Positions 1-49,534 of a DNA stretch of 49,534 nucleotides are shown here, piece by piece (position 1 is the first letter of the stretch; each line of letters opens with the position of its first letter). Source of the stretch: Sedimentisphaerales bacterium (lineage in GTDB: Bacteria > Planctomycetota > Phycisphaerae > Sedimentisphaerales > Anaerobacaceae); assembly GCA_016932095.1 (NCBI GenBank), contig JAFGDN010000021.1, forward strand, positions 1 through 49,534, written 5' to 3'. A program made the translations under genes and the position numbers. The notes below the pieces were generated by a model. It saw only the letters and a list, made by a program, of their open reading frames with translations. It ran no database searches and was not told where the DNA came from.

Positions 1-2
1 CA

Positions 3-122
3 TCAGGCGTTTATGACTATCGGCTGTATCAAAATCTGCTGGAACCATTTGTTAAATTATCCATTATGTTAGAGGCTCTAAATAATTCGAAGCATTTTGC
101 CATCAAAAAGTCACCCGTTTAG
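3..122 (+). CDS. 3' end of an unidentified protein (cut by window edge)
   Basis: The third forward frame is open from the window edge to a TAG at 120-122, about 39 codons. The translation looks protein-like, with an amphipathic helical stretch (YRLYQNLLEPFVKLSIMLEA). The stop lies inside the convergent mcsB 3' end (mcsB stop at 111-113), so the two genes would overlap tail to tail by 12 bases. I do not recognise the family. With so short a piece, chance openness cannot be excluded. Confidence 0.35.
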   Translation, partial: SGVYDYRLYQNLLEPFVKLSIMLEALNNSKHFAIKKSPV

Positions 123-1235
123 GGCAGAGCGGATAATTTGTGCGCGGAGCGCGTCGCGGTGGGTGGAATCAAGCTCTTTTCCGTAATTGAGCTGTAAATG
201 GGCAGGCAGCGTCAGTAAAAACAGGCGGTTTATCGTTGCGATTGAAAGCCGATTGGCGGATTCGGCGTCTGACCCGTCGCAGCCGATGGAGTAAAGCCGC
301 TGGATTGCCGGCGTAGTTGCGCCCTGGTGCTCGTGCATATTCAAGCCCAGGCGAATGTGGCTGAGCAGGAATATCGCCTCCTGAGAGCTTATAAGATGGG
401 CGTTTTTAAGAAGGGCAAGCGCCCTCGATATTTTGTCGTCAAGCAAACTGGCGTCGTGCAAAAGCAGGTGTTTACGGGCAATGTGCTCATACTCGACAAT
501 TTCAGGGATAATCGTTTTTTCAAACCCGGCGATAACGTCCTGTTCGGACACACCCAGGGTTATCTGGTTTGACAACTGGTAAAAATCGCCCGCCGCCTCA
601 GTGCCCTCGCCGAAAAGCCCTCGCACCGCCAGCCCCATTGCTTTTGCGGCGTTGAGAAATTTTTCTATCTGTCCTGTAATCTTTAATGCCGGCAAATGAA
701 GCATTAAAGATACTCGTATCCCCGTGCCTACGTTCGTCGGGCAGGCGGTAAGATACCCGTATTTGGGATTAAACGCGTATTCGACCTGCTTTTCTATCGC
801 GTCATCGATGCGGTTAATCTGCTCGATACAGCCGGGCAACTGGCACCCTGCCTTCAATACCTGCAGCCGCAGGTGGTCCTCCTCGTTTATCATCGCCGTA
901 AAAAACTCCCGCCGGGAAATCACCGCCCCTCGGGGCCCTTTGCCGAATGCGTGATGCTGGCTTATCAGGTGCCGCTCGACCAGGAACCGTCTTTCGAGAA
1001 CGGGCATCTTGTCAATCCCGATATAAAACGCCTCATCGCCCAGCTCCAGGCCCATTACAACGTCCTTGAGAAGCTTCAGTATCTCGGCCTTTTCGGCTAT
1101 TGAGCAGGCAGCAAGAAACTTGTGACCGGCAAGGTTTCTTGCCAGACGAACTCGCGACGATATGACTACGTCTCCGAGCGGCCCGTTGCCGCCGAACCAT
1201 TCATTTACATTCCCGCTTATTTCAGTCAGTTTCAT
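111..1235 (-). CDS. mcsB: Protein-arginine kinase McsB
   Basis: ATP:guanido phosphotransferase family enzyme of 374 residues, close to the usual ~360. In Firmicutes McsB phosphorylates arginines on proteins and so marks them for ClpCP degradation. Visible family motifs are SSRVRLARN near residues 26-34, NEEDHLRLQ at 117-125, the catalytic-cysteine block CPTNVGTG at 165-172 and GEGTEAAGDFYQ at 209-220. It starts 2 bases after the mcsA stop on the same strand, so the two are co-transcribed, as in the classic ctsR-mcsA-mcsB-clpC operon. Neither ctsR nor clpC is visible here; clpC could lie beyond the left edge only if the partial gene there is misread. Confidence 0.95.
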   Translation of the reverse strand: MKLTEISGNVNEWFGGNGPLGDVVISSRVRLARNLAGHKFLAACSIAEKAEILKLLKDVVMGLELGDEAFYIGIDKMPVLERRFLVERHLISQHHAFGKGPRGAVISRREFFTAMINEEDHLRLQVLKAGCQLPGCIEQINRIDDAIEKQVEYAFNPKYGYLTACPTNVGTGIRVSLMLHLPALKITGQIEKFLNAAKAMGLAVRGLFGEGTEAAGDFYQLSNQITLGVSEQDVIAGFEKTIIPEIVEYEHIARKHLLLHDASLLDDKISRALALLKNAHLISSQEAIFLLSHIRLGLNMHEHQGATTPAIQRLYSIGCDGSDAESANRLSIATINRLFLLTLPAHLQLNYGKELDSTHRDALRAQIIRSALNG

Positions 1236-1237
1236 CC

Positions 1238-1732
1238 CTACTTGCTCCCGGCAAGCTTGTCTCTCAATCTGGCTGCCTGCTCGTAATCCTCGCTTCTGAC
1301 TGCGTCATCGAGCTGCCGGCGAATCTGGGCAATTTCAATTTGCCTTTTCGTATCCTTCGGCATGCGCGAAGGTATCTTGCCGCGATGGGCCGTTGCACCT
1401 TCGTGCGCCTTTTTGATTAATGGCTGAAGCTCCTTTTCGAATACCTCATAATCATACGGACAACCCAGCACCGCTTTTTCACGGAACTTCTCGAGCGTCC
1501 ACCCGCAATGAGGGCAGGCCGGCTCCGTCGATTCACCCCTCGACGAATCCCCGCCCTTGGGCCCGACCGAAAGAAGATTGCTCAGCAGCTCATTTAAGGG
1601 GATGTAGTTCTTAACCCCCACGCCCTGCTCCTGGGCGCATTGCTCGCACAGGTGCGTTTCAGTCCTGACGCCTTCGGTTATTTCCGTCAGGTGTATCGTC
1701 GCTTCTCTGCTGTAACACACTTCACACTGCAT
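1238..1732 (-). CDS. mcsA: McsA, activator of protein-arginine kinase (UvrB/UvrC-motif zinc protein)
   Basis: A 164-residue protein with an N-terminal CxxC pair (CEVC, CEQC) near residues 3-33, a second zinc-binding group (CPHC plus a later Cys) near 93-110, and a C-terminal UVR motif (RRQLDDAVRSEDYEQAARLR) predicted to be coiled coil. This is the McsA layout. In known systems it binds zinc and switches on McsB. The ribosome site GAGG stands 5 bases before the ATG, and an extended -10 promoter lies just upstream. It is the first gene of the mcsA-mcsB pair. Confidence 0.92.
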   Translation of the reverse strand: MQCEVCYSREATIHLTEITEGVRTETHLCEQCAQEQGVGVKNYIPLNELLSNLLSVGPKGGDSSRGESTEPACPHCGWTLEKFREKAVLGCPYDYEVFEKELQPLIKKAHEGATAHRGKIPSRMPKDTKRQIEIAQIRRQLDDAVRSEDYEQAARLRDKLAGSK

Positions 1733-1754
1733 AACGTCCTCAATTTCTTACCCT

Positions 1755-1763
1755 ATTATACCA
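1755..1763 (-). promoter_or_regulatory. Extended -10 promoter for mcsA-mcsB
   Basis: Read on the minus strand, TGGTATAAT is a perfect TGn extended -10 element. It ends 22 bases before the mcsA ATG (1732), which would give a 5' leader of about 15 bases. A TTGACG lies 21 bases further upstream, too far for a standard -35, but extended -10 promoters do not need one. No CtsR operator was recognised. Confidence 0.6.
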
Positions 1764-1941
1764 AACTCCCGGGAAAACAATCGTCAAATTCTTAAAACCC
1801 TCCTGATATGGATGTGATTTAAATTTGAAGGCGGCTGTGTATATCGTCAATCGGTTACGCTGCTCGTCTTTCACCGCAAAGATTATTTTATTTATTTTTT
1901 TCTCTGCGGCGAGTTACGCAACCCTTCCACGCAACCCGTAT

Positions 1942-2307
1942 TTATTTGGAATACTTCGCCGAACATCCCACCTGCTCGCTGACCGTAACGCTGTCCAGTT
2001 TCACTCCCTTGGGCAGGGTCTGCTCAAGCCGTTCAAAAACATATAACGCCACACATTCGGCTGTCGGGCTTTTTTCGCGAAAGTAATCTATCTCATTTAA
2101 AGAAGCCCCGGCCAATTGTGAAGTTATCTCCGTAATCTTCGATTTGACCAGGGCAAAGTCCATTGCCACGCCGCTGCTCTCGAGCTTATCAGTGCTGACC
2201 TCCACCGTCACCGCCCAGAAATGCTCGTGTTCCGGCTCCGGCGAGGCCTTTGACAAACCCACGCTGTGACTCGCCTTGAATTGTGTCTCAACACTGATTG
2301 TAAACAA
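1942..2307 (-). CDS. 6-pyruvoyl-tetrahydropterin synthase / QueD-family protein with altered active site
   Basis: A T-fold protein of about 121 residues. Family marks are the first zinc His in KASHS, the HEH pair near residue 30 (normally HGH), MDFALVK, SPTAE (normally NPT[SA]E) and a C-terminal SEQ...KY. The catalytic Cys four residues before HxH is absent (SPEPEHEH), and the Asp-His pair of the family is replaced near QLAGASLNE. It may therefore not be a normal QueD of queuosine synthesis. The TTG start at 2307 is chosen because AAGGAG stands 7 bases upstream; an ATG at 2382 would overlap coaD and add 25 unrelated residues. It follows coaD by 55 bases on the same strand. Confidence 0.75.
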   Translation of the reverse strand: MFTISVETQFKASHSVGLSKASPEPEHEHFWAVTVEVSTDKLESSGVAMDFALVKSKITEITSQLAGASLNEIDYFREKSPTAECVALYVFERLEQTLPKGVKLDSVTVSEQVGCSAKYSK

Positions 2308-2314
2308 AGCAATT

Positions 2315-2320
2315 CTCCTT
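2315..2320 (-). promoter_or_regulatory. Ribosome binding site fixing a TTG start for the QueD-like gene
   Basis: AAGGAG on the minus strand, 7 bases before TTG at 2307-2305. It decides the start against the longer ATG reading that would overlap coaD. Confidence 0.65.
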
Positions 2321-2362
2321 AAACAAAGGTCAGGATTTGCCCCGCCGGTTCTCTCTGTTAAT

Positions 2363-2851
2363 TCACGGGGCGAACCGCTCACGCAACCATTTATTGACGT
2401 TGGCCGGCACCATATTCGATATATCGCCGCCCAATGACGCCACCTGCCTAATCAACGTAGAGCTTATGAAGCCATACTGCTCAGTCGTCATAATAAATAC
2501 CGTCTCAATCCCTGCCACTGAGCGATTGGTCATCGCCAGCTCAAGCTCATAATGAACATCGGTCAAACTGCGTAACCCTCTTAATATAACGTCTGCATTT
2601 TTATGCTTTGCGAATTCCACCATTAAACCGTCAAATCCCTCCACTGAAACTCCCGGCAGCCCCGCTATTAGCTCGTTTATCATCTCAACACGTTCCTCAG
2701 GGCTGAAAAGCTGGTTTTTCAGGGGGCTTTTGCCCACCGCCACTATCACCTCGTCAAAAAGCTTTATTCCCCGGCTAATTACGTCCAAATGCCCGTTGGT
2801 AATAGGGTCAAAAGACCCCGGAAATATCGCCCGAACAAATTTTCCGCTCAT
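2363..2851 (-). CDS. coaD: Phosphopantetheine adenylyltransferase CoaD
   Basis: Transfers AMP from ATP to 4'-phosphopantetheine, the penultimate step of coenzyme A synthesis, in the cytoplasm. The 162-residue length is typical. Motifs: FPGSFDPITNGH near residues 10-21 (the nucleotidyltransferase TxGH-type motif), RGLRSLTDVHYELE in the middle and a C-terminal FISSTLIRQVA block (ISSTxIR). The start at 2851 gives MSGKFVRAIFPG and has AAGGATT just upstream; a longer reading to 2908 adds 19 residues without family similarity. Confidence 0.95.
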   Translation of the reverse strand: MSGKFVRAIFPGSFDPITNGHLDVISRGIKLFDEVIVAVGKSPLKNQLFSPEERVEMINELIAGLPGVSVEGFDGLMVEFAKHKNADVILRGLRSLTDVHYELELAMTNRSVAGIETVFIMTTEQYGFISSTLIRQVASLGGDISNMVPANVNKWLRERFAP

Positions 2852-2953
2852 AATCCTTATCCCTTTGCCCAAAACCGCTATTTTAACCTCAATTCCCCCG
2901 CGGGTCAAATATCATAAAAAAAGTGTAACAAATCGTCCAGGAACGGACTCTAT

Positions 2954-2959
2954 ATTATA
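2954..2959 (-). promoter_or_regulatory. Possible -10 element upstream of coaD
   Basis: TATAAT on the minus strand about 100 bases before the coaD ATG. No clear -35 is visible at 16-18 bases, so this is a weak call. Confidence 0.25.
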
Positions 2960-3065
2960 GAATCCTTGATTTTACCCGCTTGCGACTCCGTTCACGCTTC
3001 GTCCGGCTGCTCGGCAAGGCGATAGTCATTGAGAAACGAAAAAAACGAAAATTTTACGCAACCTG

Positions 3066-3094
3066 TTGATTTCGTCCGACAAATATGCTATAAA
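3066..3094 (+). promoter_or_regulatory. Sigma-70-like promoter of the pseudopilin gene
   Basis: TTGATT (3066-3071) and TATAAA (3089-3094) are separated by exactly 17 bases. The predicted start of transcription near 3101 gives a leader of about 85-90 bases before the ATG at 3189. I found no known riboswitch in that leader. The rest of 2852-3188 holds no gene that I can see. Confidence 0.65.
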
Positions 3095-3188
3095 GAAATG
3101 GGGTGTATAAGCTCGATAGGGCGCCGTTGCTTGCGAGTTGTGCACTTTATTTTATGACTTGATTATTTTTTTACAGGAGAGTTGTATT

Positions 3189-4238
3189 ATGAAATGTAAA
3201 GGAAATGTTTCGGCGAAGCGCCGTAAAACCGGGTTCACACTCATTGAGCTGCTGGTTGTCATCGCCATTATCGCGCTGCTTATGGCCATATTACTGCCTG
3301 CTCTCGGAAAAGCACGCCTCGCGGGCAAAAAAGCCGTCTGCCTCAACAGCCTCAAGCAGCTTACACTCACCTGGGCGACTTTTTCATCAGCAAACGAAGA
3401 TAAACTCGTAAATGCAAATGTATGGCCTGTCAATAGCGAAACAACCCTTCCCCCAGCCGACATGGCGGCTCCTCCCCCTGCTGGGTATGACCCTCATACA
3501 GGAGCGGCTGCTGTGCCTTGTACTGAGCAATATTGCGCTGGGGGGTATAAACAAACAGGTGAAAAACCCTGGGTCGGCCCCGGTTTTCCTTTCACTCAAC
3601 CAACCTGTCAAAATGCCGGTTGGTCATTTCCAAATCCAAAGCAAGTGCATGAAATATACCAAAGATGGGCTATCATATCCGGCGCCTTCTGGCCATATTT
3701 AAAGGACGAAAAAATTTATTGCTGCCCGACCGGAATGAAGGGGCAAATGATAACTTATAATATTGTCGATTCAATGAACGGTTGTACCGTTTCTCGGCAG
3801 GTTCCGAGCACCCGACAAGGAGAAACATGTGGTTGCGGCGACGCAGTTTGCGACAAGAGTATATGGTATAAGAACGCGCAGCAGATAAGAAAACCGTCGG
3901 AAAAGCTGGTCTTTATCGACGAGGGACGTTTATCTCCCGACAGCTATGCAGTTCGTTATAATGATTTTTGGTATATGGACGCTCCGCCCATACGCCATAG
4001 CGACGGAGCAACGATATCGTTTGCCGATGGTCATAGCGCCTACTGGAAGTGGAAAAGTAAATGTACCGTCCGAATCGGAAAACTGGCCGAGGAAGAAAAA
4101 ATAAGTATCGGTCTCGACGATTATTGCGGAGAATCGGACTGCGCTGCCAAGCAGGACTTCTGGAAGTTGCGGGTAGGTACCTGGGGGCCTAAAAACCCCA
4201 TTCCTACAACCTGTACACTTACGTTTGACATTGATTAA
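3189..4238 (+). CDS. Type II secretion pseudopilin-like protein with H-X9-DG motif
   Basis: A 349-residue protein with a class III signal peptide: basic start, then the prepilin peptidase site and methylated Phe, [16 protein letters not shown] (residues 14-29), followed by one membrane helix. Near the C-terminus [12 protein letters not shown] is the H-X9-DG motif of the large planctomycete pseudopilin paralogue family, with DGxxxYW after it. Many Cys in the globular part suggest disulfides. The start is fixed by AGGAGA at 3175-3180; an upstream ATG at 3138 is unlikely. It is a single gene with its own promoter and terminator. The substrate or role of this family is not known. Confidence 0.88.
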
Positions 4239-4286
4239 GTCATTTATCTGCCGCAGCTAAGCGTGACAGAACACAATTGTGAAATA

Positions 4287-4318
4287 GAAAAGGCCGGCTT
4301 CAAGCCGGCCTTTTTTGT
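4287..4318 (+). terminator. Rho-independent terminator after the pseudopilin gene
   Basis: GGCCGGC (4292-4298) and GCCGGCC (4304-4310) form a perfect stem with a TTCAA loop, preceded by A residues and followed by six T. It lies 49 bases after the stop codon. Confidence 0.9.
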
Positions 4319-4344
4319 TCTATTGACCGCGCCTCGGAAAACTA

Positions 4345-4555
4345 TTTACCACAAAGGTCGCCAAAAGCTGCCCAAGAGGAAAAATACAAAGAGCTTTTGC
4401 TCTAAGTGTTGAAACAAATCAGAAAGCTCAATCCACAGCTTTTCCACAAGGGCTGTTTACGCTGTGCAAAATCTGTGAAATGCAAAAATATTTTTGCTGT
4501 AACATCAATGCCCGCCGAGACATCAAACAAGTTGAAAAAAAATCATAAAAAATCC
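4345..4555. other. Candidate replication origin (oriC) upstream of dnaA
   Basis: Between the terminator and dnaA there are same-orientation DnaA-box-like 9-mers: TTTACCACA (4345-4353, 7 of 9 matches to TTATCCACA), CAATCCACA (4429-4437, 7 of 9) and TTTTCCACA (4440-4448, 8 of 9). A very A-rich stretch at 4527-4555 could be the unwinding element. The position next to dnaA is a classic origin site. There are few boxes and no strand-skew test was possible. Confidence 0.4.
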
Positions 4556-4754
4556 TGTTGATGCCGCGCATTTGCTGTCAATAATTGCAACTGTTCTGCC
4601 TGCAGTGAGCAAGGCCGAACTGCTTAATTTGTCCGCCGCGTGCCCGCCGTTAGTTTGGCGGGTCGTTGTGGCGAACACGGCTTCCAGTGAATGGACGCAC
4701 GCTATCATAACTGAAGACCTGTCCGCTTCTGGCGGATTGGCTGGGGAGTTAAAA

Positions 4755-6209
4755 ATGCAGGGATTAGTCAAGGACGACGCAAGCCGCACGGCTGAGTCCG
4801 TTATTTGCGCAATTAATGACGCAATCGCGGAAAGAATCGGGCAGCAAAAATTCAATATATGGTTCAAAAACTCGACTCGACTGACGTTTGGGGACGGCCT
4901 CTTGAAGGTAGGTGTTGCCAATCAGTTCATATCGACCTGGCTTGAAAGTCATTTTCACGCCCAGGTCGCCGACGCGGCACGTGCCGTCGTCGGAAACGAA
5001 TGCCGGCTGTTGTTCGCTGTTGACCCGCAGCTTTGCGCCAACAACAAATCAGCCGGCAATCATCGACAGGTCAGGCCCCCCAAGGCATCGCCCTCGCCGG
5101 GCGCCGGCTGGCCGGTATCAACCGCACACGACCACATAATGCAGCCCGTTTTACCCGCGGGCCAGCGGCTGAAACTGCGTTTCGACACGTTCGTCGTCGG
5201 TCCGTCAAATGAGCTTGCCTATAATGCGGCGAAAGCCGTAGTTTGCGATAAGCAGAGTCCCTTCAACCCGCTTTTTATCCACGGAGGGTATGGTCTCGGA
5301 AAGACGCATCTGTTGCAAGGGATATGCAATGAGACGCGTTCTGCCAGGCCGACAGCCAACTGGCTGTATATGTCGGCTGAGGACTTTGCTAATCAATTTG
5401 TGCTGGCCTTGAAGACCCGAAAGCTGGAGGCGTTTCGGCGTCGCATGCGACAAACGGATTTGTTGGCGATTGACGACATTCACTTCCTGGCCAGCAAGCC
5501 GGCAACACAGGACGAGTTCCTGTTTACTTTTAACGCGTTGGATTTGGCCGGCCGCCAGGTCGTGCTGGCCAGCGACAGCCATCCCAAAATGATTGACCAG
5601 CTCTCCGAAAAGCTGGTCAATCGCTTCGTTTCGGGAATGGTCGTCAAAATTAACACGCCTGATTTTAAGACCCGCTGCCAGATTGTCAGACGTTTCGCAC
5701 ACAGCGTCAATACAAGCATACCGCAAGATGTGATTGGCTACATCGCGGATAATATGAAAAGCAGCGTCCGCGAGCTGCAGGGCGCGATTTTGAAACTAAC
5801 CGCCTTCGCGTCTCTGCAAAACGCGAAAATCGACATGGCGATGGCCGGAATGGTTTTGGCCGAGCACGTTGAACGTTGCGACCCGACTGTTCATCTGTCG
5901 GATATCGAGTCGGCCGTGGCCTCGTTCTTCGGGGTACCGGCGTCCGCGATTCATTCGTCCAAAAAAGACCGGACTATCGCCCTGGCTCGCCATTTTTGTA
6001 TGTATCTGGCCCGCAAAAATACCCGGCTTTCAAGCTCGGAGATTGGCCGACTGCTGGGTGATAAAAATCACGCAACTGTCCTTCTGGCCTGCAAAAAAAT
6101 CGAGGACCAAATCGCCCAAAACGCCCCCCTGAACTGGCAAGGCCCCGCCGGAAACAGGGTGTGCCCGGCCAGAACCATTTTAGAACAGTTGGAAAATAAC
6201 ATCAGATAG
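4755..6209 (+). CDS. dnaA: Chromosomal replication initiator DnaA
   Basis: A 484-residue AAA+ initiator that binds DnaA boxes at oriC and melts the origin. Domain I is about residues 10-90 (QQKFNIWFKN, FISTWLESHF), followed by a variable linker. Domain III carries Walker A GGYGLGKTH with Lys183 and Walker B LLAIDDIHF with Asp240-Asp241, then the sensor regions. Domain IV has the DNA-binding helix-turn-helix ending GDKNHATVLLACKKIE, in which the usual GGRDH(S/T)TV is GDKNHATV. The start at 4755 is chosen for GGGGAG six bases upstream; the frame stays open back to 4572, but that part lacks family similarity. No dnaN follows. Confidence 0.93.
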   Translation: MQGLVKDDASRTAESVICAINDAIAERIGQQKFNIWFKNSTRLTFGDGLLKVGVANQFISTWLESHFHAQVADAARAVVGNECRLLFAVDPQLCANNKSAGNHRQVRPPKASPSPGAGWPVSTAHDHIMQPVLPAGQRLKLRFDTFVVGPSNELAYNAAKAVVCDKQSPFNPLFIHGGYGLGKTHLLQGICNETRSARPTANWLYMSAEDFANQFVLALKTRKLEAFRRRMRQTDLLAIDDIHFLASKPATQDEFLFTFNALDLAGRQVVLASDSHPKMIDQLSEKLVNRFVSGMVVKINTPDFKTRCQIVRRFAHSVNTSIPQDVIGYIADNMKSSVRELQGAILKLTAFASLQNAKIDMAMAGMVLAEHVERCDPTVHLSDIESAVASFFGVPASAIHSSKKDRTIALARHFCMYLARKNTRLSSSEIGRLLGDKNHATVLLACKKIEDQIAQNAPLNWQGPAGNRVCPARTILEQLENNIR

Positions 6210-6661
6210 GCAGCTTGCTGTCCGCTTCCGAGGGTAAACATCAATTTTGACATGAGGCAAATTTAATGTTGCGGCTTTTTCCAAAATAGCTACACTTATG
6301 AACATTACGTGACGGACAGCAGCTTTAGTTAGGAATTCTTGACATTTAAGCGAGAAAGCGAAAGCTGATGGGGAGATTATCAAAACGAGAGCCGAGGTCA
6401 TCGCGCTGGCCGAACAGCCGGTTAGCAGATTCAGAACTCATATCGTATTGTTCCATACTGAACGCTAAAAATACGGTTGATTTCGATGATGACAAACCGG
6501 AGTGTGTCGGTCATAAATGGGGGCAACGGGCAAGTCCAAAAAACCGGAGTCCTCCATCTTTCGTTCTCTAAAAAAATGTGCGTCTGTTTTGCGGCTATTT
6601 GAGCAGATGCGTAACACATTCACAAATCAGGAGTGCATGATCACTTAATAGGAGAGAAAAA
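6210..6661. other. Gene-poor spacer with a possible gene remnant and an imperfect inverted repeat
   Basis: No convincing gene. A 41-codon open stretch at 6343-6468 on the plus strand (its C-terminal part reads FRTHIVLFHTER) is protein-like but has no plausible start and may be a remnant. AGCTTGCTGTCCG (6212-6224) is nearly the inverse of CGGACAGCAGCT (6313-6324). The leader of the next gene ends with AGGAGAG before the ATG at 6662. Confidence 0.3.
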
Positions 6662-8530
6662 ATGAAGACTAATAAGGACTTACAGGTAAAATTGTGCGTG
6701 GGACTAATGTTCGCAGCGATAGGTCTAATCGTGCCTTGTGCTTTTGCAGGTCCCCCATGGGAGCGAGCCATACCCCAGGAAGTAGTAAATGCTGCGATTG
6801 ATTTTGCCGATCTCAATGAGGTATCATCGGTGACCCGGGTAAAAGTCAATTGTGCACATACTAACTATTACGAAATCCACGGGGTAAAAGCCGATGTTAA
6901 CAGAACTTGTCTTGTTGCCGTAAACCCGGACAATAACGAAGTAGTAAAAGAGATAAGATTCTGCCCGAGGCATGAGCAGTTTTCCACAGAGGTTGCCATA
7001 GATGAAACTCAAGCTCTTGCAGCCGCCAACGCATACTTGACTGACCATAATTTGATGATACCCTCTGACTTCGTTCTTGATGATGTGAACCTGCGGCAAC
7101 TTGGCGAGGAATATTATTACAGAATCCACTACAAACACTATCACGAGGGATTTCCGGTAAAGGCTGATTTTCTTACACTTAAGGTGGATGCCAACTATGG
7201 GGACATAAGAAGTTACTCAAAAGTATACCACAACATAACCACCTCCTGGCCTAGTCCCTCGATCGATGGATACACAGCAATCTCTATGGCCAGGACGTTC
7301 GTTGGCGCCCACACGGGCATCGATCCCAACCTGCCTGTGGGGTCAAACTCGCTGGAGATTGTTTACCCAAACCGATACTTCGATTCATGCAAATGGCAAT
7401 GGACCGAGCAGGAAGCCCTGGTCTATAACGTCAGATTTGTGGAAACGACAGACCCTGACGCTGACCGGGTCATAGATGTCTGGGTAGATGCAAATTCCGG
7501 AGAAATTCAAGGCGGAGAGACCTACGAAACGCCCTTAGCGGAAAAATTTGCTACTACCAACCAACATCACGATCTGGATATCTGGGACGATGACTGGGGT
7601 GGAGATGACTGGGATCCGCTTCCCCGAATGCAGTATAATGCGACCGAGCACAGATTGGGTTGGGATCCACCTGCTAATACGAAGAATCAGGTCGTTAATG
7701 CGATTAATGCGACCAACCATGTGTGGATGCTGCAAACGCACGGCGGATTTAGTGCTAATCGGCCGTATGCGATAATTGACGCCACTGACAACGTCAACCT
7801 TTATCCCGCAGATATCCCTGCAAATACGGTCTTTTGGGCGCTGCTGAGCTGTTGCCATTCGGGGGATACCGGCGCCGGCGGCAATGACTTCAAGACCACG
7901 TTTATCAACCAGGGAACACGCCTCTTTACCGGGTATGTCGGCTCTATCAATCCGGACAATTATGAGCATTCGTTGAGCTACTACCTTCAGATGGGCTACC
8001 ATTTCGCGAATGCCCATGAAGCTGCCGAGGAGCAAACAAACCCGGATTTTGAAATCGTTTACGCATGGAGAGGCGGCTGTTACAATGCGATGCGGTTGGC
8101 ACCCCTGTTTGTTACGGTTGATGGCCCCGATAATCCTGTTTTTCCCCTTCAGGAGTTCAATATGACAGCAAGAGTGAGAAACAGGGAAAGCGACGGCCAT
8201 GCAACCGCTACCAACGTGCAAGCACGACTTGTGATACCTGCCGGATTCACGCGTATCGCTGGTAACAATCCTCAAAACTTGGGCAACATTACCTACAACA
8301 ATGAGAATACTGCGACTTGGACCGTGCGGGCGAATGCTCTCACTCGTCCAGGGACGTATACCTTTGATGCTATAGTCTGGTCAGACAACCTCGGCGTTGA
8401 GGTTGATGACCCGGACAATCCTTATCACAAGTGCGAGGTAGATGTGATGACGCTGGATTTCGATTTGAATCGCATCGTTGACTTCCGTGATTTCTCCATG
8501 TTCGCTCAGCGTTGGCTCTGGGAATACTAG
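6662..8530 (+). CDS. Secreted caspase/gingipain-like cysteine peptidase with PepSY/FTP-like propeptide and dockerin-like tail
   Basis: A 622-residue protein. Residues 1-30 form a Sec signal peptide ending near CAFAG. Residues ~60-290 resemble the PepSY/FTP propeptides of secreted proteases, with repeated TLKVDANYG and VWVDANSGEI type turns. Residues ~340-450 have the clan CD peptidase layout: a hydrophobic strand and His-Gly (LQTHGGF, His360), then a hydrophobic strand and Cys (LLSCCHSG, Cys397/398). A CARDB/Ig-like domain follows (~480-590), and the end, DFDLNRIVDFRDFSMFAQRW, is a half-dockerin-like tail found on exported planctomycete proteins. Predicted exported peptidase; the substrate is unknown. 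The start has a good ribosome site. Confidence 0.75.
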   Translation: MKTNKDLQVKLCVGLMFAAIGLIVPCAFAGPPWERAIPQEVVNAAIDFADLNEVSSVTRVKVNCAHTNYYEIHGVKADVNRTCLVAVNPDNNEVVKEIRFCPRHEQFSTEVAIDETQALAAANAYLTDHNLMIPSDFVLDDVNLRQLGEEYYYRIHYKHYHEGFPVKADFLTLKVDANYGDIRSYSKVYHNITTSWPSPSIDGYTAISMARTFVGAHTGIDPNLPVGSNSLEIVYPNRYFDSCKWQWTEQEALVYNVRFVETTDPDADRVIDVWVDANSGEIQGGETYETPLAEKFATTNQHHDLDIWDDDWGGDDWDPLPRMQYNATEHRLGWDPPANTKNQVVNAINATNHVWMLQTHGGFSANRPYAIIDATDNVNLYPADIPANTVFWALLSCCHSGDTGAGGNDFKTTFINQGTRLFTGYVGSINPDNYEHSLSYYLQMGYHFANAHEAAEEQTNPDFEIVYAWRGGCYNAMRLAPLFVTVDGPDNPVFPLQEFNMTARVRNRESDGHATATNVQARLVIPAGFTRIAGNNPQNLGNITYNNENTATWTVRANALTRPGTYTFDAIVWSDNLGVEVDDPDNPYHKCEVDVMTLDFDLNRIVDFRDFSMFAQRWLWEY

Positions 8531-8901
8531 CACATGCATCCTGAGTCGGCTTCGAAACACTGAAAACTTGGACGTACAAATGCGTTTTCTGGAGTAGCCG
8601 AAACAGGGAAATAGATAGCATCTTTGAGGTTTCAATATACAAGCAAACAGTGAAGCTTTTAAGGGCGTCAAAAAACAAGGAAGGACGCCGTCGATCTCCT
8701 CGACGCCGTCCTTCCTCATATTTTTTCTTTAAGGAGGAGAAAGTTATTTTTTATTTTACGAGATTTAATACGTCGAGCTTTGGGGCGAGTTCAAAAAATC
8801 TGAAAATTTTTTAAATCCTTCTCAAAGCCGCCTTTTGAACAATTTTTCCCCCAATATACTGGCGATTTTGACCTGCCGACGTTATAAATATAGGGCGTTT
8901 C
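8531..8901. other. Spacer between the peptidase gene and tRNA-Ser
   Basis: Holds the terminator described separately and an AT-rich stretch (8720-8900). No gene seen. TATAAA at 8883-8888 might be part of a tRNA promoter, but no -35 fits it. Confidence 0.3.
8679..8730 (+). terminator. Rho-independent terminator after the peptidase gene
   Basis: A 16-base stem (8679-8694 with 8700-8715, one mismatch) with loop TCTCC, followed by TCATATTTTTTCTTT. It lies about 150 bases after the stop codon. Confidence 0.8.
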
Positions 8902-8988
8902 GGAGCAGTGGCCGAGCGGCTGATGGCGACGGTTTTGAAAACCGTTTTACCCTTACGGGTAACGGGGGTTCGAATCCCTCCTGCTCCG
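8902..8988 (+). tRNA. tRNA-Ser(TGA)
   Basis: An 87-base tRNA. The acceptor GGAGCAG (8902-8908) pairs with CTGCTCC (8981-8987), discriminator G, no encoded CCA. The D arm contains GCCGAGCGGC; the anticodon stem-loop ACGGTTTTGAAAACCGT has anticodon TGA; a long variable arm (TTACCC-TTAC-GGGTAA) is typical of class II tRNA-Ser; the T arm is GGGGG-TTCGAAT-CCCTC. Its 3' half has related copies downstream (9118-9159 and 12780-12826). Confidence 0.95.
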
Positions 8989-9023
8989 GTTGGCAAGCTC
9001 CTTGTGTAGGAGGGATTCGAACC
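8967..9023. repeat. Inverted copy of the tRNA-Ser T arm just downstream of the tRNA
   Basis: The 17 bases 8967-8983 (GGGTTCGAATCCCTCCT) recur as an exact reverse complement at 9007-9023, so the tRNA end and the following DNA can form a large hairpin with a 23-base loop. The inverted copy lacks the rest of a tRNA. Confidence 0.75.
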
Positions 9024-9141
9024 CGAGGGGGTTTGGGGGAGAAGCTCCCCCAAGTCGTCGGGGTGACCGCCAAAGGCGGACCAGAGGGGCAGAGCCCCTA
9101 TGGAAATTCGCTTTGCGAATTTGGGTTCAAGGCCAAAGGCC
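9024..9141. repeat. String of five short hairpins with three-base loops
   Basis: Perfect stems, each with a loop of exactly three bases: TTGGGGGAG/CTCCCCCAA (9033-9053, loop AAG), CCGCC/GGCGG (9067-9079, loop AAA), AGGGGC/GCCCCT (9085-9099, loop AGA), AAATTCGC/GCGAATTT (9104-9122, loop TTT) and GGCC/GGCC (9131-9141, loop AAA). They are separated by 4-13 bases. The pattern resembles mobile double-hairpin elements and is not an ordinary terminator. Confidence 0.6.
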
Positions 9142-9159
9142 GGAATCCCTCCTGCTCCG
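9118..9159 (+). repeat. tRNA-Ser 3'-end-derived repeat, left copy
   Basis: Reads as the tRNA-Ser T arm and acceptor end with a 14-base palindromic insert (AAGGCCAAAGGCCG) placed between TTC and GAATCCC of the T loop. The last 17 bases equal the tRNA 3' end exactly. It matches the copy at 12780-12821 in 39 of 42 positions in the same orientation. The remaining 9160-9391 holds no recognisable gene. Confidence 0.7.
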
Positions 9160-9391
9160 TTCAGGGAAAATGCTCCTCAAAACCTCAAAACTACAGGTCC
9201 TATAACACAAAGAAAAGCGGCAATATGTGGCCCAAAGAACGCTAATCTTAGAAATTAACAACCTCGCAATGATATCAGCCGATAATTTCCTTATAGTAAA
9301 CGGAGTAAAATAAAAAGATTAGAAGATATTCTTTAGTACTCCATTCATTATAAAGTGTCTTAGTAAGGCTACCTACTTAAGGGGATAAAAA

Positions 9392-10972
9392 ATCAAGACG
9401 GGTACGAAATTAAATCTCGGATTCTTATTCACAGTTATTTCGATGCTGCTGACTATCGCTTTTTGCTTACAGACCGGCGATAAGATATACGAAGAGTTCA
9501 AACTATCAAAAGATGAAATTATACCCGGAAAAATCTTCGCTGCCCAGCTGGAAGGAGCATGTCACCAGATAGCACATGACCTTATGAACTATGTGATAAC
9601 AAAAGGCAAAGAAGACGAAGAAGCGGTAATGGCTAACCTGAAATTTCTTACCAAAACCGGGACAGAACGTTTAGAGCACGAACGTCATATCGGACCGGAG
9701 GAAGAAAACAAAACACAAAAATTAGTGGCAGCAATAAATACATTCGCGTCAGCGTGCACCAAGATTATTAATATGAAAAAACAGGGCCTAAGCAGTAACG
9801 AAATATTAGAAAAAGAGGAGCAGATTTTCCGTCCTGCGATGAACTCATTGCTGGAGCAGCTTATAGAGCATAAGGCAATGCACGGGCAAGCGCTGGTAAA
9901 ATCCGAAGCAGCGATTCACAATGCTTATATCTCCAGAGGGCGAATTGCCCTGCTGGCAATTATTGTAATTGTCCTGTCAGTTACCGTGATTTCAATCGCT
10001 ATCACGAGGTCGATAGTAAATCCGCTTCATGCCCTGCATAAGGGAACTGAGATAATAGGCGAGGGTAATCTGAATTTCAAAGTGGCAACAGATAAAAAAG
10101 ACGAAATTGGCCAGCTTTCCCGGGCGTTTGACAAAATGACCGGGGATTTAATGAAGAGAACCGTATCAGTGAACAGACTCCACGCCGCCAATCGCCAGTT
10201 AGAATCCGAAATTACCGAGCGCAAAAAGGCGGAAGAAGCCCTCGAAATATCGAACCGGGAACTTAGGGACTTTGTTTACGTGGCCTCGCACGACCTTCAT
10301 GAACCGCTGCGTAAGATTTCATCCTTCGGCCAGTTGCTGCATAAATCTCTGCAAGGCAAGCTCTCGGACGATGAGCAGGAAAACCTGGAATTTATGACCG
10401 ACGGGGCCGACAGGATGACCATGATGATTGACGGCTTGTTAACATACTCTCGGGTTAACACAAAGGACATTCTGTTTGAGACAGTTGATTTGAACAAAGT
10501 CGTCGAACAGCTCAAAGTGCTTGAACTTGGAATGCTGATAGAAGAGACAGGCAGTGTAATTGAAATCCCACAGCCCCTGCCAAAAGTTTCCGCTGACCCG
10601 GTTCAGATAAAGCAGTTGCTGCAAAATCTAATCGCGAACGGTATTAAGTATCGCAAAAAAGGTGTTAAGCCAATAATCACACTTAAGGCCAAAGAGCTCC
10701 CGGACAACAAAGTCAGAATAGAAGTCAAGGATAATGGAATCGGCATCGCGCCTGAATACAGCGATGAAATTTTCAAGATGTTCAGACGCTTGAACTCAAG
10801 CCGGCAATATGAGGGATGCGGAATCGGCCTTGCAGTTTGCAAAAAGATTGTGGGTAGGCACGCCGGCCGGATTGGTGTTGAATCCGAGCCGGGAACAGGT
10901 TCGACTTTCTGGTTTACCATCTCACTGGCAAAAGATGCAGTGCCGGCTAACGAAGCAGTAACAGTATCGTAA
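9392..10972 (+). CDS. Membrane histidine kinase (HAMP, HisKA, HATPase_c), possible ATC start
   Basis: A phytochrome-type sensor kinase. From the proposed start: TM helix 1 (residues ~7-28), an extracellular helical sensor of about 150 residues, TM helix 2 (ALLAIIVIVLSVTVISIAI), HAMP, a coiled coil, an H box with ASHDLHEPLRK (His is the phosphorylation site), an N box with NLIANGIKY (usual Asn-Ala is Asn-Gly), then G1 DNGIGI and G2 GCGIGLAVC. The first ATG (9443) would cut TM helix 1 in half. The frame continues back to ATC at 9392 (KTGTKLNLGFLF follows) with AAGGGG eight bases upstream, so I place the start there. It heads a three-gene signalling set. Confidence 0.85.
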   Translation: MKTGTKLNLGFLFTVISMLLTIAFCLQTGDKIYEEFKLSKDEIIPGKIFAAQLEGACHQIAHDLMNYVITKGKEDEEAVMANLKFLTKTGTERLEHERHIGPEEENKTQKLVAAINTFASACTKIINMKKQGLSSNEILEKEEQIFRPAMNSLLEQLIEHKAMHGQALVKSEAAIHNAYISRGRIALLAIIVIVLSVTVISIAITRSIVNPLHALHKGTEIIGEGNLNFKVATDKKDEIGQLSRAFDKMTGDLMKRTVSVNRLHAANRQLESEITERKKAEEALEISNRELRDFVYVASHDLHEPLRKISSFGQLLHKSLQGKLSDDEQENLEFMTDGADRMTMMIDGLLTYSRVNTKDILFETVDLNKVVEQLKVLELGMLIEETGSVIEIPQPLPKVSADPVQIKQLLQNLIANGIKYRKKGVKPIITLKAKELPDNKVRIEVKDNGIGIAPEYSDEIFKMFRRLNSSRQYEGCGIGLAVCKKIVGRHAGRIGVESEPGTGSTFWFTISLAKDAVPANEAVTVS

Positions 10973-11019
10973 TCATTGAAAAGCAAAATAAACACGCAAA
11001 AACAAAAAGGAAGGCAAAA

Positions 11020-11487
11020 ATGGAAAATCTTGAACCCGTAAACATACTGTTGGTGGAAGACGACCCGGGAGACCAGAAGCTGATTAAAAATTCAATGCTC
11101 GAGCAAAGGATGGCCAATAAGCTGTGCATTGTATCAAGCGGAGAAGAAGCTTTGGAGTATCTAAAGCAAAGCAAAAACGGCAACAATGAAACCCCCTGGC
11201 CGGAACTAATTTTGCTTGATTTGAATATGCCTGGCATGGGGGGAAAAGAATTCCTGAGACGAATTAAGAGCAATGAGGATTTCGATATGATTCCTGTAGT
11301 GATTTTAACAACCTCGGACTTGGATAAAGATATTATCGAAAGCTACAAACTGCAGGCGGCCGGCTATGTAAAAAAACCGGTCTTATTGAACGATTTTTAC
11401 GCCGTCGCCAAAGAAATCAGTGAATACTGGTTTACTTTATGCAAGCGAGTTTCTCAGAGACAGTTATCATGCACAAAGAATCGATAA
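11020..11487 (+). CDS. Single-domain response regulator (Rcp1-like receiver)
   Basis: A 155-residue receiver domain: acidic pair in LLVEDDPGDQ near residues 10-19, phosphoacceptor Asp in LILLDLNMPG, Thr in VVILTTS and Lys in GYVKKPV. There is no output domain. It lies 47 bases after the kinase gene and is its likely phosphotransfer partner, as with cyanobacterial Cph1-Rcp1 pairs. The C-terminal 20 residues overlap the start of the next gene in another frame, suggesting translational coupling. Confidence 0.9.
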   Translation: MENLEPVNILLVEDDPGDQKLIKNSMLEQRMANKLCIVSSGEEALEYLKQSKNGNNETPWPELILLDLNMPGMGGKEFLRRIKSNEDFDMIPVVILTTSDLDKDIIESYKLQAAGYVKKPVLLNDFYAVAKEISEYWFTLCKRVSQRQLSCTKNR

Positions 11488-12617
11488 AACTTCTGCTGGT
11501 GGATGACGACCCCGGTGATCGCAAGATGGTCAAGCTGGCTTTAGCCCAGTCTTTCGACATCGTGGACTTTAATACGGAAACTGCGGAAACTCTTTCTGAG
11601 GCAACTGAGCGTCTCAAAAATAAAGATAAAGATTATGATTTGGTCCTGCTTGACCTTGGACTTCCGGACAGTCAGGGAATCGACACTGTCCAAAAAGCCC
11701 ACAACGCAAATCCTAATGTTCCAATTGTTGTATTGACGGGTCTGGCTGATGAGGCCAAAGGGCTTGAGGCCATCGAAAAAGGAGCTGAGGACTACCTCGT
11801 CAAAGGAGAGCTTCTGCATCGCATTTTGGTTCGAGTTATTCGGTATGCTATTGCGCGAAAAATTGCTAAAAAGAAAATAGAGGAAGCAATTGAAGCAAAA
11901 TCGCAATTTATGTCTATGGTCTCGCATGAGCTGCGTGTGCCGTTGGCATCTATAAAAGAAAGCATTTCCATCATCCTGGACGGAGCAACCGGAAGAATCA
12001 AAAAGATTCAAAGAAATTACTTGGATATCGCAAAAAGAAATATAGACCGTCTTAACAGATTAATTAGCGAACTTCTGGACTTCCAAAAACTCGAGGCCGG
12101 CAAAATGAAGTTCGTTATGCAGAATAACAATGCGAATGAAATTGCCAAAGAAGTTTACGATACGATGCTGTCCTCGGCAAAAGAAAAAGGAATAGATTTA
12201 GTTCTGGAGCTTGATAACAGCTTGCCGAGAGCGAACTTTGACAAGGATAGAATTATCCAGGTTCTATCCAACCTGGTTAATAACGCCATAAAGTTCACAG
12301 AGCGGGGTTCTGTTGTCATTGCGACAAGATGTTATGAAGACTTAATTCAGGTTTCAGTCCGGGATACCGGCGCTGGAATCCAAAAAGAGGACATACCGAG
12401 ACTCTTTCATAAATTTGAACAGATTGTAACGGAAAGAAGAAAAGCCGGGACCGGCCTTGGGCTCAGTATTTCAAAAGAAATCATCGAAAAACACAATGGT
12501 AAAATCTGGGTTGAATCACAACCAGACCAGGGCAGCACATTTTTCTTTACATTGCCGAAGCAAAAAACTGATGTTGTAGATAACTCGCAACTCGCCGCCA
12601 ATACTGTTCATAAATGA
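11469..12617 (+). CDS. Response-regulator/histidine-kinase hybrid (receiver-HisKA-HATPase_c)
   Basis: A soluble protein of 382 residues. The N-terminal receiver (residues ~1-125) has LLVDDDPGDR, LVLLDLGLPD (Asp) and a Lys near YLVKGE. A short coiled coil leads to the H box MVSHELRVPLAS, the N box NLVNNAIKFTE, the G1 box DTGAGI and the G2 box GTGLGLSIS. No membrane helix is present, so it probably takes its input from the two upstream genes. The start at 11469 is preferred over 11439 (no ribosome site at either is strong); it overlaps the upstream stop by 19 bases. Confidence 0.88.
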   Translation: MHKESIKLLLVDDDPGDRKMVKLALAQSFDIVDFNTETAETLSEATERLKNKDKDYDLVLLDLGLPDSQGIDTVQKAHNANPNVPIVVLTGLADEAKGLEAIEKGAEDYLVKGELLHRILVRVIRYAIARKIAKKKIEEAIEAKSQFMSMVSHELRVPLASIKESISIILDGATGRIKKIQRNYLDIAKRNIDRLNRLISELLDFQKLEAGKMKFVMQNNNANEIAKEVYDTMLSSAKEKGIDLVLELDNSLPRANFDKDRIIQVLSNLVNNAIKFTERGSVVIATRCYEDLIQVSVRDTGAGIQKEDIPRLFHKFEQIVTERRKAGTGLGLSISKEIIEKHNGKIWVESQPDQGSTFFFTLPKQKTDVVDNSQLAANTVHK

Positions 12618-12623
12618 TGGTAA

Positions 12624-12782
12624 TATGAGCACAATGGCGCCGGCAGCAAAAACGAGCTTCCCGTATCAAGCCCACAGAACACAATCTTTCATGAAACAGT
12701 TCTCAAAAAGCTCGCATCCCAGGAAGTTGAACAGGAGAGCTTACTCAAATGCGGCCTGACGTTCACCTTGCTGCTGCTCAAT
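12624..12782 (+). pseudogene. Possible truncated GGDEF-domain fragment
   Basis: The open frame starting right after the hybrid kinase gene has no start codon or ribosome site but reads like protein, ending GLTFTLLLLNLG. This resembles the early part of diguanylate cyclase domains (typically GxxFSLLLLDLDHFK). The resemblance stops exactly where the tRNA-derived repeat begins (12780). The call rests on a short stretch, so it is tentative. Confidence 0.3.
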
Positions 12783-12826
12783 TTGGGTTCAAGGCCGAAG
12801 GCTGGAATACCTCCTGCTCCGGTTGG
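12780..12826 (+). repeat. tRNA-Ser 3'-end-derived repeat, right copy
   Basis: Same unit as 9118-9159 with three changes (palindrome AAGGCCGAAGGCTG, and ATACC for ATCCC). Unlike the left copy, it continues with GGTTGG as the genuine tRNA does. The two direct copies enclose 3.6 kb carrying the three signalling genes. The remainder to 12935 holds no gene that I recognise. Confidence 0.7.
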
Positions 12827-12935
12827 GCGGTTACGGCGAGAGTTACCTATGCCACGCTGGTTTCTTGCCTCGACTGAAATTAATATTGGCGATTATCCAA
12901 TCCATACTGGTAACATAGACATATCAAAGACAAAT

Positions 12936-13451
12936 TCAATCTCGCGGCCGACCGGATTGAGAGATTGCCAATTTTATCTCGTCTGCGAGAGCAGCACTTG
13001 CCCCGGCGACTTGTTTTGACAAGCCGCATCCGAATTGCAGGTGGGCCGGCTGGATTCCGATGAAAATGACATCTGCATCGATTTCCGACTGGATTACCTC
13101 AACGAACAGGTGGGGTGAGAGGCAATGGGTCGAAAACGAGAATTTGTCTAAATCCTGTATATCGAAAATCCTAACGGTTCCGGGGGGCGATCCAAAATCG
13201 ATTGCGTCTATTATGAGCAGTTTCTTCGGAAGCATTTGGACAATCTTAGCGATGTAGTTTTCCGGTGTTGAGCCGGCATCGATTACTTCTGTGCTAATTT
13301 CGTCCTTTAGGATTTGGCAAACGCGAGGCCCTGCGCCGTCATCGCCTTTAAGAACGTTGCCGATTCCGACAATCACGGTTTCGGCCGGATTCAGCTTACC
13401 GAGCCGCACTTGAAAATTTCGAGCGGCCCGACGCGAATTTTTGCCGCTCAT
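12936..13451 (-). CDS. hycI: [NiFe] hydrogenase maturation protease, HycI/HyaD family
   Basis: A 171-residue endopeptidase that removes the C-terminal peptide of the hydrogenase large subunit after nickel insertion. Motifs: GIGNVLKGDDGAG (residues ~31-43, with the first nickel-sensing Asp), DAIDFG in the middle (second Asp) and STHCLSPH (His). The ATG overlaps the upstream ferredoxin gene by 4 bases, and it is the last gene of the hydrogenase operon. The large subunit in this operon (19988-21685) ends with a removable tail of the HycE kind, which fits. Confidence 0.9.
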   Translation of the reverse strand: MSGKNSRRAARNFQVRLGKLNPAETVIVGIGNVLKGDDGAGPRVCQILKDEISTEVIDAGSTPENYIAKIVQMLPKKLLIIDAIDFGSPPGTVRIFDIQDLDKFSFSTHCLSPHLFVEVIQSEIDADVIFIGIQPAHLQFGCGLSKQVAGASAALADEIKLAISQSGRPRD

Positions 13452-14056
13452 AGTCGAATATTCAGCTCACATTTGCAATTGGGGCACAGTATCCTCATAA
13501 AATCCGCGGTTTCGGGGCCCGGCTGGTCTCTGTGGGGTATCTTCGACTGTTGAGCCAAAGCAAGTGAATCGCTCTTGGCCAGCAACAACGACGGATTTGT
13601 GTATGCAAGCGGGCCCAGACGCTCATACAGCCAGACAAGATGCTTTTTCGTGCCGATGATTGCGCCGCATTTCTCACAAAGCTGGAGCTCATACTCGTGG
13701 TTTTCGATTGTCTGATTTCTGTCCAGGGTGGCAAGGTCCCATTTATTTGAAAGTTTTATGCCCTTCTCGGTGGTGCAATTGTCCTGGCAATTCCCGCAGA
13801 AAATACAGGTGTCGTAACATTGTTTGATTACTCTGACCGGCGGATGGGCATCCGGGTAGTCAGTCATAGTCAACGCCTCAGTTGGACAGACGTTGACGCA
13901 GGCGCCGCAGCCGATGCAGTTATCAGGGTCAAACTCGGGTTTGCCCCTGTAGCGTTCGGGAACCTTGCAGGGCTCCTTCGGAAACCTGGTTGTGAATCGA
14001 GGCGAGAAGACCGCGGCAACCGCTTCTTTAAGCTCTCTGAGTTTTGGCAGTTTCAT
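13448..14056 (-). CDS. Hydrogenase NuoI-like subunit with two [4Fe-4S] clusters
   Basis: A 202-residue iron-sulfur protein related to HyfH/MbhN/NuoI. Two ferredoxin motifs are seen: CIGCGACVNVCP and CIFCGNCQDNC (the latter followed by T, not the usual P). Additional CxxC pairs (CEKC, CPNC) in the C-terminal third suggest an extra metal site or rubredoxin-like knuckle beyond the usual family length. It should carry electrons between soluble donors and the NuoB-like subunit. The start at 14056 is favoured over 14074 because GAGG precedes it. It overlaps mnhG (stop 14028). Confidence 0.85.
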   Translation of the reverse strand: MKLPKLRELKEAVAAVFSPRFTTRFPKEPCKVPERYRGKPEFDPDNCIGCGACVNVCPTEALTMTDYPDAHPPVRVIKQCYDTCIFCGNCQDNCTTEKGIKLSNKWDLATLDRNQTIENHEYELQLCEKCGAIIGTKKHLVWLYERLGPLAYTNPSLLLAKSDSLALAQQSKIPHRDQPGPETADFMRILCPNCKCELNIRL

Positions 14057-14381
14057 CTTTCTTTTCCTCACCATATTTATCTATGACGCTCTTGTCCCAC
14101 AGCGGCACGCCGGACGCATAAGCGCCTTTGGCAATCGCGTGGGCGGCCGTTGGCGAAGTTATCAAAATAAAGACCGCACAGACAATTGCCTTGGCCCCCA
14201 TCAGGCCGTTTGCGCTAATCACGGCCACGCCCACCAGAAGCAGAATTGTGCCGAGCGTCACGCATTTGGTGGCGGCCTGCAGGCGATTGTAAACATCGGG
14301 GAAACGCACAAGGCCGATACAGCCGAACAGGTTAAACAGAATCCCAATCGAAATCAGTATATAGCCGATTACGTCATTCAT
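14028..14381 (-). CDS. mnhG: Mrp/Mnh antiporter subunit G (MbhC-like)
   Basis: A 117-residue membrane protein with three helices and the family core GLVRFPDVYNRLQAATK followed by TLGTILLLVGV. In Mrp antiporters and Mrp-type hydrogenases the E-F-G subunits help form the sodium-translocation half. The ATG overlaps the mnhF stop, and GAGG lies upstream. The hydrophilic tail ends inside the next gene. Confidence 0.88.
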   Translation of the reverse strand: MNDVIGYILISIGILFNLFGCIGLVRFPDVYNRLQAATKCVTLGTILLLVGVAVISANGLMGAKAIVCAVFILITSPTAAHAIAKGAYASGVPLWDKSVIDKYGEEKKDETAKTQRA

Positions 14382-14628
14382 CGAATCCTCTGCCCTCCAG
14401 AAATTTGGCCAGCGCGATTGTGCCGATAAAGCTCAGCAACGCCCAGGCCAGTGCGATGTTAAGATAAAAATCCTTGCCCGTAGCAAGCCCGGTCAGGCCG
14501 CAGAACCCGACTATAACGATGCCGAGTATGTCGATGGCGACCGCCCTGTCTGGTGCGCTGGGGCCTCGGCCTATGCGATACAAACACATAAAGCAGCATA
14601 TAAGCAATCCGCAATATAATACCGTCAT
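14374..14628 (-). CDS. mnhF: Mrp/Mnh antiporter subunit F (MbhB-like)
   Basis: An 84-residue, three-helix protein with the family stretch RIGRGPSAPDRAVAIDILG (residues ~17-35). AAAGG precedes the ATG. It lies between mnhE and mnhG as in canonical mrp and mbh operons. Confidence 0.88.
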   Translation of the reverse strand: MTVLYCGLLICCFMCLYRIGRGPSAPDRAVAIDILGIVIVGFCGLTGLATGKDFYLNIALAWALLSFIGTIALAKFLEGRGFDE

Positions 14629-14640
14629 AGTACGACCTTT

Positions 14641-15144
14641 CTATTCAAAGATTTTCCGGATAAACCACTCAAATCGCTCCGCGATTTGCTTTGTCGCCTG
14701 CTCGACGTCCTCCGCTTTAACGTTAATCCAGTGTATGTATAAGTAACCGTCGTCAGTAACATCGACCGTGAGCGTTCCAGGGGTGAGCGTTATCGAATTC
14801 GCCAGAGCTGTTATTCCTGAGTCGGTTTTGAGCTTCGTTTTTATTTTCACGATGCCGGGCCTTATGGGCATTTTGGGATGCAGCGCACGATACATAACGT
14901 CGAAATTGGCCGCTATTACCGAATAAAAGAAAACGGGCATATAAACGACTAACCAGAAGATACGAATCGGCGAGACGAATATATGGTGTTCCTTAGGCAG
15001 CATTTCGTGGAATAATATGGCGACGACGGCGGATGCCGCCAGGCCGGCAATCACCACCTGAACGTCTATTCTGCCGTCAACAACTGGCCAGGTCAGTATC
15101 AGCCACACCACAAAAGACAGGACAAAATAAATCAGTCTGCGCAT
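14641..15144 (-). CDS. mnhE: Mrp/Mnh antiporter subunit E (MbhA-like)
   Basis: A 167-residue protein with two or three N-terminal helices and a soluble domain. Family marks are the ILTWPVVDG loop, the middle PGIVKIKTKLKTDSG and ANSITLTPGTLTVDVTDD. It overlaps the end of the preceding antiporter-type gene by 13 bases. AGGAT lies upstream of the ATG. Confidence 0.88.
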   Translation of the reverse strand: MRRLIYFVLSFVVWLILTWPVVDGRIDVQVVIAGLAASAVVAILFHEMLPKEHHIFVSPIRIFWLVVYMPVFFYSVIAANFDVMYRALHPKMPIRPGIVKIKTKLKTDSGITALANSITLTPGTLTVDVTDDGYLYIHWINVKAEDVEQATKQIAERFEWFIRKIFE

Positions 15145-16691
15145 ACTATCATATCCTTGCTGAATTCCATAATTTTGTCGGCGTATCCAACGCCGTCACA
15201 CAACACCTTTGCAGCCGGTTCGAGCAGCTCGGCCCTTAAAGCTGGCGCCAGGAATACCAGCCCCAAAAATACGCACAAGCACGCAAGACAAATCATTGCA
15301 ACGGCCATCGAACCCCTGCTTTCTTTTATTTGCTGCCGGGTTTCCGAAAGCTCGCCGAGAAAAACATACCTGTGAACTTTAAGATACATAATCAGCGTGC
15401 ATACGCTCACCGCGACAATCAGCGCCGCGGCCCAATAAACGCCGGCGCCTATGGCCGCGATTACCAGAATCAGTTTACTCCAGAATCCGCCAAACGGCGG
15501 AATACCCACAATAGAAGCAGAGGCGACGGCGCAGCTTGCACGAGTCAGGGGCAGTTTCTCCGCCAGGCCGCCCAACTGGTCTAACTGCCTCGTCCCGGCG
15601 GCCATTTCAACCGAGCCGCTCGTCAAAAACAGCAGGGACTTGGACACGGCGTGATTGAGCAGGTGAAACAAGCCGCCAAGAATCGCCAGCGACGCCCACA
15701 CAGGACTGGCCCCGGCAGCCAGTAAAGCGCCGCCAAGACCGATTCCGAGGAATATGTAACCAACCTGGCTGATACTGGAGTATGCCAGCAGACGCTTCAA
15801 ATCACCCTGACCAATTGCCAGAAACGCACCGGTAACCATATTTACCACGCCCAGCACAACCAAAAGCGTGCCGACGGTTGTGGAAATGCCGAAAATGCTG
15901 AAGATGGTCCGGACAAGTGCATAAACGCCGAGCACCTTTATCAGGATTCCCGACAGCATAGCCGAGATGGGGGCCGGCGCCGAAGAGTGTGCATCAGGCA
16001 GCCAGGCGTGGAACGGAACCAGCGCCGCTTTAAGGCCGAAACCGGCGATAAACAAGGCCAGGGCAAAACACAAAACTACGTTTGTCGGATTATTCTGGAT
16101 GGCCTTTGAGATGTAGGCCATATTCAACATACCCGTTGCGCCATAAACCAGACCAATCGCCAGGAGGATGAACATCGAGCCGACCTCACCGAGCACCATA
16201 TATTTGAAGGACGCCTCAAGCTGCTCATCGTCGCAGCCGAAGCCGACGAGGGCGTATGAGGCAATCGAAGCAACCTCCAGGAACACAAACAAGTTAAAAA
16301 GGTCGCCCGTGAGCACTACGCCGTTCATACCAGCCACCATAAGCATAAACAAGCTGAGATATTTGGGCTTGGCGGTATACTGCTCCATATAGCGGACGCT
16401 GAAGAGCAACGCAGCAGAACTTACCAGGTTGACGGTTATAAGAAAAAGGGCGCTAAAGCCGTCGAGCACCATATTGATTCCGAGAGGAATAGACCACCTT
16501 CCGACGTTGTAAACGCTGAATTGATTGGTTGAGGCGATGCTCATTGCCAGCAAAGATAAGGCCGCCAGGTTAGCCAGAGCGGTTGCAACGACCCTGCCTT
16601 TTCGTCCGAAACTACCGAGAATCGGCAGCAGGAAGGCCGCAACCAGAGGAATACAAACGAACGCAGGCAGAACCAGTGGAATATCGCTCAT
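15132..16691 (-). CDS. mnhD: Mrp/Mnh antiporter subunit D (MbhH/NuoN-type proton-translocating subunit)
   Basis: A 519-residue protein of ~14 membrane helices. It has the key charged residues of this family in the helices around VFLEVASIASYALVG (Glu of TM5), KAALVPFHAWLPDAHSSAP (Lys of TM7 and the PFHxWLPDAH signature) and KRLLAYSSISQVGYIFLG (broken-helix Lys). It conducts protons or sodium coupled to the redox part. The start at 16691 overlaps the mnhC stop as ATGA. Confidence 0.92.
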   Translation of the reverse strand: MSDIPLVLPAFVCIPLVAAFLLPILGSFGRKGRVVATALANLAALSLLAMSIASTNQFSVYNVGRWSIPLGINMVLDGFSALFLITVNLVSSAALLFSVRYMEQYTAKPKYLSLFMLMVAGMNGVVLTGDLFNLFVFLEVASIASYALVGFGCDDEQLEASFKYMVLGEVGSMFILLAIGLVYGATGMLNMAYISKAIQNNPTNVVLCFALALFIAGFGLKAALVPFHAWLPDAHSSAPAPISAMLSGILIKVLGVYALVRTIFSIFGISTTVGTLLVVLGVVNMVTGAFLAIGQGDLKRLLAYSSISQVGYIFLGIGLGGALLAAGASPVWASLAILGGLFHLLNHAVSKSLLFLTSGSVEMAAGTRQLDQLGGLAEKLPLTRASCAVASASIVGIPPFGGFWSKLILVIAAIGAGVYWAAALIVAVSVCTLIMYLKVHRYVFLGELSETRQQIKESRGSMAVAMICLACLCVFLGLVFLAPALRAELLEPAAKVLCDGVGYADKIMEFSKDMIVCAD

Positions 16692-17056
16692 CCTTTTAGC
16701 TTCCTTATCTGAGTAATGTCGAATGTGCCGTACTTTTCGTAAGTCCTTATGCAAATAGATATCAACAGGGCCAGAGTGCCCAGACCAATTACTATAGAGG
16801 TCAAAACAAGCGCCTGCGGCAGCGGGTCAACAGCGGCGTTCAGAAAGCCGGCTGTAACCCGGCCGGTCGCCGGGTCATAACAGGTCTTGTCAACTATCGG
16901 CGCAGCGCCGTTTACCCTGAAGCCGAGCATAATAAGGAACAGGTTGACGGCGTATTCCATCACCGCCAGGCCAATCACTATCTTGACCATATTCTTCTTG
17001 ACGACCGCACAATACAGGCCAATCATAAACAACAAAAAGCACATCGCGTAAGGCAT
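16688..17056 (-). CDS. mnhC: Mrp/Mnh antiporter subunit C (MbhG/NuoK-like)
   Basis: A 122-residue, three-helix NuoK-like subunit: GLYCAVVKKNMVKIVIGLAV, then VDPLPQALVLTSIVIGLG, the usual C-subunit signature (DPxPQALVLTAIVIG). The ATG at 17056 has AAGGAG eight bases upstream; a GTG nine bases earlier is inside that site and is less likely. Confidence 0.9.
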   Translation of the reverse strand: MPYAMCFLLFMIGLYCAVVKKNMVKIVIGLAVMEYAVNLFLIMLGFRVNGAAPIVDKTCYDPATGRVTAGFLNAAVDPLPQALVLTSIVIGLGTLALLISICIRTYEKYGTFDITQIRKLKG

Positions 17057-17074
17057 CGGTTCCACTCCTTTTTG

Positions 17075-17554
17075 TCACATAAGCTCTCTTGCAGACCCTT
17101 TACATCTAAAATCGTTGCAGAAAACCGAAAGAGCAAAAATAACTAAAAACAACGACGCACCAACCTTCAGGCCGATGGCGATATTACAAAGGGGTATGAT
17201 GCCGGCGCTGACGAGCTTAAACTCGGTTGCCCTGTCCGCCAGATACTGCTGATGAATGAAATTCCAGAAGAAAGAGGCGGCCCCGTAGAACATTCCGACC
17301 AGCGCTATGGCGACAAACATCAGGGCGCCGACACAGTCGAGCCGGGAGGAGGCGGTCAGGGAGAGATTCTTCTCGACAAATTCCCTGCCGAAGGCCAGCA
17401 TCAGCAGAACATACGAGGAGGCGATAATAACGCCCCCCGCAAAGCCGCCGCCGGGAGTAAGATGCCCGAAAAGAACAATATATATTCCGAAAAGGAAAAT
17501 CAGCAACTTGACCCAGCTGCTGATGGTCTTTACTATAATGGTCATTCCCTTCAT
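17075..17554 (-). CDS. mnhB: Mrp/Mnh antiporter subunit B (MbhF-like)
   Basis: A 159-residue protein with four helices. FGHLTPGGGFAGGVIIASSYVL is the MnhB signature (HxxPGGGFxGG). The start at 17554 overlaps the preceding TGA as ATGA and has GGAGG upstream. Confidence 0.9.
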   Translation of the reverse strand: MKGMTIIVKTISSWVKLLIFLFGIYIVLFGHLTPGGGFAGGVIIASSYVLLMLAFGREFVEKNLSLTASSRLDCVGALMFVAIALVGMFYGAASFFWNFIHQQYLADRATEFKLVSAGIIPLCNIAIGLKVGASLFLVIFALSVFCNDFRCKGSARELM

Positions 17555-18102
17555 CCGTTTCTGTCCTCCAGAGATTTTCTGCATTTACTCCTGAGCATCA
17601 CGGTTGCGCCGATGATGGAGGTGAACAGGACCGTTGCCTCGCCGAGAGTGTCGTAGCCGCGATAATCGAGAATAATCGCTGCGACGATATTGGCCGCCCC
17701 CGTTTTCTGCAGCCCCTCGGCGATATATGTCCGGGAAGCTGCGTCCGGCACCTGGCTGAACACGGGCGTTCCAAACGGAGGCAGGTTCCCGAGGACCCTT
17801 ACACCGGCAAGGAAGATTACGAGCATAATCACTATGGAGACAACCAGCCCGAAGAACTCCCTATCGCCGCTGATGAAAGTCAGGTCTCTGGCTATCGTAG
17901 CGCGTATCAGAATTATCAAGCCAAGGACCTCGACCACAATCTGTGTAATGGCAATGTCCGGGGCCCGCAGGAAGAGAAACATAATCGAACCGCCGACACC
18001 GACCGCCCCGACGCAAATGACCGAGCTCAAAAGGTCGTCTGTTTCCACCGCAATAATGGCGGCGATTAACATAAACACAAGCAGAACATAGAATATAACC
18101 AT
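17551..18102 (-). CDS. MrpA C-terminal-like subunit (MbhD+MbhE fusion, DUF4040)
   Basis: A 183-residue membrane protein matching the C-terminal part of MrpA: five or six helices, APDIAITQIVVEVLGL (the DUF4040/MbhD motif with PDxAxTQ and a Glu) followed by an MbhE-like part, NIVAAIILDYRGYDTLGEAT (residues ~142-161). In archaeal hydrogenases these are two genes, mbhD and mbhE; here they are one. The start at 18102 has GAGG five bases away. Confidence 0.88.
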   Translation of the reverse strand: MVIFYVLLVFMLIAAIIAVETDDLLSSVICVGAVGVGGSIMFLFLRAPDIAITQIVVEVLGLIILIRATIARDLTFISGDREFFGLVVSIVIMLVIFLAGVRVLGNLPPFGTPVFSQVPDAASRTYIAEGLQKTGAANIVAAIILDYRGYDTLGEATVLFTSIIGATVMLRSKCRKSLEDRNG

Positions 18103-18109
18103 ATATACC

Positions 18110-19969
18110 TCACCAGATTCTGCAGACCACAAACAAAATTATCAACAGCCCCAGTGTTACCCAGGTCAGATACATCGGCAGGATGCCGCAATGAAGCCAT
18201 CTGAGAAAGCCCGTGAACGCCAGACCGAGCCGGCCGCCCTGGTCATAAAGGTCGAACCAGCCCTTTTCCTGTGAATCATACATTTGCCGCAAGCCGCCCA
18301 TTGACGAGACCGTTTTATAGAAATGCGTTCCAGGGATAATCATCTGCTCGTTGGGAAGGACCTCGCCGCAGGTCCAGGTGGGAACGGCGCGCGCCTTCGA
18401 CGCAATTTTAGCCACAGCCAGAATGAGCAGGCCGATGACTATACCTGCGACAATCAGGACGGTCGCAAGCCCCGACTGCCAGGTTCCAATCGCAACTGTG
18501 CCCGGCTGAATGCCGAGCGCCGGATAGATAAAATTATCAAGCGGGACATAATAGAAAATCCCGAATAAAACACAAAGTGCAGCAAGGACAATCATCGGGA
18601 GCGTCTGCAATCCCGGCACCTCCCTTGCGCCGCTGAGGTTGTCAGGCAGCCGAGAAAGGAAAGCGGAGTGCAGAACCTTCACAAAGGAAGCGAGCGTCAG
18701 CGCGCTTCCGAACATCGCAAAGACAAGCCATACAGGCCAGAGTCCCGCAGCGAGGCCGGCCTGGCTGGAAGGCATCTGGATGACACCCTGATAAATCATC
18801 CATTTCGAGACAAATCCGTTGAAAGGCGGTATGCCGGAGATGCTCAAGGCGGCAATCAGGCAGGTTGCAAAGGTAAGCGGCATTTTCCTGCCAAGCCCGC
18901 CCAGCTTATCAAGCTCTGCCGTTCCCGCGGTCTGCTCGACCGCGCCGCCGCAGAGGAATAAGCAACTTTTATAAATGGCGTTGTTTAGCATATGAAACAG
19001 TCCGCCTGCGATACCGACCGGCGTCAGCGTTGCGATACCGAGAATCATATAGCCGACCTGGCTTATGGCGTGATACGAAAGCAGCTTCTTGAGATTGTGC
19101 TGAACCATCGCAACCATAACAGCAATGATAATCGTCGCCGCACCGATAACCGCCAGGACAACTTGTAACGCCGACGACTGCATCACGAACAGCTTGCGGA
19201 CGATTAGCACAAGCAGATATATGCCGAGCAATTTATCTATCGCCGCGGGTAAAAGCGCCATAACCGAAGTCGGCGCGTATTGGCCGCTCGTGGGAAGCCA
19301 CGTGTGCAGGGGCATAGCGCCTGCCTTTGTGACCGCGGCCAGCATCAAAAGCAGAAAGGCGATTATTGCGGGCGTCGTATTTGTTGCAACACTTATGGCT
19401 GAAATAGTGAATGAGCCGGACTGCACCCAAACCATTAGTATCCCGACGAGAAGCGCCGCATCGGAGGCCGCTATCATAGCGAAGCTCTTTGTCGCCGCGA
19501 AGTTCGAGAACCTGCCCCCCGTGGTGATAAGGATATAAAGCGATGCGGTAACAATTTCCCAGAAAATAAGCAGCAATAACAGGTTGTCCGACAACAAAAC
19601 GCCCGCGCTGCCGCCTATGGTCAGAAGAATTGCCCCGTAATATTCAGTAAAGCGTGTCTTAGCTGCGGCCATTGCCTTGAGCGAATATAACGTAATCAAT
19701 ACACCGAAGCCCATTGCGAATACAAGAATGAATTTGTTAAGCGGCTCGGCTGCAAATGACAGCGTTAAATCGACGCCTGTGAGCTTAAAGGCATACAATT
19801 CATAGCCGGCAGGCCCGACCCTGAATATCAAAATCGATAATACAAAAGACAACCCACAGACGACAATCGCCAGCAATTGCGACAACACCCGCCATCGGCC
19901 GGGTAAAAACAGCATTACAAAACCCACGGCCAAAGGTAAAAACACGGTTATGAACAGGCGGTTATCCAA
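18110..19969 (-). CDS. Second proton-translocating antiporter-type subunit (NuoL/HyfB-like)
   Basis: A 619-residue protein with about 14-16 membrane helices. Family marks: LLLIFWEIVTASLYIL (Glu), KAGAMPLHTWLPTSGQYAP (Lys and the PxHxWLP signature), KKLLSYHAISQVGYMILG (Lys) and a distal CGE near residue 538 as in HyfB/MbhH-type proteins. The C-terminal ~150 residues form an extra amphipathic and membrane section. The start is TTG at 19969 with GGAGG eight bases upstream. With MnhD it gives the complex two ion channels. Confidence 0.88.
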   Translation of the reverse strand: MDNRLFITVFLPLAVGFVMLFLPGRWRVLSQLLAIVVCGLSFVLSILIFRVGPAGYELYAFKLTGVDLTLSFAAEPLNKFILVFAMGFGVLITLYSLKAMAAAKTRFTEYYGAILLTIGGSAGVLLSDNLLLLLIFWEIVTASLYILITTGGRFSNFAATKSFAMIAASDAALLVGILMVWVQSGSFTISAISVATNTTPAIIAFLLLMLAAVTKAGAMPLHTWLPTSGQYAPTSVMALLPAAIDKLLGIYLLVLIVRKLFVMQSSALQVVLAVIGAATIIIAVMVAMVQHNLKKLLSYHAISQVGYMILGIATLTPVGIAGGLFHMLNNAIYKSCLFLCGGAVEQTAGTAELDKLGGLGRKMPLTFATCLIAALSISGIPPFNGFVSKWMIYQGVIQMPSSQAGLAAGLWPVWLVFAMFGSALTLASFVKVLHSAFLSRLPDNLSGAREVPGLQTLPMIVLAALCVLFGIFYYVPLDNFIYPALGIQPGTVAIGTWQSGLATVLIVAGIVIGLLILAVAKIASKARAVPTWTCGEVLPNEQMIIPGTHFYKTVSSMGGLRQMYDSQEKGWFDLYDQGGRLGLAFTGFLRWLHCGILPMYLTWVTLGLLIILFVVCRIW

Positions 19970-19987
19970 TTTTCTTACCTCCGTATC

Positions 19988-21685
19988 TCACAGTATCTCC
20001 TTCCTGATTTTTTCAGTTTTTTCACGGCTGAGTTTCAGCAGCGTTTCATAATCATGGAGGACTTTACCGCCGCGGTCTTTAACGACGGCCAATCGTTCCG
20101 TGCAACTGTAACAGGGGTCCACTGACGCAAGCGTAATTGTAACGTCCGCGATATTTCCGCCGAGACACGACGCCTTGAACGAAGGAACATTTACGTAGCT
20201 CGGCGCCCTCATCTTGTGTCGGACGGGCCTGTTGCCGCCGTCGCTGCGGACATAATGGAAGGTCTCGCCGCGCGGCGCTTCTGCGTGGCCGCAGCCCTCG
20301 CCTGCCGGTATCTGCTTGACCTCGATTGCCACCGGCCCTTTGGGCAGTTTGACAAGGGCTTCCTTGACTATTTTTATCGCCTCGAGCGTCTCCAGCAGCC
20401 GAACAACGGCCTTGGCGAACACGTCGCCTTCCGGCTGAGTAATAACGTTCCAGTTGAGCACACCATAAGCCGCATACGGTTCATCACGACGAACGTCAAT
20501 ATCGACGCCGCTTGCCCTGGCCGTGGGGCCTGTAACACAATAGTTTATTGCATCTTCTTTCTTCAGGATACCAATGCCCTTCAAACGGACGTGCAGCACA
20601 GGGTCATCCAGCACCGCCTTGGTGAGCATCACCATCTTCTTTTCGATTTTGTCCATCTCGGCGATAATCTTCGGCTTAAGCTCGTCGGGGATATCCTCAC
20701 GGCAGCCGCCTATCCTGACGTTGCCGTAGTTGTTTCTGTTGCCGGTAATTTCTTCTAACAAATCGAGCACCGGCTCGCGGTATTTCCACGCCCACATAAA
20801 GACGGTATCGTAACCGATGAAGTGTCCCGCCAGCCCGACCCAGAGAATATGGCTGTGGATTCGTTCCAGCTCGTTGATGATTGTTCGGACGTAGAGCGCC
20901 CTGTCAGGCGGCGTTATGCCTGCGAACTCCTCAACCGCCTGCACGTAGGCAAGCGGATGCGACGCCGAACAGATACCGCATATTCGTGATACCAGAAACG
21001 GCACCTGGTCGAATTGAAGGGTCTCGGCTATTTTCTCCATTCCGCGATGGTTGTAAGATATTCTCATATCAATATCGGTTACGATTTCACCATCGACAGC
21101 GAGCTGGAAAAGCTCCATTTCCTCCTGCAGCGGATGAAACGGTCCGACCGGAAGAACGGGCTTCGACAATTGGACGGTTCGTCGGGCCGGTGATTGCGAC
21201 TGGACGGTTGGACGGCGGGATGGCTCGCCGTCAGGCCGTTCTGCCGGCTTTTTCGCATCTTTCCTCAATGGATAAACGCCCACCGGCCAGTCGTCGGACA
21301 AAATCAGCCGGCGCATATCAGGGTGATTCCTGAACTCTATTCCCATCAGGTCGTGCATTTCTCTTTCAATCCACTCTGCGCCTGGCAAAAACGGCGCGAT
21401 GGACTCAATTGCAGGGTTTTCGCGGTCGCGAATCAAGGCCTTTAGCGTAACCATACAGCCGATTTCATCATACGCATAATGATAGAGAACCTCAAAGTAA
21501 TCATCAGAGTCAATGACTGTAGCAATCACAAACCTTAAGGGCACTTCTTCGAACAAAAACTTGTTGACGGCATAGGCGTTTTCGGATTCGCACGAAAGCC
21601 ATATCCTGTTGTCCGGCTTCTGCTCAATTGCTGTGAGCTTATCCCTTATCTCGGATATTCTCGTATTTAACTGCTGCTGATTCAT
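19988..21685 (-). CDS. Group 4 [NiFe] hydrogenase large subunit fused to a NuoC-like domain (HycE/HyfG-like)
   Basis: A 565-residue catalytic subunit. Residues 1-~145 are NuoC-like (WIEREMHDLMGIEF), followed by a variable linker rich in Arg/Pro/Ser, then the NuoD-like catalytic part. The L1 motif RICGICSASH (Arg234-His243) and L2 DPCYSC (523-528) hold the NiFe site. After DPCYSCTER a 34-residue basic tail remains, as in E. coli HycE, and is the expected substrate of the HycI protease. It reduces protons or oxidises H2 on the cytoplasmic side of the membrane complex. Confidence 0.95.
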   Translation of the reverse strand: MNQQQLNTRISEIRDKLTAIEQKPDNRIWLSCESENAYAVNKFLFEEVPLRFVIATVIDSDDYFEVLYHYAYDEIGCMVTLKALIRDRENPAIESIAPFLPGAEWIEREMHDLMGIEFRNHPDMRRLILSDDWPVGVYPLRKDAKKPAERPDGEPSRRPTVQSQSPARRTVQLSKPVLPVGPFHPLQEEMELFQLAVDGEIVTDIDMRISYNHRGMEKIAETLQFDQVPFLVSRICGICSASHPLAYVQAVEEFAGITPPDRALYVRTIINELERIHSHILWVGLAGHFIGYDTVFMWAWKYREPVLDLLEEITGNRNNYGNVRIGGCREDIPDELKPKIIAEMDKIEKKMVMLTKAVLDDPVLHVRLKGIGILKKEDAINYCVTGPTARASGVDIDVRRDEPYAAYGVLNWNVITQPEGDVFAKAVVRLLETLEAIKIVKEALVKLPKGPVAIEVKQIPAGEGCGHAEAPRGETFHYVRSDGGNRPVRHKMRAPSYVNVPSFKASCLGGNIADVTITLASVDPCYSCTERLAVVKDRGGKVLHDYETLLKLSREKTEKIRKEIL

Positions 21686-21697
21686 ATTTATATCCCG

Positions 21698-22129
21698 TTA
21701 TATAGCCGCCAGTGCTTTTACCACTCCGGATATAATAGCTTCCGGCTTTGGCGGGCAGCCGGGCACATACGCAATAATGGCGTCGGGGTCAATTTCCCTG
21801 ATTATTTTATCTACCGGCCCGACCATATGATAGCCGGTAGTGAATATTCCTTTACCACAGGCACAGGCGCCGATTGCAAAGACAACACACGGTTTGGGGG
21901 TCTGGCGATACACTTCTCGCAGACGAGGGGCTGCCTGGGCGGTTACTCCGCCTGTAACAAGCAGCGCATCAGCGTGCCGGGGGGAACCCACAAGCTTTAT
22001 CCCGAAACGCTCGACGTCAAATCGCGGCGTGAGCAGGTCAACGATTTCGATGTCGCAGTTGTTGCACGCGCCGGTGTTGACGTGAAACACCCACGGTGAT
22101 TTCTTGACTGCCTTTGTGCTCAAACCCAT
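21698..22129 (-). CDS. Group 4 [NiFe] hydrogenase small subunit (NuoB/HyfI/EchC-like)
   Basis: A 143-residue subunit binding the proximal [4Fe-4S] cluster: GACNNCD (two Cys near residue 20), GACACG (Cys near 96) and PGCPPKPE (Cys near 126). This is the NuoB-type ligand pattern. It passes electrons to the NiFe site. The ATG at 22129 has GAGG seven bases upstream; a TTG two codons earlier is inside the spacer. Confidence 0.93.
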   Translation of the reverse strand: MGLSTKAVKKSPWVFHVNTGACNNCDIEIVDLLTPRFDVERFGIKLVGSPRHADALLVTGGVTAQAAPRLREVYRQTPKPCVVFAIGACACGKGIFTTGYHMVGPVDKIIREIDPDAIIAYVPGCPPKPEAIISGVVKALAAI

Positions 22130-22138
22130 AATCAATCC

Positions 22139-23083
22139 TCACAGCCAGCCGATGTCGTATATATTCCCAATCGTCGCCAGCGCAATCGCCGTAACCAAAA
22201 CCAAGCCGCACCCAATCCAGAAAAATCTCATTGCCTGGTCGATTCGCACCCGCGGATTGGTATTCTTTATAAGAATTATAAGAACAAGAACCCCAACGTA
22301 CTTGAGCAGACCGATTGTTATGCCGGCCGGCGTGGTCCCAAAGCCGCCCAGATATACCACCACCAAAAACATCGGCAGTGCAACGAGCATCATCGCGCTG
22401 GTCAGATTCCACAATGCCAACAGCCCCCCCGAATACTCCATCAAAACGCCGCTGCCTAATTCGGTTTCCGCCTCAGCCATATCAAAAGGAACGTAACCAA
22501 TTTTTGCGTGAATACAGAGCAAACTAACCAAAAAGGCGACAGCGCCGGATATACTTGCAACCGGCGTCGTTTCCGCGATTGCCGCCAGGCCGAGGGCGCC
22601 GCCTGACTTTATAATCACAACGATAAACGCAAGAACCAGCGGCAGTTCATAACCCATCACCAGCTTCATTTCGCGAGCCGTGCCGACCGCCGCGTGCGGA
22701 CTTGCGCTTGCACTGGAGCCGAGAATCAACGCCAGCGACGGCAAAACCATCAGGTAAATAGCCACAATAACATCCCCCACAAAGGTTTTCTGCGGCCAGA
22801 ACGCGGCAACGCCGAGAAGCGTCGAGAGCAACAGCACCCCGGCCAGGCCAACCAATGGGGCTCCTATGAATACCCACTTATTGGCCTCCTGCGGAATCAA
22901 AACTTCCTTTGATAACAGCTTCCTGACGTCCCAGAACGGCTGCAAGAACGGAGGACCTACGCGATACTGAACCAAAGCGCTGACTTTGCGAACAATCCAG
23001 GCCGCAAGCAACCCGAGGACGGCGGTAAAGACAAATCCCGGAAACACTAAAATCCAGAACAGGACTTGCATTTCGTTATTCAT
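22139..23083 (-). CDS. Hydrogenase membrane anchor subunit (NuoH/HyfC/MbhM-like)
   Basis: A 314-residue protein of eight helices linking the catalytic arm to the ion-pumping part. Family marks: RKVSALVQYRVGPPFLQPF (residues ~32-50) and YVPFDMAEAETELGSGVLMEYSG, the NuoH signature with its acidic loop. The ATG overlaps the preceding stop as ATGA. Confidence 0.93.
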   Translation of the reverse strand: MNNEMQVLFWILVFPGFVFTAVLGLLAAWIVRKVSALVQYRVGPPFLQPFWDVRKLLSKEVLIPQEANKWVFIGAPLVGLAGVLLLSTLLGVAAFWPQKTFVGDVIVAIYLMVLPSLALILGSSASASPHAAVGTAREMKLVMGYELPLVLAFIVVIIKSGGALGLAAIAETTPVASISGAVAFLVSLLCIHAKIGYVPFDMAEAETELGSGVLMEYSGGLLALWNLTSAMMLVALPMFLVVVYLGGFGTTPAGITIGLLKYVGVLVLIILIKNTNPRVRIDQAMRFFWIGCGLVLVTAIALATIGNIYDIGWL

Positions 23084-23628
23084 CGCTTAATGCCTTTCTG
23101 CCACGGTTTTCCGCCTGTCTTTTCGCCCAAAAACGGCTCCCAGAGCTGTCCGCCTTTGACGCGGACGACAATATCGTCAAAGACCTCAATCATATCGGTT
23201 TGTTTGGCGGGTTCGACTTCTGCGTATTCAATAGCGCCCTCGCCCGTGCGGACGCAAAGGGGCTTTTCTCCGTTATTCAGCCGGCCCCTGCACAGGTCGC
23301 AGACGCTGCTCGGAAACAGTATCAAATCGTTATAAACCGTCCCGAATGGACACGCAATCGCACAGGAGCCGCAGCCGGTGCAAAGCATATTCGCTCGGCT
23401 GAGAATCCCCTCATCGTCCGGGTTTTTCTTCACCTTCTCAAGCGCGTTGCGAGGACAAGCCGCTATACAGGGCGCCTCCTTGCAACGCCGGCAAATCAAT
23501 GCGAACCGAATCATCTCGAGCAGCGAATCGAAACCGCGGTTGTCAGGATGCTTATTGTATGAGCAAAGCACCGCGGACTGCTGTTGTGGTCTGCACTTAC
23601 CAAGGTCTATTATCAGTTTTTCCGCCAT
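23080..23628 (-). CDS. HycB/CooF-like polyferredoxin subunit
   Basis: A 182-residue protein with clustered Cys: CRRCKEAPCIAACP (residues ~47-60), CTGCGSCAIACP (~83-94) and CDLC...C in the last third. This is the 16-Cys-type electron-transfer subunit of formate hydrogenlyase and CO-dependent hydrogenases, here with fewer N-terminal Cys than usual. It probably bridges the AsrAB-like module and the hydrogenase. The ribosome site is weak; it starts 10 bases after the upstream stop. Confidence 0.85.
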   Translation of the reverse strand: MAEKLIIDLGKCRPQQQSAVLCSYNKHPDNRGFDSLLEMIRFALICRRCKEAPCIAACPRNALEKVKKNPDDEGILSRANMLCTGCGSCAIACPFGTVYNDLILFPSSVCDLCRGRLNNGEKPLCVRTGEGAIEYAEVEPAKQTDMIEVFDDIVVRVKGGQLWEPFLGEKTGGKPWQKGIKR

Positions 23629-23638
23629 ATCTTACGAA

Positions 23639-24460
23639 TCAATCCCAGATTTTCGGATACTTCCTTATCTGTTCGTATGTAAACACGGGGCCGTCCTTGC
23701 AAACGTAGTATTTTCCCAGCATACAATGGCCGCACTTGCCGATTCCGCAGCTCATATTCTTTTCCATCGAAAGGTAGATAGTGTCGGGGGCAAATTTGAA
23801 TTCGAGCAGCTTGATTGTCGCATATTTCATCATAATCGGCGGCCCGCATACTATCGCAACGGCGTTTTTCACGTCCACGTCGTTGGCGTTGAGAATTGTC
23901 GTTACAACCCCCACATTCCCTGTCCACTGGCCGTCGCCTTTGTCAACAGTCAATTTTATGTCAACGCCGTTAATTTTCTGCCAGGGGCCGAACAACGCCT
24001 TTTTGTAAATAAAATCATCCGGCGTCCGTGCGCCGAATCGACAAACAACCTTCTTGAAATCCTTTATCCTGTCCACAAGCGTCAGGAACAGCGACCGAAT
24101 CGGCGCCAGCCCCACGCCGCCTCCGACGATATAAATTTCCTTTCCGGCAAAGCCGTTGACCGGATAGCCGTTTCCAAAAGGCCCGCGTATCCCGACCATT
24201 TGGCCGGGCGAACACTCGTGCAGCAGGCCGGTTACCCGCCCCGCCTTCATAATTGTAATTTCCATCTGTTCTGTCTGCTTCGGCGACGATGAGGGCGTGA
24301 AAGGCGCCTCGCCAACGCCGGGCAGGGTCAGCTCTATGAACTGGCCCGTCGCGAACTTGAACGGGCTTTCGGCTTCAACGACAAAACTTTTTATCGTCGG
24401 CGACTCGTCAATAATATCAATTATCCGGCCGCTTATGGGCTGGTAAAGATTTCCGTTCAT
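23639..24460 (-). CDS. AsrB/HydG-like flavoprotein (FAD- and NAD(P)-binding, [2Fe-2S])
   Basis: A 273-residue ferredoxin-NADP reductase-type protein, the gamma subunit kind found in archaeal sulfhydrogenase and anaerobic sulfite reductase. The FAD domain is ~1-105 (GQFIELTLPGVGEAPF), the nucleotide-binding domain has VGGGVGLAPIRSL (~110-123) and CGPPIMM, and the C-terminal cluster site is CGIGKCGHC plus YVC. It would oxidise or reduce NAD(P)H. The ATG overlaps the upstream stop as ATGA. Confidence 0.88.
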   Translation of the reverse strand: MNGNLYQPISGRIIDIIDESPTIKSFVVEAESPFKFATGQFIELTLPGVGEAPFTPSSSPKQTEQMEITIMKAGRVTGLLHECSPGQMVGIRGPFGNGYPVNGFAGKEIYIVGGGVGLAPIRSLFLTLVDRIKDFKKVVCRFGARTPDDFIYKKALFGPWQKINGVDIKLTVDKGDGQWTGNVGVVTTILNANDVDVKNAVAIVCGPPIMMKYATIKLLEFKFAPDTIYLSMEKNMSCGIGKCGHCMLGKYYVCKDGPVFTYEQIRKYPKIWD

Positions 24461-25503
24461 TTGGCCCTTTCCGTCTTTTGTAACCTTGCTTCTTCGCCGA
24501 GCTTTTTCAACACCTGCCGCAGGTCTATGCCGCCGGCGTCCGCGTCAATGCACCTGCCGCAGCCGACGCACATATTCACGCCGTAACGCTCGAGAAAATA
24601 GACAAACTTGTGCATCAGACGATGCTTCATCCTCTCGCCCAGGACCTTGTTGGGATTGGCGCCGCCTGCAACCATTGCGTATCCGAATCTCATACAACTG
24701 TCCCAGATTTTCATCTTTGTAAAGTAATCCTGTTGTTTGCCGTCATATAAATAAAAACAATGGCAGGTCGGGCAAACGCGGGTGCAGGCCTGACATTCAA
24801 TGCAGTCCTTCGCGAGCTGGGCAAAAATTTCCGAATCCTGTGTTCGCTCCAATATCCGCTGCAGGGGTTCTGAAGGAATGAACTCTGCGCTTTGCCGTTC
24901 GAGCTGCTGCTGCACCGCCGCCCTGTTCGCGTCTCTTTCCTCCAGCAGCGCCGCCGGAACGTCCGCGAACAATCCGCTGTTTCGCTCGACAAATTCATGC
25001 CCTTTCCGCGAGCCGATATCAACAATAAAGCCGCCTTTTATAGGCGAGATGTTAAGGTCGAATCCCTTTTCGGTAAAACCCTTCCCTTCGAATAGCGCGC
25101 AAAAGCAGGTTTGGGCGGGCTCGGTGCAGTCCGACGAGACGATGAACATTTTTTCCCGTCTCGCCACATACAGGGCATCCTTGAAGTCATCTTCTGCGAA
25201 GACCTTGTCGAGAATCGCAATTGACCGCACGTCGCAGTCCTTTAACCCGACCACGGCAAATGCTTTCAAGGCCGGAACTTGCGCCTGTGTCTGCATCGTT
25301 GCGGCCGTTTCACGCAGCGGAAACAAAAACTCCTTGACGGGTGTGCAGGTGCGAACGGCGTTAAACTCAACCGCAGGGCTGCTCCCGGGGTCGTATTTTG
25401 TGAAAACGAGGTGTTTGGACGCCTTTGCTGGAACGTAAACGTCCATCTTTTCCGCCAGTGCATCAAGCAATGTTTTTAACTTGCTTACAAAAACCGCGTC
25501 CAT
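24457..25503 (-). CDS. AsrA/HydB-like iron-sulfur protein (4Fe-4S dicluster)
   Basis: A 348-residue protein of the anaerobic sulfite reductase subunit A / sulfhydrogenase beta family. The N-terminal half has the family stretch SSDCTEPAQTCFC. One complete ferredoxin motif is CIECQACTRVCP (~237-248). The second, CVGCGRCIDADAGG near residue 315, lacks the fourth Cys of the usual CVGCGRCxxxCP. It starts 1 base after the rex stop with GGAG upstream, so it is co-translated with the regulator. Confidence 0.87.
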   Translation of the reverse strand: MDAVFVSKLKTLLDALAEKMDVYVPAKASKHLVFTKYDPGSSPAVEFNAVRTCTPVKEFLFPLRETAATMQTQAQVPALKAFAVVGLKDCDVRSIAILDKVFAEDDFKDALYVARREKMFIVSSDCTEPAQTCFCALFEGKGFTEKGFDLNISPIKGGFIVDIGSRKGHEFVERNSGLFADVPAALLEERDANRAAVQQQLERQSAEFIPSEPLQRILERTQDSEIFAQLAKDCIECQACTRVCPTCHCFYLYDGKQQDYFTKMKIWDSCMRFGYAMVAGGANPNKVLGERMKHRLMHKFVYFLERYGVNMCVGCGRCIDADAGGIDLRQVLKKLGEEARLQKTERAK

Positions 25504-25504
25504 A

Positions 25505-26149
25505 TCACTCCACTACTCCCTGCGATTGGCTGGAAACCATATAATAAGGAAGCCGGGCCAGCTCTACGGCAATATCGATGGAAACAATTTTGACTTTTTT
25601 AGGCACGCTGATACGAACGGGTGCGAAGTTCAGGATGCCTTTTACTCCAATTGCTGTCAGGGCGTCGGCAATCTCCTGGGCCGCTGAAACCGGCACCGCT
25701 ATGATTCCGAGGTCCACCCCCTTTTTCTCCATCCTTGCTATCCTGGAAACGTCCTCAATAACAACCGGCCCCTTCTTTTTGCCGATTTTTTTCGCGTCGC
25801 GGTCAAAAGCAGCAATAATGTTAAAACCATACTGCCTGAACCCGTTGAAAGACAATATCGCCGAACCCAGATTTCCTGCGCCGACAAGGACAACATTATG
25901 ACCGCACCCGAGATTGAGAATTTTGTTGATTCGGCTCTCCAGCATCGCCACGTCGTATCCGACCCCCGGCTTGCCGAAATCGCCGAAATACGAAAAGTCC
26001 TTTCTTATCTGCCAGGCGCTTATGCCCAGACAGTCAGCCAGACTCTTGCTGCAAATACTGCCTTGACCCTTCTCGGAAAGAATGCGGACTCCCCGCAGAT
26101 ACAACGGCATGCGTCGAACTGTTTCATCCGGAACCCTGCGATATCGCAT
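25505..26149 (-). CDS. rex: Redox-sensing transcriptional repressor Rex
   Basis: A 214-residue repressor. The N-terminal winged helix (residues ~1-75) contains SADCLGISAWQIRKDFSYFG-like sequence ending in GKPGVGYDV, followed by a Rossmann domain, VVLVGAGNLGSA, that binds NADH/NAD, and a C-terminal swapped helix. Rex leaves DNA when NADH rises, turning on fermentation and hydrogenase genes. The start at 26149 has AGGGGA six bases upstream; extending to 26239 would run through the operator sites. It is the first gene of the hydrogenase operon. Confidence 0.95.
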   Translation of the reverse strand: MRYRRVPDETVRRMPLYLRGVRILSEKGQGSICSKSLADCLGISAWQIRKDFSYFGDFGKPGVGYDVAMLESRINKILNLGCGHNVVLVGAGNLGSAILSFNGFRQYGFNIIAAFDRDAKKIGKKKGPVVIEDVSRIARMEKKGVDLGIIAVPVSAAQEIADALTAIGVKGILNFAPVRISVPKKVKIVSIDIAVELARLPYYMVSSQSQGVVE

Positions 26150-26162
26150 AAGGAATCCCCTG

Positions 26163-26180
26163 TTGTGCCTGCGTTCACAA
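26163..26180. promoter_or_regulatory. Rex operator candidate 1
   Basis: TTGTGCCTGCGTTCACAA matches the Rex consensus TTGTGAA-N4-TTCACAA in 12 of 14 defined positions. It lies 14 bases upstream of the rex ATG and downstream of the predicted promoter, so binding would block elongation or initiation. Confidence 0.7.
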
Positions 26181-26190
26181 TCACTTGCAC

Positions 26191-26208
26191 TTGTGTTCAC
26201 ATTCACAG
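26191..26208. promoter_or_regulatory. Rex operator candidate 2
   Basis: TTGTGTTCACATTCACAG matches the Rex consensus in 11 of 14 positions, 28 bases from candidate 1 centre to centre, just after the predicted transcription start. Confidence 0.55.
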
Positions 26209-26223
26209 ATGACGATTTTTTGA

Positions 26224-26252
26224 GCTTATCAAACCACAATCGCCTTTGTCAA
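26224..26252 (-). promoter_or_regulatory. Promoter of the rex-hydrogenase operon
   Basis: On the minus strand TTGACA (26252-26247) and ATAAGC (26229-26224) are 17 bases apart. Transcription would start near 26216, immediately before the two Rex-like sites. Confidence 0.6.
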
Positions 26253-26287
26253 GATAAAATATTACGGGAAGTGAAAATTTATAACAA

Positions 26288-27622
26288 TCAATATGGCCGC
26301 TTTGGAAGCCGGATACTGAAGGTGCTGCCGCCTTCGGGATTATTGCCCGCCCAGATGCTCCCCTTGTGTCGCTCAACCACTTGTCTGGCAAAGGACAATC
26401 CCAGTCCTGTGCCGTCCTTCTCGATTTTTCGCGCGTTTTCAGCGCGAAAAAACTCCTCGAAAATGCGCCCGAGGTCCTGCTGAGGTATGCCGATACCGTT
26501 GTCTTTTACCTCAATAAGGACGCCTTCATTCTCGTCCTTTATGTTCACTTCGATTTTGCCGTGTTCGGGTGTGTATTTGGCGGCGTTAAACAGAATATTA
26601 GTTAAAGTTTCCTCAACTAAAACCGGCTCGCCGTAGATTTCATCGACGCCTTCGCCAATCTGATGAGAGATGGATATTTCCTTTTCTTTTGCCGTTCGTT
26701 CCACCGTTGCAAGAGAGTTGAAAAGAACGTTACGCACCGGGAAATATTCCATATCGAGCTGACCGGTAAGTTTCATCCTCGTAAGCTTCAACAGGGCGGA
26801 AATAAAATTCAAACACTTGCCGGTTCTTCTGCGCGCGCGTTCTATCAGGTCTATTTGTTTATCGTTTAGCGAACCAACAAGCTGGTCATTGACAACGTCA
26901 AGGCAGCTTTGAATGGCCGCCAGATGGCTCTTTATGTCGTGGGTAAGCCGAAGCACGTATTCATTCTTCAGATTGTCCTTCTTCTGCAACTGTGTGTTTG
27001 TCTCCTCCAGTTCCTTCTGTTGCTGCCTTAACTGTTCAGAGATTGAAGCCGTCAGATACGCAACCGCGTAAATTGTGGTTGAGAATACGAAAAAGGTCCC
27101 GAAGATGTAAAGCTCGTCGCGGTAATTGACGCCCTCAAGAAAACCGGTCAGCACATAATGAGGAATGACTTGAAGATATTCCAGGAAGACAAGAGCGCCG
27201 AACAATACAATGGCTAAAGTCGCCTGAATGTAGCTTTGAACCTTCGAAAGGAGCACTCCCGTCAGAATTGTATGAAAAACGAAATAGAGGTAGAAGGGAT
27301 TTTCGATACCGCCGGAGAAATGAAGAATAATCGTCAGGATAATCCAGTCGGCTGTTATTTGAAAGGTTATGATGCGGTTGATTGCGGCAGGAGTTGTAGT
27401 CCGGCCTTTCCATGTAACATATCGCATCAGGTCGTATAATAAGAAGTTGTAGAAAATCAGAATTACCGACATCCTGTAAAGATACCGCACCGGCAAAGAT
27501 ACATTGAGTATTTCGTTGGCAATGAATGTGGCGGTCGCCAGGCCGGCAATTGCCATCCACCGCAGCCGAATCAGCCAATAGGCCCGCTGCACAAGGTTTT
27601 TACTTTGCAGAATGCTTTCCAT
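26288..27622 (-). CDS. Membrane sensor histidine kinase
   Basis: A 444-residue kinase. Five or six membrane helices fill residues ~12-200, with hardly any extracellular domain, so the signal is probably sensed within or near the membrane. A coiled coil (~200-225) precedes the H box RLTHDIKSHLAAIQ (His in a variant HDIKS setting), the N box NILFNAAKYTPE, G1 DNGIGI and G2 GTGLGLSFA. It begins 7 bases after the response regulator's stop. The neighbouring hydrogenase operon has its own promoter, so a link to it is only positional. Confidence 0.9.
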   Translation of the reverse strand: MESILQSKNLVQRAYWLIRLRWMAIAGLATATFIANEILNVSLPVRYLYRMSVILIFYNFLLYDLMRYVTWKGRTTTPAAINRIITFQITADWIILTIILHFSGGIENPFYLYFVFHTILTGVLLSKVQSYIQATLAIVLFGALVFLEYLQVIPHYVLTGFLEGVNYRDELYIFGTFFVFSTTIYAVAYLTASISEQLRQQQKELEETNTQLQKKDNLKNEYVLRLTHDIKSHLAAIQSCLDVVNDQLVGSLNDKQIDLIERARRRTGKCLNFISALLKLTRMKLTGQLDMEYFPVRNVLFNSLATVERTAKEKEISISHQIGEGVDEIYGEPVLVEETLTNILFNAAKYTPEHGKIEVNIKDENEGVLIEVKDNGIGIPQQDLGRIFEEFFRAENARKIEKDGTGLGLSFARQVVERHKGSIWAGNNPEGGSTFSIRLPKRPY

Positions 27623-27629
27623 TAAATCA

Positions 27630-28019
27630 CTACTTCAGCAGCGACTCGACCTTTTCAATGAGCTGCTCCGGCTTGACGGGCTTATCGAGAAAATCTTCTA
27701 CAGGCAGCCACGTCTCATCACCCGCCGCCGGCTTAAAATCTATGCCGGTTTTTTCCTTTATCGCTGTCAGCATCAAAATCGGGATATCCCGCGTCTTGGC
27801 GTCCTTTTTCAGCTCCCTCGCGAAATCAAAACCCTCGCTCTTGGTGCTCATCATTACGTCCAGTATTATGAGGTCGGGCTTTTGTGACTTGATACGGCTG
27901 GCCGCGTCTTTACTGTCAATCGCGGCATCGATAGTGTGCCCTTTGCTTTCCAGCACTATTCTCATTGCCTCGGTAATGTCGGCGTCATCATCCACTATCA
28001 ATATCCTGGCAGGATTCAT
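27630..28019 (-). CDS. Response regulator, receiver domain only
   Basis: A 129-residue receiver: ILIVDDDADITEAM (acidic pair), LIILDVMMSTKSEG (phosphoacceptor Asp, with an insert-like STKSEG loop), LMLTAI and DFLDKPVKPEQL (Lys). There is no DNA-binding domain. The start at 28019 has GAGGG upstream; the longer frame to 28088 lacks similarity. It is paired with the kinase that follows. Confidence 0.9.
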   Translation of the reverse strand: MNPARILIVDDDADITEAMRIVLESKGHTIDAAIDSKDAASRIKSQKPDLIILDVMMSTKSEGFDFARELKKDAKTRDIPILMLTAIKEKTGIDFKPAAGDETWLPVEDFLDKPVKPEQLIEKVESLLK

Positions 28020-28127
28020 TCGTTTCCCTCGCAAAATTTGCCCATAGAATCGTTCATATCTTAACCATATTATACAGGTTGCCCGCAATATCAGTCAACA
28101 CTTCGCACCGGTCGATTTTGGGATGAT

Positions 28128-29225
28128 TTATCGCTCGCCCTTAAAAATATGCATTTTGTCAAGGTGAATTCTGACGCGAACCTGCCGGCCTTTTCCCATG
28201 CCCTCCCTGTCGCAAAGCGCCGTTATCGCGAGGCCGTCAACATCCAAATACACCGCTGTTTCCCTGCCCAGAGATTCCACGGAGTGTATCGTGGCTGTTA
28301 ACATTTGAGCGTTGTCGGGCGGATTTATTGTAATATGTTCAGGCCTTAATCCCAGAATAAAGTGATTTTCCTTTAATCCCTCGATTTCCCGTATCTTTTC
28401 AGACGGTATTACGAGCTTTTGATTTCCCAGAACCACGCATAATTTTCCGTCTGCTTTGATAATGGATGCATCAATTATGTTCATAGGCGGAGAACCGATA
28501 AATTGAGCAACAAAGATACCGGCCGGTTTTTCATAGAGCGATTCGGGCGTTCCGATTTGCTCGATTTTGCCCCGGTTCAATACCGCGATTCTGTCGCCTA
28601 ATCCCATCGCCTCAACCTGGTCGTGAGTAACATATACGGTCGTTATTCCAAGCTTATCCTGAAGATTTTTGATTTCCGCACGCATAGCAATTCTTAACCT
28701 GGCATCGAGGTTTGATAACGGCTCATCGAGCAAAAACACGTTGGGCTTGCGAACTATCGCCCTGGCAATGGCTACCCTTTGTCGCTGCCCCCCGCTCAAT
28801 TCGGCGGGCCTGACCGCGAGCAAATCGGTTATTTCCAGCGTCGCAGCCGCCTGCTCAACCGCCTTTTTTATCTCTGCTTTCTCAATGCGGGCAATTCGCA
28901 GCGGAAAGGCGATGTTCTCGAAAACGTCCAGGTGAGGATAAAGCGCGTAGCTTTGAAACACAAAAGCGACGTTTCTTTCTTTAGGGGTGAGAAATATCCT
29001 GCGGTCTGTATCAGCAACAACTTTATCGTCAAACTGAATCCGTCCGGCGGTCGGCTTTTCCAGTCCCGCGATGAGATTAAGAAGCGTGCTCTTGCCGCAG
29101 CCGCTGGGGCCGAGCAAAACGAAGAACTCCCCTTCGTCTATTTTTATACTTATGTCATCCAGCGCGACAACCCGGCCCCTCAGAGAAGTGAACTCCTTGG
29201 TTATATCAGTTAATTCCACCTTCAT
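28128..29225 (-). CDS. ABC transporter ATPase, MalK/UgpC type
   Basis: A 365-residue ATPase energising the sugar importer encoded upstream. Walker A GPSGCGKST (~38-46), Q loop VFQSYALYPH, signature LSGGQRQRVAIARA, Walker B VFLLDEPLSNLDA, switch His in VYVTHDQVEAM, and a C-terminal TOBE domain (~240-360) as in sugar importers. It follows the second permease gene by 7 bases. Confidence 0.93.
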   Translation of the reverse strand: MKVELTDITKEFTSLRGRVVALDDISIKIDEGEFFVLLGPSGCGKSTLLNLIAGLEKPTAGRIQFDDKVVADTDRRIFLTPKERNVAFVFQSYALYPHLDVFENIAFPLRIARIEKAEIKKAVEQAAATLEITDLLAVRPAELSGGQRQRVAIARAIVRKPNVFLLDEPLSNLDARLRIAMRAEIKNLQDKLGITTVYVTHDQVEAMGLGDRIAVLNRGKIEQIGTPESLYEKPAGIFVAQFIGSPPMNIIDASIIKADGKLCVVLGNQKLVIPSEKIREIEGLKENHFILGLRPEHITINPPDNAQMLTATIHSVESLGRETAVYLDVDGLAITALCDREGMGKGRQVRVRIHLDKMHIFKGER

Positions 29226-29232
29226 TTTTTAC

Positions 29233-30063
29233 TCACCCTTTAACCGCGCCTCTCGTCAGGCCGGCCATTATGTGCCTTTGAAATACGAGCGTCAGGATTA
29301 CTATCGGCAGCGTTGTAACAACCGAGGCGGCCATTATATTGCCCCAGGGCGTTTGGCCGTGCAGGCCCTGGAATAAAGCTATGCCGACCGGTACCGTGCG
29401 CGCCCTGTAATCCGTCGTCAGCATAAGGGCAAACATAAATTCGTTGAAAGCAAAGATAAATGACAAAAGAAATACAGACAACACTCCCGGCGCCGCAACG
29501 GGCAAAATAACCTTGCAAAGTATCTGCCGATATGTGCAGCCGTCCACTAATGCGGCCTTATCCAGCTCCCGCGGAATTTGAGAAAAATAACTTACCAGTA
29601 TCCACAAGGACAATGGCAGAATCCACGCCGTATAAGGTAAAACAAGCGCCTGATACGTATTTATCCAGCCAAGCCGGGTCATAAACTTAAACAGATACCC
29701 GACAAGCCCAATCTGCGGAAACATCGAAACCGCAAGCGCAAAAAACAACAAGGACATCCTGCCTGGAAATTGCAGCCGGGTTATGGCGTAGGCCGCCAGA
29801 GACGCTATCACGACGCAAAAAAACGCGCTCGCCAGTGAAATAAGGAAACTATTGCGCAGATAGTCCGGAAAGTGTAGCGAGCCGTCGGTCAGGACGGCGT
29901 TGAAATTATCGAGCGTGAATTTGAAAGACGCCCTCTGCGAAAGGAAATCCGCCCGCGTGCTCAAGCTGATTACGAGCATATAGATAAACGGAAAAAGACA
30001 AAAAGCCAGGCAAAAAACTATCCCCGCCAAAACGAGCCAATTTCTTACTGTATTTTCACTCAT
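29233..30063 (-). CDS. ABC sugar transporter permease, MalG type
   Basis: A 276-residue, six-helix permease with the cytoplasmic EAA loop PRELDKAALVDGCTYRQILC (residues ~173-192) that docks on the ATPase. Its ATG overlaps the upstream permease stop as ATGA. Confidence 0.93.
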   Translation of the reverse strand: MSENTVRNWLVLAGIVFCLAFCLFPFIYMLVISLSTRADFLSQRASFKFTLDNFNAVLTDGSLHFPDYLRNSFLISLASAFFCVVIASLAAYAITRLQFPGRMSLLFFALAVSMFPQIGLVGYLFKFMTRLGWINTYQALVLPYTAWILPLSLWILVSYFSQIPRELDKAALVDGCTYRQILCKVILPVAAPGVLSVFLLSFIFAFNEFMFALMLTTDYRARTVPVGIALFQGLHGQTPWGNIMAASVVTTLPIVILTLVFQRHIMAGLTRGAVKG

Positions 30064-30941
30064 ACCTGCCCCGTCATAAACCTGCCCGCCTTAACGTAAA
30101 ATACCGACAGCAGAAACGCTATCATAAACAATATCACGGACACCGCCGAGCCGTAACCGAAGTCCCCGCCGAGAAAGTATTTGTAGGCGTAATGTGATAT
30201 CGAAGTCGTCGCACCGCCCGGCCCGCCGCCGCTTAAAACGTATATCAGGTCGAAAACACGCAAACCGTCTATGGTTCTGAACAGAAGCGCGACGATTATT
30301 ATCGGTTTCATCAGGGGAAGCACGACCTTATAAAAAACCTGGAGGAAATTAGCCCTGTCCACTCTCGCCTGGTTGAGAAGCTCGACGGGTATCGCCTGCA
30401 ATCCCGCGAGCAAAATAATGGCTGCAAACGGAGTTGTTTTCCAGACGTCGGCAATTACAACCGCGATGAAAGCCCCCAAACTTGTTCCCAGCCAGTTTAC
30501 CGGTTCGGTTGTTATGCCGAGTTCGGTAAAAATGAAATTGGCCAGACCGTAGCTGTAATTATAAATCAGCTCCCAGATTCTGCCTGAAACCGCCGCCGGT
30601 ATCGCCCACGGAATCAGGACACACGCCCGCAGCAGGCCGCGAAGGGGAATATGAGTATTCATAAGCATTGCAAACGCCATCCCCAGGACTATTTCAATGG
30701 GAACGGATACCAGAACAAATAATAGAGTAAACTTTAATGCCTGTCGAAAACCCGAATCGGCAAAGAGCTGCCGAAAATTTCTCAAAAAAACAAACTGCTT
30801 ATCAAGAAAAGCCACGTCCTGGAACATACTGTTTAAAAGAGTGCCCAGAACAGGCACAAGAATAAAAAGAAAAATGAGGACTATCAGCGGCGAAATAAAT
30901 ACGCAGGCGGCTTTAATTTCCTTATCGGTAATATCACTCAT
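30060..30941 (-). CDS. ABC sugar transporter permease, MalF/UgpA type
   Basis: A 293-residue, six-helix permease. The EAA loop is IPVELLNQARVDRANFLQVF. The ATG at 30941 (MSDITDKEIKAA) overlaps the end of the binding-protein gene by 8 bases; a TTG at 30974 is a weaker alternative with no ribosome site. Confidence 0.92.
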   Translation of the reverse strand: MSDITDKEIKAACVFISPLIVLIFLFILVPVLGTLLNSMFQDVAFLDKQFVFLRNFRQLFADSGFRQALKFTLLFVLVSVPIEIVLGMAFAMLMNTHIPLRGLLRACVLIPWAIPAAVSGRIWELIYNYSYGLANFIFTELGITTEPVNWLGTSLGAFIAVVIADVWKTTPFAAIILLAGLQAIPVELLNQARVDRANFLQVFYKVVLPLMKPIIIVALLFRTIDGLRVFDLIYVLSGGGPGGATTSISHYAYKYFLGGDFGYGSAVSVILFMIAFLLSVFYVKAGRFMTGQV

Positions 30942-32268
30942 CGTTTGGAATCTGTTTCGGATTATACTTTTCAACGATTTTTCGCGTCTCTTTTTCCGCC
31001 TCCGACAGCGCCTCGCCTGCGGCCATCCTGCCGCTTAGCACGCCGCTGACGTATCGTTGAATGACCTCGGAAACCACCGTATAGTAAGGAACGTTCGGGC
31101 GGGAATAAAGATTCTCGAACACGTCTCTCAAATAAACAAAATGGGGCATCAGTTCGACCACGTCCGCGTCGGCGTAAACGTCTCTTCTTGCCGGATTCCA
31201 GCCCAGCTTCATTGCCAGCTTCTTTTGCGTGTCATACGAAAGGACAAACTTTATAAATTCGAATCCCTCCCGCTTCGCATCCGAATATTTCGACATCCCT
31301 ATGTGCCAGCCGCCAAGCGTTGAGACGCTTCGCTTGCCTGCGATATGAGGCAAAGCCGCTATGCCGACTTTCCCTTTGACCGATGAATCCTCGCCCTCGT
31401 GCAGCGCCCAGGCGTATGGCCAGTTTCGCTCGAACAGGGCGTTTCCCTGCTGAAAAAAAATCCTCGCTTCCTCCTCCTTCATCTCGGTGAAGGTATTGGG
31501 CGGCGAGATTCCATATTTGTGGATGAGGTCGGACATAAACTGCGTCGCCTCAACGTTCTCTTTCGTGTCGAGCTCAATATCACTCCCGTCGAGTATAATG
31601 CCGCCGCCATACGAACCGGCAAACTCGAGCCAGTTGCACACCAGCCCCTCGTATTGAGCCCCCTGCCAGACGAACCCGTAAAAATTCGCATTTGTTTTCC
31701 TGGCCTCCTCCTGAACTCTTTGCGCCTGCTCGACAAGCTGCCGCCACGTCTGAGGCGGCCCCTCAATCCCGTTCTTTTCGAGCAAATCCTTTCGGTAATA
31801 CAAAATTCCGCCGTCCACATAAACGGGTAAGGCAACAAGACGCCCGTCGTATCCGTCAATAAGATTCAGGACCTTTTCGAAAAATACCTGCGTGTCTAAC
31901 TGATTACTTTCCACGTCCGAATCAAGCGGCTCAAGCCAGCCCGATGCTGAAAACTGGGCCAGCCAGGCAACGTCCATAAGAAATACGTCAGGGTCGCTCC
32001 CGCCCGACCTCAAAGCCGTTACAAGCCCCTGCTTTCTCAAATCGGTGTCTGTCGGCTGCCTCAGCAAATCCATTTTTATGCCGGTCTGCTTCTCGAACTC
32101 ATCTGTCAGCTCACGCCAGAAATCCAGCTCCGCCGGCGCGCCCCCGACTGCAAACGTAACCGATTGCTCCCCCTTTTTCCCGCACCCGCATACCGCCACA
32201 CCAAAAAGAAACAGAAAAAGACCAAAGAAATGAATTGTGCGGTTTCTCATCGGCATCGTTAACGCCAA
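30934..32268 (-). CDS. ABC sugar-binding lipoprotein (extracellular solute-binding family 1)
   Basis: A protein of about 440 residues that captures the substrate outside the membrane. A lipoprotein signal (LFLFLFGVAVCGC, lipidation at one of the two Cys) is followed by a bilobal binding fold with DVFLMDVAWLAQF and GGWHIGMSKYS, typical of oligosaccharide-binding proteins. The start is uncertain: TTG at 32268, or ATG at 32256 or 32250. It lies 24 bases after the zinc-ribbon gene and heads the importer genes. The sugar cannot be told. Confidence 0.88.
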   Translation of the reverse strand: MALTMPMRNRTIHFFGLFLFLFGVAVCGCGKKGEQSVTFAVGGAPAELDFWRELTDEFEKQTGIKMDLLRQPTDTDLRKQGLVTALRSGGSDPDVFLMDVAWLAQFSASGWLEPLDSDVESNQLDTQVFFEKVLNLIDGYDGRLVALPVYVDGGILYYRKDLLEKNGIEGPPQTWRQLVEQAQRVQEEARKTNANFYGFVWQGAQYEGLVCNWLEFAGSYGGGIILDGSDIELDTKENVEATQFMSDLIHKYGISPPNTFTEMKEEEARIFFQQGNALFERNWPYAWALHEGEDSSVKGKVGIAALPHIAGKRSVSTLGGWHIGMSKYSDAKREGFEFIKFVLSYDTQKKLAMKLGWNPARRDVYADADVVELMPHFVYLRDVFENLYSRPNVPYYTVVSEVIQRYVSGVLSGRMAAGEALSEAEKETRKIVEKYNPKQIPNDE

Positions 32269-32292
32269 CGCAAACGCCTTGTCTTGCCGGCC

Positions 32293-33501
32293 TTATTTCC
32301 TCGCCGGCAGGGCGTTTATCGCGTTACAGGTTTTTATCGCGAACAGCATATATGTAATAAAATGAGCTATACCAACTCCGCCTATAAAACCAAACAGCCC
32401 CCACGAAATAGAGGTATAGCTGGCAAATGCCGCGCTTATGCGGTCAACAAACCCAAACACACTAAGCATAGGTGTTGTCACAAACAGTATCGACAGCATA
32501 AATGCAAACGCGTATATCACATATATCGCCATAGGCAGCGATTTGGCCGTTATCCCCCGTCGCCGTATAAATGAGTTATAGTCCTCTGCGAAGCCGATGA
32601 CCATACATAACGCCCAGTAAATATTGAATACCGGTATGAATAAAAATCCGACCGCCCTGCCGGGCGTTATCGACGTCTGGCTGTCCTTAATCGCGGCCCA
32701 CATCCTGTAAAACAGCATCAGCTCAATCAGCACGCTGAAAATGAGGAAAACATCCGCACCTGCAAAAAACATAAATGCCTCCAGCTTTATCCCTGGTATG
32801 ATATCCAGGGGTAACCCGATGTCCTTTCCGACTGCCAGCATCAGGCCTGCCGCTCCCAACGCCCCGGCAATCATACGAACGAACATCCAGAAATAAACAA
32901 ACAACGCCTTCGATATGACTTTTGTGGGCGCCTGTTTTGATTCGGCTTTTTCTTCCTTTATCGGCGCCGCACTTTTTACCGGCGCAGCCACGGGCGCCGG
33001 TCGTGCTGCCGGCTCCGGAATCGTTACAGGCGGCACTGTCTCCTCCGGACTTGTTACGGCCGCTGCTGCCGGCGCTTCGCTTTTTACGGGTTCTTCTTCC
33101 GGCTCCGGTCTTTCGACAGGCGGCGCTGCCGGCTCGGCCCTTTCCGTAACGGGTTCTTCAACCGGCTCTTGAATTTTTTCAGGCGGTTCTGCGGGCTTCG
33201 GTCTTTCGACAGGCGGCGCTGCCGGCTCCGCACTTTTAGCAGGCGCACGTACGGATGTCGGCTCCGCCAAAGGGGGACGTATCATCAAAGGTGGTATTTT
33301 GGGCTGAGAATGTTTTACGGGGGCTTCTGCTGGTTTCGAACTTTGAGCGGGAGGCGCTGTGGCTGCCGGCTTCTCCACGGGTTTCTCTATCAATGGCTCA
33401 ATAATAAAGGGCTTGCCGCATTTTGGACATTTCGCCTGTTTGCCGGCGTTTGCGTCATTGGCCTTGAACTGCGCCTTACAATTCGGACACTGCGTTTTCA
33501 T
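32293..33501 (-). CDS. MJ0042-type zinc-ribbon membrane protein with Pro/Ala/Glu-rich linker
   Basis: A 402-residue protein. The N-terminal zinc ribbon (CPNC...CPKCGKPF, residues 5-33) is followed by a ~170-residue low-complexity linker of Ala, Pro, Glu and Lys containing repeats of EPAAPPVERPKPAEPP type, then four or five membrane helices (~200-400). The family is common in Planctomycetes, but its function is unknown. Because it is immediately upstream of the importer genes on the same strand it may share their transcript. Confidence 0.75.
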   Translation of the reverse strand: MKTQCPNCKAQFKANDANAGKQAKCPKCGKPFIIEPLIEKPVEKPAATAPPAQSSKPAEAPVKHSQPKIPPLMIRPPLAEPTSVRAPAKSAEPAAPPVERPKPAEPPEKIQEPVEEPVTERAEPAAPPVERPEPEEEPVKSEAPAAAAVTSPEETVPPVTIPEPAARPAPVAAPVKSAAPIKEEKAESKQAPTKVISKALFVYFWMFVRMIAGALGAAGLMLAVGKDIGLPLDIIPGIKLEAFMFFAGADVFLIFSVLIELMLFYRMWAAIKDSQTSITPGRAVGFLFIPVFNIYWALCMVIGFAEDYNSFIRRRGITAKSLPMAIYVIYAFAFMLSILFVTTPMLSVFGFVDRISAAFASYTSISWGLFGFIGGVGIAHFITYMLFAIKTCNAINALPARK

Positions 33502-33715
33502 AATCTAATCCTTTATCGCCTGTTTTATCGGGCCAACAGGTCCTCTCCGCGTCCTATTTTAAATTCGGCAGTCATTTTACAATACTTTAAGCCAAAAAAC
33601 AGGAATTTTGCCACGATTTTATTTGACTATCATCGCTCTTCTCACTTAAATCGACCTGAATGGATATCAATGGCAACAAAGGAAATTATTGAACGATTCA
33701 TTAAGGAGCTGTGAT

Positions 33716-34369
33716 ATGAGAAAATTACTGGTGTTGTTGACTTTACTGGCGGCGTTCGCCTGGTGCCAAAACTCTTATGGAATGGGAAGGGTCTTCGTCT
33801 TCAAGGGCACTATCAAGGCCTCGAAAACGATTTTTGACGTTAATGACACCAATAACCTCACATCAGCGACGGTAAATGGTTATTGGTTAGTGGAAACCGT
33901 TGAATCCGGCGATGAGAAGGGCAACGTCCTTGATTCGAGCGTGATAGTTTATAATTCAAAAGACAAATACTACAAAGTGATACCCGATTCGATTACTATG
34001 AATCCCTATGACCCCTGTCATGTTGTGTTACTTAGTTTTTCCGCAGATGACGCTTATGGCGAAGTATCGTTTGACGTGGTCGGCAAGGGCCAGCGAACGA
34101 AATATTTTAATGGACCCGGTGGTTCTGGTTATTGGGATTTCATCCCTAGAAGTTTAAAAGGCACGGGATTACTCTCCAGTTACGATTTTTTCGATCCTAA
34201 CGATATATACTCAGGCCCCGTAACGGTGTCGTTAAAATTGGATTCCAAATGGACACGCCATGTCAATACCGCTTCCTATAATGATATTGACGAGATCGCT
34301 GATGAGATTGTGGCCGAATTGACCGCTAAAGGCAGCTGGATCGAATGGCCGCACAACCCGGCGCCTTAA
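33716..34369 (+). CDS. Secreted protein of unknown function
   Basis: A 217-residue protein with a Sec signal peptide (residues 1-22, cut near NSYG). The mature part is beta-rich with repeated VNGYWLVETV and FDVVGKGQRTKYF-type strands and no motif I recognise. The start is fixed by AAGGAG seven bases before the ATG. It is transcribed away from the zinc-ribbon gene; the 214-base gap between them should hold both promoters. Confidence 0.75.
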   Translation: MRKLLVLLTLLAAFAWCQNSYGMGRVFVFKGTIKASKTIFDVNDTNNLTSATVNGYWLVETVESGDEKGNVLDSSVIVYNSKDKYYKVIPDSITMNPYDPCHVVLLSFSADDAYGEVSFDVVGKGQRTKYFNGPGGSGYWDFIPRSLKGTGLLSSYDFFDPNDIYSGPVTVSLKLDSKWTRHVNTASYNDIDEIADEIVAELTAKGSWIEWPHNPAP

Positions 34370-34413
34370 CATCCCGGGCCAAAGAGAAGTTTAAACCTGC
34401 TTTGTCTGCTAAA

Positions 34414-34452
34414 AAGGCGATTCCACTCGAAATACGAGAGCGGAATTGCCTT
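34414..34452. terminator. Two-way terminator hairpin between convergent genes
   Basis: AAGGCGATTCCACTCG (34414-34429) pairs with CGAGAGCGGAATTGCCTT (34435-34452) with small internal mismatches and an AAATA loop. It sits between a plus-strand and a minus-strand gene end. The T-runs are short. Confidence 0.5.
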
Positions 34453-34467
34453 AATTCTTCCGGCGGC

Positions 34468-35079
34468 TCAAGCCATTTTCTTCAGGCCCTCTAAGCAAAT
34501 CTGCGACCAGGTTTCCATTGTTTCCCTAACCGCCTGCAATTCAGGAATACTCATAAAGCCCATCTGCGTTATCATCGGCTCTTTTTTACTGACATTCGGC
34601 GTATCAAGATTCCAAAGGTGAACAATCCCCAAATGCACCTGCCCGACCTCGTTTGAATCGTCGTTGAGCAAAGCAACAATTTTATCCTTATAAGGCGTTT
34701 CCACCGAAACCTCTTCAGCCACCTCCCGCTGCACGGCCTCAAGATATGTCTTATAAGGATTCGCAGTAAACAGCGTCCAATCAACGGGATTTATATGGCC
34801 TCCGATGCCGATGGAGCGCTTTGCGACAAGCCGGGTTTCGCCCGCTTTTTTGCCGCGAACGTAGCTCAAGATTTTGCCCCCGCAGGTCATAATCACGTAT
34901 GGAATAAGCTGCTTGAATGACGGGTCTTTTTCTGCCTGCGGCCGGGGAATAAACCGCGGGACGCCCTGCACAAAAAGTTTATCAATATAACGCTCAACGT
35001 CTAACGCAAGGCCGTTAAACGCACCCGTTTCCTCAAAAACCTTCCGTTGGACTACCAGAACCTGTTCTTCCTGCGGCAT
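34468..35079 (-). CDS. Nudix-family phosphohydrolase-like protein
   Basis: A 203-residue protein. GIGGHINP followed by YLEAVQREVAEEVSVE (residues ~92-130) is a Nudix box (REVxEE) with an insert between the GG and the glutamates, and a C-terminal GFMSIPEL segment follows. It is a variant of a family seen in Planctomycetes; the substrate is unknown. The ATG has AGGAA upstream. It lies 53 bases after the FabZ-like gene on the same strand. Confidence 0.7.
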   Translation of the reverse strand: MPQEEQVLVVQRKVFEETGAFNGLALDVERYIDKLFVQGVPRFIPRPQAEKDPSFKQLIPYVIMTCGGKILSYVRGKKAGETRLVAKRSIGIGGHINPVDWTLFTANPYKTYLEAVQREVAEEVSVETPYKDKIVALLNDDSNEVGQVHLGIVHLWNLDTPNVSKKEPMITQMGFMSIPELQAVRETMETWSQICLEGLKKMA

Positions 35080-35099
35080 AAGGATTTCCTGTTTTTTTT

Positions 35100-35131
35100 A
35101 CGAGAGACGAGCCACGATAAACGAGCGACGA
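35100..35131. repeat. Degenerate ACGAG-type repeat, copy 1
   Basis: Three or four imperfect ~10-base units of the form CGAGAGACGAGCCACGA; related stretches occur at 39861-39893 and 40271-40323. Confidence 0.5.
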
Positions 35132-35132
35132 A

Positions 35133-35612
35133 TTAAATGCCCATTCCCGATACCTCGGTTTCGAAGACCATTTTGTCGCCGACAAGACCCTGGATATAGG
35201 CGTCGTATTTTCTGCCGGGGCGGTACTTTGTGATTTTGCCCAAAAGCAAAAGTCGCTGGCCCGGTTCAACGGTCGAGCGAAACTTTGCGGAATCAATACC
35301 GGCAAAGCCGATGAAACCCTGCAAACCAATAATCTGCTTGACGAAAAAACTAAGCAGTTGGGCCGCCGACTCGACCATAATCACCCCCGGCATCAGCGGC
35401 CTGCCCGGAATGTGCCCGCGAATCCAGAACTCCTTGTCGGTCACGTCCTTGTAGCCGAGAACAAGCATATTTTCCTTGTCATACCACAAAACGCCGTCTA
35501 ATTGCTGCATCTCGTATTGCTGGGGATTGACCTTACCGATGGCGTCCTTATCGAAGACGGGTTTGGCCGACAGGTCTATTCTTGACAAATCGAACAATAA
35601 CGGCGGCGGCAT
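35133..35612 (-). CDS. FabZ/FabA-like 3-hydroxyacyl-ACP dehydratase
   Basis: A 159-residue hotdog-fold protein. Active-site block RGHIPGRPLMPGVIMVESAA with His67 and Glu81, as in FabZ (GHFPxxPxxPGVLxxExxxQ). It dehydrates 3-hydroxyacyl-ACP in fatty acid or lipid synthesis. The start at 35612 (MPPPLLFDLS) has GGAAAGG upstream. It is not in a fab cluster, so it may serve a specialised lipid pathway. Confidence 0.85.
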   Translation of the reverse strand: MPPPLLFDLSRIDLSAKPVFDKDAIGKVNPQQYEMQQLDGVLWYDKENMLVLGYKDVTDKEFWIRGHIPGRPLMPGVIMVESAAQLLSFFVKQIIGLQGFIGFAGIDSAKFRSTVEPGQRLLLLGKITKYRPGRKYDAYIQGLVGDKMVFETEVSGMGI

Positions 35613-35678
35613 ATCCTTTCCTTTGTGTTCGGGGAACCCAACCCGGACCGACTGGCAAGCAAACATCGGCCGTTTTGT

Positions 35679-35774
35679 AATTTTCTATTTCTTATTTTCT
35701 ATTTTCTATTTAACTGCGGAAACCGTCGCCAATTCTTTTTCAAATAGAAAATCGAAAATAGAAAATTGAAAATC
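35679..35774. repeat. Inverted TTTTCTATTT-type repeat
   Basis: Three tandem TTTTCTATTT units (35679-35711) face three complementary AAATAGAAAAT-type units (35741-35774) across 29 bases and could form a long AT-rich hairpin between the Hc1-like and FabZ-like genes. Confidence 0.6.
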
Positions 35775-35947
35775 TACTGAGTTGACCTTATTTCCAATAT
35801 CTTATTGCGGACTGTCTGGGCCGCCTGCTTGATACTCTGCATCTGCTTGCGAACACGCGTCCCTGCGGCCTTGTTTCCGCCCTCGGCCTTGCTAAGGTCT
35901 GCCTCTATTTCCGCTACCAGCGCCTTCAATGTTTCGTACTCTTGCAT
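35774..35947 (-). CDS. Histone H1-like (Hc1) DNA-associated protein
   Basis: A 57-residue helical protein (MQEYETLKALVAEIEADLSK) resembling the N-terminal part of chlamydial/planctomycete Hc1 proteins, with a basic second half. The start at 35947 has GGAGG six bases upstream; the longer frame to 35998 adds unrelated residues. It would bind and compact DNA. It is shorter than Hc1 with its Lys-rich tail. Confidence 0.7.
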   Translation of the reverse strand: MQEYETLKALVAEIEADLSKAEGGNKAAGTRVRKQMQSIKQAAQTVRNKILEIRSTQ

Positions 35948-36100
35948 GAGATTGCCTCCAGTCCCGTAAGGGATACTGCGTATTAGGCGGTTAATCATCC
36001 TTATTTTTAAGCCCGATTGACAGAAAATTAACTATACATCGGCGTCTTGTCAAAGAAAATATGCGTTTTTTTTCAAAAAAACGCACCCTCTATTTCTAAG

Positions 36101-36577
36101 CTATCGACCCAGTTTTTTGGTCAATTCCGCGATTCTCCTGCCCCATCGGCCGCAAAGTTTCTCAACCCGCTGGTCGGGCTTGCCTATCGACACCGGCCCG
36201 TAATGGTCGCCCTGTGGGTCGCCCTGTATGACCATTCCGCTGATTAGCATCGCCTGCAGTATGCTCAAAACCGTCGTCTCATTGCCCCCGCCGACGTTCG
36301 CCGAGCTGGTAAAGGCCGCCCCCACCTTGCCGTCTAATTGACCGTGCTTGACCACGGATTCGTCGATAAGCTGCTTTATCTGTGCCGCCATCGTCCCATA
36401 ATACGTCGGCGAACCCACTACTATCGCGTTGTAAGCCAGCAGGTCATCGACCTTGACCTTATCGACGCTTTTGCAGTCGGTCTCAAGACCGGCATCCCCC
36501 ATCGACTTGGCGACCATTTCCGCCATTTCTCTGGTATTGCCGCTTCGCGAATAATAAATCACTATCCCCTTGGCCAT
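36101..36577 (-). CDS. Flavodoxin / NAD(P)H:quinone oxidoreductase-like flavoprotein
   Basis: A 158-residue flavodoxin fold: FMN phosphate loop YYSRSGNTREMA (residues ~8-19), VGSPTYYGTMAAQIKQ (flavin ring contacts) and AAFTSSANVGGGNET. Related to WrbA/flavodoxin family proteins that carry one or two electrons. The start at 36577 has AAAGGA upstream. Confidence 0.85.
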   Translation of the reverse strand: MAKGIVIYYSRSGNTREMAEMVAKSMGDAGLETDCKSVDKVKVDDLLAYNAIVVGSPTYYGTMAAQIKQLIDESVVKHGQLDGKVGAAFTSSANVGGGNETTVLSILQAMLISGMVIQGDPQGDHYGPVSIGKPDQRVEKLCGRWGRRIAELTKKLGR

Positions 36578-36717
36578 TGTTATTCCTTTCAAGAATTATC
36601 GGACTTGCTTTCTGTTTTCTGCATTGTTTTCATAAAGTTCGTATTTTTCCTTTTTTCCCTTGACTTTTTGGCCACACTGGTCGTATATTATCATTAGAAG
36701 CTTTGTTTTGAAAGATT

Positions 36718-36770
36718 CCGCCTTGATGATAAGAGCCCATGGGGCTCTCCTGCTGAGGTAGTCAAGGCGG
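36718..36770 (-). ncRNA. Structured RNA candidate just downstream of the DUF3800 gene
   Basis: CCGCCTTGA (36718-36726) pairs perfectly with TCAAGGCGG (36762-36770). Inside it, AGAGCCC (36732-36738) pairs perfectly with GGGCTCT (36742-36748) around a three-base loop. On the minus strand the outer stem begins 8 bases after the DUF3800 stop. Comparative work has described several conserved RNA motifs linked to DUF3800 genes; I infer but cannot show that this is one. On the plus strand a T-run follows, so a terminator is the alternative. Confidence 0.5.
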
Positions 36771-36778
36771 TTAGCTTT

Positions 36779-37450
36779 TTAATAGTACAAAGTTTGTCCC
36801 GACTCAAAAATATCAAATTCACTTTTAATTCTGCTGTTAATTAAACCATAGCTTCTCATGTCCTGTATTTCCCACTTACGGTAAATCGCCCAATTGCAAT
36901 AATCCGCTACCTGCAAACCAAACCCCGATTTCGATGCGTGGTGTAAAACCCGATAGTGCTTTCCGATGGGCTTCATCACTTCCGATAACACAATTTTTAT
37001 CGCCTTTTCCACGGCTTTGCGCTTTTTCTTAACGGGTATTGCGTCTGTCGTTACTATAACAGCGGAATACTTGCTGAGGTTTTCAGGCGTGCAAAGATAT
37101 CGCAGTAAATATCCGAGCATCTTTGGATAAAACTTGTCAACCTCTCTAAATGACGGGTTTGTTTTTCTTTTATCCACTACAACGGTATCTATACGAATAT
37201 TTGGAAGATGGTCGGATATTATCTCGAATACTTTACCACGGACATTTTGCCTGTCTTCCGCGGCGTGAAAGTATTCCAGGTCAAGGTCTTCTTCTATTAA
37301 ATCATACTTCAATGAAGTAAATGCTTCATAAAATGTAAAAGGCCGTGTCATACTCACTGCCGTAATTGTAAATTTTTTCGTCCCGTTCGACGAAAAGTCG
37401 AAGTTCCCTCCTTCGTCTAAAAATATATAGAGGCAACTGTATGATGCCAT
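36779..37450 (-). CDS. DUF3800 domain protein
   Basis: A 223-residue protein with the family start YIFLDEGGNFDF (acidic residue after a beta strand) and end GLQVADYCNWAIYRKWE (Asp), the conserved acidic residues of an RNase H-like fold. Function is unknown; the family is frequent in phages and mobile regions. The start at 37450 has GGAG nine bases upstream. It follows the LolA-like gene by 16 bases on the same strand. A structured RNA candidate follows its stop. Confidence 0.82.
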   Translation of the reverse strand: MASYSCLYIFLDEGGNFDFSSNGTKKFTITAVSMTRPFTFYEAFTSLKYDLIEEDLDLEYFHAAEDRQNVRGKVFEIISDHLPNIRIDTVVVDKRKTNPSFREVDKFYPKMLGYLLRYLCTPENLSKYSAVIVTTDAIPVKKKRKAVEKAIKIVLSEVMKPIGKHYRVLHHASKSGFGLQVADYCNWAIYRKWEIQDMRSYGLINSRIKSEFDIFESGQTLYY

Positions 37451-37466
37451 TAAAAATATCTCCATA

Positions 37467-38246
37467 CTATTTTTTCAACGGTATTACCTCCGGCTTGCCA
37501 AAGCCGTTGGGAATCGTAAACTCGAATACCTTCTCATTAATCATTTCATTGACCTTCGGCTCAATAAACCTAATCTCATAAATATCGCCGTTGTTGTTAG
37601 TAGTCGCAACCTTCTCCGGCAGACCCGTTTTGGCCGTATCAATCCACACATCCACCGACGTATAATCGTCCTTGTATTGTGAATCGGGCTTTACCTTCAA
37701 AAACAAATGCACAAGCCCGTTCGATTCGCCGATGAGATTGACGTCGAACTGCTTTTTCAAATCTTCCGACCTGTCGAACCCGATTATGGGAAAAGTCCTT
37801 TTGACTAATTCAAAGGCGTCTATTGGCTCATTTGCTTCTGCCAACTGCCGCTTTTGCGCCTGCTTAATCTGGTAATCAATGTGCGTAAGCCAATGACCGT
37901 CGAAAATATAAATATCTCTGTTCTTCTGCATCGGCCCGTCGTCCTGCGTAAGCGCATCGAATTCGATTCGCAGTTTCGACCCCCCGTCGAAACGGGCATA
38001 GTATAAATTCCCCATTCGAAGGGTCTTCGATTCTAAAATCGGCTGACTGAATAGATACTCAATTTTGCACTGGTACGACTTCAGTCCCCCCGCCGCGTAT
38101 TGCAGGTTTGTCAGGATTTTACTGACCGGGTCGGTATTTACATCCTGCGACGGCAAAGCCAAAACCTCATCGGCCCGGCTATCACCCCCGCACCCCGTAA
38201 CGAAAAACATTACAACAACTAGTGCCTTTAATACTATATTGCCCAT
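37467..38246 (-). CDS. LolA-like lipoprotein
   Basis: A 259-residue exported lipoprotein: signal LKALVVVMFFVTGCGG with lipidation at Cys19, then a LolA-type incomplete beta barrel with YYARFDGGSKLRIEFD and IYIFDGHWLTHID strands and VDVWIDTAKTGLPEKV near residue 200. This is the outer-membrane lipoprotein-sorting-like family common in Planctomycetes. The carrier role is inferred from family only. GGAAGG precedes the ATG. Confidence 0.8.
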   Translation of the reverse strand: MGNIVLKALVVVMFFVTGCGGDSRADEVLALPSQDVNTDPVSKILTNLQYAAGGLKSYQCKIEYLFSQPILESKTLRMGNLYYARFDGGSKLRIEFDALTQDDGPMQKNRDIYIFDGHWLTHIDYQIKQAQKRQLAEANEPIDAFELVKRTFPIIGFDRSEDLKKQFDVNLIGESNGLVHLFLKVKPDSQYKDDYTSVDVWIDTAKTGLPEKVATTNNNGDIYEIRFIEPKVNEMINEKVFEFTIPNGFGKPEVIPLKK

Positions 38247-38300
38247 TATGCCTTCCGAAATCAGCTTTTAGTTACGATAATTTTGAGCATTATGGCGTTT

Positions 38301-38323
38301 TTTTCAATAACAAAATCAGCGTA
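38301..38323 (+). repeat. 23-base direct repeat, copy 1
   Basis: TTTTCAATAACAAAATCAGC followed by GTA; identical to 39301-39323, exactly 1000 bases away. This copy is non-coding; the other lies inside the HAD phosphatase gene. Confidence 0.85.
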
Positions 38324-38354
38324 ATGAAATACTCGGGTTTGTCCCTGATTGCAA

Positions 38355-38771
38355 TTACTCCTTTAGTTTATCGCGGCTCTTCTCTCCGCATATCAGGCAG
38401 AAATCCCGGTGCACGCAAATCGTGCCTCCGCACTTCCTGCATCTCCATCTTGCCTTCTCGTTCCGGACAAACCGTCTTATCCCGTATCTCCTTATATTCT
38501 CCAGATTGCCGATTACACTCATTCCGTATTTGGTCCGGTATCTTTTGTCTAAATCTCCAAGCCGCCTGCACGGGTATTTATCGCATTTATCCGAACAGAA
38601 CTTCCATTTATGTCTCTTTAATTCGCTGCAGTTTTTTATTATACAGCCGTAGCGGGTTACAGGATTATTTTTGTTAATATCCCTGCACCCGGGGCATCTG
38701 TTTTTTCCCCTGAGATGACCCAGGCATACCCCGCAATTTATCCCGCACGACGCAATTAACCTTGAATTCAT
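38355..38771 (-). CDS. DUF3795 cysteine-rich protein
   Basis: A 138-residue protein with many Cys: SCGINCGVCLGHLRGKNRCP at the start is the DUF3795 signature, then CIIKNC, CSDKCDKYPC and a C-terminal zinc-ribbon pair CRKCGGTIC...CLICG. Metal binding is likely; the function is unknown. AAGGTG lies upstream of the ATG. Confidence 0.8.
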   Translation of the reverse strand: MNSRLIASCGINCGVCLGHLRGKNRCPGCRDINKNNPVTRYGCIIKNCSELKRHKWKFCSDKCDKYPCRRLGDLDKRYRTKYGMSVIGNLENIRRYGIRRFVRNEKARWRCRKCGGTICVHRDFCLICGEKSRDKLKE

Positions 38772-38804
38772 TTATTATTCACCTTTATAAATTCGGACTT
38801 GTCC

Positions 38805-39158
38805 CTAATTTACTAATTTCAAAAATACACCTGTAAGGAAAAATAAAAGGCAAATAACAGAAAAAATAAAATTTATTAAAATCAGCCAATCAGGAACTTG
38901 GTTCGCATTGTATTTTAGTGGCACAGACGAAAGATGTTTATTGACCTTTTCCTCAGAGTATCCTTCCGAAAGCATATTCTTCCGAACATTATCTCTCCAA
39001 TAGGACTCATCTCGCAGCGCACAATTAGAAATAACACCTATACTCCAAAATACTATTAAAGTGACAACTAAAGAAAAACTGAATAACAACCAATTTCCCC
39101 ATAGTAAAATGCAGGAAAATATACCAAGCAAAAAACCTATCCAAGATCGTTTTCTCAC
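38805..39158 (-). CDS. Small membrane protein of unknown function
   Basis: A 117-residue protein with two N-terminal helices (~7-45), a polar middle with a SHOCT-like stretch (LSEGYSEEKVNKHLSS) and one C-terminal helix (~92-113). GTG start at 39158; GGAG is 11 bases upstream. I do not recognise the family. It is AT-rich compared with its neighbours. Confidence 0.55.
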   Translation of the reverse strand: MRKRSWIGFLLGIFSCILLWGNWLLFSFSLVVTLIVFWSIGVISNCALRDESYWRDNVRKNMLSEGYSEEKVNKHLSSVPLKYNANQVPDWLILINFIFSVICLLFFLTGVFLKLVN

Positions 39159-39209
39159 CTTTAAAATATCTCCAGAAAAGGGTGAAATTTACGAGTTTTT
39201 TTATGATTC

Positions 39210-39857
39210 TTATGCGCCATTATTTTTCCTCTGCGGTCTCTGCGTTCTCTGCGGTGAGTTCGCCTGCTTGCTTTCAATAATCTCGATTATCTCTGGTATA
39301 TTTTCAATAACAAAATCAGCGTATTGTGCAAATTCCTCGGCCTTGCGGTGGTTTTTCAAAAGCACGCTGACCGCTCCCGCCGCCCTTGCGCAGAGCAAAT
39401 CGAAAAGATAATCGCCCACCACCATTGCCTCCGCCGGCTCGATACCAAATTGTTTGCACAGATACCCGACCCCAAAACCATCCGGCTTGACCGGACCTTC
39501 ATCCCTGCCCACCGCCGCGTCGAACTTAAAACCGTGCTTCGCCGCCACCGCCGAAGCGTTACTTACCTTATTCCGGGTCAATATCCCGACACGGATACCT
39601 CTTTTGCCAAGCTCTTCGAGCGTCTCTTTCGCCCCGGGATTCAAAGCCGATTCCGCAACCGCCCTTTCCTCGTGCCGCTCTAAGATTTTCTCTGCGGCCT
39701 TTCGCTGCTCAGCAGTCATCTTCTCCATCAATTCCAGTATCGGCCCCGCGTCCGGCGAAAAACCCATCTCCTCCCTAATCGCGTCAAAATCGAAAAAAGG
39801 CCGCGTTATAGTCCCGTCCAGGTCAAAGATTACAGCTTTGATTGCCATATTAAACAT
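39210..39857 (-). CDS. HAD-superfamily phosphatase (phosphoglycolate phosphatase-like)
   Basis: A 215-residue hydrolase: motif I VIFDLDGTIT (nucleophile and acid Asp), motif II GILTRNK, motif III Lys near VKPDGFG and motif IV MVVGDYLFD. The small cap fits sugar- or glycolate-phosphate substrates. The last 12 residues (RTQRPQRKNNGA) come from a CGCAGAG-type repeat and are probably not part of the fold. Start is 39857, or ATG at 39848. Confidence 0.87.
   Translation of the reverse strand: MFNMAIKAVIFDLDGTITRPFFDFDAIREEMGFSPDAGPILELMEKMTAEQRKAAEKILERHEERAVAESALNPGAKETLEELGKRGIRVGILTRNKVSNASAVAAKHGFKFDAAVGRDEGPVKPDGFGVGYLCKQFGIEPAEAMVVGDYLFDLLCARAAGAVSVLLKNHRKAEEFAQYADFVIENIPEIIEIIESKQANSPQRTQRPQRKNNGA
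39228..39258. repeat. CGCAGAG-type tandem repeat inside the HAD gene end
   Basis: Four imperfect units of CTCTGCGGT/CTCTGCGTT type. A short relative may lie at 1869-1912. Such repeats are widespread in intergenic DNA of many uncultured bacteria. Confidence 0.55.
39301..39323 (+). repeat. 23-base direct repeat, copy 2 (inside HAD gene)
   Basis: Identical to 38301-38323. Here, read on the minus strand, it encodes YADFVIEN of the phosphatase, so this is the original copy. Confidence 0.85.
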
Positions 39858-39860
39858 TTT

Positions 39861-39893
39861 GTCTCTCGTCGCTCGTGACTCGTGGCTCGTCCG
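39861..39893. repeat. Degenerate ACGAG-type repeat, copy 2
   Basis: On the minus strand, units of CGAGCCACGAGTCACGAG type right after the four-helix-bundle gene. Confidence 0.55.
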
Positions 39894-40250
39894 TTATTGA
39901 AGGGTAGTAATAAGATTCATGAGCATTCGGCTTTCGTGGTTTAAATCCTCTGACAATTCATCCAATTCTTGTTTTGTAATGTATTTCCTTCTATTTGCGA
40001 TTATTGACTGAGTGTCCAATTCTGCACAGGAACCCAGGGATATACGAAGAAACTGCCTGTACTCATTAGTATGGCCTCTCATAAATCCCTCGGCAATATT
40101 GGATGGAATCGATATGGAAGCCTTTCGCATTTGCAACGTCAGTCCATACAATTCTTCTTTCGGGAATTTAGCCGTCAAGGCGTATACCTTATCTACAATC
40201 TCAATGCCTTTTTGCCAAACCTTCAGGTCCTTATAATCCTTTACTTTCAT
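39894..40250 (-). CDS. Four-helix bundle protein (23S rRNA intervening-sequence family)
   Basis: A 118-residue helical protein with the family marks YKDLKVWQKGIEIVDKVY, QMRKASISIPSNIAEGF and RISLGSCAELDTQ. Members occur inside rRNA intervening sequences and as free-standing genes in many bacteria; the function is unknown. GGAGG is five bases before the ATG. Repeats of one family flank it on both sides. Confidence 0.9.
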   Translation of the reverse strand: MKVKDYKDLKVWQKGIEIVDKVYALTAKFPKEELYGLTLQMRKASISIPSNIAEGFMRGHTNEYRQFLRISLGSCAELDTQSIIANRRKYITKQELDELSEDLNHESRMLMNLITTLQ

Positions 40251-40270
40251 TTGAACCTCCTATGCAAGTT

Positions 40271-40323
40271 ACGGATTACAGGTTACGGTTTACGAGTCAC
40301 GAGACACGAGTCACGGGTCACGA
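40271..40323. repeat. Degenerate ACGAG/GTTACGG-type repeat, copy 3
   Basis: Imperfect tandem units (TTACGGATTACAGGTTACGG, then ACGAGTCACGAGACACGAG). It lies just upstream of the four-helix-bundle gene and touches the LysR stop (40318). Confidence 0.55.
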
Positions 40324-41199
40324 TTTCTTCCGAAGCAGCTCAATCAGGTATCGCGCATCCGCGCTCAGCAGCCGGTCTTTGCGAACGATAATCCCCGTCG
40401 GCCTGACAAATTTCTCGTCCTCGAACTCAATCGCCTTCAGCGTCCCGCCCTCAAGCTCCTGCAATACCGTCGGCTCAGGAAGAATACTCACCCCGGAATT
40501 TATCTCTACCGCTTTTTTCACCGTCTCGATGTTGTCGAATTCCATCACGGGTCTTACGGTAATATTGTAACGCTGAAAAATCCCGTCAATCAATTCCCTC
40601 GTCGGCGTGCCTTCCTCAAACCCGATGAAACGCTCGAACTGCAACTTGGGAATATCAATCTCCGACACCTTCGCCAGCGGATGTTTCGGGCTGCAAACCA
40701 GGACCAGCGCCTCGTCCTCGAACGGCAAAACTTCAAGTCGTTTGTCGAATCTCGGCGCCGCCACAAGACCGATGTCAAGCTCCCCGGACAAAACAAGCTC
40801 GTAAAGCTTCTCCGCCACGAAGTAATCCACGTGAACGTTCACGTTGCTCTTTTTGACCATGAATCTCTTGATATACTTAGGCAATGTGTGCATCCCGATG
40901 CTGTAAATCGCCCCGACGTTTATCCTGCTTTTGGTCGAGGCGTTCAGCTCGCTCAGCTCGCTGCGCAAATGCTCATACCTGTCAATAATATCCCTCGCCG
41001 CCTTATAAAATATCTCTCCCGCCGCCGTTACCTCCATCGGCCTTTTCCGACGGTTCAGAAGCTGGCACTTGTGCTCCAGCTCTAATTGGGCAAGCTGCTG
41101 AGATACCGCCGACTGGCTGACGACGTGCTTGTCCGCCGTCTTCGAAAAACTCCGAAAGTCAACCAAATCGCAGAATATTTTCAACGTATCTATGTGCAT
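40318..41199 (-). CDS. LysR-family transcriptional regulator
   Basis: A 293-residue regulator. N-terminal winged helix (TLKIFCDLVDFRSFSKTADK, AVSQQLAQLE) at residues 1-62 and a periplasmic-binding-like effector domain (~90-290). GGGAG precedes the ATG. It is transcribed away from the PEP/pyruvate-binding-domain gene, with a shared 175-base upstream region, so that gene is a candidate target. Confidence 0.92.
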   Translation of the reverse strand: MHIDTLKIFCDLVDFRSFSKTADKHVVSQSAVSQQLAQLELEHKCQLLNRRKRPMEVTAAGEIFYKAARDIIDRYEHLRSELSELNASTKSRINVGAIYSIGMHTLPKYIKRFMVKKSNVNVHVDYFVAEKLYELVLSGELDIGLVAAPRFDKRLEVLPFEDEALVLVCSPKHPLAKVSEIDIPKLQFERFIGFEEGTPTRELIDGIFQRYNITVRPVMEFDNIETVKKAVEINSGVSILPEPTVLQELEGGTLKAIEFEDEKFVRPTGIIVRKDRLLSADARYLIELLRKKS

Positions 41200-41374
41200 T
41201 ATAAAACTCCCTTATACTTCATATTACCCAGCGCACTCTTGCACTCTTGCCCCGTTCGGTTAGTATTATGAATATCGCAAACGGCTTTTAACCTGCCGAA
41301 TCGCTTAATAAGTTTTACTTATTTTAACGACTGCCTGCAAATAAGCAACCAGGGATTATTAAAGGAATTGACTT

Positions 41375-43960
41375 ATGGCCGAGCACCCAGGCACTGGTCT
41401 GAAAGGCCTCGACGAGGTCCTTAACCACCTTCGCAAAGGCGACAACGTCGTCTGGCAGGTCGATTCTATCGACGACTACCGCTGTTTCGTTGCTCCCTTT
41501 GTTACACTCGCGGTCCAGACCGACAAAAAAGTCGTCTATATGCGTTTCGCCAATCACAGGCCCCTTATCGAAAACAATCCCGACGTAAAAACCTACTCCC
41601 TCGACGCCTCCGCCGGTTTCGAAACCTTTTCAACACAGGTCCACGGCATAATCTCTCAAGAAGGCAAAGACGTCTATTACGTCTTTGACTGCCTTTCTGA
41701 CCTCCTCAGCGCCTGGGCCACGGACCTGATGATTGGAAATTTCTTTATGATTACCTGCCCATACCTCTTCGAGCTTGATACCGTTACGTATTTCGCGCTG
41801 CTTCGAAACAATCACTCCTTCAAAACCATCGCCAGAATCCGCGACACGACCCAGCTCCTTTTGGACCTCTACAACCTCGACGGCACATTTTACGTCCACC
41901 CCCTCAAGGTCTGGAAACGCTATTCCCCGACGATGTTCCTGCCCCATCTCCGACAGGCCGACAAATTCTTCCCCCTCACAAGCTCCGTGGACGCCAGCCG
42001 CCTCTTCTCCCGAATTTCCGAGCAGGGTATCGAGTCCGCCGAAAGAGCACTCGACCACTGGGACCTTATGTTTATTCACGCAAAAGAGCTCTCCCAGCTC
42101 CCAAAAACCTCGCAGCAGGAAAATCAAAAAACCGTTGACCATTTGTGCAGGGTGATGATTGGCAGGGAAAAAAGAATCCTCGCCCTCGCCAAAAAATACT
42201 TCACCCTCGATGACCTCCTCAATATCAAGGACCGCCTCATCGGCACCGGCTTCATCGGCGGAAAGGCCGTCGGTATGCTCCTGGCCAACAGGATTGTCTC
42301 CTCCGATGATTCACCTGCTCTCACTGGCCGCCTCGAACCGCACGACTCCTTCTACGTCGGCTCAGACGTCTTTTACTCCTACATCGTCGAAAACGACTGG
42401 TGGAAACCCCTTATGGAGCATAAAACCAGACAGGGTTACTTCAAGGTCGCTTCCGAATTAAGAGAACGCCTCCTCAAAGGCCGATTCCCCGACCAGATTC
42501 GAGAGCAGTTCCAGCAGATGCTCGAATACTTCGGCCAGTCACCTATCATTGTCCGTTCCAGCAGCTTGCTCGAAGACGCCTTCGGAAACGCCTTCGCCGG
42601 AAAATACGTCAGCTTGTTCTGCGCCAACCAGGGCAGCCCCGAGCAGCGCTCCGCCAACTTCGAGGACGCCGTCAGGCAGGTTTACGCCAGCACTATGGGC
42701 GAAGACGCACTCATTTATCGCCTCCAGCGGGGCCTCGACAAGCAGGATGAGCAAATGGCCCTGCTCGTCCAGCGGGTCTCCGGCTCATATCGCAACAGTT
42801 ACTTTTTCCCCGACCTCGCAGGCGTAGCGCTATCCTATAATACCTTCGTCTGGAATCCCAACCTCGACCCCAAAGCCGGTATGCTGCGCCTCGTCGTCGG
42901 CCTCGGCACCCGCGCCGTCGGCCGCGTCGAGGACGATTACCCCCAGACCATAGCCCTCGACGCCCCACTGCTTCGCCCCCTCGATAATATGGAGGACGTC
43001 CGCCGGTTTTCTCAGCATTACGTTGACCTGCTCGATATCCGCGAAAACCGCCTCGACTCGCTCCCCATCCAGGAATTGCTCGGCAAAAACATAAACCTCC
43101 AAATCGACCTCCTTGCCGTCCCTGACCACGAATTGAACGAAAAATCAAAACACCTAAAGCTCGACCGGCAGAAATACTGGATTCTAACCTTTGAGAAACT
43201 GCTCAAGGAAACCGACTTCGTCCCTTCTATGCAGAAAATCCTGAAACGCCTCGAATCCGCCTATCATTACCCCGTTGACGTGGAATTCACAGTAAATTTC
43301 ACAGGCGAAGCCGGGCTGATGCTCAACCTCCTCCAGTGCCGCCCGCTCCAGACAAAGGGCAGACGCCCAGCCGTTACAGTCCCCGAAACTATCGACCAGG
43401 CCAGGGTCCTTTTCTCCTGCACCGGCTACTTTATGGGTGGCTCAATCTCTGTTGACATAAAACGCATCGTCTTCGTTGACCCCATAAAATACGAGGCCCT
43501 GCCTATCCGGCAAAAATACGATGTCGCCCGCGCCATCGGCTCGCTTAATAAACAAATCACTAACCGCGAAGACGCCGGCCTGTTACTCCTCGGCCCCGGC
43601 CGTTGGGGCACTACCACCCCCTCGCTCGGCGTTCCCGTCAGCTTTTCCGAAATCAATAACGTCTCGGTCCTCGGCGAGCTTGCCTGCGAAGGCACGAATC
43701 TCGTCCCCGACCTCTCCTTCGGCACGCATTTCTTCCAGGACCTCGTCGAAACCGACATCTTTTACGTCGCCATTTTCCCGGGCCGCAAGGGCTTCTCCTT
43801 CAACGAACAATGGTTCGCCTCTCAGCCAAATCACCTCGAACGCCTTCTCCCCGAAAAAGCGAAATACGCCGACGTAATAAAGGTAATCGACTTGTCCGAA
43901 ACTCCCGCCCGCATCCTCGGCGACATCCTCTCCCAGAAAGTCCTCTCCTTCCTGACCTGA
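41375..43960 (+). CDS. PEP/pyruvate-binding-domain (PPDK_N) protein with KaiC-like N-terminal region
   Basis: An 861-residue protein. Residues ~1-230 resemble a RecA/KaiC fold (GLDEVLNHLRKGDNVVWQVD where Walker A would be), but the P-loop is lost. Residues ~290-700 are the ATP-grasp domain of pyruvate phosphate dikinase / PEP synthase (SPIIVRSSSLLEDAFGNAFA, LVVGLGTRAVGRVEDDYP). No swivelling phosphohistidine domain or TIM barrel follows; the tail (~700-861) has LLLLGPGRWGTTTPSLGVPV. It may transfer phosphate from ATP to a partner or act as a sensor. Codons end in C much more than in neighbouring genes. Confidence 0.75.
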   Translation: MAEHPGTGLKGLDEVLNHLRKGDNVVWQVDSIDDYRCFVAPFVTLAVQTDKKVVYMRFANHRPLIENNPDVKTYSLDASAGFETFSTQVHGIISQEGKDVYYVFDCLSDLLSAWATDLMIGNFFMITCPYLFELDTVTYFALLRNNHSFKTIARIRDTTQLLLDLYNLDGTFYVHPLKVWKRYSPTMFLPHLRQADKFFPLTSSVDASRLFSRISEQGIESAERALDHWDLMFIHAKELSQLPKTSQQENQKTVDHLCRVMIGREKRILALAKKYFTLDDLLNIKDRLIGTGFIGGKAVGMLLANRIVSSDDSPALTGRLEPHDSFYVGSDVFYSYIVENDWWKPLMEHKTRQGYFKVASELRERLLKGRFPDQIREQFQQMLEYFGQSPIIVRSSSLLEDAFGNAFAGKYVSLFCANQGSPEQRSANFEDAVRQVYASTMGEDALIYRLQRGLDKQDEQMALLVQRVSGSYRNSYFFPDLAGVALSYNTFVWNPNLDPKAGMLRLVVGLGTRAVGRVEDDYPQTIALDAPLLRPLDNMEDVRRFSQHYVDLLDIRENRLDSLPIQELLGKNINLQIDLLAVPDHELNEKSKHLKLDRQKYWILTFEKLLKETDFVPSMQKILKRLESAYHYPVDVEFTVNFTGEAGLMLNLLQCRPLQTKGRRPAVTVPETIDQARVLFSCTGYFMGGSISVDIKRIVFVDPIKYEALPIRQKYDVARAIGSLNKQITNREDAGLLLLGPGRWGTTTPSLGVPVSFSEINNVSVLGELACEGTNLVPDLSFGTHFFQDLVETDIFYVAIFPGRKGFSFNEQWFASQPNHLERLLPEKAKYADVIKVIDLSETPARILGDILSQKVLSFLT

Positions 43961-44069
43961 TACTCTTTTCCCTTCGATATTCGTTATTGGACATTGGACA
44001 TTTATCCGTCGTTGTTCTAAGCACAGCGAAGAATCTTTTCCCCTTTTAACCGCTTTGCGGAGTATATAG

Positions 44070-44091
44070 CCCCCACCCCGCGTGGTGGGGG
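44070..44091. terminator. GC-rich hairpin between convergent genes
   Basis: CCCCCACC (44070-44077) pairs with GGTGGGGG (44084-44091), loop CCGCGT. No T-run follows, so termination is uncertain. Confidence 0.35.
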
Positions 44092-44193
44092 TCGATAAAC
44101 GCTTTATATGTAACGTCCCTTGCGAATCTGCCCAAACCTTTATTTGAACTCCTTTTAACCGCCTTTTCGCCGCAATCTGATTGCAGCATTCCT

Positions 44194-47061
44194 TTATATG
44201 CTGGTTAACCAGTATTTAGCGAATATCGCGAAATCGTAGAAATCAACATAACAGTCGCCATCCAGGTCCCCGATGTAAACACCCGCAAACTCAGAAGCGC
44301 CCATATCTACTATGTCGCTGTCGTTACAATCACCATCTGCGATTCTGAGCCGGCCGTTGAGGTCTGTGGTCACGCCAGAAGGCACCGCGGTGTTGTCGCC
44401 TACGTCGATGCAGGGGGAATCCGGCAAAAGCGTAATGTCGTCGTCCAGCGTGCCGATAACGTTATCAAGGCCGTTAGCGTCCACAAAACACGGGCCGGCG
44501 TTGATGTTACCGATGCCGCCCGCGCCCGTCCAGCCGCCCTGCACATCAGAGTAATTGACGGTTGCCGCGCTACTACCACTGTCGCCTATCTGCGAACCGG
44601 CAGGTGCGTTATTGTCCCAGAAGATACAGTTGTTGATTATCGGATAGGCGTTATTCCAGTCGTTTATAGCGCCGGAGTACGTGCTGGCCAGATTGGCGGT
44701 GAAAGTGCAATTAGTTATTGCCGGACAACTACCGTTGATGTTCGACATACCGCCGCCATAAACCGCAGAGTTTCTAATAAACGAGCAATTAGTCACCGCC
44801 GGATGGCTGTTTACGTCGTACACTCCGCCTCCGTTACTGCCGCTGGAAACACACTTGTTCCAGATGAAACTGCAGTTGACCACATTCGGGCTGCTGTCGT
44901 AATTCTGCATCCCGCCGCCGCCGTTCATCGCTGCGTTTCTGAAGAAGACGCAGTTGGTTATACGCAAATTACTGTTGCCGTTCCGCATTCCTCCGCTGTA
45001 AGCGCCTGCAGAGTTCTCGACGAGCTTGCATTTATTGACTGTGCAATTTGTGTTAAGATTGAGCATTCCCCCGCCCTCATCGTCAGGCCAGCCACCGCTG
45101 CCGTTGGCGTTGCCGGCCGTAATGGTAAAGCCATCGAGGATTGCCGTCGCATCAGTATTGCTGCCGGTAACGACGTGATAGCTGTTTTCCGCTCGCGTCG
45201 GCTCAGTGGATAAATTACAGGGGTCGCTCACATAAGCATCATTGCCGGCGAGGTCGCCGCTGAGAATTGTCTCGTAACTGGCGATATGCCGGTCGGCCCA
45301 GTCGTTACAGCCGCCCGAAGGAAAACCCCCGTAAAGGCCGACGCCGTTTTTGAGCTGAAAAGTATCGCTTCTGATGCCTGAGCCCTCTGGAAGGGTCGTA
45401 TTCGCATCGGGCTTGTAAACACCCTCTGCCACCAAAATCTGAGTCCCGCTCGTGGCAGCGGCCAGGGCATCCTGAAGATAATTGAACGCGTTTATCCAGC
45501 TCGAGCCGTCATTGAGGCCCATGGCAATAGAATCAACATACAATGTATTGTATGCAAAGTTTACGCCCCACACATTGCCCGATACTGATGCGCCATCCAC
45601 AGAAGTACCCGTGTTCACCACTGCGGTGCCGAAAAGAGGTCCAGGACTGACCGTATACGTCGAAGCTGAAGGAACGTGTGCGAGCACATATATCCCTCGA
45701 CTGTCCGTCATCGCCGGATATGTTCCGCCGCCTGTCCTTTGAGCAGTAACTGCCACTCCCGCAACTGGACTGCCCGATGAATCGGTGATTCGCCCGCTGA
45801 TAATCTCGCTGGCCCCGGTTACAAAAACGTTATACAGACATTCGCCCACGTAATCATAGCCAGGCGGCATATCGCCGGGGAAGTTATACCATGCATCTTG
45901 CAGCCCCTCCCAGCCCATATTCAGGTGATGGTAGAGCGTCGTCAAATTGTAACCATAACCATCGCACACAACCGCGTGACCATCTTCCTCCGGCATAATG
46001 CTCAAAATGACGGGGTGATTATAGTCGAGATTCGGATTAATCATATCTGTAAGTCCCGGCCATATAGGCGCTGAGTTCGGGTTCGCAGCGTATATGCAAT
46101 TGCTATAGCGGAAAATGTTTACCAGATTTGCGTCGGCGGTAGTCAGAAAAGCCCTCGACGAACCAGCCCTATAACTCATATTGACCGATACCCCTGCGTC
46201 GTAACAGAGCGCTCCGATGGCTGCCCGGTTGGGGCCAGGCGTGAAGCAGTTCGGGTCATAGTCCATAAGGTTCCAGTCATACGGGCCGCCCACTCCGTCG
46301 CCTCCAAGAGTAATACCAGTTTGCGAATTCCCGTCAACCCAGATTGTGGAAGAATTCATCCCGATGCCGGCTTGAGGATACTCGTGGTATCGCATCAACT
46401 GAGCCATGGCGGTGGCAACGCAGCCGCACGGATAATTGCCCGGGCTGCCGGCAGCAAACGGCGGAGTGTAATAATTGTAGCAGGCAAGGGGAGGAGCGAC
46501 GCAGCAGGTTGTCTGGCCCCACTCGCTCTTGACCAGCGGGGCAACCCAGACATTTGTGATTGTAGCCAGCCCCAGCAGAGCAGGACCGCCGGCCTCACCG
46601 AGCTCTGTCAGCCGGTCCCACTTGTCCTGCGACTGCTGGGCGCTTGTTATCGCGCCGCTTGCTTCAAGCCACTGAGTATCTCGGACAGCCGAGATTCGAC
46701 CATTGAGGTCTTGTGTGACCAGGGCCCCCAGTGGATTATCGAGTGAAGGACTATACAATGTGCCGCGAACAAAGCCGACAATCGGCTCAATCAGGTCGTC
46801 CGCGGGCACAATCACAAATCCGACCGGTTCCAAATAAACGATGTAATAAATTGTCACCCCATTATCATTTCTGAACGTCTCAACCTTCCCGACCTGCCGG
46901 CCAAGCGCCGTATCAAGCGGCTCGGGACTTGTCTTGAGCCAGCCCTCCACCATCTTTTCGGCCTGGTACGCTGTCACGGGCCCTGCCCATAGCGCTCTGG
47001 CCGTGCACCCGAGGATTGCAAGCGCACAGAAAACCTTCGGAAGAATATTTTTGGCTTTCAT
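44194..47061 (-). CDS. Secreted C10 (streptopain-like) cysteine peptidase with beta-helix repeats and dockerin-like tail
   Basis: A 955-residue protein. Sec signal (1-27), then a Spi-like propeptide (~30-130), then a C10 peptidase: catalytic Cys214 in PCGCVATAMAQ and His362 in EEDGHAVVCDGY, as in SpeB. A carboxypeptidase-regulatory-like domain follows (ISGRITDSSGSPVAGVAVTA), then a right-handed beta-helix of repeated NCSFIRNSAVYGGG-type turns (~560-850), and the end YIGDLDGDCYVDFYDFAIFA, a dockerin-like tail. AAGGGTGG precedes the ATG. It is an exported protease whose helix part may bind polysaccharide or cell surfaces. Confidence 0.85.
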   Translation of the reverse strand: MKAKNILPKVFCALAILGCTARALWAGPVTAYQAEKMVEGWLKTSPEPLDTALGRQVGKVETFRNDNGVTIYYIVYLEPVGFVIVPADDLIEPIVGFVRGTLYSPSLDNPLGALVTQDLNGRISAVRDTQWLEASGAITSAQQSQDKWDRLTELGEAGGPALLGLATITNVWVAPLVKSEWGQTTCCVAPPLACYNYYTPPFAAGSPGNYPCGCVATAMAQLMRYHEYPQAGIGMNSSTIWVDGNSQTGITLGGDGVGGPYDWNLMDYDPNCFTPGPNRAAIGALCYDAGVSVNMSYRAGSSRAFLTTADANLVNIFRYSNCIYAANPNSAPIWPGLTDMINPNLDYNHPVILSIMPEEDGHAVVCDGYGYNLTTLYHHLNMGWEGLQDAWYNFPGDMPPGYDYVGECLYNVFVTGASEIISGRITDSSGSPVAGVAVTAQRTGGGTYPAMTDSRGIYVLAHVPSASTYTVSPGPLFGTAVVNTGTSVDGASVSGNVWGVNFAYNTLYVDSIAMGLNDGSSWINAFNYLQDALAAATSGTQILVAEGVYKPDANTTLPEGSGIRSDTFQLKNGVGLYGGFPSGGCNDWADRHIASYETILSGDLAGNDAYVSDPCNLSTEPTRAENSYHVVTGSNTDATAILDGFTITAGNANGSGGWPDDEGGGMLNLNTNCTVNKCKLVENSAGAYSGGMRNGNSNLRITNCVFFRNAAMNGGGGMQNYDSSPNVVNCSFIWNKCVSSGSNGGGVYDVNSHPAVTNCSFIRNSAVYGGGMSNINGSCPAITNCTFTANLASTYSGAINDWNNAYPIINNCIFWDNNAPAGSQIGDSGSSAATVNYSDVQGGWTGAGGIGNINAGPCFVDANGLDNVIGTLDDDITLLPDSPCIDVGDNTAVPSGVTTDLNGRLRIADGDCNDSDIVDMGASEFAGVYIGDLDGDCYVDFYDFAIFAKYWLTSI

Positions 47062-47578
47062 TTTTCCACCCTTTCAAATTTATCCTTATCATTCGTATTT
47101 TGGGCATGCCACGCGCGCACCCTCTGCCTGTTATCTTGAATAAGCTAAATGAGACATGTCAAAACTGCCATTACTTTTCCTCTGGGCTATATCCCATGTG
47201 TAATAACGAGTAACGATATTATACGCCTGACACGCTCAAAGTCAAGCTTAAAGGCAAAAAAATATGTGTGCCAAATATTACGGGGAAATTTTCAATGCCC
47301 ACTATGTGGGAGTTTCTTGGCTTTGCCAGCCGCTATATATTGTGTATAAGTCGTCGACCACACATATTGAGACAATTACGGCAAAAAATAGCCATTCACC
47401 GCCGAGCACGCCCCCTGGCTAATGCTTGCCCACGGCTAACGAATTGCCGGGGCAGGCGAGACCGCAGAGGTTCATTATTTATGATTTCGGATTGTAAAAT
47501 GCGGATTGGTAAGATGCAGGACGCACGACGATACCAACCGTGAACCGTATCAAGAGATTGCCTTTAGGAGCAAATAAA
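47062..47578. other. Gene-free spacer with short repeats
   Basis: No gene seen. TTGACA (minus strand, 47161-47156) may be a -35 for the C10 peptidase gene, but no -10 fits well. 47397-47470 resembles broken CGCAGAG-type repeat separated by a hairpin (CTTGCCCACGGC against GCCGGGGCAGG). Confidence 0.3.
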
Positions 47579-47980
47579 TTAAGGTTGGCCTGGTAATTCC
47601 ATTACGTAAAAAGGTAGAGACCCTCTTATCTGTCCATCAATGGCTAAATCAATCCTGTATTCGCCGTATTTTTCAAATTGCAGCCCATGGATGTTCAAAA
47701 TGAAATTACTAACGACCGAATCAGCGTCGTTTGAAAATCGAACATTTATATTACCATCCAGTTTGGGACCTAATGGCCTGGCATCTTCGTCTATTATTTG
47801 AATCCTTATTTTATGGTCCCCTTCTTCAATCCTTTCAAACCTTATTCTGCATACGATGGCACAAGCCGGATGCTTGGTAGGCATTTTCTTAGCGCCGATA
47901 TGGTCGAAAGCCCCTAAAACGTTTAATTTGCCCATCTGGTCTGTAGCAGCATCACATAATAAAAATGCCTCAATATTCAT
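47579..47980 (-). CDS. DUF6941-like protein
   Basis: A 133-residue protein starting MNIEAFLLCDAATDQMGKLN, the opening of a small conserved family of uncharacterised bacterial proteins, with beta strands such as IVCRIRFERIEEGDHKIRI. No catalytic motif seen. AAGGA precedes the ATG. Confidence 0.65.
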   Translation of the reverse strand: MNIEAFLLCDAATDQMGKLNVLGAFDHIGAKKMPTKHPACAIVCRIRFERIEEGDHKIRIQIIDEDARPLGPKLDGNINVRFSNDADSVVSNFILNIHGLQFEKYGEYRIDLAIDGQIRGSLPFYVMELPGQP

Positions 47981-48244
47981 TTGCGTGTCCTTAACTTTGC
48001 ATTTTGCACTTTAGCTTTTTAATTGCTTTTCGATTCTATCTTCAAACCCGTCCTGTTTACAAAGGAAATCCGTCCGCGGAAGGACCCCGAGGTTCATTAC
48101 GCCGGGTTCTTCCGTTATACTGCCGTTACACAATCCGCCTTGGAGCTTGTGCGAGGGGTCGGCTATCGCCTCTTGTACTTACCCATCAGCTCGCCTTCGG
48201 GGCAAAACCGGGGACAGCAACCGTTTTTCCATCGTTCCATAATT

Positions 48245-49117
48245 TTATTTTGTTTCCCCGCCAATGAGGCCTTTACCGTTTTTCTCACTTAATTGCAGGC
48301 GGGGTTTAACGCCTTTGATTCGTTTCTGGATAATCTTGATATGTTCGGCCGGAGGAATATTTTCCGGCATTGTCCCGCCGATGCGTTTAATCGCGTCCCG
48401 AACTTCTTTGCCGACCTTCTTATGGGTTTGAATGGCCTTCTCCTGCCCTCTAACGTTCTCCTTTTGCAGTTTATCGCGTGCCTGAGTCATTCGGAACTGA
48501 TTGGCCGCCAATTCCGTGGCATTCATTCGGTCCATCAGGTTTTCCCGCCTGTCGATGTTTTTGCGTTTTTTGATATCATCAACGCCCCTGCCGCCATAAA
48601 GGCCCTTGTAGCCGGCATCGTGAAAAACGCCGAACATCTTATTTTGAACCCCTGCGTCACGGGCAGCGCCGGACAACGCCCTGAAATCCTCTGACGCCTG
48701 CTTTCTCATCTCAAGCCGTTCCATATCGGCCGCTAAAATATCGGAGACCTCTTGTCTGCGGGTCTGAACGGCGAAATACTTCTGCGCATTGGCAATCTCC
48801 GCTTTGCGCGGGTCGCCGTTCTGGGCTATTAAGTAACATGCGAACCGTGAGAGATGATAATCATCTACATCTCGTTCACCACCTTTACCTAAAGTTATCA
48901 TTTTGCGCGCGCGCGCAAAATGATGCACCGGCTCATTGCCTGACTTTTCGCAGGACATTATCGCCTTTGTTATGGAGTTCTCGAAACTTCGCCAGTGGTT
49001 ATATCCCAGCATCGGCTGCAAATCCCGGGCGCTCCAGTATTCTGCGCCATACTGGTTGATTTGCTTTAGCTCCTCAAACGACTTCGGATTGTGGGCTAAT
49101 AAGTTATTCTCATTCAT
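48245..49117 (-). CDS. dinD: DNA damage-inducible protein D (DinD) homologue
   Basis: A 290-residue protein. Family marks: YGAEYWSARDLQPMLGYNHW (residues ~24-43), KKGGER-like GKGGERDVDDYHLSRFACYL and IAQNGDPRKAEIANAQ. In E. coli DinD inhibits RecA. The start at 49117 has GAGG seven bases upstream; the open frame to 49378 adds 87 residues made partly of repeat and is not family-like. A 26-base perfect palindrome lies inside the gene. Confidence 0.88.
   Translation of the reverse strand: MNENNLLAHNPKSFEELKQINQYGAEYWSARDLQPMLGYNHWRSFENSITKAIMSCEKSGNEPVHHFARARKMITLGKGGERDVDDYHLSRFACYLIAQNGDPRKAEIANAQKYFAVQTRRQEVSDILAADMERLEMRKQASEDFRALSGAARDAGVQNKMFGVFHDAGYKGLYGGRGVDDIKKRKNIDRRENLMDRMNATELAANQFRMTQARDKLQKENVRGQEKAIQTHKKVGKEVRDAIKRIGGTMPENIPPAEHIKIIQKRIKGVKPRLQLSEKNGKGLIGGETK
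48897..48922. repeat. 26-base perfect palindrome inside dinD
   Basis: ATCATTTTGCGCG followed by its exact reverse complement, with a central alternating GC run of 10 bases. Confidence 0.85.
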
Positions 49118-49212
49118 TATGGTTTCCTCTCGTTTTCCAGCATACCAAACAAACGGCGGATGAATTCTACATCCACTCTTGTCTTGTTTACAACCGAAAT
49201 CCGCCTTTTTTA

Positions 49213-49257
49213 CTGAACGCTGCACGCTGAACGCTGAATGCTGTTCGCTATCCGCTG
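49213..49257. repeat. AACGCTG-type tandem repeat upstream of dinD
   Basis: Five imperfect ~9-base units (TGAACGCTG, CACGCTG, AACGCTG, AATGCTG, TCCGCTG). No gene assigned to 49118-49534; the right edge has a near-perfect hairpin at 49509-49531. Confidence 0.5.
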
Positions 49258-49534
49258 TTTTTAGCGTTTCCAGAATGCTTTTTTGCCGTAACTCTATGCC
49301 GGACAACGACTTAAATTCTGGAATAAAACGGTTGTTTAAAACATTTGTATAAAACAACTGTTCGCCATCTTCGCGCAAGTATCCAAAACCAAAAATCGGA
49401 ATTTTGAAAAAATTTTTTACTCCTTTATCCGCAAGGACTTACGTCATTTTTCGCACTTCCCAAAATCGGATTTTTCGACAAAAGCGCGCAAGTTCGCGCC
49501 TATAGGATGGAGAGACCTCGTTGGTCCCTCCGGC

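Follow-up and report, generated by a model that had tools for sequence, protein, structure and literature searches.

Within the window, by which we mean the whole stretch of 49,534 nucleotides analysed here, a gene for a DUF3800 protein runs on the minus strand, and the sequence beyond its stop codon appears to hold a separate small RNA (sRNA) gene of about 75-85 nt, convergent with it (Table 1). The first-pass annotation had described, 8 nt after the DUF3800 stop, a 9-pair outer stem and a 7-pair inner hairpin separated by an asymmetric loop. The distance and both helices are exactly as claimed, 36718-36726 pairing with 36762-36770 (P1) and 36732-36738 with 36742-36748 (P3), but the supposed loop conceals a third stem, P2, in which 36749-36751 pair with 36756-36758, and the fold is thus a three-way junction. 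Compared with dinucleotide shuffles, of which none in 200 folds as well, the 53-base stretch is far more stable on both strands (z -4.3 and -4.4), and a simple terminator scan of the window did not list this branched stem.

Table 1. Features of the DUF3800 locus, in window coordinates
Feature	Position	Strand	Evidence or remark
DUF3800 + sRNA unit, absent from congeners	36590..37466	.	Empty sites in G002 and G003
Candidate sRNA promoter, TTGACT-18-TATATT	36660..36689	+	Consensus scan 10/12; such matches also arise by chance
Small RNA gene	36696..36782	+	Model R1, 78.6 bits; 5' end inferred from promoter
Conserved core of small RNA, matching model R1	36711-36782	+	
Conserved 5' strand AAAGATT (consensus AAAGGTT)	36711..36717	+	Conservation in relatives
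Three-way junction P1/P3/P2	36718..36770	+	38 sequences: 97.3% of cells paired, double-sided changes in 16/20 pairs
U-run after P1, intrinsic-terminator-like end	36776..36780	+	Overlaps DUF3800 stop codon
DUF3800 protein, 228 aa, RNase-HII-like fold	36779..37465	-	PF12686, AlphaFold2, 1eke

A protein search for relatives recovered 71 loci in genome contigs and 3 in viral contigs, 35-64% identical and spanning more than 15 phyla as labelled in the sequence records; inspection of the bases past each stop codon revealed the same structure in almost all of them. A covariance model, R1, was built for the sRNA. The first-pass annotation had held that a lack of covariation in homologues would tell against a structured RNA, and alignment of the sequences downstream of the DUF3800 genes gave the opposite result (Table 1). 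The covariation score for 38 sequences is 0.515, compared with 0.212 for shuffles, none of 500 of which scored as high; sliding the partners by one column lowers pairing to 54-58%, and RNAalifold, unprompted, recovers the same three helices. Across the relatives P1 has 9 pairs, P3 has 7 and P2 has 3-6, the last usually ending in a GNRA or UNCG loop; in the window, P2 is 3 pairs long and closes on GCUG, an uncommon loop. In the 5' strand, A1-A3 and T6 are invariant and G4 and G5 are present in at least 90% of sequences. A short ORF inside the sRNA was rejected, since its ATG is not conserved and is ACG or CAA in some relatives.

Which strand encodes the RNA? Four signs agree in pointing to the plus strand, opposite to DUF3800: among 72 distinct sequences, G-U cells outnumber A-C cells by 31 to 7 on the plus strand (p 1e-4), and GNRA or UNCG tetraloops cap P2 in 46 of the 72 when read on the sRNA strand, compared with none on the gene strand; at 67 loci, a sigma-70-like consensus score upstream of the sRNA averages 8.67 (reverse strand 4.46, p about 1e-10; shuffles 5.46), and U is in excess after P1 on the sRNA strand relative to the gene strand (p 2e-8), these p values being optimistic, since cells and loci are not independent and some sequences are close relatives. 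The promoter-like stretch lies most often 5-9 nt before the AAAG at these 67 loci; for the window, the position of the candidate promoter predicts a transcript start about 14 nt ahead of AAAG. A structured RNA is associated with the DUF3800 gene, as had been proposed, but it does not appear to be attached to the DUF3800 transcript; it is instead encoded convergently as a gene in its own right, with a predicted promoter. Correcting the strand also disposed of a candidate guide RNA whose 3' flank varies, as that flank is the promoter side, and the guide role that had been suggested finds no support in an RNA with almost no variable unpaired stretch.

The RNA and the protein are found together with few departures. 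Model R1 finds the RNA at every locus with a complete gene and flank, if weakly (29 bits) at the most distant locus, L085; the exceptions, L088-L090, have a gene that runs off the end of the sequence. When 27 genomes were searched whole, 26 had one copy and one had two, and the genome of the window has a single significant copy, a second match of 18.5 bits not being credible. Carriers number 1 of 392 genomes in the phylum of the window, with the RNA beside DUF3800, and 4 of 295 in one alphaproteobacterial family, with all four RNA matches likewise beside DUF3800. A pattern scan of viral contigs for the RNA without the protein turned up three candidates, all of which lack the fold. The RNA thus seems to be restricted to one clade of DUF3800 proteins, with near-obligate pairing and sporadic presence. 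Six loci (L079, L081, L084, L086, L087 and L120) have a broken or altered DUF3800 with an intact RNA, and none shows the reverse, an excess that is partly to be expected since the RNA is a ten times smaller target; assembly errors may also account for some of the breaks. A Nitrospira genome carries a second RNA copy (L120:440-924), where the adjoining DUF3800 lacks its first ~100 residues and contains a stop.

The protein matches PF12686 over residues 13-197 (E 2.3e-9). Its AlphaFold2 model (pLDDT 92.4, pTM 0.89) finds its best solved folds in RNases HII, H2 and HIII (Z 10-12; top match RNase HII 1eke, Z 11.9, 12% identity), followed by Argonaute PIWI domains (Z 8-9); a PDB sequence search with the protein found no relative. 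In RNase HII, a DE pair on strand 1 is followed by an aspartate that ends a later strand and by another in the following helix. Residues D17/E18, D141 and D188 of the DUF3800 protein match this DEDD set by order and secondary structure, not by superposed coordinates, and D17, D141 and D188 are present in 43 of 43 sequences and E18 in 42. An RNase H fold has been reported earlier for DUF3800, and some Cas12a2 (V-A2) and VI-F loci are accompanied by DUF3800 proteins (PMC10910872, PMC12669027). The model points to a putative nuclease with an RNase HII fold and conserved acidic active-site residues, which differs from RNase HII and H2, its closest folds, in coming with a partner RNA gene.

How does the RNA relate to those already described? 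Eleven classes of DUF3800 RNA have been published, and a conserved structured RNA adjoining a DUF3800 gene is of the same general kind. An Rfam search of the region, on both strands and with E up to 10, gave one chance match only (E 9.4), and the window RNA did not match DUF3800-IX (RF02968) at that threshold. The best relative, L093, searched alone, aligns on the sRNA strand to DUF3800-IX positions 1-67 of 67 with 27.9 bits, short of the gathering cut-off of 36.8, and in a joint search of 20 relatives L119 was alone in reaching E 10 (DUF3800-IX, 23.2 bits). The comparison with published models that had been proposed at first pass gave matches below the cut-off in relatives and none for the window RNA itself. 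Both L093 and L119 have the DUF3800-IX consensus topology at full length on the sRNA strand; among the Rfam models searched, which may not cover every class, neither the window nor its relatives matched any other DUF3800 class. DUF3800-IX resembles the R1 RNA in its order of P1, hairpin and hairpin, its conserved UAG joint and its U tail, all on the same strand, whereas the junction and stem sequences differ, and model R1 scores a true DUF3800-IX member at only 10.4 bits. The RNA of the true member L136 (60.5 bits) likewise faces a DUF3800 gene in convergent orientation, and the DUF3800-IX partner is a distant DUF3800 protein (E 8e-12 to the window-clade profile). Because of the sub-threshold full-length match and the convergent arrangement shared by L136, the two appear to be sister classes that share an architecture, the window class being new, which fits the original suggestion of a member or a new type. 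A DUF3800-IX RNA at L137:1501-1568 (48.1 bits) has no adjacent DUF3800 and neighbours an Abi_2 gene (PF07751, E 1e-8); it is possibly an orphan RNA.

The window unit is flanked by a flavodoxin-like and a LolA-like gene. In the congeners G002 and G003 only about 45 nt separate these two genes, identity being 74-79% to either side, and the extra ~875 bases of the window consist of DUF3800 and the sRNA only; G001 has other sequence at the same site. Gain in the window lineage seems a simpler reading than loss, and is favoured because the pair is so rare. Terminal repeats were looked for around the window unit and none was seen; an apparent link to an insertion sequence, through a 14-nt match at contig ends, proved to be a chance match. 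Two plasmids also carry the pair, one conjugative (L144) and one a megaplasmid (L145), and so does the temperate Gordonia phage Kenna (L146, RNA 60 bits), where it adjoins the immunity repressor; the DUF3800 protein of the phage is only 27% identical, yet the RNA is still present. The explanation favoured below starts from a two-gene RNA-protein module that spreads horizontally.

Some mobile or repeated sequences were recorded in addition. An int-alpA RNA (RF02996, 42 bits, above its cut-off) at L107:1656-1722, the same site as L048, lies about 100 nt from the sRNA and suggests an integrative element. In the window, positions 35674-35773 hold an AT-rich inverted repeat that is dispersed on both strands in its own genome and in congeners, and positions 39220-39258 a short repeat with many copies in the same genomes. 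About ten contigs of this genome share the same terminal ~85 bases (contig ends L003-L008), which probably belong to the end of an insertion element present in many copies, at which the assembly broke.

Among 66 loci, counting genes within two of the pair, an hsdS-like gene is found at 17, an hsdR-like gene at 12 and either at 22, and Pfam and PADLOC tallies back this type I restriction neighbourhood. McrBC and integrases are further neighbours of the relatives, and a ThsB TIR gene adjoins L052. The window copy, in contrast, lies among housekeeping genes, with no restriction or other such neighbours, and restriction genes are near only about a third of loci; both points count against the defence reading favoured below. 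PADLOC assigns the window protein to DUF3800_VII (E 2.5e-9) and the L136 protein to PDC-M04A, a candidate defence family. DUF3800_VII, an effector of type VII retrons, belongs to the same DUF3800 superfamily as the window protein, but no reverse transcriptase gene was recognised beside the window copy, and its partner is a small sRNA.

Three Chloroflexi loci (L081-L083) have the RNA directly upstream of the ORF and on the same strand, in the order promoter-like stretch, RNA, U-run, purine-rich stretch, ORF. Apart from the purine-rich stretch, this is the order of type III toxin-antitoxin systems (ToxIN, TenpIN, CptIN), which likewise combine a small RNA with a nuclease-like protein and have the RNA upstream of the toxin ORF (PMC5086642). 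The type III antitoxin consists of tandem repeats, however, with a terminator separating it from the toxin gene, whereas here a single, mostly convergent RNA unit is found; no repeat RNA upstream of a toxin was seen, the upstream position occurring at three loci only and with one unit. The type III toxin is an endoribonuclease of the ToxN/AbiQ fold; for the window DUF3800 the best-matching folds are RNase HII and H2, and no ToxN-fold chain is among the structural matches listed, although absence from that list is not evidence. AbiF (Abi_2) with its ncRNA antitoxin (RCd22) likewise has a structured ncRNA next to a protein, one that is toxic, mobile and linked to phages (PMC12373285), but the protein family is another one, and the RNA lies upstream and has two motifs.

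It is very likely, judging from these genomic patterns, that the sRNA and DUF3800 work together, and the pair is probably an RNA-restrained defence or toxin-antitoxin module. We favour, with a probability of about 0.5, a reading in which the sRNA binds and restrains the putative nuclease in a toxin-antitoxin-like defence module, an antitoxin role being among those suggested at first pass. The sRNA would be made in excess from its own convergent promoter (in some Chloroflexi, on the same strand and just upstream) and would bind DUF3800 through the conserved junction and the 5' AAAGG strand, keeping the nuclease inactive; if a phage attacked or the module were lost, the RNA would fall first, freeing the nuclease. 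Such a mode would be like type III or AbiF-type RNA-restrained defence, outside those families. Restraint is favoured because of the strict pairing, the lack of a guide-like region, the type III-like upstream copies and the broken proteins with intact RNA, although this last point is weak support.

The main rival is that the RNA is an essential cofactor, DUF3800 being active only while holding the sRNA, which would position or recruit the substrate; this might be phage nucleic acid or a partner from a restriction system. Near-obligate pairing and a conserved junction suit such a role, as do the PIWI-like aspect of the fold (Z 8-9) and the DUF3800 proteins of some Cas12a2 (V-A2) and VI-F loci (PMC10910872, PMC12669027). 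We nevertheless think it unlikely, given that the RNA has no variable stretch able to guide and that loci with a destroyed protein keep an intact RNA, weak as that evidence is. Further from probable is a regulatory target, with DUF3800 binding or cutting the RNA encoded beside it, or with the sRNA acting antisense to the 3' end of the DUF3800 mRNA: the convergent transcripts would indeed overlap at the stop codon, but the RNA of L081-L083, upstream and on the same strand, cannot be antisense, and antisense pairing alone would not require the junction bases to be as conserved as they are.

Could the structure simply be a bidirectional terminator between convergent transcripts, the outcome that the first-pass annotation had named as fatal to its proposal? 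The strong stem and the U-run on the plus strand would suit this, but unpaired bases and tetraloops are conserved, the RNA has its own predicted promoter and it is restricted to one protein clade. Because the Chloroflexi copies sit upstream of the gene, a role as terminator only is in the main refuted, and we leave it a very small chance. The least probable reading is that the structure works as DNA, as an attC-like recombination site or transposon end. The absence of the unit from congeners implies that it has probably moved, yet its pairs obey RNA rules on one strand only (G-U pairs, GNRA/UNCG loops), each unit has one copy, on one side only and with a promoter, and the attC core (RYYYAAC/GTTRRRY) was not found on inspection of the window stretch.

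To our knowledge, DUF3800 RNAs have previously been catalogued without a known function. One class now has a strand, a predicted promoter, a fold and a partner protein whose active site can be identified; the two are paired strictly one to one, in a context of defence genes and phages. We tentatively suggest that the pair may represent a new RNA-restrained or RNA-dependent immune nuclease, in which an RNase-HII-fold guard would be held by a convergent three-way-junction sRNA. Such a guard, if it exists, would be carried by temperate phages and within operons of type I restriction in more than 15 phyla, and might stand apart from retrons, AbiF and the type III toxin-antitoxin systems. Only two small genes are involved, so that its function is directly testable.
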